DNA of 34,111 nt from Desulfohalobiaceae bacterium (GTDB lineage: Bacteria > Desulfobacterota > Desulfovibrionia > Desulfovibrionales > Desulfothermaceae): the NCBI GenBank assembly GCA_021737085.1, contig JAIPEP010000011.1:1-34111 (forward strand). Direction: 5' to 3'. Under the pieces are notes generated by a model, which did not search any database, was not told the origin of the DNA, and was given only the letters and a program-made list of their open reading frames with translations. Of this stretch, positions 1-34,111 are shown piece by piece. Position 1 is the stretch's first letter. Each line of letters starts with the position of its first letter. The position numbers and the translations under genes are program-made.

Positions 1-162
1 AGCGACCACCAGAAACGGGCCGTGAACGTGAAGGAGGCCTTTACCAGGGGAGCGGACTACATCGTTGTGGGCAGGCCAGTCATAGCCGCCGCAAACCCGC
101 GCGCCGAGGCGGAACGGATTCAGGGGTGCATACAGGATCTGTTCCCCGGGCAGGACAACTGA
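1..162 (+). CDS. pyrF: Orotidine 5'-phosphate decarboxylase, C-terminal end (partial)
   Basis: Only the last 53 codons and the TGA stop are in the window; the 5' part lies before position 1. The reading frame from base 1 begins with a D-x-QKR stretch and then reads GADYIVVGRPV, the phosphate-binding C-terminal loop typical of orotidine 5'-phosphate decarboxylase, which makes UMP in pyrimidine synthesis. The helix after it (AAANPRAEAERI) is also usual for the end of this family. The identification rests on this short C-terminal signature. The stop overlaps an ATG (TGATG at 160-164), which opens only a 22-codon frame. Confidence 0.85.
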   Translation, partial: SDHQKRAVNVKEAFTRGADYIVVGRPVIAAANPRAEAERIQGCIQDLFPGQDN

Positions 163-226
163 TGCCCGGACAGACTCAGAATCCAACCCCTTGGCCGGAA
201 AAAAAGATCACCGCGAGCCCGTATCC

Positions 227-466
227 ATGACCCGACTGATCAAAGGCCTGAAGATCTTTGCCGCCGTCTGGGCGGTGCTTATCACCCTCTCCTTCGCTAT
301 AGGAGCCATAACTCTCTGGCTGAGCGAAGGCTTTCTCCACTTGGCCCGATCCTTCAATCCCCTGAATATGCAGAACGTGATGATCCTGGCCTTCTCCTAC
401 GCCCCAGCTGTGGTGGGCTATATCCTGGCGGACGTTCTCGGAGGCAGCGAGAACGGGGATAGCTAA
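227..466 (+). CDS. Small two-helix membrane protein, unknown function
   Basis: This encodes 79 residues from ATG 227. Two hydrophobic segments (about residues 9-31 and 45-67, with FAAVWAVLITLSFAIGA in the first and an FSYAPAVVGYILA stretch in the second) suggest two membrane helices, so it probably sits in the inner membrane. I do not recognise the family. The start is uncertain. A TTG at 191 would add 12 residues, and neither start has a clear ribosome binding site. A 22-codon frame starting at the pyrF stop (ATG 162, with AGGAC upstream) ends in a TGA that overlaps ATG 227 as ATGA. Translational coupling through a mini-ORF, or a frameshift that split one roughly 100-residue protein, are both possible. 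Confidence 0.55.
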   Translation: MTRLIKGLKIFAAVWAVLITLSFAIGAITLWLSEGFLHLARSFNPLNMQNVMILAFSYAPAVVGYILADVLGGSENGDS

Positions 467-480
467 AGCCGCCCCTTGTC

Positions 481-1392
481 CTACGCGCTCAATAGCCCGC
501 AGAAAAGATACAGCCCCAGAGCGGAATCAAGTATCCAGGTAAGGATACAGACAGTGATCACGCTACCCTTGAGACGGAGTGGATGCGGGTTCCGAAGAAC
601 GCGGCTACTGAGCCAGACCAGGGCCAAAGCTGCAAAAGCAGCCACAGCCATGGCGATCAGGACATAGCCAGACAGGTCCTGTGGATGCAATACAGCCCAT
701 CCGATCCCCAGCGCCGCCGGCAGAGGCAGCACCATAGCCCATTTGGCCGCCCCTCGCAGTGCGAAGCGATAGTAGTCCCTGCCGAAGTCGTCCTTCTCCC
801 TGCGCAGGAGGAGATACCCCATTCCCGCGGCTCCGGCCGCGCCGATGCCGTTCAGGACCACTCCGGCCCACGCCGGCCATACAGCCCATGTGGCCGGTAC
901 CCATGCTCCGCCCCAGAGTGGAGCGGTTTGGGGCCAGGCGAAAAGGGTCCAGGCCAGAAAGATATTCAGGCAGCCATAGAGCCCCCCTAGCAGGCCAAGC
1001 AGGCTCACCGCTCCCAGGAAACGACGCAGGGGCTTGTTGTGACCAAGCGAGACCCAGGAAGCAGAATAAACAGCCATTCCCAGCAATCCGCCCAGAAGGG
1101 GGAAAAGGACCACCCCAAAAACACGGCAGCCCGGGTAGAAGTCCCAGCCCAGGGAATATCCGGCCTGTATGGAGCCCCAGAAAATCCCGGGGACAATCAA
1201 GATCAGGAAGAGGATGAGGGCCTTGGCTCCCATAGCGCTTTGCTGCTGCCCGAACTTATCCCAGAATTTTTTTCCGCCCAGCCCGCAGATCGCCTCTGCC
1301 AGGCAAGCCGTGACTGCGGCTCCGGGTACAAGGCTACCCACGAATATCAGTATTCCGAGGTATCCGCTTAGTGCGAGGGTTGTCGCCTCCAT
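481..1392 (-). CDS. Polytopic membrane protein, unknown function
   Basis: This encodes 303 residues when started at the ATG at 1392, just before the first hydrophobic segment. The open frame runs further upstream to 1530, but that extension is not membrane-like and is probably non-coding. About eight hydrophobic stretches of 18-25 residues span nearly the whole length, separated by short loops, one of which is charged (LLRREKDDFGRDYY). It is Trp/Gly/Ala rich and has no recognised catalytic motif or heme-binding CxxCH. It converges with the small membrane-protein gene (15 bp between stops) and diverges from dprA. The heavy TM content resembles quinol-interacting or transporter-like proteins, but no function should be assigned. 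Confidence 0.65.
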   Translation of the reverse strand: MEATTLALSGYLGILIFVGSLVPGAAVTACLAEAICGLGGKKFWDKFGQQQSAMGAKALILFLILIVPGIFWGSIQAGYSLGWDFYPGCRVFGVVLFPLLGGLLGMAVYSASWVSLGHNKPLRRFLGAVSLLGLLGGLYGCLNIFLAWTLFAWPQTAPLWGGAWVPATWAVWPAWAGVVLNGIGAAGAAGMGYLLLRREKDDFGRDYYRFALRGAAKWAMVLPLPAALGIGWAVLHPQDLSGYVLIAMAVAAFAALALVWLSSRVLRNPHPLRLKGSVITVCILTWILDSALGLYLFCGLLSA

Positions 1393-1575
1393 GTCAGCAC
1401 TCCATCCGCATATCCCTTGTTTACCCCTCTTCGAAAGGAATACCTTAAGGCTCAGGGCATTGCAAAAAGGGGGCTTCTCCAATATGATATTGCAGTTAAT
1501 CCTGAATGGAGCCGCCTTTCCGGGGCTCACCGGCCTAGCTAGTGCCCGAATGGAAAATAGCTAAAGGGAAGTGCC

Positions 1576-2730
1576 GTGAACGAGGCAAAGCGTCCATCCA
1601 CAGATAACGATTTCTGGGCCAGTCTGATGTTGGCCCATACTCCCGGCTTGGGGCCGGCAGCAGGCAAGCGCCTGCTCGAGCACTACGGGACTGCCGAGCA
1701 TGCGGCGCACAACGTCGATGGCTGGCCCTCCCGGGCAATAGCGGAGCGCAATGTAGCAGACAATTTCCGGCAAGAAAAGTGGCGCGAGGGTGCGGAAGCC
1801 GAATGGGAGCTTGCCCTGCGCGGGAACATGTCGGTAATCACCTATTCCGACCCCCGCTATCCGGACCGCCTGCGGCACATCTCCGATCCACCCCTATATC
1901 TCTATTATACGGGTAATACTGAACTTTTCCACGCGCCCTGCATTGCTGTAGTCGGCTCCAGGAACTACAGCCCCCAAGGGGCGGAAATAACGGGAGAAAT
2001 CTGCCGAGAGCTTTCCTCCCAAGGGATGGGGATTGTTTCGGGCTTTGCCTGGGGAATCGACCGCATAGCCCATAAAAGCGCTCTGGCCGAAAAGGGCGGA
2101 ACAGCCGCAGTGCTAGGCACAGGGCTCGACCTGATCTACCCGGCCCGCAACGAGGACCTCTGGCAGAGCATGCGCTCCACCGGCTTGATCCTGACTGAGT
2201 TCAGCCCTGGAACGCGGCCCGAGGCCCACAATTTCCCCCGCAGAAACCGGATCATAAGCGGCCTCTGTCTGGGCGTGCTCGTGGCTGAGGCTGCCAAGAA
2301 CAGCGGGAGCCTTATTACCGCCCAGTATGCCCTGGAACAGAACAGAGAAGTCTTCGCCGTCCCCGGCTCCCCGAAACAGCGCTCCTTTGCCGGATGCAAC
2401 GACCTGATTAAGCGAGGAGCCGTGCTCACCCGCTCCGCGGAGGACATTTTCCGGGAAATCGAGCCCATGCTCGAGGAATGGGTCTCCGGCCCAGAACTGA
2501 CCGATCCGGAACCCGAAGACAGCTGGGATGCCGCGCCAGAGATACCCGATCTCTCAGACCGGGAGCAGGAGCTGATTCAGGCCATGAGCCCGGGTAATCC
2601 GATGCATATCGACTCCTTAACCCGGAATCTGGACTGGAGCAGCAGCCGCACCAGCCAGACCTTGCTCGGTCTGGAGCTCAAGGGCGTAGTGAGCCGGCAG
2701 GACGGAATGCATTATACCCTGCTACGCTAG
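1576..2730 (+). CDS. dprA: DNA-processing protein DprA (Smf)
   Basis: This 384-residue protein starts at GTG 1576 with an AAGGGAAG ribosome site at 1564-1571. DprA binds single-stranded DNA and loads RecA during natural transformation and related recombination. Residues 1-60 form the N-terminal helical (HhH/SAM-like) region with PGLGPAAG. Residues about 118-295 are the Rossmann-like core, with VVGSRNYSPQG (125-135), the GSR and SGFAWGIDRIAH signatures (155-166), GTGLDLIYP, and the conserved stretch FPRRNRIISGL (220-230) followed by SGSLITAQYALEQNREVFAVPG. The C-terminal 60 residues look like the winged-helix (DML1-like) domain of many DprA proteins. Length is normal. The recombinase gene follows 55 bp downstream, probably in the same transcript. 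Confidence 0.95.
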   Translation: MNEAKRPSTDNDFWASLMLAHTPGLGPAAGKRLLEHYGTAEHAAHNVDGWPSRAIAERNVADNFRQEKWREGAEAEWELALRGNMSVITYSDPRYPDRLRHISDPPLYLYYTGNTELFHAPCIAVVGSRNYSPQGAEITGEICRELSSQGMGIVSGFAWGIDRIAHKSALAEKGGTAAVLGTGLDLIYPARNEDLWQSMRSTGLILTEFSPGTRPEAHNFPRRNRIISGLCLGVLVAEAAKNSGSLITAQYALEQNREVFAVPGSPKQRSFAGCNDLIKRGAVLTRSAEDIFREIEPMLEEWVSGPELTDPEPEDSWDAAPEIPDLSDREQELIQAMSPGNPMHIDSLTRNLDWSSSRTSQTLLGLELKGVVSRQDGMHYTLLR

Positions 2731-2785
2731 CAAGGCGGGAAAAATCTTTCCCTTGCTGTGTTGCTTCAACAAGAGGATGACTGTC

Positions 2786-3709
2786 ATGACCCGGGCTAAA
2801 GAGAATGAACCCCAAGCGGTACAGTCCTTTCTGGACTTCCTCTCGGCCCAAAAGGGGCTCTCCCCTTCCAGCCTCTCCGCTTACGGCCTCGATCTGGCTC
2901 AATTCCGCGACTATCTCCGCCAACAGGATGAGCCCGATCTGCACCACCCGCATCGAATCCGGCGCAAGCACATCTACGGCTTCATTCGCGATCTGCACCG
3001 CAAAAGGCTAAGCCGACGCTCCATAGGGAGAAAGCTCTCCAGCCTGCGCAGCTTCTTCCGCTACTGCCGCCGCAACGAGCTCATTTCCGAAGACCCCTCC
3101 AGCGGCGTCCCCAATCCCCGACAAAAACAGCCGCAGCCCCGATTTCTCAATCCCGATCAAGCCAAGGCCCTGCTGGATTCGGATGTCGAACCGGATCCGC
3201 GGAGCCAGCGGGACCTCGCCCTCAGCGAGCTCCTCTACGGCTCGGGCCTTCGGATTAGCGAGGCACTCGGGCTGGATCTGGGCGATGTGGATCCCGGCAG
3301 GGGAATCCTCCGTGTTCAAGGCAAGGGCAAAAAGGAGCGCCTGGTCCCCTTGACAAACAAGAGCCTTGAACGCCTGCGCGCCTACCTGGAAATCAGACAG
3401 GCCTTCGGACCCGATTCCGGGGAGACCGCGCTCTTCCTCGGCCAGAGGGGCAAGCGGTTGCAACGCCGTCAGGCCAACCGGATCATTTCCCGGCTCTCAA
3501 GCTCCGCCGGGGTGCAGGAGTCTATCAGTCCCCACACACTGAGGCACAGCTTCGCCACCCATCTCTTGGAGGGAGGGGCGGATCTTCGTTCCGTACAAGA
3601 GCTCCTGGGCCACGCCAGGCTCTCCGCAACCCAGCGCTACACCCATCTGAGCCTGGCCCGCCTTACCCGGATATACGACGACACGCATCCACGCTCCGGG
3701 AACAAATGA
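2786..3709 (+). CDS. xerC: XerC/XerD-type tyrosine recombinase
   Basis: This encodes 307 residues from ATG 2786, chosen because AGAGG (2772-2776) sits at proper distance; an ATG at 2777 directly abuts that site. Residues 8-100 form the N-terminal core-binding SAM-like domain (SFLDFLSAQKGLS, RRKHIYGFI). The catalytic domain has the expected set: R156 in YGSGLRISEAL, K180 in GKGKKERLVPL, H250 and R253 in SPHTLRHSFATHLL, H276 in LLGHARLS, and nucleophile Y285 in QRYTHLS. Such enzymes resolve chromosome dimers at dif with a partner. The length and the spacing of motifs are those of XerC/XerD rather than of a phage integrase. The choice of xerC over xerD is based on its position behind dprA and is not certain. 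Confidence 0.88.
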   Translation: MTRAKENEPQAVQSFLDFLSAQKGLSPSSLSAYGLDLAQFRDYLRQQDEPDLHHPHRIRRKHIYGFIRDLHRKRLSRRSIGRKLSSLRSFFRYCRRNELISEDPSSGVPNPRQKQPQPRFLNPDQAKALLDSDVEPDPRSQRDLALSELLYGSGLRISEALGLDLGDVDPGRGILRVQGKGKKERLVPLTNKSLERLRAYLEIRQAFGPDSGETALFLGQRGKRLQRRQANRIISRLSSSAGVQESISPHTLRHSFATHLLEGGADLRSVQELLGHARLSATQRYTHLSLARLTRIYDDTHPRSGNK

Positions 3710-3780
3710 CCCCGCAGACCCGGATAGCGCCTCTTTCCTCTTCCCCTTTTCCTTACCTGTCGAGCCTCCCAGCGCGTAAT

Positions 3781-3809
3781 TTGCTATATCCGCAAAAATG
3801 GTGTACAAT
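3781..3809 (+). promoter_or_regulatory. Putative sigma70-type promoter
   Basis: TTGCTA (3781-3786), a 17-base spacer, and TACAAT (3804-3809). It is the best promoter-like pair in the 269-base gap before the 580-residue gene, and would give an untranslated leader of about 160 bases. It was found by eye only. Confidence 0.45.
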
Positions 3810-3978
3810 TTCTATGATTGAATGAAACCTGTTTACTTGGTTATGTATCGCGGCTAGACGCAGACAGGCTGATAACTCGTTGTATTGGGGTATGATCAGC
3901 CGGGACGCCCCCTTTTTGGCATAGACGGCCTTTTCCCAATTGTAGAGCCGCTCAACTTTCATTCCTTGATATTAGGTA

Positions 3979-5721
3979 ATGGCCTTTTCCTGGCAAGATG
4001 CATTCTCGCAAGCCCCGGGCTACCTGTGGAAGGAGAGGACCAAGCTCGCTTTCCCCTCCTCATTCAGTGTGCTGGAAAACCTGAAACAATATCTGGACAT
4101 TGTTCACATCAAGCACTGCCTGCTGAAACCATACTGGGAGATCCCAGACTTCCCCTTGGTCGCGCCCCAGGAGCTTTTACCCTCTTTTGAGTCCAATCTC
4201 TACGAGTACCCTTCCATTTCCGGATTCAGCCTCGTGGTCCTGGATCGGGCCATCGATTATTTCCAGGAAATCTTTCAATTCGATCTGCTCCACTGTGTGG
4301 AAGACGCCCTGCGCAACGTCAACGGTCCGGCCTCCGCCTTCGAGCCGAGCATTATCCAGTACAACAAGTCCATTCTGGAGAGCAGGCTACCCAAACACCT
4401 GCAGGACAGGGTCAAAAAGGATCTGGAGGGCGAACGTATCACCGATATCCAGAACTACCCGCAGATACTGCCCTTTATCCTCAATATGGACAGAGGCCAT
4501 GTCATGGCCAAGAACGCCGCGGGAGACTTCTATCTCTCCGGAATTTATGCCTCCTTCCCCTCGGACCTCGATACCGAGCTGAAACGCTTCGGCCTGCGGA
4601 TAGGCAAATTCAAGTCCGGGGACAACAAACTCTACGAGGTCAACCGCCATTTCGTCTATCAGTTCCTGATGGAGCTCTACGGCTTTCCCATCGCCTCGGA
4701 GCGGCGCACTTCCGCCGCCCTCTTCGCCAGACGCCTGTTCAAAAGTGGCGAGGACTTTTTGATCAGGGTCCTGGGAAAGTCGGACAGGACCTTGACCACC
4801 TTGTACTCCACACCGGAGGCCACACAATATCCCCAACTGGAAAAGACGGCCCTTGTCCGTCTGGACAAGAGCCAAAAGGATCAGCTACGTCAACTAAGAA
4901 GGGGCGGCTTCCTCATCGAAGGAGATCAGCCCGCTGTCATCCTCAAGGTCTCCTACAAGCAACATAAGTATGATCCCAACAACATCCGGACGGACAGGGC
5001 ACTTTCCATTAGCAAACAACAGGTAGTGCACCCAGTGACCGGGGCTGTGTGGTCCAACGTGAACATCATCAAGGACACCACCCTGATGACCTATATCCTC
5101 AATGATATCGTCAAAGGGGAGTATCAGGGACGGGTCCGCTACAAGCGCAACGAGATTGTGGAGAATACCGACACCCACGAAAAAAGGCTCAAATTCCTCT
5201 CCTCCTGGCTCAAGAAGCATCAGCGCCGGATCCTCAGTTACTCGGAGGAATTCTATCACGGCGTAACCAAAGTCCTGAACAACTACCTGCAGAACAAGGA
5301 TTATCAAAACGACTTCCTGTCGCTCTATCCTCTGTATAAGGAAGTTTGCGAACAGTACAGTTATATCCAGCTGGCACGCAAGATCAAACTACTGGAAGAC
5401 ATCTCGCGCAGATACTATAAAGGCACTCGACTCAACTACAAGCAAATGCTCACGAACGCCTGCCAGATACTCCACGATCTCAAGTTTGAGGTGGCCCGCT
5501 ACTTCCCCAATATCGTGGATCAGCTCATAAACATTGTGGAACGAATGCTCAACGACCGCTATCTGCAAAAGAAATACATTTACCCGAATCCAGAAACTCT
5601 TACTCCTTACGGACAATCCATTCGCAAGCTCTACGGCAGGGTAGTGAGTCTGCTGGACGACTTCCGTTCTATCCGGAATACCCAAAGGAACAAAGCCATA
5701 TCCGACAAGGGGCCCAACTAG
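3979..5721 (+). CDS. Conserved-looking hypothetical protein, 580 residues
   Basis: I do not recognise this family. The protein is soluble in appearance: no signal peptide, no long hydrophobic segment, many Tyr, Leu, Lys and Arg residues, and a helical charged C-terminal half (about residues 400-580, with KRLKFLSSWLKKHQRRIL and several YY/RY motifs). Codon use matches the neighbouring genes, so it is likely real. An in-frame TAG lies at 3973-3975, so ATG 3979 is the earliest start; the nearby AGG is only two bases away, a weak ribosome site. It stands alone with its own promoter-like sequence. The TAG stop is at the exact junction with a 144-bp repeat element; base T belongs to the flank and AG to the element. 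Confidence 0.75.
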   Translation: MAFSWQDAFSQAPGYLWKERTKLAFPSSFSVLENLKQYLDIVHIKHCLLKPYWEIPDFPLVAPQELLPSFESNLYEYPSISGFSLVVLDRAIDYFQEIFQFDLLHCVEDALRNVNGPASAFEPSIIQYNKSILESRLPKHLQDRVKKDLEGERITDIQNYPQILPFILNMDRGHVMAKNAAGDFYLSGIYASFPSDLDTELKRFGLRIGKFKSGDNKLYEVNRHFVYQFLMELYGFPIASERRTSAALFARRLFKSGEDFLIRVLGKSDRTLTTLYSTPEATQYPQLEKTALVRLDKSQKDQLRQLRRGGFLIEGDQPAVILKVSYKQHKYDPNNIRTDRALSISKQQVVHPVTGAVWSNVNIIKDTTLMTYILNDIVKGEYQGRVRYKRNEIVENTDTHEKRLKFLSSWLKKHQRRILSYSEEFYHGVTKVLNNYLQNKDYQNDFLSLYPLYKEVCEQYSYIQLARKIKLLEDISRRYYKGTRLNYKQMLTNACQILHDLKFEVARYFPNIVDQLINIVERMLNDRYLQKKYIYPNPETLTPYGQSIRKLYGRVVSLLDDFRSIRNTQRNKAISDKGPN

Positions 5722-5863
5722 TGCTTGGACGAAAACTCACCCACCTACTTCGTCGCTGCAAAATTTTGAAATCCTCATGTATTAATATACACTGCGGTTT
5801 CAAAATTTCGTCTCCTTGTATCTGGGCAAGTTTACGTCCAATCACGGTTTGCGGTCAGGCACT
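5720..5863 (-). mobile_element. 144-bp palindromic MITE-like element, copy 1
   Basis: This is the reverse-oriented copy of a 144-bp sequence also found at 7955 and 26236. It differs from copy 3 at about three positions by eye. Its ends are imperfect inverted repeats (AGTGCTTGGACGAAAAC against AGTGCCTGACCG-AAAC), and it contains an inner perfect inverted repeat AAATTTTGAAA/TTTCAAAATTT around an AT-rich centre. The 4-base AACT flanks it on both sides (5716-5719 and 5864-5867), consistent with a target-site duplication. It has no open frame, so it would have to be moved by a transposase encoded elsewhere. Confidence 0.85.
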
Positions 5864-5972
5864 AACTAGTGCCGTGTCTTATAAGTTCTGTCTCAAATAG
5901 TGGGTGAGGAATAGTTTCCGGAGGGAAACTGTTCTGTATTACTGTGCAATCCTTACCAAGGAAGGTTGCCCT

Positions 5973-6572
5973 ATGTTTTGCCCCAAATGCAACTACACCA
6001 GCTTCGACCATCTTCCCACCTGCCCCAAATGCGCTTTCGACTGGAGCGAACAGAAAAAGATTTTCAACATGGAGTGGATGGTGCCTGCGGCCACGGAGGG
6101 AATAAACATTTTCAAGCCCTCGACACCAGGAAAAGCGGAAACCACAGAGCAGCCCGAAGGGTCGCCTAAAGGCTCTGCCGCGCAGGTCTCCGGGACACAA
6201 GCTTCGGAGGAAGAAATCTCTCTCGAGGAATCGGATCTGGAGCCCTTGCAGGGCGAGGCTTCCCTGTCGGGAACAGACGGCGAGCAGAGCGATGTAGATG
6301 AAGAGATCGAATCCTCGGAGTTGGAGGGGGTTTTCTCCGATCCGAGCCTTGGAGCTGAAACTTCGTCGGAAGAGGAGATATCCTTAGAGGGCGAAGAGGA
6401 GGAGCCGGTTTTGGATATCGAGATCGACGAGCTTGGCTCTGCAGAGGAAGAGGCCACCGCAGACAGCGAAGCCGTGGATCAGGACGACCTCGATCTAGAC
6501 CTCACCTCCATACTCGACGATATTGAAGGCGAAGAGGGGGAAAACAAGTCCGGCAAAAAAAAGCAGTCCTAG
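5973..6572 (+). CDS. Zinc-ribbon protein with a long acidic tail
   Basis: This encodes 199 residues from ATG 5973, which has AAGGAAGG seven bases upstream; a longer in-frame GTG start at 5904 is less likely. Residues 3-20 form a CPKC-x10-CPKC-type zinc ribbon (MFCPKCNY... TCPKCAFDW), followed by a short basic/aromatic linker containing NMEWMVP. From about residue 60 to the end it is dominated by Glu, Asp and Ser with short repeats such as SEEEISLE and ends in a basic KSGKKKQS tail. The tail is likely disordered. A zinc-ribbon N-terminus with an acidic low-complexity tail occurs in several unrelated hypothetical proteins, so no role is assigned. It lies between repeat copy 1 and rarA on the same strand. 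Confidence 0.75.
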   Translation: MFCPKCNYTSFDHLPTCPKCAFDWSEQKKIFNMEWMVPAATEGINIFKPSTPGKAETTEQPEGSPKGSAAQVSGTQASEEEISLEESDLEPLQGEASLSGTDGEQSDVDEEIESSELEGVFSDPSLGAETSSEEEISLEGEEEEPVLDIEIDELGSAEEEATADSEAVDQDDLDLDLTSILDDIEGEEGENKSGKKKQS

Positions 6573-6715
6573 ACCGGAATTCTCGGGAGCTTTTCCCTAC
6601 ACCGGAAAGTCCAGAAATCCCCTTTTCCCTTCGCATAACCGGATTGCCTTCTGCGTTCAGCACAGCGGGGAACAAGCGCCTCAATCCGCCAAGGCGCTGA
6701 AGGAGGCTCAAGGAC

Positions 6716-7948
6716 TTGAGCGAAGACAAACCCCTGGCGGAAATCCTGCGGCCCACGGAATTCTCCGAGTTCATCGGCCAACAGGAGGTCCAGAATAAGC
6801 TGACCAACCTCCTGGAACAGAAGCGGTTGCCCAGCATCCTCTTCTACGGTCCCCCGGGCAGCGGGAAGTCCACCGCTGCCCTCCTTTTGGCCCGGAAACT
6901 GAACAAGGATTTCGTGCGAGTCAGTGCGCCGGAGACCGGACTCTCCGATCTGCGGGCTCAGCTGGCGCAGAGCGACACCCTGATCTTGGACGAAATCCAC
7001 CGCTTCAGCAAGACACAGCAGGATTTCTTTCTTCCCCATCTGGAGGCCGGCCGCATCACCCTGCTGGCCTCCACGACGGAAAATCCGTCCTTCTCCGTGA
7101 CCAATCAGCTCCTCTCCCGCCTGCTCCTTTTACGCCTCAACCCCCTGAGCAAGGAGGAACTGCGCTCCATTGGCGAACGGGCCCGGCAATACCTCCAGCT
7201 GAATCTGCCCCAGAACAGCCTGGATCAGATCATCTCCGTCTCCATGGGAGACGCCAGAACCTTCCTCAACTTTCTGGAATACTGCCGGAATCTGCCACCC
7301 GAAAGCCTGGAGCCGGAAAACATCGCCAAGGTGCTACCCGAAATCGTGCAACGGGGCGATCGCGACGGGGACAGCCACTACGAGCTCGCCTCCGCCCTGA
7401 TCAAATCCATCCGGGGCAGCGACCCCGATGCCTCCCTGTACTATCTGGCCAGTATGCTGGAGCGGGGCGAGGACCCGCGCTTCATCTGCCGCAGGCTCAT
7501 CCTCTCCGCCTCTGAGGACGTAGGCCTAGCCGATCCGGAGGGGCTCAACCTGGCGGTCTCCTGCCTCCAGGCGGTGGAAACCGTGGGCATGCCGGAAGGG
7601 TTCATCCCCCTGGCGGAAACGGTCACCTATCTCGCCCTGGCCCCCAAGAGCAACTCCGCCTATTCCGCATACCTCGCAGCCCAGAAGGAGATCCGCAAGA
7701 ACGGGATCAAGCCCGTGCCCCTGCATCTGCGCAACCCCGCATCCGGGCTGCAGCGCAAGTGGGGCTACGGGCAGGATTACAAATATCCGCACGCCTACCC
7801 CGGAGCCTGGGTAAAGCAGGAGTACCTCCCGGAGGAGGTCAGGGGCAAGACCTTCTATCAGCCCAAGGACCAAGGTCGGGAGCCCCGCCTTTTCCTCTGG
7901 CTGAAACAGAAGCTGCGCTCGGGCAGCAAAAAGCGGGGCTCGGAGTAA
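6716..7948 (+). CDS. rarA: Replication-associated recombination AAA+ ATPase RarA (MgsA)
   Basis: This encodes 410 residues from TTG 6716, with AAGGAGG at 6700-6706. RarA is a clamp-loader-like AAA+ ATPase that acts at stalled replication forks. Visible motifs are [13 protein letters not shown] (11-23), Walker A GPPGSGKS (45-52), Walker [10 protein letters not shown] (89-97), sensor 1 STTENPSF (119-126) and arginine-finger LLSRL (132-136). The C-terminal half carries the RarA tetramerisation part, with [25 protein letters not shown]-type sequence, [11 protein letters not shown], and the YKYPH...W ending typical of the family. It is slightly shorter than the common 430-450 residues because the segment before Walker B is compact. 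It converges on icd, with repeat copy 2 between them. Confidence 0.93.
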
Positions 7949-7954
7949 CCGGCG

Positions 7955-8098
7955 GGTGCCTGACCGAAAACTGTGATTGGACGTAAACTAGCCCAGATAC
8001 GAGGAGACGAAATTTTGAAACCGCAGTGTATATTAATACATGAGGATTTCAAAATTTTGCAGCGACGAAGTAGATGGGTGAGTTTTCGTCCAAGCACT
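7955..8098 (+). mobile_element. 144-bp palindromic MITE-like element, copy 2
   Basis: This copy has the same length as copies 1 and 3 and about five differences from copy 3. It fills the gap between the convergent rarA and icd genes, ending two bases before the icd stop codon. The left terminal base is G instead of A and no flanking duplication is seen (GGCG left, AGCT right), so its left edge seems to have decayed or the flank was altered. The long internal inverted repeat is intact, so it could also serve as a transcription terminator for both genes; this last point is inference. Confidence 0.85.
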
Positions 8099-8100
8099 AG

Positions 8101-9267
8101 CTAGTTTCCGTCCATGTTCTCCGCGATCAGCTCGGCGAATTCCTTGCAGCCCACTGTTTCCGCCCCCTGCATCAGACGGGCCAGGTCGTAGGTTACCCTG
8201 CCCTTCTGGATAGTGCGCTCCAGGGCGCGATAAATCTTGGCCGAGGCCTCGAACCAGCCCAGATGCTCCAGCATGAGAGCACCAGAAAGGATCAGGCTGG
8301 AGGGATTGGCGCTGTTCGTTCCGGCCCTTTTGGGGACCGAGCCGTGGGTGGCCTCGAACACGGCCAAATCATCCCCCACATTGGCCCCCGGTGCCAAGCC
8401 CAGGCCGCCGACCTGCGCGGCCAGGGCATCGGAGATGTAGTCCCCGTTGAGATTGGTCGTGGCCACGACGCTGTATTCCGAGGGCCTGGTAAGCACCTGC
8501 TGAAACATGTTGTCCGCAATACGGTCCTTGATCAGAATCCTGTCCTCGCCCTCCCCGCGGGCCTCATCCTCGCTGACGCAGGAGTCGCCGAACTCCTCCC
8601 TGGCCAGCTCGAAGCCCCAGGAACAAAAGGCCCCCTCGGTGAACTTCATTATGTTGCCCTTGTGCATCAGGGTCACGCTGGGGCGCTTCTGTTGCAGGGC
8701 GAACCGGATGGCCCTGCGCACCAGGCGCTTGCTCCCCTGCTCGGTGATGGGCTTGATCCCGATGGCGCTCTCCGGGTCCACATCCGTCTGGTAGCGCTCC
8801 CGCATGAACTCGATGAGCCCCTTGGCCTCCGGGCTGCCCGCCTCCCATTCTATGCCTGCGTAGACATCCTCCGTGTTCTCCCGAAACACGACGATGTCCA
8901 CGTCCTGGGGCCGTTTCACAGGAGTCTGGATACCCTTAAAGTATCGTACCGGCCGGATGCAGGCATAAAGGTCGAAGGTCTGCCGCAGGGTGACGTTCAG
9001 ACTGCGGAACCCGGAGCCCACAGGAGTGGTCAAGGGCCCTTTCAAGGCCACCTCCGCATCATCGCGCAGCGCGTTCAGGGTCTCCCGGGGCAGGTAGGAG
9101 CCAGTCGCGGAATAGGCCTTTTCCCCGGCCAATAGCTCCTGCCAGGTCAGCTCCTTTTCACCGGAATAGGCGGATCGAACCGCCTCGTCCAGAACGGGCC
9201 GCGCCGCAGCGGAGACCTCGGGCCCTATACCGTCCCCCTCGAGGTAATAGACCGTCCTAGATTCCAT
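8101..9267 (-). CDS. icd: NADP-type isocitrate dehydrogenase
   Basis: This encodes 388 residues from ATG 9267 with AAGGAGCG upstream. The enzyme oxidises and decarboxylates isocitrate to 2-oxoglutarate. Motifs include GDGIGPE (11-17), the substrate-binding RSLNVTLRQ (88-96) containing the serine that corresponds to the regulatory serine of the E. coli enzyme, CIRPVRYF, FRENTEDVYAGIEW, GIKPITEQGSKRLVRRA, MHKGNIMKFTEGAF, the metal-binding NLNGDYISDALAAQ, and the cofactor region FEATHGSVPKRAG. The SLNVxLRQ and YAGIEW signatures favour isocitrate over isopropylmalate dehydrogenase. It is modestly shorter than the E. coli enzyme. It is transcribed toward rarA, separated by repeat copy 2. Together with the Wood-Ljungdahl genes it suggests the cell makes 2-oxoglutarate for biosynthesis or runs an oxidative TCA branch. 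Confidence 0.93.
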   Translation of the reverse strand: MESRTVYYLEGDGIGPEVSAAARPVLDEAVRSAYSGEKELTWQELLAGEKAYSATGSYLPRETLNALRDDAEVALKGPLTTPVGSGFRSLNVTLRQTFDLYACIRPVRYFKGIQTPVKRPQDVDIVVFRENTEDVYAGIEWEAGSPEAKGLIEFMRERYQTDVDPESAIGIKPITEQGSKRLVRRAIRFALQQKRPSVTLMHKGNIMKFTEGAFCSWGFELAREEFGDSCVSEDEARGEGEDRILIKDRIADNMFQQVLTRPSEYSVVATTNLNGDYISDALAAQVGGLGLAPGANVGDDLAVFEATHGSVPKRAGTNSANPSSLILSGALMLEHLGWFEASAKIYRALERTIQKGRVTYDLARLMQGAETVGCKEFAELIAENMDGN

Positions 9268-9355
9268 ATTCGCTCCTTGCTGGGGTGATAATTGTTACCC
9301 TTATCCATTTCCTAGCACATGGCGTAATGTTACTGTCTTCCGGGATGTAAACGCC

Positions 9356-9384
9356 TTGCACAGTAAGAGCCCTGATTGTACAAT
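9356..9384 (+). promoter_or_regulatory. Putative sigma70-type promoter
   Basis: TTGCAC (9356-9361), 17-base spacer, TACAAT (9379-9384), about 80 bases before the start of the coiled-coil gene, in the intergenic region divergent from icd. The -35 is weak. It was found by eye only. Confidence 0.35.
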
Positions 9385-9462
9385 GCCCTCCCAAGATTCA
9401 AATAGAATGAGGGCAGCCGTCCAGGGAAAAAACAGCAACCCTTACTTCTACGGAGCATAGGC

Positions 9463-9843
9463 ATGAGAATTGATACAAGTCGCGAACAAGCGGCAGAGGC
9501 ATTGCGCGCAAAGGCAAAAATTATACGCGATCTGGAGGCGGAAGCCAAGAGGAAGCTACAAGAGGAACAGGATCAGGAGGCCTACAACCGGCTGCTCCGG
9601 GAAAAGGCCCGGACCATCCACTCCCTGCTGTATGAGGTCCAGGAGGCTCTGGAGGGCCTCCCGGAGGAAGAACAGGACCAGTTGGAGTCAGCCCTGGAAA
9701 ACATGGGCATACGCGCCAGCCAGGCCCTGGAGGTGGACAGCCCCTTCTTCATGTCTATGCTGCTCTATCCGGATGACTACACCGAGGGAGAGGAAAACGA
9801 GCTGGAAAAGCTAATATCCAATTTCCATCCGGGAGACAGCTAA
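9463..9843 (+). CDS. Small coiled-coil protein, unknown function
   Basis: This encodes 126 residues from ATG 9463, with GGAG about eight bases upstream. Residues 1-65 are highly charged and helical (KAKIIRDLEAEAKRKLQEEQDQEA), a likely coiled coil, followed by an acidic helical stretch and a short hydrophobic patch (FFMSMLLYPDDY). There is no signal peptide, membrane helix or cysteine. I do not recognise the family. It faces the acs operon and shares the intergenic terminator region with it. Codon use fits the surroundings, and its own promoter-like sequence supports it as a real gene. Confidence 0.7.
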   Translation: MRIDTSREQAAEALRAKAKIIRDLEAEAKRKLQEEQDQEAYNRLLREKARTIHSLLYEVQEALEGLPEEEQDQLESALENMGIRASQALEVDSPFFMSMLLYPDDYTEGEENELEKLISNFHPGDS

Positions 9844-9922
9844 CTTCCGGCCGGGAGCTAGCTGATCACTTGATCCAGCAAACAAGGCCCTGGAAACGTG
9901 AGCTCGCACCCCAGAAGTACAT

Positions 9923-9996
9923 AAAAAAGCCCCTTTCTTGTGCGGGCGGTTCCATGAAAACCGCCCGCAATACGCTCAAAAGCATAGAAAGGGGCT
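9923..9996 (-). terminator. Nested double-stem terminator closing the acs operon
   Basis: The outer stem AGCCCCTTTCT (9928-9938) pairs with AGAAAGGGGCT (9986-9996), and an inner stem TGCGGGCGGTT (9941-9951) pairs with AACCGCCCGCA (9959-9969) with a 7-base loop. On the minus strand the outer stem is followed directly by a run of six T (A-run at 9923-9928 on the plus strand). It sits 12 bases beyond the acsE stop, so it is an intrinsic terminator for the minus-strand operon. The plus-strand side lacks a T-run. Confidence 0.85.
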
Positions 9997-10008
9997 AGGG
10001 ACAGGGCT

Positions 10009-10893
10009 CTACAGTTCCAGCCAGGAATCGGAATACAGGGCGAAGCCCATCAGGACCCTGGCAGTTTTGACATAGTCCACCATCTCCTGGGAGATGCTGT
10101 TCAGGTCGGGCTGATTCCCGTCCATGACAGCGTGGATCGTCTCCTCGATATCCGAACGCTTGTCCTTGGCAATCTGGGTCATCTTCTCGTCCTTGGGATC
10201 GGTGATTATTGAGGCCATCCCGGACCGTTTGAGCATGACCGCATAGGTCTGGTTCATAATGGGCCGCAGGTGATCGGGAATCCCGTTGGAGATGTTGGAC
10301 AGCCCACAGGTGCTCTTGGCACCCGGAGCTATATCCTGGAGCATGTCGTAAAAGGCAAGGAGTGTGGGGGCGTGCTCCTGCTGAACGTTGACCGGGGGGA
10401 CCACGCCGTCGACCCAGATCTTCTCGTTAGGGATGCCCTGATCGTTGGCTGCCTGGAGCAGCTCCACGCAGAGGGCGGCCCGCTCGTTCTCGTCCCGGGG
10501 CAGACCCTCCGGGCCCCACATCAGGGCCACAAAATCCGCATTATACTTGGCCGCGACAGGGAGCATCTTTTCGTAGTTCTCCGCCCGGCACATGATGGAG
10601 TTTATGATGGGTGTCCGCTTACAGACCTTGAGGCCCTCCTCGATAGCCGTTGTATTGGAGGTGTCCAAGAGAAGGGGCAGATCCACCACTTCCTGGACCG
10701 TCTCCACCACCCAGGGCATGAGCTCGTGACCCGTCTTCTTCGCCGGCCCCAGGTTGATGTCGATATAATCCATCCCCATTTCCTGTTGATATTTCGCCTC
10801 CTCCTTGATCGGCTCCGGATCCCATTCCTTGAAGGCCTTGCCGATTTTGGTCCCCATCACGTTCAGGCTCTCGCCAAAACATAACATTACCAT
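10009..10893 (-). CDS. acsE: Methyltetrahydrofolate:corrinoid iron-sulfur protein methyltransferase AcsE
   Basis: This encodes 294 residues from ATG 10893 (AAAGGACG upstream). AcsE transfers the methyl group of methyl-THF to the cobalt of the corrinoid iron-sulfur protein in the Wood-Ljungdahl pathway. The whole protein is a pterin-binding TIM barrel: GESLNVMGTKIGKAF (7-21), the substrate-binding DYIDINLGPA (42-51), LLLDTSN, PIINSIM, ALMWGPEGLP, WVDGVVPP, and the STCGLSNISNG stretch containing the Asn used for pterin N5 activation. It is the last gene of the operon, 55 bp after acsC, and directly before the terminator. Length is typical (about 260-300). An alternative identity as a MetH-type pterin domain is unlikely given the neighbours. 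Confidence 0.95.
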   Translation of the reverse strand: MVMLCFGESLNVMGTKIGKAFKEWDPEPIKEEAKYQQEMGMDYIDINLGPAKKTGHELMPWVVETVQEVVDLPLLLDTSNTTAIEEGLKVCKRTPIINSIMCRAENYEKMLPVAAKYNADFVALMWGPEGLPRDENERAALCVELLQAANDQGIPNEKIWVDGVVPPVNVQQEHAPTLLAFYDMLQDIAPGAKSTCGLSNISNGIPDHLRPIMNQTYAVMLKRSGMASIITDPKDEKMTQIAKDKRSDIEETIHAVMDGNQPDLNSISQEMVDYVKTARVLMGFALYSDSWLEL

Positions 10894-10948
10894 ATTACAC
10901 GTCCTTTTGTTTGATATAATTCGCTCTCTATGCGGGAGCCCTTCACCT

Positions 10949-12298
10949 TCAGGCGCTCACCTTGGACTTCAAAAAGGCAGGGATATGGGCTGCCTCCCTG
11001 GGCCCGACAGTCACCGTCCAATCCGGGATCTCGTCCTCCATCTCCCCGACGATGGCCGCGGCGTAACCAGGAATAATCAGCTCCTTATTGCTGACCTTAT
11101 CCGCTATGCCGCTCTTCTTAACAAAAGCCCCCACATCGTCTCCGGCGAAATTGCCCGCGGCCCAGGCGGTAAGCACCGAAAGACCCTCCGAGTCCTTGAC
11201 CAAAAGCCAGGAAGGCACTTTACTCGACTCGATCTCCCCGGCAACAATGAAGTAGGTCAGGGCGAAGTTCGTGGTTACGAGCACAGGGGAGTTCTCATCA
11301 GGCTTGCCGATCTCGAAGATGCCCTGCTGGACCGTCATCGGCCGCTGCGGATCGGTGTAGATGTTCAACCGCTCCAGCAGGAGAGAAAAGAGGTTTTCCG
11401 AGATGAAGTCGGATAGGACCATGATGCCCCCGTACTTGGCAATGAACATGGAGGCGATCACCGTCTCCATGTCCAGATTGGAGGCCATTTCGCAGGGGAA
11501 GGTAATGGTGGGAAAGCCCACGGAACGATTCTTGGCCCGGAGAGCGGCCCTTCTGATGCCCACCGTATCCTGAAAGCTCTTCTGCATGTCACGGGAGCCG
11601 GGATCGAGCACCAGATCCTTGAGCCCCTTCTCCATGAGCTTGTCCGTCAGCTCCGGAAGCTCCTCCACGGAATCCGCCTTGACCGCCAGGGGAAGGCTGT
11701 TGTCCAGGGCGAGCTGCCCGAAGTCATCCACATTGTCCTTGGTCGCGGCGTAGATCAGGGGGCGCTTGAAGCCGCAGGCCTCGATGCCCGCCTGCATGAC
11801 CTCCTTGTCCTGGCTCATGAGAACCAGGTTGAACTCCGTATTCTCCGCTACGTATTTGGCCTTTGCCGCGAAAGCCTCCTTGTCCCCGTTGGCGTCCTTC
11901 AAAGCCACCAGCTCCGGCCGGAGGATGTATCCCACCCGCTCGAACTGGAAGGCGTTCCAGACAGTCAACTTGTTCTTCATTTCCTCCTCCGGCATATCGG
12001 AGGAGATCACTCCGGCTATAGGAGGCTGATTGAAGAAGGTCTTCTCGTGTCGATACTCCACCGTCTCCCCTCCTACGGTCACCGCTCGCACGCCTTTGCC
12101 GATCTTGACCGCACGGATGGGAGGGGCCGAGGCCTCGGCCAGCTTCTCCCTGGCCTCATCAGAGACATAGGGGCACTGATCTAGCTCCGCCTTGCCTGCA
12201 GCCAGATTCATAGCGAAAGCAAGGCAGGTGGCCGCCCCGCACTCCTTACAGTTGGTCTGAGGAAGCATCTTGAATATCTGAATCCCTGTCAAACCCAT
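10949..12298 (-). CDS. acsC: Corrinoid iron-sulfur protein large subunit AcsC (CdhE-like)
   Basis: This encodes 449 residues from ATG 12298, preceded by AAAGGAG. It is the larger subunit of the corrinoid iron-sulfur protein that carries the methyl group to acetyl-CoA synthase. The N-terminus holds the [4Fe-4S] motif with C17, C20, C25 and C42 (QTNCKECGAATCLAFA then QCPYVS). The middle is a TIM-barrel region (DLVLDPGSRDM, GFPTITFP, FIAKYGGIMVLS) and the C-terminus about 130 residues is the cobalamin-binding Rossmann-like part (VLVTTNFALTYFIVAGEIE, GYAAAIVGEMED). Length matches the usual 440-450. It follows acsD after a 166-bp gap with hairpins. Confidence 0.95.
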   Translation of the reverse strand: MGLTGIQIFKMLPQTNCKECGAATCLAFAMNLAAGKAELDQCPYVSDEAREKLAEASAPPIRAVKIGKGVRAVTVGGETVEYRHEKTFFNQPPIAGVISSDMPEEEMKNKLTVWNAFQFERVGYILRPELVALKDANGDKEAFAAKAKYVAENTEFNLVLMSQDKEVMQAGIEACGFKRPLIYAATKDNVDDFGQLALDNSLPLAVKADSVEELPELTDKLMEKGLKDLVLDPGSRDMQKSFQDTVGIRRAALRAKNRSVGFPTITFPCEMASNLDMETVIASMFIAKYGGIMVLSDFISENLFSLLLERLNIYTDPQRPMTVQQGIFEIGKPDENSPVLVTTNFALTYFIVAGEIESSKVPSWLLVKDSEGLSVLTAWAAGNFAGDDVGAFVKKSGIADKVSNKELIIPGYAAAIVGEMEDEIPDWTVTVGPREAAHIPAFLKSKVSA

Positions 12299-12370
12299 AG
12301 AGCACTCCTTTGCGTCTTGGGCGAGCAGTGCGGCGATGTCCGCGGTAGCATTGTCTCCAGATCCGCAAAG

Positions 12371-12426
12371 AAGCGGGATCCGCCTCTCGCGGCGGACAAA
12401 CCGGGAAACGCCGTGCCAGCCCGCTT
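12371..12426 (-). other. Nested hairpin between acsD and acsC
   Basis: TCCGCC (12379-12384) and GGCGGA (12391-12396) form an inner stem with a 6-base loop, and AAGCGGG (12371-12377) with CCCGCTT (12420-12426) can form an outer stem. There is no T-run on the minus strand, so it is not an ordinary terminator. It may adjust the acsC to acsD message ratio or stability; that is inference. Confidence 0.5.
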
Positions 12427-12464
12427 AGCTGATCATTATAGGAAAAGCATGCGCCCACTGCCGA

Positions 12465-14084
12465 TCAGGCAGCCTGGCTGTGGATCTGCCGGAGTACGCG
12501 GAGAATCCTTTCCGGGCCCTCCTCTTCAGGCTTCTCCGGAAAAGAGGGGGCTTCTTGCCCGGCCTGACCCTTCCTGGCCTTCTTGACCTTCTCCCGTATC
12601 TCTTTCTCGTCTTTCTCCAGCTGGGCCTTCAGCTTCTCTTTTTCCTTCTCCCTGGCCTCGGCTTCCTGCCTGGCCTTTTCCTCGGCAGCCTTCTTCGCTT
12701 TTTCCTCCTTCTGCTCGGCGCTCTCCTCCGCGGCCTCGGCCTTGGCCTTGCTCTCCGTCTCGCGCCGGAGCTTCTCCTCCATTTCCTTGCGGAGCTTATC
12801 CTCTATCTCCGCCCGGAGCTTGCTCTCGTCCACAGAGGGCTGGGCCGCCTCCTGGGCAGGCTCGGCCTTGGCCTCCTCTTTAGGCGGCTCTTCCTTGGGA
12901 GCCTCTGCCTTGGCTTCTTCCTTGGGGGCCTCCTCCTTGGGAGCTTTTTCCTTGGCCTCTTCTTTGGGGGCTTCCTCCTTCTTGGTCTCCTCTTTGGGAG
13001 CCTCCTCCTTCTTGGCCTCGGCCTTGGGGGCCTCTTTGGCCTCCTCGATGGTCAGATCGGGCTCCGGAGACATGGAAACGTAGTCGATCTCGGGCTGGGA
13101 GAGATTCTTCTGAATGGGCGCCACATCCTGGGCGGTGCCGCCCTCCAGAAGAAGCTCGATGTACTGCCGCACCAGACGGACTGTTTCCGGATGACGCAGG
13201 ATCAAGATGTTGGAGCCGGCCATAAGGTAGGTGGTGGCCGCAATGGTCTCCATCATGATCGCCCTGCGCTCGGGATCGCCGATGCGGGGATCCTCCTCCA
13301 CCGGCTGCTTGGCCTCCTTGCACTTCCATACGTCGAAGGCAATGTAGTTGATAAGGGGAAGCTGCAACTTGTCATCGCCAAAGGTCATGGCGGCCAGCTT
13401 GATCCGCTCCATGACCGAATAGCTGTATTCCAGCCCGTAGCCCAGACCCCCGGTAGTGGGATCGACAACGATCTTGTTCAGGGGCAGGCCCAGGTTCTCC
13501 AGCAGGATATTGATCTGCTTGGCCAGGTTAATATCGATGGGGGAGGAGGCCACCGCGGTATGGCCGTAGCCCATGACCGCAGCGCCGATGCTCTTGTGGG
13601 TCACGTCCTCGATGGGGCCAATGATGAGATTCTCTCCGGAGCAATCCTCTGCCACCTTCTTCAGGACCACGGAATCCTTGTCCGGATTCGCCGTGCCCCA
13701 AACGATCAAGGGCACATCGATGGCCTCGTTGACCTTCTTCACCTTGGCCACCGCGTCCTCGGCGCTGACGTCGTGCTCGTTGGGATCTGTGCTCCGCAGA
13801 TGGAGACAGATGAGGTCCGCCCCGTAGTCCTGGACGCATTTCTTGGCCCAGGCCGCCGGATCGCCGATAACGTCTTTGAAGGGCTCGCGCGCAGCAGCGG
13901 GCCACTCCTCGGGATCCATATCCCAGATTTCCATGGCGATCTTGGGCCTATTGGTCACCTCTCCCTCGAACTGATAAAAGGGCAGGCAGGTCTCCCCGCC
14001 GACCTTGACGGTGTTATCCCCCTTGCCCAGCTCGATTTCCTTTATAGGCCCGGTATACTTCTCCTTGATCATCTCGAAACTCAT
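12465..14084 (-). CDS. acsD: Corrinoid iron-sulfur protein small subunit AcsD (CdhD-like) with charged C-terminal extension
   Basis: This encodes 539 residues from ATG 14084, chosen because AAGGAG lies five bases upstream; a GTG at 14090 is less favourable. Residues 1-340 are the conserved TIM-barrel CdhD core: AMEIWDMDPEEWP, ICLHLRSTDP, NLIIGPIEDVTHKSIGAAVMGYGH, DPTTGGLGYGLEYSYS, ETIAATTYLMAGSNILILRHPE. With AcsC it forms the corrinoid-carrying methyl shuttle. The usual bacterial small subunit is about 310-320 residues. Here residues 341-539 are added: first Pro/Lys/Glu repeats of the type APKEEA (about 352-408), then a Glu/Lys/Arg/Ala-rich probable coiled coil (about 418-505), then a short KPEEEGPERILRVLRQIH tail. 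The start overlaps the stop of a 21-codon leader ORF (ATGA). Confidence 0.95.
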   Translation of the reverse strand: MSFEMIKEKYTGPIKEIELGKGDNTVKVGGETCLPFYQFEGEVTNRPKIAMEIWDMDPEEWPAAAREPFKDVIGDPAAWAKKCVQDYGADLICLHLRSTDPNEHDVSAEDAVAKVKKVNEAIDVPLIVWGTANPDKDSVVLKKVAEDCSGENLIIGPIEDVTHKSIGAAVMGYGHTAVASSPIDINLAKQINILLENLGLPLNKIVVDPTTGGLGYGLEYSYSVMERIKLAAMTFGDDKLQLPLINYIAFDVWKCKEAKQPVEEDPRIGDPERRAIMMETIAATTYLMAGSNILILRHPETVRLVRQYIELLLEGGTAQDVAPIQKNLSQPEIDYVSMSPEPDLTIEEAKEAPKAEAKKEEAPKEETKKEEAPKEEAKEKAPKEEAPKEEAKAEAPKEEPPKEEAKAEPAQEAAQPSVDESKLRAEIEDKLRKEMEEKLRRETESKAKAEAAEESAEQKEEKAKKAAEEKARQEAEAREKEKEKLKAQLEKDEKEIREKVKKARKGQAGQEAPSFPEKPEEEGPERILRVLRQIHSQAA

Positions 14085-14146
14085 AAGCACTCCTTATTCT
14101 TGATGCATTGACATCCCACTCCCACCGTAGCCGTACCTATTCCCAT
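14081..14146 (-). CDS. 21-codon small ORF overlapping the acsD start
   Basis: ATG at 14146 is preceded, nine bases upstream, by a full AAGGAGG ribosome site. It encodes MGIGTATVGVGCQCIKNKEC plus a final Leu and stops in a TGA that overlaps the acsD ATG (ATGA). Codons 12, 14 and 20 are cysteines. The strong ribosome site and exact overlap make translation plausible, either as a coupling leader for acsD or as a small cysteine-containing peptide. I know of no named family. It is too short for statistical support, so confidence is moderate at best. Confidence 0.45.
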   Translation of the reverse strand: MGIGTATVGVGCQCIKNKECL

Positions 14147-14160
14147 GTATGATCTCCTCC

Positions 14161-14180
14161 TTACGGGAAGCTATCCGTAA
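14161..14180 (-). promoter_or_regulatory. 20-base palindromic site upstream of the leader ORF
   Basis: TTACGG (14161-14166) and CCGTAA (14175-14180) form an inverted repeat around GAAGCTAT, directly overlapping the beginning of the ribosome site of the 21-codon ORF on the minus strand. It could be an operator or an RNA hairpin sequestering the ribosome site. Confidence 0.3.
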
Positions 14181-14222
14181 AAGCATCATCCCGGACAATC
14201 CAGGGAACATTCAGTTTACGCT

Positions 14223-14251
14223 CCTGTAGCTGTACAGGCCAGATTTGTCAA
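14223..14251 (-). promoter_or_regulatory. Possible internal promoter and palindrome upstream of acsD
   Basis: On the minus strand, a consensus TTGACA (plus strand 14246-14251) is followed after 17 bases by TACAGG (14223-14228), a poor -10. The -10 lies inside a 16-base palindrome CCTGTA-GCTG-TACAGG (14223-14238), which could be an operator. It would allow acsD-acsC-acsE to be transcribed apart from the activator genes. Weak evidence. Confidence 0.3.
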
Positions 14252-14291
14252 TGGAGCCGAAGCAATACAGGGCACTGCTCCCGGATTTGCC

Positions 14292-16247
14292 TCAGGTTCC
14301 GGAAAGGATTTTTTTCCGCTCGTTCAGCCGGGACTGGACCCTGGGGAACTTGTCCAGATCGGTGTGGGGCAAAAAGAGCGAGGCCATGTATTTGTCCATA
14401 TAGGAAGTGGTCTCGGAGAGCTCGAAATTGGTCATCTTCTTGGTCACTTCCACCACGTTTTGCCGGATGTGGTTGTTCAGCGAGCTCATCTTGGCCCCCA
14501 TGAGGGATCCATTGCCCACGAAGCTAATCCGCTCCGGGTCCATCTCCGGCAGCAGACCGATGGTCAGGGCCTTCTCCAGATCTATGTAACTGCCGAATCC
14601 ACCCGCGAGCAGGACGCGGTCCAATTCGGACAAGGTAAGCCCGATCTCGTCCAAAAGAGTCATGCACCCGCTATAGATAGCCCCCTTGGCCCGGATGAGG
14701 TTGTCGATATCCGGTTCCTGGAGCACAATATCCCTGTCCACGCCCGACTCTTCCGCCCAGACCAGAACGTACTCCCAGATGCCCTCCTCAGCCTCTCTGA
14801 TCCGCGGAGTGTCCAGCTCCCGGTTGAACTTGCCCTGATTGTCGAGCACACCTGTTTCGAAAAGGCTGGCCACCATGGTGATCAGGCCGGATCCGCAGAT
14901 GCCCACCGGCTTCGCCTCGCCGATGGTCAGGACCATGGGTTCAAAGGTGAAGGGATCGATGGAAAAGTCCTCGATCGCTCCCTTCTTGGCACGCATGCCC
15001 AGCTTCATGCCCCCGCCCTCGAAGGCGGGGCCCGCGGAGCAGGCGGCGCAAACCATCCAGTCCTTGTTCCCGATAACCACCTCTGCGTTGGTCCCGATAT
15101 CCACATACAGGGTCACCTCCTCGCTCTGATACATGAGCGAGCCCATGATGCCGGCGACGATATCACCGCCCACATAGCTGGAGATGGAGGGAAAGACCAG
15201 GGCCAGGGCGTGCTCCTCGAGATCGATACCGATATTCCGCGCTTTAATCGGGGGAAAAAGGGTGCAGGTCGGCACATAAGGAGAGCGGCGGATGTAGCGC
15301 GGATTGAGCTTGAGAAGGAGCTGGGTCATTGTAGTGTTGCCGGCTATAGTGATGGTGGAGACCTCGTCCTTGTCCACACCGGCTTCGTTGAGGATCTTCG
15401 CCAGAATCCGGTTTATTGTCTCCAGCACGGCCTGACACAGCTCCTGCAGGCCGTCGCCCTTCTCCGCATACACGATGCGATTGATGATGTCCTCCCCATA
15501 GGTCATCTGCTGATTGAAGTCCCCGTATTCGGCAAGTACCTCCCCGCTGTTAAGGTCCAGCACCTGCCCGAAGACAGTGGTGGTTCCCACGTCCAGGGCC
15601 AGGGCGAAGTTGCGGTCGGTTGTGTCCCCGGGTTGGACGTTGAGAATAGTGTTCTTGCCGCTCTCTTCATGCACCGGCCGGCCCAGGGTGGCAGTAGTCT
15701 GGAAATCCTGCTCCCGGATAACGTCGGTTATCTTGCGGATAACGCTGAAATCCACTTCCAGATTGTGCTCCTCGTGATGAAATTTCAGATTGTCCACCAC
15801 CCGGGTCACGTCGGAGCAGTTGTCCTGGCTGCTGGGAGGGGGAAGCTGAAGGTTCTTCTTCTCGATGGGGGGCAGGAAAAAGCCATGAACCTTGAAGTCC
15901 TCCAGAGAGACCTGCCTGATCGCCGCAGTCTTGCGCGGAGTGGCCTGGAGATTGAGCACGCTGGGATCCAGCTCGGACTCCACAGGGACCTGAACACTGA
16001 GATCCTGGGTTACCCGGGAGAGGCAGGCCAGGCGGTATCCCGCCTCCCTGTCCTGCTGGGACAGCTTCTCGCTGACCCCGTTCTCCACCTCCCCCTCCTG
16101 GAGCAGGACCCGGCACTTGCCGCAGACCCCGTTGCCTCCGCAGGAGGCGTTGATATGCACGCCGGCATCCAGTGCAGCCCGTAGCAACAGGGTGCCCTCT
16201 GGAACCTCCGCCTCACGCCCGTGCGGATAAAATTTGACCCGGGGCAT
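14292..16247 (-). CDS. acsV: Reductive activator of the corrinoid iron-sulfur protein (RACo), AcsV type
   Basis: This encodes 651 residues from ATG 16247; an ATG two codons earlier lies too close to the AAGGAG ribosome site. RACo uses ATP to drive reduction of inactive Co(II) corrinoid back to Co(I). Residues 1-95 form a plant-type [2Fe-2S] domain with C36, C42, C45 and C75 (ASCGGNGVCGKC, LACLSR). A linker/middle domain follows (about 95-210). The C-terminal DUF4445 ASKHA ATPase domain starts with ALDVGTTT and includes TIAGNTTMTQLLL, FPSISSYVGGDIVAGIM, LYVDIGTNAEVVIG, CSAGPAFEGGGM, GICGSGLI and LLAGGFGSYIDLEKALTIGLLP. Length matches characterised RACo proteins (about 630-650). It is followed downstream by the acsD leader and preceded by a truncated paralogue. 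Confidence 0.93.
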   Translation of the reverse strand: MPRVKFYPHGREAEVPEGTLLLRAALDAGVHINASCGGNGVCGKCRVLLQEGEVENGVSEKLSQQDREAGYRLACLSRVTQDLSVQVPVESELDPSVLNLQATPRKTAAIRQVSLEDFKVHGFFLPPIEKKNLQLPPPSSQDNCSDVTRVVDNLKFHHEEHNLEVDFSVIRKITDVIREQDFQTTATLGRPVHEESGKNTILNVQPGDTTDRNFALALDVGTTTVFGQVLDLNSGEVLAEYGDFNQQMTYGEDIINRIVYAEKGDGLQELCQAVLETINRILAKILNEAGVDKDEVSTITIAGNTTMTQLLLKLNPRYIRRSPYVPTCTLFPPIKARNIGIDLEEHALALVFPSISSYVGGDIVAGIMGSLMYQSEEVTLYVDIGTNAEVVIGNKDWMVCAACSAGPAFEGGGMKLGMRAKKGAIEDFSIDPFTFEPMVLTIGEAKPVGICGSGLITMVASLFETGVLDNQGKFNRELDTPRIREAEEGIWEYVLVWAEESGVDRDIVLQEPDIDNLIRAKGAIYSGCMTLLDEIGLTLSELDRVLLAGGFGSYIDLEKALTIGLLPEMDPERISFVGNGSLMGAKMSSLNNHIRQNVVEVTKKMTNFELSETTSYMDKYMASLFLPHTDLDKFPRVQSRLNERKKILSGT

Positions 16248-16299
16248 AAGCATCTCTCCTTTTTGTCTGTTCCCACCGCTAACCGGATCGGGACTTTAT

Positions 16300-17841
16300 T
16301 CAGTTGGTCTGGGAGGGAAACCTGGACCGATCCGTATGGGGCAGGAACTTGGCCGCGCTGAATCGGTTCATGAACTCCTGGTTCACGTTGAGCTCCAGAT
16401 AGGTCACTTTCCGGGTGACCGCGTATACTTCCTGGAGTGCCTCAGGGCTTTGCAGGACCCGGACAGACCCGGCAAGCGAGCTGTTGCCCAGGGGAATATA
16501 GCGCTCCAGGGGCAGATCTGGAAGCATCCCTATAGCTATGGCGGACTCCGGGTCGATGTAGCTCCCGAAGGTACCAGCCACGTAGAAACGGGATATATCT
16601 TCCATATTCAGGCCCACGCTGCTGGTGATAGTCTCCAGTATAGTGAACATGGCCGCCTTGGAGCGAATAAGGCTGTCGATCTCGGGTTGGCCCAGGAGAA
16701 GATCCTCTCCGGTGGCGGAGTCTCTGCCGGAGACCAGGACGAAATGGACAATCCCGTCGATTGTCTTGAACCTCTCCGGCATCACCTCCGGGTCGAATTT
16801 GCCGCGGAAATCCAGCAGTCCGTTGCGGAACAGCTGCGCCGCCAAATCGATGACCCCGGAGCCGCAGATCCCTGCTGGCGGGCCATCGTCTATGGTTCCC
16901 ACCCGGAAATCCCTCGCCTCTTCATCGAACCGGACCCTGTCAATAATTCCGGGACCGGCCTGCCTGCCTATGTCGCTCATACCCTCTTCCAGGGCCGGTC
17001 CCGCGGCTCCGGCGCAGGCGATGAGCCAGTCCCGGCACCCCAGGACCACCTCCGCATTGGTGCCCACATCAACCAGGATGGAGATCTCCTCGCTTTCGTT
17101 CATTCCGCTGGAGATGATTCCCGCCAGGACATCGCCTCCGAAATAGCTCCCCACACCTGGAAAGCACATCACCCTGGCCTGGGGGGCAAAATCGAGCCCC
17201 AGCTCGGTAGCGGAGACCAGATCCGGGAAGTTCAGGGCGGGGATATAGGGCTCCCGTATAATCCACTTGGGAGGAAGGCCCAGGAAAAAATGGGTCATGG
17301 CCGTATTCCCGGAGAGGGCCACATTCGCGATGCGCTCCGGCCGCTCCCCGGCCTCGCGACAGAGCTCTCCGCTCGCTTCCCGCAAATCCTCCAGCACGAG
17401 CCTTTGTATGGTGCGCAAGCGCTCTCGGCTGTCGCCCACATAGTGGATCCGGCTCAGTATGTCCGTCCCCAGCTCCACTTGGGGGTTGTCCCGGGAAAGC
17501 CTGGCCAGCTCGCGGCCACTCTCCAGATGGATAAGGGCGAGCACATATCTCGTGGTCCCCAGATCCACGGCCAGGCCCAGCCAGCCGCCTTCCTCCTCCA
17601 GGCCCTTCACCCCAGTCACCACCTGGACCTGTCTGTCCCGGAAAAGGCAGCAGCTCGCGCCATAGCCGGATTTGCGGAAGAGATCCGGAAGGCGACGGAT
17701 CAAGTCCAGGTCCAGAAGGAGGGGCGGGCCCTCGCCCCATGGGGCAAGGGCCCGCCGCAGCCGGTCCGCATCAGCGGTATTGTCCCCAAAGGAGGGCTCC
17801 GCCATCTCCACGCTGTGCACCCAGTTGCCCTGCTCCTGCAT
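16300..17841 (-). CDS. RACo-like ASKHA ATPase lacking the [2Fe-2S] domain
   Basis: This encodes 513 residues from ATG 17841 (start not certain; several in-frame GTG/ATG codons follow). It is a paralogue of the downstream AcsV protein over the C-terminal ATPase domain: AVDLGTTRYVLALIHL (about 91-106), ALSGNTAMTHFFLGL, FPGVGSYFGGDVLAGII, ILVDVGTNAEVVLG, GAAGPALEEGM, GICGSGVIDLA, YVAGTFGSYIDPESAIAIGMLP and GNSSLAGSVRVL. The N-terminal 90 residues have no Cys-x5-Cys-x2-Cys ferredoxin motif. It may work as a partner or regulator of RACo, or as a second activator that takes electrons from another protein; neither is shown. Its start is 40 bp after the stop of the prmA-like gene and 46 bp separate it from acsV. 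Confidence 0.88.
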   Translation of the reverse strand: MQEQGNWVHSVEMAEPSFGDNTADADRLRRALAPWGEGPPLLLDLDLIRRLPDLFRKSGYGASCCLFRDRQVQVVTGVKGLEEEGGWLGLAVDLGTTRYVLALIHLESGRELARLSRDNPQVELGTDILSRIHYVGDSRERLRTIQRLVLEDLREASGELCREAGERPERIANVALSGNTAMTHFFLGLPPKWIIREPYIPALNFPDLVSATELGLDFAPQARVMCFPGVGSYFGGDVLAGIISSGMNESEEISILVDVGTNAEVVLGCRDWLIACAGAAGPALEEGMSDIGRQAGPGIIDRVRFDEEARDFRVGTIDDGPPAGICGSGVIDLAAQLFRNGLLDFRGKFDPEVMPERFKTIDGIVHFVLVSGRDSATGEDLLLGQPEIDSLIRSKAAMFTILETITSSVGLNMEDISRFYVAGTFGSYIDPESAIAIGMLPDLPLERYIPLGNSSLAGSVRVLQSPEALQEVYAVTRKVTYLELNVNQEFMNRFSAAKFLPHTDRSRFPSQTN

Positions 17842-17880
17842 ATCCCTGTCCGTTTGCTTCTGGCCCTACAGTTAGCCAAA

Positions 17881-18789
17881 TCAACCCCTATCCGTCCTTC
17901 CGGGCACACCTCGGGCCGTGAGTATGGGCCATCCCTCTTCCAGCCCTTCTTTCACGCGGACATGCATGCCGCGGGAGCAAAGGACTGAGGCGATCTCCTC
18001 CGCCTGAGAGGGAAAAAGCCCCGCTACAACCGCCCGGCCTGCGCGAACAATGTCCGAACCAGCGGCGATCTCGCTCATTACATGGTAATGGATATTTGCC
18101 AGAACCAGGTCTGACTTTCCTAGGGCTGCGCTCTCGGCACGGCCGCAAGCTGCCAGGACCCGATCCTGCACACCGTTTCGCAGGATGTTCCCCCGCATGG
18201 TTCGAACAGCCAGGGGATTGCTGTCCACACCCAATAATTTGCCCGCCCCCAGCTTGGCTGCGGCTAGGCTTAGCAGGCCTGTACCCGAGCCCAGATCAAT
18301 AACGGTATTCACCGGCTCCGTGGCGAATATGCGGGCCAGCTCCCGCAGGCAGCCCCGCGTGGTGGGATGGTTTCCAGCTCCAAAAACCACGCCGGGATCC
18401 AGCCGCACGTCCACAGAGTCCGGATCGGCTCCGGGTGGTTCCCATACCGGTACCACACGGATACGCCCTTCCCGGAAGGCGGTGATCTCGCCGCCCAGCC
18501 ACTCTATGTAGGGGACACGATGCTCCTGGATAAGCTCCAGACCCGGTTGATGGCGAAGCAATTCCTGTATTGCGCCGTGTGCTGGGCGCTTGAAGAAAAG
18601 GAAGCTGCAGCCGCCTTCCAGCCAGTTGCCCAGAAAGTCTTCGCCCTCCCTCAGGTCCGTATCGTCTGCCATGCCCCGCAGATAGTAGATAAAGAGCTCC
18701 TCCGGCGGACCACAGGCTGCGTGGCTAAGGAGAGAGCTCCCCCGGCGACTGTTCTCCGGGTCTGCTGCAGCTGCTCCCGCCTGTGTCAT
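17881..18789 (-). CDS. PrmA-like SAM-dependent methyltransferase
   Basis: This encodes 302 residues. The ATG at 18789 overlaps the TGA of the upstream cooC-like gene (ATGA), indicating translational coupling. The C-terminal two thirds resemble ribosomal protein L11 methyltransferase (PrmA): DPGVVFGAGNHPTT (131-144) matches the family signature near the active site, VIDLGSGTGLLSLAAAKLGA (163-182) is SAM motif I, and LVLANIHYHVM (228-238) corresponds to motif IV. Residues 1-60 resemble the PrmA N-terminal recognition region only loosely, and the first 25 are Ala/Ser rich. Its place inside a corrinoid-protein operon suggests a substrate connected with that pathway, but it may be the ordinary L11 methyltransferase. 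Confidence 0.8.
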   Translation of the reverse strand: MTQAGAAAADPENSRRGSSLLSHAACGPPEELFIYYLRGMADDTDLREGEDFLGNWLEGGCSFLFFKRPAHGAIQELLRHQPGLELIQEHRVPYIEWLGGEITAFREGRIRVVPVWEPPGADPDSVDVRLDPGVVFGAGNHPTTRGCLRELARIFATEPVNTVIDLGSGTGLLSLAAAKLGAGKLLGVDSNPLAVRTMRGNILRNGVQDRVLAACGRAESAALGKSDLVLANIHYHVMSEIAAGSDIVRAGRAVVAGLFPSQAEEIASVLCSRGMHVRVKEGLEEGWPILTARGVPGRTDRG

Positions 18790-19535
18790 CCAATCAGCCT
18801 CTGGAAGAGGGCAAAAGCGTCCTGGACCGCGGGATTGTCCTCTGGCAGCTCAACACTGGGCCTGCCTTCCAGGTCGTATTCCTGTAGGGTTTCGTCCTCC
18901 CGCACAGTGCCCAGCAGATCCAGACCCATATCCGCTATGATCCCCTGCATGCGCTCAGAGGGCTCTTCTCTTACATTGTTCAGGACCAAATAGACGCTTC
19001 CCACCCCGATATTAAGGTTATGGGCCAGGTCCTTGATCCGTCCCGCTGCCTGCAGGCCTCTACGGGAGGGATCGGAGACCACCAGCAGCTCGTCCACGTT
19101 GCTCGTGGTCAAGCGACTGATGTGCTCCATGCCCGCCTCGTTATCCATGACAATGGAGGAGTAGTTCTTGGTGAGCTTCTGCAGGAAGTCGCTCAAAAGG
19201 GTGTTCGCGGCGCAGTAACAGCCCTGTCCCTCGGGCTGGCCCATGACCACCAGATCGAAATAATCGGTCTCCACTACGGCCTCCTCCAGCTTGGTGGCCA
19301 TGTAGCGGTCCTTGGTCATCCCCGAGGGCATCTCTCCTGTCTTCATCCGCTCCCTGACTTCGCCCAGGGTGGTGTCCACTTCCACCCCCAGCACCTCGTT
19401 GAGATTGTAGTTGGAATCCGCGTCTACGGCCAGGATGGGGGTGGCCTCCTTGCGGAGGAGATACCGGATCAGCATCCCGGCGATAGTGGTCTTTCCCGTT
19501 CCGCCCTTGCCGGAAAAGGCTATGGACAAGCTCAT
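18786..19535 (-). CDS. cooC: CooC-type nickel-insertion/maturation ATPase (first of two)
   Basis: This encodes 249 residues from ATG 19535, with AAAAGGAG upstream. CooC-family ATPases help load nickel into CO dehydrogenase and acetyl-CoA synthase. The deviant Walker A is GKGGTGKTT (9-17), followed by the DADSNYNL switch region (38-45), and the metal-binding Cys-x-Cys is C106 and C108 (GCYCAANTLL). The MDNEAGMEHISR motif (around 150) is typical of the family. Length is normal. It overlaps the prmA-like start by 4 bases and lies 140 bp after the second cooC-like gene. Confidence 0.9.
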   Translation of the reverse strand: MSLSIAFSGKGGTGKTTIAGMLIRYLLRKEATPILAVDADSNYNLNEVLGVEVDTTLGEVRERMKTGEMPSGMTKDRYMATKLEEAVVETDYFDLVVMGQPEGQGCYCAANTLLSDFLQKLTKNYSSIVMDNEAGMEHISRLTTSNVDELLVVSDPSRRGLQAAGRIKDLAHNLNIGVGSVYLVLNNVREEPSERMQGIIADMGLDLLGTVREDETLQEYDLEGRPSVELPEDNPAVQDAFALFQRLIG

Positions 19536-19550
19536 ATGTGGCTCCTTTTA

Positions 19551-19678
19551 AGAAGACAGATGCCAGAGGACAGAAGACAGAGATCAGATATTAGCTCTGC
19601 CGATGGGCATGGTTATACAATCATCCGCTTCCCATTTCCAGCCTCTGCCTTCCGCTTTGTGGCATCTATCCTGTGTTA
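19551..19678. repeat. Short GACAGA-type imperfect inverted repeat
   Basis: The gap between the two cooC-like genes contains three GACAGA units (19555, 19569, 19576) next to AGATGCCAGAGG, and the other end of the gap contains the complementary-type text (GGCATCTATCCTGTG at 19661-19675, with CCTCTGCC just before). The two arms are about 35 bases each and imperfect. It looks like a degraded dispersed repeat; no gene is present. Confidence 0.35.
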
Positions 19679-20419
19679 ACTGTCAAATCGGGTAAGAACC
19701 GACTCGCAAAGCTCATTGATGCGGTTCTGCTCCGGCAGGTCCAGCACACTGGAGCTATGCTGCTGGCGCTCTTCCAGGGACTGGAGATAGGGGATGCGCG
19801 CAGCCAGGGGGGGCAGGTGCATATCTTGGGGAGGCTGAAATCCTTCCGCCGCCCTGTTCAGGACCAGGGCCTGCTGTTGCAGCCCGAGATCCTTGGCCAT
19901 AGAGCTGATCCGGGATGCGGTCTGCAGCCCGCGGATGCTAGGCTCGCTCACAACCACCAGACCGTCCACGCTGGAGATGGTCCCCCGGCCCAGATGCTCC
20001 ACCCCGGCCTCGAGATCCACTAGCACCCGCTGGGCCCTCCAGACTAGCAGATGGGCCAAGGTAGCCTTGAGCAGGGTGTTCGGGGCGCAACCGCACCCGC
20101 TTCCCGCTCCGGCCACCGTGCCCATGAGCAGGAGGTGCATTCCCCTGACCTCGCGGGAGAGGCCCCCCAGGAGATCATCGACCTTGGGATTCATGTTAAT
20201 GAATCCACCGCTGCCCACCCTTTCCTGAATGAGTTGTTGCTGCTGCACCAGGGGAGCAGGGAGGTCCTCCTCACCCAGACCCAGGGCCGGCCCCAGGGAC
20301 AGGGCAGTATCCGCATCCACTAGCCAGACATCCTTCTGTTGTCCGGCGAGATAGTCACCGAGCCAGACCGTGAGCGTGGTCTTGCCCACGCCGCCCTTGC
20401 CCGCTACAGCGATCTTCAT
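19676..20419 (-). CDS. cooC: CooC-type nickel-insertion/maturation ATPase (second of two)
   Basis: This encodes 247 residues from ATG 20419, chosen because it has AAGGAG upstream and begins right at MKIAVAGKGGVGKTT; the open frame runs 25 codons further upstream but that extension is not conserved-looking. The Walker A is GKGGVGKTT (7-15), the switch residues VDADTALSLGPALG (34-47), and the Cys-x-Cys pair C109 and C111 (GCGCAPNTLL). The LEAGVEHLGRGT motif matches the family. It is the first gene of the acs operon and is clearly a different paralogue from the downstream cooC-like gene. Two copies may serve two different metal clusters (inference). Confidence 0.9.
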   Translation of the reverse strand: MKIAVAGKGGVGKTTLTVWLGDYLAGQQKDVWLVDADTALSLGPALGLGEEDLPAPLVQQQQLIQERVGSGGFINMNPKVDDLLGGLSREVRGMHLLLMGTVAGAGSGCGCAPNTLLKATLAHLLVWRAQRVLVDLEAGVEHLGRGTISSVDGLVVVSEPSIRGLQTASRISSMAKDLGLQQQALVLNRAAEGFQPPQDMHLPPLAARIPYLQSLEERQQHSSSVLDLPEQNRINELCESVLTRFDS

Positions 20420-20465
20420 CAGGCGCTCCTTCTCCGATTTCCGAGGCGATTCACTTGCCAAGCGC

Positions 20466-20494
20466 ATTCTAGATAAAAACTCTCCTGGGAGCAA
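20466..20494 (-). promoter_or_regulatory. Putative promoter of the acs operon
   Basis: On the minus strand, TTGCTC (plus 20489-20494), a 17-base spacer and TAGAAT (plus 20466-20471), giving an expected start near 20459 and a leader of about 40 bases before the cooC-like start at 20419. The -10 matches consensus at five of six positions; the -35 is weak. Confidence 0.4.
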
Positions 20495-20595
20495 GGCGAA
20501 GCTTGAAGAGGTAAACTGGCCATATTTGGGGCCAAGCCCTGCTGTAGGAAACTATACTATTTAACTCCCCGGGAAATTGACACTGATGAACAGCA

Positions 20596-20623
20596 TTGAT
20601 ACTTAGAACTATACTTGTATTAT
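20596..20623 (+). promoter_or_regulatory. Putative promoter of the MetF/HdrA/MvhD cluster
   Basis: TTGATA (20596-20601), 16-base spacer, TATTAT (20618-20623); both hexamers match consensus at five of six positions. It would drive the divergent plus-strand cluster with a leader of roughly 90 bases. A second, upstream TTGACA occurs at 20577-20582 with a less fitting -10. Confidence 0.5.
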
Positions 20624-20717
20624 CCTTTTGCCATATCTCGCAAAGCATTGTGGTAGTATATCCCAGCCTTCCCTAGGGGAAGCGAGTCCCCAAAAAGGTC
20701 CCCAAAAGGAGGATGCC

Positions 20718-21587
20718 GTGCTCCAAAACAAGATCGCAAGCGGAGAATTCGCCTTGTTGGCCGAATTCGACCCCCCCAAGGGCATCGACACCAGCTCCAT
20801 GCTGCACTCCGCCTCCCGGATCAAGGGGCAAGTGGACGCCATCGTAGTGAGCGAGATGAACAACTCGGTCATGCGGCTCAGCTCGCTGGGCGGATCCCTC
20901 CTGCTCCAACAGAAGGGATTCGAGGTGGTCATGCAGGTCTGCTGCCGAGATCGCAATCGGCTGGCTTTGCAGGGTGACCTTTTGGCCGCTGGCTCCCTGG
21001 GGATAACCAACCTGATGCTGGTGCAGGGGGACCCCCCAGACTACGGGGACCATCCGGAGACCCGGGCGGTGGACGACCTGGACCTAGCCGGGCTGCAGGA
21101 CGTGGTGGTCAAGATGCGCAACGGAAGGGATCTTGCCGGTGCCGAGCTCCTCGGTTCCCCTTCTTTTTTTGTGGGACAGCCCCTGGACATCGGAACCGAC
21201 CCGCATAATATGGACTGGATCAAACAGGATATGGAGAAACGGCTCAACCAGGGGGCGCAATATTTCGTGACCCGACCCGTATTCGACCCTGCCCTGCTGG
21301 ACGCCCTGCAGGAAGCAATCGGCCCCTTGACCCCCTATGTCGTGCCTTCTGTCCTGTTACTCAAATCGCTGGGCATGGCCCGGTACATAGATATGAACAT
21401 CGACAGCCTCTTTATGCCTCCCGATCTGATCACCCGGATCAAGAAGTCCCCGGATAAGGCAAATGAAGGCATAAAAATCGCCGCAGAAACGGTTCACGCA
21501 ATCAGGGAAAGGGGTTTCGGAGGGGCCATGCTCTCCACCATGGGCTGGGAGCGCCGTTTACCGGAAATCGTCAACCGCATCAAATAA
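20718..21587 (+). CDS. Methylene-tetrahydrofolate reductase family protein (first MetF-like)
   Basis: This encodes 289 residues from GTG 20718, chosen because AAGGAGG at 20706-20712 lies five bases upstream. It is a MetF-type TIM barrel: the N-terminus LLAEFDPPKG holds the position of the catalytic Glu, followed by QVCCRDRNRLALQGDLLAAGSLGI (the CRDRNR signature), LMLVQGDPPDYGDHP (flavin/folate loop), and QYFVTRPVFDP (matching the family's FFxTQP region). It should bind FAD and reduce or oxidise methylene-THF/methyl-THF, or a related C1 pterin. It is one of two MetF homologues in this cluster; unlike the second, it is not next to metV. It is separated by 103 bp from the HdrA-fusion gene. Confidence 0.88.
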   Translation: MLQNKIASGEFALLAEFDPPKGIDTSSMLHSASRIKGQVDAIVVSEMNNSVMRLSSLGGSLLLQQKGFEVVMQVCCRDRNRLALQGDLLAAGSLGITNLMLVQGDPPDYGDHPETRAVDDLDLAGLQDVVVKMRNGRDLAGAELLGSPSFFVGQPLDIGTDPHNMDWIKQDMEKRLNQGAQYFVTRPVFDPALLDALQEAIGPLTPYVVPSVLLLKSLGMARYIDMNIDSLFMPPDLITRIKKSPDKANEGIKIAAETVHAIRERGFGGAMLSTMGWERRLPEIVNRIK

Positions 21588-21690
21588 GCCGGAGGAACCG
21601 GACATTTCCCGGGCGGCTACAGCCCGCCTCCGGGGTAAAAGGTAACCGGTTCGCATCCGGGGCATCCTAATACAAAACGGGGAGAGACCT

Positions 21691-24600
21691 ATGCCCGATC
21701 AGGACAGGAAGGGACCCGTCGGAGCAGTCATGATCGTCGGTGGCGGGGTGACCGGAATGCAGGCCGCGCTGGATCTGGCCAATTCCGGAAACTACGTGTA
21801 TCTGGTAGAGTCATCTCCTGCCATCGGGGGAATCATGTCCCAACTGGACAAGACATTCCCCACAAACGACTGCTCCCTGTGCATTATTTCCCCCAAGCTG
21901 GTGGAAGTGGGCAGACATCTAAACATTGAGCTCCTGCCCACGAGCGAGATCCGGGACCTCCGGGGAGAGCCGGGGAACTTCACCGCAAAGGTGCTGCAGC
22001 GTCCCCGCTACGTGGACCTGGACAACTGCACCAGCTGCGGGGACTGCGCCGGGGCCTGCCCCGTGGAGCTGCCCAACGAGTACAACGAAGGCCTGTCCCA
22101 GAACAAGGCGGTGTACAAAAAATACGATCAAGCCATTCCTGCGGCCTACGCCATCCGCAAGGGCGATCCCGCCCCCTGTCGCATGACCTGCCCCGCCGGG
22201 CTCAATGTCCAGGGGTATGTGCAGATGGTCAGGCAGGGTAATTATGAGCGGGCCTTGGAGATCATCATGGAGGATCTGCCCCTGCCCGGTGTGCTGGGCC
22301 GCATCTGCCCCCGCGGATGCGAGGACGCCTGCCGCCGCTGCGAGGTGGACGAGCCCGTTTCCATCCGCAATCTGAAGCGCCTTGCCGCGGACCAGTTCGA
22401 CGCGCGGCAGGTTCAGATTCCTTGCGCCCCGGAGAGACCGGAGAAAGTGGCTATCATCGGCTCCGGTCCCGCGGGTTTATCTGCTGCCTACCATCTGGGT
22501 CGCTCCGGGATCCGCTCCACCATATTCGAGGCCCTGCCCCAGCCTGGAGGCATGCTCCGCGCGGGCATCCCCGCCCACCGGCTGCCCCGCGAGGTGTTGG
22601 ACCAGGAGATCGAGGTGGTGACCAACCTGGGCGCGGAGATCCGGACGGGCACCGCCCTGGGCCGAGACGTGAGCCTCGACGGCCTCTTCCAGGAGGGCTA
22701 CAGCGCGGTCTATCTGGCCCTGGGCGCCCACAAGGGCATGGAGCTGGGCGTTCCCGGAGAGAAGTCCAATGGCGTGCGGCAGGGAGTGGATTTCCTGCGC
22801 GAGGTGAATCTTTCCGGCACCGCCCAGGTGGGCCGCAAGGTGGCCATTATCGGCGGCGGGAACGTAGCCGTGGACGTGGCCCGAAGCGCCCTGCGCATGG
22901 GGGCGGAGGAGGTGACCATCGCCTATCGCCGCACCCGGAAGGAGATGCCCGCCCTGCGGGAGGAGATAGAGGCCGCGGAATGCGAGGGCATCCGCATCGC
23001 CTACCTCTGCGCCCCGCAGCAGATCCTGGACCGTGACGGAGCGGTCTCCGGGATCCGTCTCATCGAGATGGAGCTGGGCGAGCCGGATTCTTCCGGCCGG
23101 AGGCGTCCGGTTCCGGTTCCGGGAAGCGAATTCGACCTGGAGGTGGACCAGGTATTTCCCGCCATAGGTCAGCGCCCGGACATCGGGCCCATCGAGGAGG
23201 AAGAGGGCCTGGAGTTCACCCGCTGGGCCACCACGGAGGTGGATTCCGTCACCTACGAGACAGGCCGTCCCGGTGTCTTTGCCGGGGGCGACCTGCAGAC
23301 CGGTCCCTGGGTGGCCATCGGCGCGGTAGCCGCGGGCCGCGAGGCAGCGGAGTCCATGGTGCGCTATCTGGACGGCCGCGATCTGAGCGCGGGCCGCGAG
23401 CCCCTGGAGCAGCCCTCGGAGCCGGACTACCGGCCCATTCCGGAGAAGGAGCCGGTACGCAAGCGCGTGGACATGCCCGAGCTCGATCTGGAAGAAAGGA
23501 CCTGCACCTTCCAGGAAGTGGAGCTGGGCCTGGAGGACCAGTCCGGCCGCAACGAGGCGGACCGCTGTCTCAACTGCGGCTACTGCTGCGAGTGCTATCA
23601 GTGCGTGAACGCCTGTCTGGCCCAGGCCATTGACCACAGCCAACGCCCCGAAACCAAGGAGCTCCAGGTAGGCTCGGTCATCCTCTGCCCCGGAGCAAAG
23701 GCCTTCGATCCAGCCCGGCTGGATCAGTTCTACAATTATTCCAGCCACCCCAATGTGGTAACCAGTTTGGAATTCGAGCGCATCCTCTCCGCCACCGGGC
23801 CTAGCGCCGGTCACCTGCAAAGACGCTCCGACGGGAGGGAGCCCTCCAAGATCGCCTGGCTGCAGTGCGTGGGCTCGCGGGACCAGAACCAGTGCGGCAA
23901 CAGTTACTGTTCCGCGGTGTGCTGCATGTACGCCATAAAAGAGGCAATCGTGGCCAAGGAACATGCGGAGCACGAGCTGGACTGCGCCGTGTTCAACATG
24001 GATATCCGGAGCTTCGGCAAGGACTACGAAAATTACTATCAGCGGGCCGCGGACACTTTTGGAGTGCGCTTCATCAAGAGCCGGATCCATACCGTGCTTC
24101 CCCGCCCGGACAGCGACGACCTCTTGCTTGGCTACGTGGACGAGTCGGGAGTCAAGCAAGAAGAGGCCTTTGATATGGTGGTCCTCTCCGTAGGCCTGGA
24201 AACATCTTCCGGTGTGATAGAGACCGCACGGGGCCTGGGCATAGAGCTGGACAAACACAACTTTGTGGACAGCCCTGTCTTCGAGCCGGGCCGGACCTCC
24301 AGACCCGGGGTCTACGTCAGCGGGACTTTTCGGGGCCCCAAGGACATACCCGCCTCTGTAAGCGAGGGAAGCGCAGCAGCCAGCGAGGCGTCCCGCGAGC
24401 TAGCCAAGGCCCGGCACAGTCTGACCCGGTCCCCGGAGTATCCCCCGCAAAAGGATGTGTCCGGCCAGGAGCCGCGTATCGGGGTTTTCGTCTGCAACTG
24501 CGGCATCAACATCGGCGGAGTGGTGGATGTGAACGAGGTTACCCAGTACTCAGCCGGGCTGGACAACGTGGTTTTCGCGGACTCCAACCTGTTCACCTGC

Positions 24601-26139
24601 TCCGACGACGCCCAGTCCGGCATCAAGCAGGCCATCCAGGAGCAGGATCTAAACCGCGTGGTGGTGGCCTCCTGCTCGCCCCAGACCCACGAGCCCATCT
24701 TCATGGACACCCTGGAGAGCTGCGGCCTGAACAAATACCTTTTTGAGATGGCCAACATCCGCAACCACGACTCCTGGGTGCACGGTAACGCACCCAGGGA
24801 GGCCACGGACAAGGCCAAGGATCTGGTCCGCATGGCTGTGGCCAGGGCCAGGCGTCTGGCCCCCCTGCAGGAAAAGAGCATCCCTGTGGTTTCCAAGGCC
24901 CTGGTCATCGGTGGTGGCGTGGCCGGAATGAACGCGGCCCTCTCCCTGGCGGATCAGGGATTCGAGACTACCCTGGTGGAAAAGGAGACGGAGCTGGGCG
25001 GTCTGGCCAATCAGCTGACCCGGACCATCGAGGGCGAGGATATCCCTGCCTACGTGCGGGAGCTGGCACAACGCACTGCTGACCATCCCAACCTTACCGT
25101 CTACACCCGTTCCGTGGTGGTAAACTTCTCCGGCTTCAAAGGCAACTTCCAGACAGAGCTGATAGTGGGACCCGGCATGTACGAGCGCACCATCGAGCAC
25201 GGGGTCACCATCCTGGCCACTGGGGCCACGGAATATCAGCCAGGTGAATACCTCTACGGACAAAACGAGCGGGTCCTGACCCAGTTGGAGCTGGGGCAGC
25301 GCCTGGAGAGCGGGAATTTATCCCCAACGGACCAAGTGGCAATGATTCAGTGCGTGGGCTCGCGCAACGAGGAACACCCCAACTGCTCCCGTATCTGCTG
25401 TCAGTCCGCTATCAAGAACGCCATCCACATCAAGGAACAAAGCCCGGAAACACAAGTACATATCCTCTATCGGGACATCAGGACCTACGGCGCGCTGGAG
25501 GACTATTACACCAGGGCCCGGGAACTCGGGGTTATGTTCCACCATTTTCAACCGGAGGATCCTCCCCGCGTAGAAACCACGGATGATGACGGGCTAAGCC
25601 TCACTTTCCGGGATCGAATTCTGGGGCAGGACATTGAGCTTCGGCCCGGCCTTCTGGCACTGAGCGCCGGAATGCGGGCCGCGGACACCGAGGAATTGGC
25701 CTCTGTGCTCAAGCAACCCAGGAACGAGGAGGGCCACTTCCTCGAGGCGCACGTGAAGCTGCGGCCAGTGGACATGCCCACGGAGGGAGTCTTTGTCTGC
25801 GGCACCGCCCACAGCCCGCAACTGGTCTCCGAGTCCATATCCCAGGCTAGAGCGGCGGCTTCGCGGGCCGCGACGATCCTGTCCCAGGAGAGCCTTACCC
25901 TCTCCGCGGTGACAGCCCGGGTCAACCAGGATCTTTGCGCCGCCTGCCTGGTCTGTGTCCGCAACTGCCCCTACGGGGTTCCCCGGATCAACGAGGAAGG
26001 TGTTAGCGAGATCGATCCGGCCCAATGCCAGGGCTGCGGGATATGCGCAGCAGAATGTCCGGCCAAGGCTATCGAGCTCAACTGGTTCGAGGACAATCAG
26101 ATCCTGGCAGAGATCGACGCCTTGCTAGAGGAGGCATGA
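21691..26139 (+). CDS. Giant HdrA/GltD-like/HdrA fusion flavoprotein (HdrL-like)
   Basis: This encodes 1482 residues from ATG 21691 (GGGGAGAG upstream). Three FAD/NAD(P)-binding modules are visible. First HdrA: GGGVTGMQAALDLA (17-30), LDKTFPTNDC (52-61), four-Cys cluster C113/C116/C119/C123. Then a glutamate-synthase-beta-like (GltD) insert with cysteines C163, C167, C206, C210, C214, C217, the FAD motif IIGSGPAGLSAAYHLG (255-270), the NAD(P) motif IIGGGNVAVDVARSA (386-400) and AGGDLQTG (531-538). The first HdrA then resumes with a cysteine-rich stretch (626-642) and WLQCVGSRDQN (723-733). Second HdrA: CNC (935-937), GGGVAGMNAALSLA (1074-1087), CVGSRNEEHPNC (1221-1232), and two C-terminal ferredoxin clusters (C1416-C1426, C1446-C1456). 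It is probably a cytoplasmic electron-bifurcating or NAD(P)H-linked hub; no HdrB or HdrC is adjacent. Confidence 0.93.
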   Translation: MPDQDRKGPVGAVMIVGGGVTGMQAALDLANSGNYVYLVESSPAIGGIMSQLDKTFPTNDCSLCIISPKLVEVGRHLNIELLPTSEIRDLRGEPGNFTAKVLQRPRYVDLDNCTSCGDCAGACPVELPNEYNEGLSQNKAVYKKYDQAIPAAYAIRKGDPAPCRMTCPAGLNVQGYVQMVRQGNYERALEIIMEDLPLPGVLGRICPRGCEDACRRCEVDEPVSIRNLKRLAADQFDARQVQIPCAPERPEKVAIIGSGPAGLSAAYHLGRSGIRSTIFEALPQPGGMLRAGIPAHRLPREVLDQEIEVVTNLGAEIRTGTALGRDVSLDGLFQEGYSAVYLALGAHKGMELGVPGEKSNGVRQGVDFLREVNLSGTAQVGRKVAIIGGGNVAVDVARSALRMGAEEVTIAYRRTRKEMPALREEIEAAECEGIRIAYLCAPQQILDRDGAVSGIRLIEMELGEPDSSGRRRPVPVPGSEFDLEVDQVFPAIGQRPDIGPIEEEEGLEFTRWATTEVDSVTYETGRPGVFAGGDLQTGPWVAIGAVAAGREAAESMVRYLDGRDLSAGREPLEQPSEPDYRPIPEKEPVRKRVDMPELDLEERTCTFQEVELGLEDQSGRNEADRCLNCGYCCECYQCVNACLAQAIDHSQRPETKELQVGSVILCPGAKAFDPARLDQFYNYSSHPNVVTSLEFERILSATGPSAGHLQRRSDGREPSKIAWLQCVGSRDQNQCGNSYCSAVCCMYAIKEAIVAKEHAEHELDCAVFNMDIRSFGKDYENYYQRAADTFGVRFIKSRIHTVLPRPDSDDLLLGYVDESGVKQEEAFDMVVLSVGLETSSGVIETARGLGIELDKHNFVDSPVFEPGRTSRPGVYVSGTFRGPKDIPASVSEGSAAASEASRELAKARHSLTRSPEYPPQKDVSGQEPRIGVFVCNCGINIGGVVDVNEVTQYSAGLDNVVFADSNLFTCSDDAQSGIKQAIQEQDLNRVVVASCSPQTHEPIFMDTLESCGLNKYLFEMANIRNHDSWVHGNAPREATDKAKDLVRMAVARARRLAPLQEKSIPVVSKALVIGGGVAGMNAALSLADQGFETTLVEKETELGGLANQLTRTIEGEDIPAYVRELAQRTADHPNLTVYTRSVVVNFSGFKGNFQTELIVGPGMYERTIEHGVTILATGATEYQPGEYLYGQNERVLTQLELGQRLESGNLSPTDQVAMIQCVGSRNEEHPNCSRICCQSAIKNAIHIKEQSPETQVHILYRDIRTYGALEDYYTRARELGVMFHHFQPEDPPRVETTDDDGLSLTFRDRILGQDIELRPGLLALSAGMRAADTEELASVLKQPRNEEGHFLEAHVKLRPVDMPTEGVFVCGTAHSPQLVSESISQARAAASRAATILSQESLTLSAVTARVNQDLCAACLVCVRNCPYGVPRINEEGVSEIDPAQCQGCGICAAECPAKAIELNWFEDNQILAEIDALLEEA

Positions 26140-26235
26140 ACCCGTATAGCGGAAAGCGGGTAGGGGCTGCATGGTCCTATCCCGCGTCTTGAGGGACGAA
26201 GAGCTCATAGGAAACACTTGCTCAAACCACTAAAT

Positions 26236-26379
26236 AGTGCCTGACCGAAAACCGTGATTGGACGTAAACTAGCCCAGATACAAGGAGACGAAATTTTAAA
26301 ACCGCAGTGTATATTAATACATGAGGATTTCAAAATTTTGCAGCGACGAAGTAGGTGGGTGAGTTTTCGTCCAAGCACT
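26236..26379 (+). mobile_element. 144-bp palindromic MITE-like element, copy 3
   Basis: This copy lies between the HdrA-fusion gene and mvhD and is about 97-98 percent identical to copy 1 by eye. The 4-base AAAT occurs on both sides (26232-26235 and 26380-26383), consistent with a target-site duplication. The right end is 29 bases before the mvhD start codon, so it inserted directly into the leader region of that gene, and its hairpin could affect expression of mvhD-metV-metF. Confidence 0.85.
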
Positions 26380-26408
26380 AAATAGAGGTGCCAATCAGGG
26401 GGCTAATC

Positions 26409-26837
26409 ATGAATGAATTCCATCCCCGTATTATCGCCTTCTGCTGCAGCTATTGAGGCTATAGCGCAGCGGACCTGGCAGGTTCCATGCGGCTGGGGTA
26501 TTCCCCAGATATCAAGCTTATCCGGGTACCGTGCACGGGCAAGGTGGACCTGATCCACATCCTGCACGCCATGGAGAAAGGTGCGGACGGGGTCTATCTG
26601 GTGGGCTGCCTGGAGGGCGATTGCCATTTCCTTCACGGCAACCTCCGGGCTAAAAAAAGGGTGCAGAAGGCACAGGAGATTCTTAACAGCATTGGGCTGG
26701 AGGGAGAGCGGGTGCAGATGTACAATCTCTCCTCCGGAGAAGGGCCCAAGTTCGTGCAGTATGCCCGTGAAATGGAGGAAAGGATTCGGGAGCTCGGCCC
26801 CAATCCGATCAAAAAAGGGCTTTCCTCCGCGGCCTGA
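26409..26837 (+). CDS. mvhD: MvhD-type iron-sulfur protein with predicted selenocysteine (in-frame UGA)
   Basis: This encodes 142 residues if the TGA at 26454-26456 (codon 16) is read as selenocysteine. ATG 26409 has AGGGGG six bases upstream. The translation begins MNEFHPRIIAFCCSY-U-GYSAADLAG; MvhD proteins carry cysteine at the U position in the FCCNxC-type motif, so UGA replaces a conserved cysteine ligand. Downstream the family motifs continue in the same frame: RVPCTGKVD (39-47), GADGVYLVGCLEGDCHF (58-74), GN, KKRVQKAQEIL, and RVQMYNLSSGEGPKF. Remaining cysteines are C12, C13, C42, C67 and C72. MvhD binds a [2Fe-2S] cluster and passes electrons from hydrogenase or dehydrogenase to HdrA. 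Automatic annotation would start at ATG 26487 and lose the cysteine motif. Confidence 0.9.
26463..26494 (+). promoter_or_regulatory. SECIS-like hairpin after the mvhD UGA
   Basis: Starting seven bases after the UGA, AGC-GCA (26463-26468) pairs with TGC-G-GCT (26488-26494, one bulged G), and GGACC (26471-26475) pairs with GGTTCC (26481-26486, one bulged T). The 5-base apical loop is TGGCA, which contains GG at 26477-26478, about 21 bases after the UGA. Bacterial SECIS elements bound by SelB have a short upper stem, a bulged U and a GG-containing loop at about this distance, so the match is close. Confidence 0.75.
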
Positions 26838-26939
26838 GTTCTGGAGACAGGGCTGGCTTACCCGCATCCCGACTATGCCATAGTGGTCCCTATCTGTCCG
26901 GCTAGGTGGCCCAATGTTCTAACAAAGGGGGCTGTGAAT

Positions 26940-27608
26940 ATGATCGTCGCCGAACAAAAGCCCATCGAGGAAATCATCCAAGAAATCCAGGACGACCACA
27001 GCGTTCTTATCCTGGGCTGCAACGAATGCGTCACTGTCTGCGAGGCCGGAGGGAAAAAGGAGGTGGCGGTCCTGGCCTCCGCCCTGCGAATGCACTTCAT
27101 GCAACAGGGGGATCAGAAACAGATCGAGGAAAAGACCCTGGAGAGGCAGTGCGACTCGGAATACCTGGAAGAGCTGCGGGCTCAAGTGGACCGCTACGAT
27201 TCGGTGCTCTCCCTGGCCTGCGGAGCGGGAGTCCAGTTCACCGCGGAAAAGTACCCCTCTACTGCCATCTATCCCGGGGTCAACACCAAATTCATCGGAG
27301 TGACGGAAGAGCAGGGATACTGGACAGAGAGATGCCAGGCCTGCGGCCAATGCATTCTGGCCAAGACCGGAGGGATCTGTCCGGTTTCCCGCTGCGCCAA
27401 ACGCCTGCTGAACGGTCCCTGCGGAGGTTCTACCCAGGGAAAATGCGAAATAAATCCGGAGCTGGACTGCGCCTGGCAATTGATCATCGACAGGCTCAGT
27501 TCCCTGGACAAGCTGGACGACTATGAGGAGTTGGTCCCGATCAAGGACTGGTCCCCTGATCGGGCAGGGGGACCGCGAAAAGTAGTTAGGGAGGATGTTA
27601 CGTCATGA
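26940..27608 (+). CDS. metV: MetV, zinc/iron-sulfur partner of methylene-THF reductase
   Basis: This encodes 222 residues from ATG 26940, with AAAGGGGG upstream; the open frame extends earlier but that part lacks support. MetV forms the two-subunit methylene-tetrahydrofolate reductase of acetogens and related bacteria with MetF. The N-terminus has CNECVTVCEAGGKKEV with two cysteines per turn. The C-terminal part has the cysteine-rich motif CQACGQCILAKTGGICPVSRC followed by KRLLNGPCGGSTQGKCEI and CAW, expected to bind iron-sulfur or zinc. Its stop overlaps the metF start (ATGA at 27605-27608), so the two are translated in a coupled way. Confidence 0.92.
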   Translation: MIVAEQKPIEEIIQEIQDDHSVLILGCNECVTVCEAGGKKEVAVLASALRMHFMQQGDQKQIEEKTLERQCDSEYLEELRAQVDRYDSVLSLACGAGVQFTAEKYPSTAIYPGVNTKFIGVTEEQGYWTERCQACGQCILAKTGGICPVSRCAKRLLNGPCGGSTQGKCEINPELDCAWQLIIDRLSSLDKLDDYEELVPIKDWSPDRAGGPRKVVREDVTS

Positions 27609-28534
27609 GCGCTAATACGCCGAGCAGACTGGAAAAGGTTCTCGCCAACGGACACTTCGCCGTCACCACGGAGTGCGGTCCTCCTCGGGGAAGCGATCTC
27701 GGGGTGATCACCCAGAAAGCGGAATACGTGAAAAATCATGTGGACGCCATCAATGTAACGGACAACCAGACCTCGGTCACCCGGCTCTGCAGCCTCTCCT
27801 GCTGCATCCATCTCAAGCAGCTGGGTCTGGAGCCGATCCTGCAGATGGTAACCCGGGACCGCAACCGGATCGCCCTGCAAAGCGACATCCTGGGTGCCGC
27901 TGCCTTCGATATTCACAATATCCTCTGTCTTTCCGGAGATCACCAGAGCTTCGGAGACCATGCCCAAGGACAGAATGTGCACGATCTGGACTCTATGCAG
28001 CTTATCCAGACAGCGCGCCATATGCGCGACGAGGGCGCCTTTCTGGGCGGGGACGCCATACAGAGACCCCCGCAGATGTTTGTTGGAGCGGCAGCCAATC
28101 CCTTCGCCGATCCTTTCGAGATCCGTGTTCCCAGGCTGGCCAAGAAGGTCAAAGCAGGGGCCGAATTCATCCAGACCCAGTGCATCTACAACCTGGACAA
28201 GTTCGAAGAGTGGATGAAGGGCATCCGGGATCGTGGTCTGCACGAAGAGGTTGCTATCCTGGCCGGCCTTACACCCTTCAAATCCGCGGGCATGGCACGT
28301 TTTATGAAAAACAAGGTGCCGGGCATGGATGTTCCGGATCACGTGGTCAAGCGCATGGCGGATCAACCCAAGGAGAAGCAACCCGAGGAAGGGCTCAAGA
28401 TCTGCACCGAATCCATGCAGCGCCTAAAGGAAATCGAGGGTGTTAGCGGATTCCACATTATGGCCATCGAATGGGAGCAAAAGGTGCCGGAACTTGTCGA
28501 GGGAGCGGGCCTGCATCCCAGGCCTGAAATCTAG
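27605..28534 (+). CDS. metF: Methylene-tetrahydrofolate reductase MetF (second MetF)
   Basis: This encodes 309 residues; ATG 27605 overlaps the metV TGA. The MetF TIM barrel has VTTECGPPRG (19-28) with the catalytic Glu position, VDAINVTDNQTS, LQMVTRDRNRIALQSDILGAA, ILCLSGDH, FVGAAANPFADP and EFIQTQCIYNLD, ending in a GFHIMAIEWE-type strand. It reduces methylene-THF to methyl-THF, the substrate of AcsE, which is encoded across the divergent intergenic region. Partner MetV lies directly upstream; HdrA-fusion and Sec-MvhD are the likely electron suppliers. Length is typical. Confidence 0.94.
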   Translation: MSANTPSRLEKVLANGHFAVTTECGPPRGSDLGVITQKAEYVKNHVDAINVTDNQTSVTRLCSLSCCIHLKQLGLEPILQMVTRDRNRIALQSDILGAAAFDIHNILCLSGDHQSFGDHAQGQNVHDLDSMQLIQTARHMRDEGAFLGGDAIQRPPQMFVGAAANPFADPFEIRVPRLAKKVKAGAEFIQTQCIYNLDKFEEWMKGIRDRGLHEEVAILAGLTPFKSAGMARFMKNKVPGMDVPDHVVKRMADQPKEKQPEEGLKICTESMQRLKEIEGVSGFHIMAIEWEQKVPELVEGAGLHPRPEI

Positions 28535-28587
28535 CGGCCGGGGGATAGCAAAGGACCCCACTCGTAACAGCAAAGGAGGACAGGGAT

Positions 28588-28974
28588 ATGAGCCAGAAAA
28601 GACGGATCCTGGTCGTGGACGACGATCCGGACTTCTGCGATGTGGTGCAAAGTAAGCTGGAACCCCTGGATGTGGATGTGGATCTCGCCTACGACGGTGT
28701 GGAGGGAATGGCCAAGGTCAAGGAGAATACACCGGATCTTATCGTCCTCGACGTGATGATGCCGGAGAAGGACGGGTTCCAGATGTGCCGAGAAGTAAAG
28801 CAGGATCCCAATTACCAGGACATACCGGTCATAATGCTCACCGCGGTAGCGGATCACATCTCTGATACCACCTATTCCCAGTACGACGCCATGAGCATGG
28901 AGGCAGAAGACTACATTCCCAAAGGACCGGACTGCAGCAGCAAAGTGGTTGAGAGCGTCAAGGAATTTCTTTAG
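28588..28974 (+). CDS. Stand-alone CheY-like response-regulator receiver
   Basis: This encodes 128 residues from ATG 28588 with AAAGGAGG ten bases upstream. It is a single receiver domain: acidic pocket D11-D13 (VVDDDPD), phospho-acceptor D55 (LIVLDVMMPEKDG), T85 and K112 (IPKGP). No output domain follows, so it would act by protein contact. It is 53 bp behind metF and in the same direction, so it may belong to the same transcript. No cognate kinase is adjacent; the sensor kinases at the right edge lie 3 kb away and have their own receiver. Its loop after T85 (AVADHISDTTYSQYD) is somewhat longer than in CheY. Confidence 0.9.
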   Translation: MSQKRRILVVDDDPDFCDVVQSKLEPLDVDVDLAYDGVEGMAKVKENTPDLIVLDVMMPEKDGFQMCREVKQDPNYQDIPVIMLTAVADHISDTTYSQYDAMSMEAEDYIPKGPDCSSKVVESVKEFL

Positions 28975-29020
28975 TTGGTATCCCGTCCGGAAAGCCCACT
29001 ATTCCGGGAGCCTAGACCCG

Positions 29021-29045
29021 CTTCTTCTTTTGACAAAAGAAGAAG
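29021..29045 (+). terminator. Perfect hairpin after the receiver gene
   Basis: CTTCTTCTTTT (29021-29031) pairs perfectly with AAAAGAAGAAG (29035-29045) around a 3-base loop, 46 bases after the stop of the receiver gene. There is no T-run after it, so it is a possible end-of-transcript or stabilising structure rather than a classic terminator. Confidence 0.5.
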
Positions 29046-29055
29046 TAAAGAATTA

Positions 29056-29343
29056 GTAACTATTCACCACTTCTCTGCCCTCAGCGTAATCTTCAAGGGG
29101 GCCTTTTTGAATCAATTCTCCGAAGACTCTGTTCGATTTTCTTCGCTCGCCACGTGGGGGAAGCCCGGCACTCACTTTTTTTGGAAGTTCAACACCCCAC
29201 GAGCAAGTATCAATCAAAAGTGAGTGCCGGGTGGGGGCAGGGATGCCCCCGCGTGGCGAGCGTTAGAAAATCCAGAGTCGGAGGTGCAAGATGAAAAAAG
29301 GCCCCCTTGAAGATTATGGTTTCGCAAGGTGCTGAATAATTAC
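29056..29343. repeat. 288-bp imperfect inverted repeat
   Basis: The left arm (from GTAACTATTCACCAC at 29056) is mirrored by the right arm ending GTGCTGAATAATTAC at 29343. The best blocks are TAATCTTCAAGGGGGCCTTTT (29087 outward) against its complement at about 29307-29327, the CGCTCGCCACG(T/C)GGGGG block, and CCCGGCACTCACTTTT (29164-29179) against its perfect complement at 29216-29231. Between blocks the arms differ, so this may be two copies of one repeat facing each other or a decayed palindromic element. No gene is present inside. Confidence 0.75.
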
Positions 29344-29368
29344 AAGAATTAAACAAGTATACCATTAT

Positions 29369-29388
29369 TACTACAACGTAATTTTGGA
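29369..29388 (+). repeat. 20-bp direct repeat, first copy
   Basis: TACTACAACGTAATTTTGGA occurs here and again at 31258-31277, so the two copies flank the sigma54 regulator gene. It could be a leftover end of a mobile element or a shared regulatory motif. Confidence 0.55.
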
Positions 29389-29395
29389 CCTTGCC

Positions 29396-29455
29396 GGGGA
29401 GTTGCCTTTTGCTCGGGCTGGTCGCCTTGCAATAAAGGAGCACAGGCAACTCCCC
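29396..29455 (+). other. Long-range hairpin with perfect 11-bp outer stem
   Basis: GGGGAGTTGCC (29396-29406) pairs with GGCAACTCCCC (29445-29455), with a further TGCTC/GAGCA pairing inside. It lies in the gene-free region between the receiver gene and the sigma54 regulator and could be an RNA structure. Confidence 0.5.
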
Positions 29456-29891
29456 TACTGCGGCCTAAAATAAGCGAAGTTTCCCTGTAGTGTTATCTTT
29501 TTGTCTCTTTTAGGGAGAAAAAGAAACGCCAACTACACTCCACCAGAGATAACGAGTTAGCCTCAATCCCCTGTATCGCCGTCTCCACAAAGGCGTTCCC
29601 ATTACTTACGGTGACGCCTGTCCCCCTCCGGGCCACTCTGGATTACCCTAAATCCTCCCGGCCATCCATCATTCTCTGATGACATCTTGAGGTAAACATG
29701 CTACTAAGAACATAAATCCTTCCCTTTTATCTGGAACAGGAAATGCTGGATTTTTTGTTAAATGCGCCGTGCAGGACGGAAAATTGCCTACAATCCTTAG
29801 AACCGAGAAAAGCTTTGCAGGGGACTAAGGCACCTTCCATCCCCACCGCCGGATTCGGGCAACAGACAGAACAATAGGACCTTTTTCTCTT
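29456..29891. other. Gene-free stretch before the sigma54 regulator
   Basis: These 436 bases hold no convincing open frame. There is a hairpin TCTTTTT/AAAAAGA with inner CTC/GAG (about 29500-29526), and a GGCGT/ACGCC pair around 29592-29618. I see no tRNA cloverleaf, no sigma54 -24/-12 pair and no clear sigma70 promoter. It may carry a small RNA, but nothing specific is supported. Confidence 0.4.
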
Positions 29892-31223
29892 ATGAGGCAA
29901 AAAACACGCATCCTGGTCATAGACGACGAACCTGTCCTGCGGGAATCACTGCAGGCTTGGCTGGAGCGGGACGGCTACTCCGTTGAGGCCGTAGCCTCCG
30001 GTGGACAAGGCCTGAACCGTATTGCTAAGACCCGCTTCGATCTTGTCTTCCTCGATCTGAAGCTGGAGGACATCGACGGCATTCAGGTACTGACCCGGAT
30101 CAAGGAAGATGATCCGGACACGTCGGTGGTCATGATCACCGCCTACGGCTCCGTTCCTTCCGCAGTGGAGGCCATGAAGCAGGGAGCGGAAGACTATCTG
30201 CTCAAGCCTTTCGAGCCGGAGGAGCTGAGCGTCCTCATCGAGAAGATCATTACTCACAAGGCCCGCGAGCAGGAAAATATTTTTCTGCGCACGGAGCAGC
30301 GGGAGCGAACCCGCTTCGAAAGCCTCTTGGGCCAGTCCGAGCCCATGCAGGAAATCTTCAGTTTTATCGAGGATATCTCCCCCACGGACTCCACGGTGCT
30401 CATAACTGGGGAAACGGGTACAGGGAAGGAGTTGGCAGCCAAAGCGATCCACTCCAGGAGCCACCGCTGCGAAGGCCCCTTCGTTGCGGTCAACTGCGGC
30501 TCCCTCCCGGAACAGCTCATGGAGAGCGAGCTCTTCGGGTACGAACAGGGCGCTTTCACCGACGCCAAACAGAGCAAAAAGGGCCGCCTAGAGCTAGCCG
30601 GCACAGGGACGCTCTTTTTGGATGAGGTCGGCGAGATAGGGCCCAGGATGCAGATCGACCTGCTCCGGGTCTTAGAGGAGCGCAGCTTTACCCGTCTGGG
30701 TGGAACCCGCCCCATAGGAACGGATATCCGGGTAATCGCCGCATCGAACAAGGATCTCCCCGAAGCGGTTCGGGCGGGATATTTTCGGGAGGACCTCTAC
30801 TACCGCCTCAACGTTATCAGCCTGGAAATGCCCCCTCTGCGCAAGCGCAAAGAGGATATCCCCCTCCTGGCAGAACATTTCCTGAGCCGCTTCCGGCAGG
30901 AAACCAAGAAGGAGATCGAGCATATCAGCCGGCAGGCCCTGGATCTGATGATGCTCTACGACTGGCCCGGAAACGTACGGGAGTTGGAGAATGCCATCGA
31001 GAGGGCGGTCGTAGTGGGTAAGGGCAAGAAAATCCAGCCCGAGGATTTGCCCATCTCTCGAGAACCAGGACTTAACAAAGAGGGCTCGCTGCAGGAAATG
31101 GAGAAGGTCCACATCCAACAAGTGCTCAAACAAAACGACTGGAACATCTCCCGCAGCGCCAAGATTTTGGGAATCGACCGCTCCACCCTGTACAAAAAGA
31201 TAAGGCGCTACAATATACGCTGA
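29892..31223 (+). CDS. Sigma54-dependent response regulator, NtrC family
   Basis: This encodes 443 residues from ATG 29892. Residues 1-120 are a receiver domain (DDEP at 11-14, phospho-acceptor D55 in LVFLDLKLED, T83, K105). Residues about 145-385 are the sigma54-interacting AAA+ domain with Walker A GETGTGKE (173-180), the sigma54-contact loop ELFGYEQGAFTDA (213-225), Walker B TLFLDEVGE (240-248), and the sensor motifs around ASNKDLPEAVRAGYFREDLYYRL and YDWPGNVRELEN. The C-terminus is a Fis-type helix-turn-helix (NISRSAKILGIDRSTLYKKI). It would activate sigma54 promoters when phosphorylated, perhaps by the sensor kinases encoded downstream on the opposite strand. Targets are unknown. Confidence 0.95.
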   Translation: MRQKTRILVIDDEPVLRESLQAWLERDGYSVEAVASGGQGLNRIAKTRFDLVFLDLKLEDIDGIQVLTRIKEDDPDTSVVMITAYGSVPSAVEAMKQGAEDYLLKPFEPEELSVLIEKIITHKAREQENIFLRTEQRERTRFESLLGQSEPMQEIFSFIEDISPTDSTVLITGETGTGKELAAKAIHSRSHRCEGPFVAVNCGSLPEQLMESELFGYEQGAFTDAKQSKKGRLELAGTGTLFLDEVGEIGPRMQIDLLRVLEERSFTRLGGTRPIGTDIRVIAASNKDLPEAVRAGYFREDLYYRLNVISLEMPPLRKRKEDIPLLAEHFLSRFRQETKKEIEHISRQALDLMMLYDWPGNVRELENAIERAVVVGKGKKIQPEDLPISREPGLNKEGSLQEMEKVHIQQVLKQNDWNISRSAKILGIDRSTLYKKIRRYNIR

Positions 31224-31257
31224 TCCTTTATATGCCCCCAACTAGCAAGCAAGATAG

Positions 31258-31277
31258 TACTACAACGTAATTTTGGA
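31258..31277 (+). repeat. 20-bp direct repeat, second copy
   Basis: An exact second copy of TACTACAACGTAATTTTGGA (first at 29369). The predicted TTG start of the archaemetzincin gene (31273) lies inside it, so the repeat may have brought the start codon or part of the leader. Confidence 0.55.
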
Positions 31278-31833
31278 ACGGGAAATCATCATCTCCCCTA
31301 TCGGGGAAATTCCCTCATCAATAACTGTACCGTTGCGTAGGGCAACCGCAAGAATCTTTGGCCTCCCGGCAAGGATCGCCCCCCTATTGCAGCGCATAGA
31401 TTTCGCCTACTCCACGGCTCGGCAACAGCACCATTCCACCGCCATTCTGGACAAGCTCACAGAGCTGCGCCCGGACAGCTGCTTCCGGATTCTGGCCATT
31501 TCGGACAGGGATCTGTATATTCCCATCCTGACCCACGTATATGGAGAGGCCCAATTGAACGGGACCGCCTGCATAATTTCTCTTTACCGCCTCACCCATT
31601 CCCAGCCCCCCTATCAGGAGAGCGGCATCACAACCCAGCGAAGCATCAAGGAGGCCCTGCACGAGCTGGGACATACTCTTGGTCTGAGGCACTGCACCGA
31701 TCCGAGCTGCCTAATGCACTACTGCCGCAGGATTTCGGATGTGGATCACAAGACGGATCGCTTCTGCCGCTACTGCCAGGTCTGGCTCCGCGACGCCCTG
31801 GAGAAAGAAAGGCTCTCCTTCAGCTCCCGCTAG
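31273..31833 (+). CDS. amzA: Archaemetzincin-type zinc metalloprotease
   Basis: This encodes 186 residues if translation starts at TTG 31273, which lies within a 20-bp repeat and has no visible ribosome site; an in-frame TAG (31255-31257) bars a longer start. The hallmark is HELGHTLGLRHC (130-141), a metzincin HExxHxxGxxH zinc site followed by C141, C146 and M148 (Met-turn), and then a CxxC pair C165/C168, matching the archaemetzincin pattern HExxHxxGxxHCx4CxM followed by CxxC. The N-terminus IIISPIGEI matches the family's first strand. These proteases are mainly archaeal and scattered in bacteria; substrate unknown. The 3' end overlaps the convergent sensor kinase gene by 14 bp. Confidence 0.9.
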   Translation: MEREIIISPIGEIPSSITVPLRRATARIFGLPARIAPLLQRIDFAYSTARQQHHSTAILDKLTELRPDSCFRILAISDRDLYIPILTHVYGEAQLNGTACIISLYRLTHSQPPYQESGITTQRSIKEALHELGHTLGLRHCTDPSCLMHYCRRISDVDHKTDRFCRYCQVWLRDALEKERLSFSSR

Positions 31834-33313
31834 CGACGGGAAGCTGGACCACGAAAGTGCTGCCCTGGCCATATTGGCTACGCAGGGAGATGCTGCCGCC
31901 CATGTCGTCCAAAATCCCTTTCACAATGGGCAATCCCAGTCCAGTGCCGCTTATGTTCCTGGTCTGCTTGTTCTTGCTCCGATAGAAGCGCTCAAAGATT
32001 CGGGACTGCTCTTTCTCCTCGATCCCGATCCCGTTGTCCTCCACCTCCACCCGGACCTGGCCGTCCTGTACCGGACCGAGCCGAACCGCTATCCTGCCCT
32101 GCTCCGGGGTATACTTCACCGCATTTCCGATGAGATTGCTCAAGACACTCTCCAGGGCCCTGGGGTCGGCCTCCACAATGGGCTGCTCTTCACCACTCGC
32201 CTCGAAGGAGAGCTCCTGATCCTTCTCCACCGCCCTGTCCCGGAAAAAGTCCACTTGAGAGTTGAGCATCTCCCGAAGATCCACCCTCTGCACCTCCGTG
32301 TACGCGGATCCCGCCTCCACACGGGACAGGTCCAGAAGGTCCTCGATCAGGGAAAGCATTCCTTTGGTCTTTTCCTTGGCCCGGCTCAGGATGCGCTGTT
32401 CTTTCTCCGGCTGCTCCTGCTCCAACATGTCCTGCAGGACAAGGGCCATCTGTTCATGGATAGTGGACAGCGGGGAACGCAGCTCATGGGATACCTTGGC
32501 CACAAACTCGGACTTCAGGCGATCCATTTCCTTAAGGTCGGAGATGTCCCCGAATACGACCACAGAGCCAAGGCACTCCCCGTTCTCGCCGAGCACCGGG
32601 TTGGTCCGGACCATATAGAAATGCCCCCCTCCGAGCTGCAGCTCATAGGAGATGTCATCCTGCTGAGCCTCCCGGGACTGGCTGCGGATCAGCTCGCACA
32701 ACTCACCGTCCTCGAGGCATTCTCCTATCTCGCAGCCGATGTCGTCCTCCTTCTTGTCCAGGATCTGTCTGGCAGTCTGATTCATGAGAACGACACTGCC
32801 CTCGGTATTGGTCACAATCACTCCGTTGGGCAGAGACTCAAGGATAGTGCGTATCCTGCTCTTCTCCGTATCCAGATCGAGCAGAGCGCGCCGCCTCTCC
32901 TTCTCCAGCCTGAAACGATCCCGCTCCAGACGGATGGTGTTCAGGGCCCGGTCCACCACCAGCCTTAGGTGCTCCTTGTCGAAGGGCTTGGGGATAAAGT
33001 CGAAGGCCCCTTGCTTCATGGCCTCTATGGCAGTTTCGATGGTGGCGTATCCGGTTATGATGATAACCTGTACATTGTATCCCGCTTCCCTGATGCGGCG
33101 GTGCACTTCCATCCCGTCCATCCCGGGCATCTTGAGATCGAGCAGGACCACGGCGACCTCCTGCTTTTGCAGTGTCTCCAGGGCCTGCTCTCCGTTCCGG
33201 GCGTGCAGGACGCCACAGTCAAGGCGACGCACGATCCGGTCGACGGCGAGGCGGATATTCTCCTCGTCGTCCACCACCAGGACGTTCAACTGTTCCTTAG
33301 GACCGGACTGCAT
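31820..33313 (-). CDS. Receiver-PAS-histidine kinase hybrid
   Basis: This encodes 497 residues from ATG 33313. The domain order is receiver (1-125; D15-D16, phospho-acceptor D59 in VVLLDLKMPGMDG, K109), PAS (about 153-262; VIVTNTEGSVVLMNQTARQIL), HisKA with H276 (KVSHELRSPL) and HATPase (N393-N397 in LSNLIGNAVKYTPE; DNGIG 426-430; GTGLGLPIV 456-464). No membrane segment, so it is cytoplasmic. A receiver in front of a kinase suggests it gets phosphoryl groups from the preceding kinase and passes them on, or tunes its own activity. It starts 3 bases after the stop of that kinase. Its 3' end overlaps the archaemetzincin gene. Confidence 0.93.
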   Translation of the reverse strand: MQSGPKEQLNVLVVDDEENIRLAVDRIVRRLDCGVLHARNGEQALETLQKQEVAVVLLDLKMPGMDGMEVHRRIREAGYNVQVIIITGYATIETAIEAMKQGAFDFIPKPFDKEHLRLVVDRALNTIRLERDRFRLEKERRRALLDLDTEKSRIRTILESLPNGVIVTNTEGSVVLMNQTARQILDKKEDDIGCEIGECLEDGELCELIRSQSREAQQDDISYELQLGGGHFYMVRTNPVLGENGECLGSVVVFGDISDLKEMDRLKSEFVAKVSHELRSPLSTIHEQMALVLQDMLEQEQPEKEQRILSRAKEKTKGMLSLIEDLLDLSRVEAGSAYTEVQRVDLREMLNSQVDFFRDRAVEKDQELSFEASGEEQPIVEADPRALESVLSNLIGNAVKYTPEQGRIAVRLGPVQDGQVRVEVEDNGIGIEEKEQSRIFERFYRSKNKQTRNISGTGLGLPIVKGILDDMGGSISLRSQYGQGSTFVVQLPVASGS

Positions 33314-33316
33314 CGA

Positions 33317-34111
33317 TTAGTCCCCTTTCCCGGATTGATCCAGCGGAAGATCGATAAAGAAACTCGTCCCTCCCTCCTCCCGATTGGCCACTTGCAACCT
33401 GCCGCCATGATTGCGGACGATCTGGTAGGCCACGCTAAGCCCCAGACCGGTACCTCCGCCTTTCTCCTGACCTTCCCCTCCCCGCTCCGACTCCTTGGTG
33501 CTAAAGAAGGGATCGAAGATATAGGGCAGGACCTGCGGATCGATACCCGGGCCGGTGTCGGAGATGGTAATTTGGATCCAATCCTTGGTCAGGCTCTCGG
33601 TGGCCACACGCAACACCCCGTTGCCCTCCATGGCCTCGGCCGCATTGAGGATGATATTCATGAGCACATGGCTTATCTGCTGCAGATCGCACTTGGGATA
33701 GGGGAGGCTTTCCTCGAGATCCTGTCTGATCTCTATATTCTGAAAGATGGCGTGTTTTTCCAGAAGGAAAAGCGTGCGGGACAGGGCTTTGTTAATGTCC
33801 TGGGGGGCGGCCTGGGAGGAAGACTGCTTGGCGAACTCCAAAAGCTCCCGGACGGTTTCGCGACAGCGGTTCGTGTCATCCAGGATACGCTGCACATCCT
33901 CTCTGGCCTCCGGAGGCAGCTCGTATTCGTCCATAAGCAGCTGGGCGAAGAGATTTATCCCGGCCAAGGGATTGTTGATCTGATGGGCCACACCCGCGGC
34001 CAGCTTGCCCAATGCCGCCATCTTCGAGGACTGGAACAGCTCCAGCCGGGTCTCCTCCAATTCCTTCTCCATTTTCAGATCCTCGCGCAGGTCGTAGAAG
34101 AACCCGATGGT
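33317..34111 (-). CDS. Sensor histidine kinase, partial (N-terminus outside the window)
   Basis: The frame is open to the window edge and the first residues visible (TIGFFYDLREDLK) look like the end of a PAS domain, so the start lies beyond 34111. The HisKA part contains the phosphoacceptor histidine in AAGVAHQINNPLAGIN; the HATPase part has the N-box MNIILNAAEAM, SDTGPGID, the F-box IFDPFFSTKE, and GGGTGLGLSVAY. It is of the NtrB-like kind that usually pairs with NtrC-type regulators; the sigma54 regulator at 29892 is a reasonable partner by vicinity, though not proven. It is followed after 3 bases by the receiver-PAS-kinase gene. Confidence 0.9.
   Translation of the reverse strand, partial: TIGFFYDLREDLKMEKELEETRLELFQSSKMAALGKLAAGVAHQINNPLAGINLFAQLLMDEYELPPEAREDVQRILDDTNRCRETVRELLEFAKQSSSQAAPQDINKALSRTLFLLEKHAIFQNIEIRQDLEESLPYPKCDLQQISHVLMNIILNAAEAMEGNGVLRVATESLTKDWIQITISDTGPGIDPQVLPYIFDPFFSTKESERGGEGQEKGGGTGLGLSVAYQIVRNHGGRLQVANREEGGTSFFIDLPLDQSGKGD

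Follow-up and report, generated by a model that had tools for sequence, protein, structure and literature searches.

Selenocysteine (Sec) has been known in the FrhD/MvhD family since 2006, when Sec-containing members were reported from Syntrophobacter (eight copies), Syntrophus, Carboxydothermus, Moorella and others (PMC1794560). Sulfate reducers have since been added: Desulfobacterium autotrophicum HRM2 has Sec in mvhD1, 2, 3 and 5 (PMC2702500), and Desulfococcus multivorans encodes a Sec-containing MvhD/FrhD with a SECIS element (PMC5109826). A 2026 review gives CxxU as the motif of the family and describes multiple Sec residues in some archaeal members (PMC13188914). In the Hdr complexes of methanogens, the flavin of HdrA receives electrons from the [2Fe-2S] cluster of MvhD (PMC6019823, PMC12350162). 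The original prediction for the locus described here, a selenoprotein MvhD in a bacterial HdrA/MetVF cluster, referred to Sec-containing VhuD/MvhD subunits of methanogens; these are indeed known, but the trait is not restricted to methanogens, as the Deltaproteobacteria and the clostridia, including Moorella, show (PMC1794560, PMC2702500, PMC5109826).

The DNA analysed (the window, 34,111 nucleotides) is one entire contig of a Desulfohalobiaceae MAG that is 89% complete with 4.9% contamination. On its forward strand, positions 26409-26837 encode a 142-aa MvhD of the FlpD/MvhD/VhuD family, preceded by AGGGGG (26397-26402), the likely ribosome-binding site. With a single TGA at 26454-26456 read through, the frame translates as MNEFHPRIIAFCCSY-U-GYSAADLAG..., the codon itself standing in the string MNEFHPRIIAFCCSY-TGA-GYSAADLAGSMRLGYSPDIKLIRVPCTGK..., and terminates at another TGA (26835-26837). 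The first TGA is codon 16 and completes the CxxU motif (C13-S-Y-U16), and the family's other possible Sec position, residue 67, is a cysteine codon (TGC, 26607-26609). As predicted, the family sequence goes on unshifted behind the TGA: the read-through protein matches PF02662 with 166.6 bits (cut-off 22.3) over residues 8-130 and profile positions 1-123 of 123. Among solved structures, it comes closest to the MvhD/VhuD subunits of Hdr complexes from methanogens, with E-values as low as 1e-37. Against the VhuD equivalog NF045873 the protein scores 161.6 bits, below the curated cut-off of 215, and by its sequence it is a family relative of VhuD, not VhuD itself. A gap of 269 bases (26140-26408), which may hold a promoter or another element, separates mvhD from the hdrL gene upstream; several relatives have fewer than 30 bases there.

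Standard gene calls truncate mvhD at the TGA, and what they would list is a 116-aa ORF from the ATG at 26487, which lacks the N-terminal motif. If the TGA truly stopped translation, or were a sequencing error, the locus would be a pseudogene or would be translated from this restart. This reading is very remote, given that more than 40 independent genomes share the TGA at this codon, among them six of the same family. One of these six, a genus-mate MAG (L069), encodes an MvhD that is 85% identical, and the substitutions between the two genes fall at third codon positions in 8 of 13 cases before the TGA and in 47 of 68 after it. Such a mostly third-position pattern on both sides indicates that both halves are under protein-level selection, which a stop or an error does not explain; nor would either account for the synonymous freezing right past the TGA (below) or for a complete Sec machinery. 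On the frame alone, TGA could formally encode an amino acid other than Sec, through code reassignment or general readthrough. However, TGA serves as the stop codon in 11 of the 16 window genes checked, which excludes its reassignment to a sense codon. Further, the TGA aligns with Cys or Sec sites only, and a tRNA-Sec is present, so that we consider the probability of a non-Sec sense codon negligible.

The machinery for Sec insertion, whose presence the prediction had made a point to check, is encoded in full in the same genome. It comprises SelA (523 bits), SelB (387 bits) and SelD (329 bits), the last with an in-frame TGA of its own at the usual site, and a tRNA-Sec with the UCA anticodon scored 81.7 bits. 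The alternation of Cys and UGA that was expected among homologues was likewise found. In 46 comparison loci, fetched through metV and having a readable mvhD directly upstream of it, codon 16 is TGA in 40 and Cys in six; one of these Cys genes (L117) carries a TGA at residue 67. Of 297 genomes sampled from the phylum, 120 gave a strong MvhD match; among the matches listed, the TGA is present in every orthologue with 66% identity or more, and stop-less versions occur at 52-65% identity. One MAG, Desulfamplus nJC1bin9, holds both a Sec-type (L113) and a Cys-type (L120) MvhD-MetV locus, possibly a selenium-dependent and selenium-independent pair. The idea that Cys-type MvhD tracks the absence of SelB was rejected for want of a clean pattern: SelB is full in the genomes of L114, L115 and L120, in pieces in that of L116 and absent from that of L112.

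The strongest sign of a bacterial SECIS element comes from synonymous sites. Across 45 distinct Sec orthologues, 61 degenerate codons are conserved for their amino acid, and the five with the least synonymous variation are codons 5 to 9 past the UGA (15-29 nt), with entropies of 0 to 0.26 bits against a median of 1.50. In the window these are GCG GAC CTG GCA GGT (26469-26483), although in the same genes the five codons make up only 17%, 50%, 37%, 20% and 17%, respectively, of the usage for their own amino acids. The sequences share descent, and the freely varying neighbouring codons of the same genes provide the internal control. Sequences with Cys at residue 16 use other codons at the frozen positions. 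Freezing at the SECIS distance that is absent from Cys orthologues marks a bacterial SECIS element, whose apical stem-loop is predicted by both RNAalifold consensus and MFE at 26471-26485 (GGACCU-GGC-AGGUUC), with six base pairs and a 3-nt loop that begins with G and lies 20 nt past the UGA. The hairpin falls inside the published bSECIS limits (PMC13188914). It hardly varies across Sec orthologues, which leaves covariation without variation to score. The 44-nt stretch containing it folds at -16.8 kcal/mol, an ordinary value against shuffles (z -0.37), and a permissive bSECIS filter lets through 194 of 300 random synonymous recodings. Fold stability was therefore rejected as evidence for being non-discriminating, and the synonymous freezing is stronger evidence for the SECIS element than passing the filter. 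Scanned against Rfam, the whole window had no match, and the one match of a local scan, to a snoRNA, was dismissed as chance.

Collectively, the Sec machinery, the Cys/Sec alternation and the synonymous-site SECIS signature support the prediction that the MvhD of this Hdr/MetVF cluster is a selenoprotein. On these genomic grounds, mvhD very probably encodes a selenoprotein in which Sec is inserted at the UGA within an HdrL-MvhD-MetV-MetF system. The hairpin at 26471-26485 would direct SelB and the Sec-tRNA(UCA) to insert Sec16 at 26454-26456, and translation would then continue to the stop at 26835. For annotation, this gives a clean rule for a gene that would otherwise be cut short.

The same genome holds nine FlpD copies, which differ in where they carry the TGA: at residue 16 only in the window copy, at 67 in four, at both in one and at neither in three. 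The copy with both is a paralogous mvhD (L029, G000:C174:11579-11998), and a second mvhD on its contig has TGA only at residue 67. Another of the nine, a TGA-containing mvhD on C98 (L028, G000:C98:5218-5550), has its N-terminal part out of frame, through a frameshift or an assembly error. Over 89 aligned sequences, Cys13, Cys42 and Cys72 are invariant, residue 67 is Cys or Sec, and residue 16 is Sec in 48, Cys in 37, Ser in three and Asp in one. In the PDB, chain 9sfi_K of a solved VhuD shows modified residues (X) at exactly positions 16 and 67, and these are most likely Sec. All Sec16/Cys67 sequences form one group in the tree (support 91/83), nested in a wider clade with 9sfi (support 94/99), in agreement with the archaeal-deltaproteobacterial kinship proposed earlier (PMC1794560). 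Cys/Cys, Sec/Cys, Cys/Sec and Sec/Sec versions of the two sites thus exist, sometimes in one genome, and these four combinations within one family offer a natural series for studying the role of selenium near a [2Fe-2S] cluster.

Each [2Fe-2S] cluster needs four ligands, and MvhD has five conserved positions: 13, 16, 42, 67 and 72. In fused paralogues, position 16 is Ser or Asp and the other four are kept. The TGA had been placed at a cluster-binding cysteine, a claim of which one half stands: homologues do have Cys there, but cluster binding is unproven in view of the five positions for four ligands and of the Ser/Asp paralogues. From the alignment, residue 16 would be either a candidate cluster ligand or a neighbouring selenolate. 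The second case, in which MvhD is a selenoprotein and Sec16 is no Fe-S ligand but a free or partner-bonded selenolate that gates or protects electron transfer, is a serious possibility, if somewhat less probable than its opposite. It is favoured by the surplus of one conserved Cys/Sec position over the four ligands needed, and by the alignment, in which C13, C42 and C72 never vary in the 89 sequences and residue 16 becomes Ser or Asp in fused paralogues; those paralogues are divergent, however, and may hold a different cluster or none. The more specific proposal that the selenolate acts as a gating or redox-active residue, rather than as a simple ligand, in an HdrB-free HdrL-MvhD-MetVF complex is rather doubtful at present.

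The genes around mvhD place it in a putative methylene-THF reductase system, all on the forward strand. Upstream lies the gene for an HdrA/HdrL-type protein of 1482 aa (21691-26139) that joins HdrA modules to a GltD-like NAD(P)H/FAD module and is all-Cys, with no in-frame TGA. Downstream follow metV (DUF5981/MTHFR_C; 26940-27608) and metF (methylene-THF reductase; 27605-28534; PF02219, 121.8 bits), which overlap by four bases. For metV, the ATG at 26940 was chosen over a GTG at 26883, and its PF12225 score of 132 bits was obtained with the longer GTG-start ORF (26883-27608); the protein is 86% identical to MetV of L069. A second, divergent MTHFR-family protein (20628-21587; PF02219, 69.7 bits) is encoded upstream of hdrL, a position that it also occupies in many relatives. 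Culturable relatives with this operon include Desulfatibacillum alkenivorans (L082) and Desulfamplus magnetovallimortis (L084). Further upstream, on the opposite strand, is an AcsE-AcsC-AcsD-AcsV-CooC block. Two adjacent AcsV-like corrinoid-activation proteins (14292-16253 and 16300-17841) both score below the family cut-off, and the N-terminal ferredoxin part is missing from the second. An Hdr-type methylene-THF reductase is recognised by metV and metF beside mvhD and a large HdrA, all of which are found here, and by HdrB and HdrC in the cluster; a search of this contig for the HdrB-type CCG domain found none, and matches occur elsewhere in the genome.

It could be argued that the Sec-containing MvhD serves another Hdr complex, for instance a hydrogenase- or formate-linked one, and is a chance neighbour of metVF. 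Methanogen MvhD subunits are common to several complexes (PMC6019823), and Hdr/MvhD proteins of Sporomusa did not co-purify with MetVF, though in the same organism tagged MvhD pulled down HdrA, HdrB and MetF (PMC9430772). A chance neighbourhood is also at odds with the order (metF2)-hdrL-mvhD-metV-metF, which is kept across dozens of genomes (the loci having been fetched through metV) and in which metV and metF often overlap, and with the single tree group formed by the Sec16 clade. We therefore regard this explanation as improbable. In the favoured arrangement, HdrL, MvhD, MetV and MetF would form a methylene-THF reductase system, encoded in a Wood-Ljungdahl gene cluster, with MvhD as its [2Fe-2S] subunit. 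By inference from the Moorella, Sporomusa and methanogen complexes, MvhD most likely acts as an electron relay that links a partner to the flavin of the large HdrL and is coupled to MetVF. The GltD-like module of HdrL suggests NAD(P)H, and the role of MvhD as electron entry point would be carried over by analogy from the methanogen Hdr complexes. Selenium in position 16 would modulate the redox properties or reactivity of the MvhD centre. In sulfate reducers the pathway can run in either direction. For many sulfate-reducer relatives, the conserved locus suggests that an enzyme system in a central carbon pathway depends on selenium.

How, then, does the locus compare with the systems already described? 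Moorella offers a close match in gene order: its 2014 description, as cited in PMC6085437 and PMC9430772, has mvhD directly before metV-metF, as here, and in both organisms HdrA is very large, with 1487 aa in Moorella against 1482 aa in the window. Unlike the Moorella hexaheteromer, the window contig has no HdrB-type CCG domain and has a second MetF-like gene upstream instead, so that the complex may differ. Moorella also has a Sec-containing FrhD (PMC1794560); its MetVF-linked MvhD is YP_430050. The HdrL-MvhD pairs of Desulfobacterium autotrophicum HRM2 share the arrangement of a large Hdr/glutamate-synthase fusion followed by mvhD; there, HdrL1 and HdrL3 themselves carry Sec (PMC2702500), whereas the HdrL of the window does not. 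Among solved structures, the VhuD of PDB 9sfi and 9t1s (F420-non-reducing hydrogenase subunit delta) has a modified residue at the same position (X-GYGAADLAG), but it is by name a hydrogenase subunit and has two modified residues against one in the window MvhD; our literature search found no paper naming 9SFI or 9T1S. The same search, which had little reach into subscription journals, found no paper that singles out a MetVF-linked Sec-MvhD branch. With the Sec-containing FrhD/MvhD/VhuD proteins of the Deltaproteobacteria, clostridia and Methanococcales (PF02662; PMC1794560, PMC13188914), the window gene shares the family and the kind of Sec site; common to both are also the bacterial, in-gene type of SECIS element and a selenoprotein-rich anaerobe as host. 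It is set apart from them by a fixed place beside metVF, the Sec16/Cys67 combination and an almost invariant SECIS core, and the MetVF-linked clade is a well-marked and apparently undescribed branch of a selenoprotein family known since 2006.
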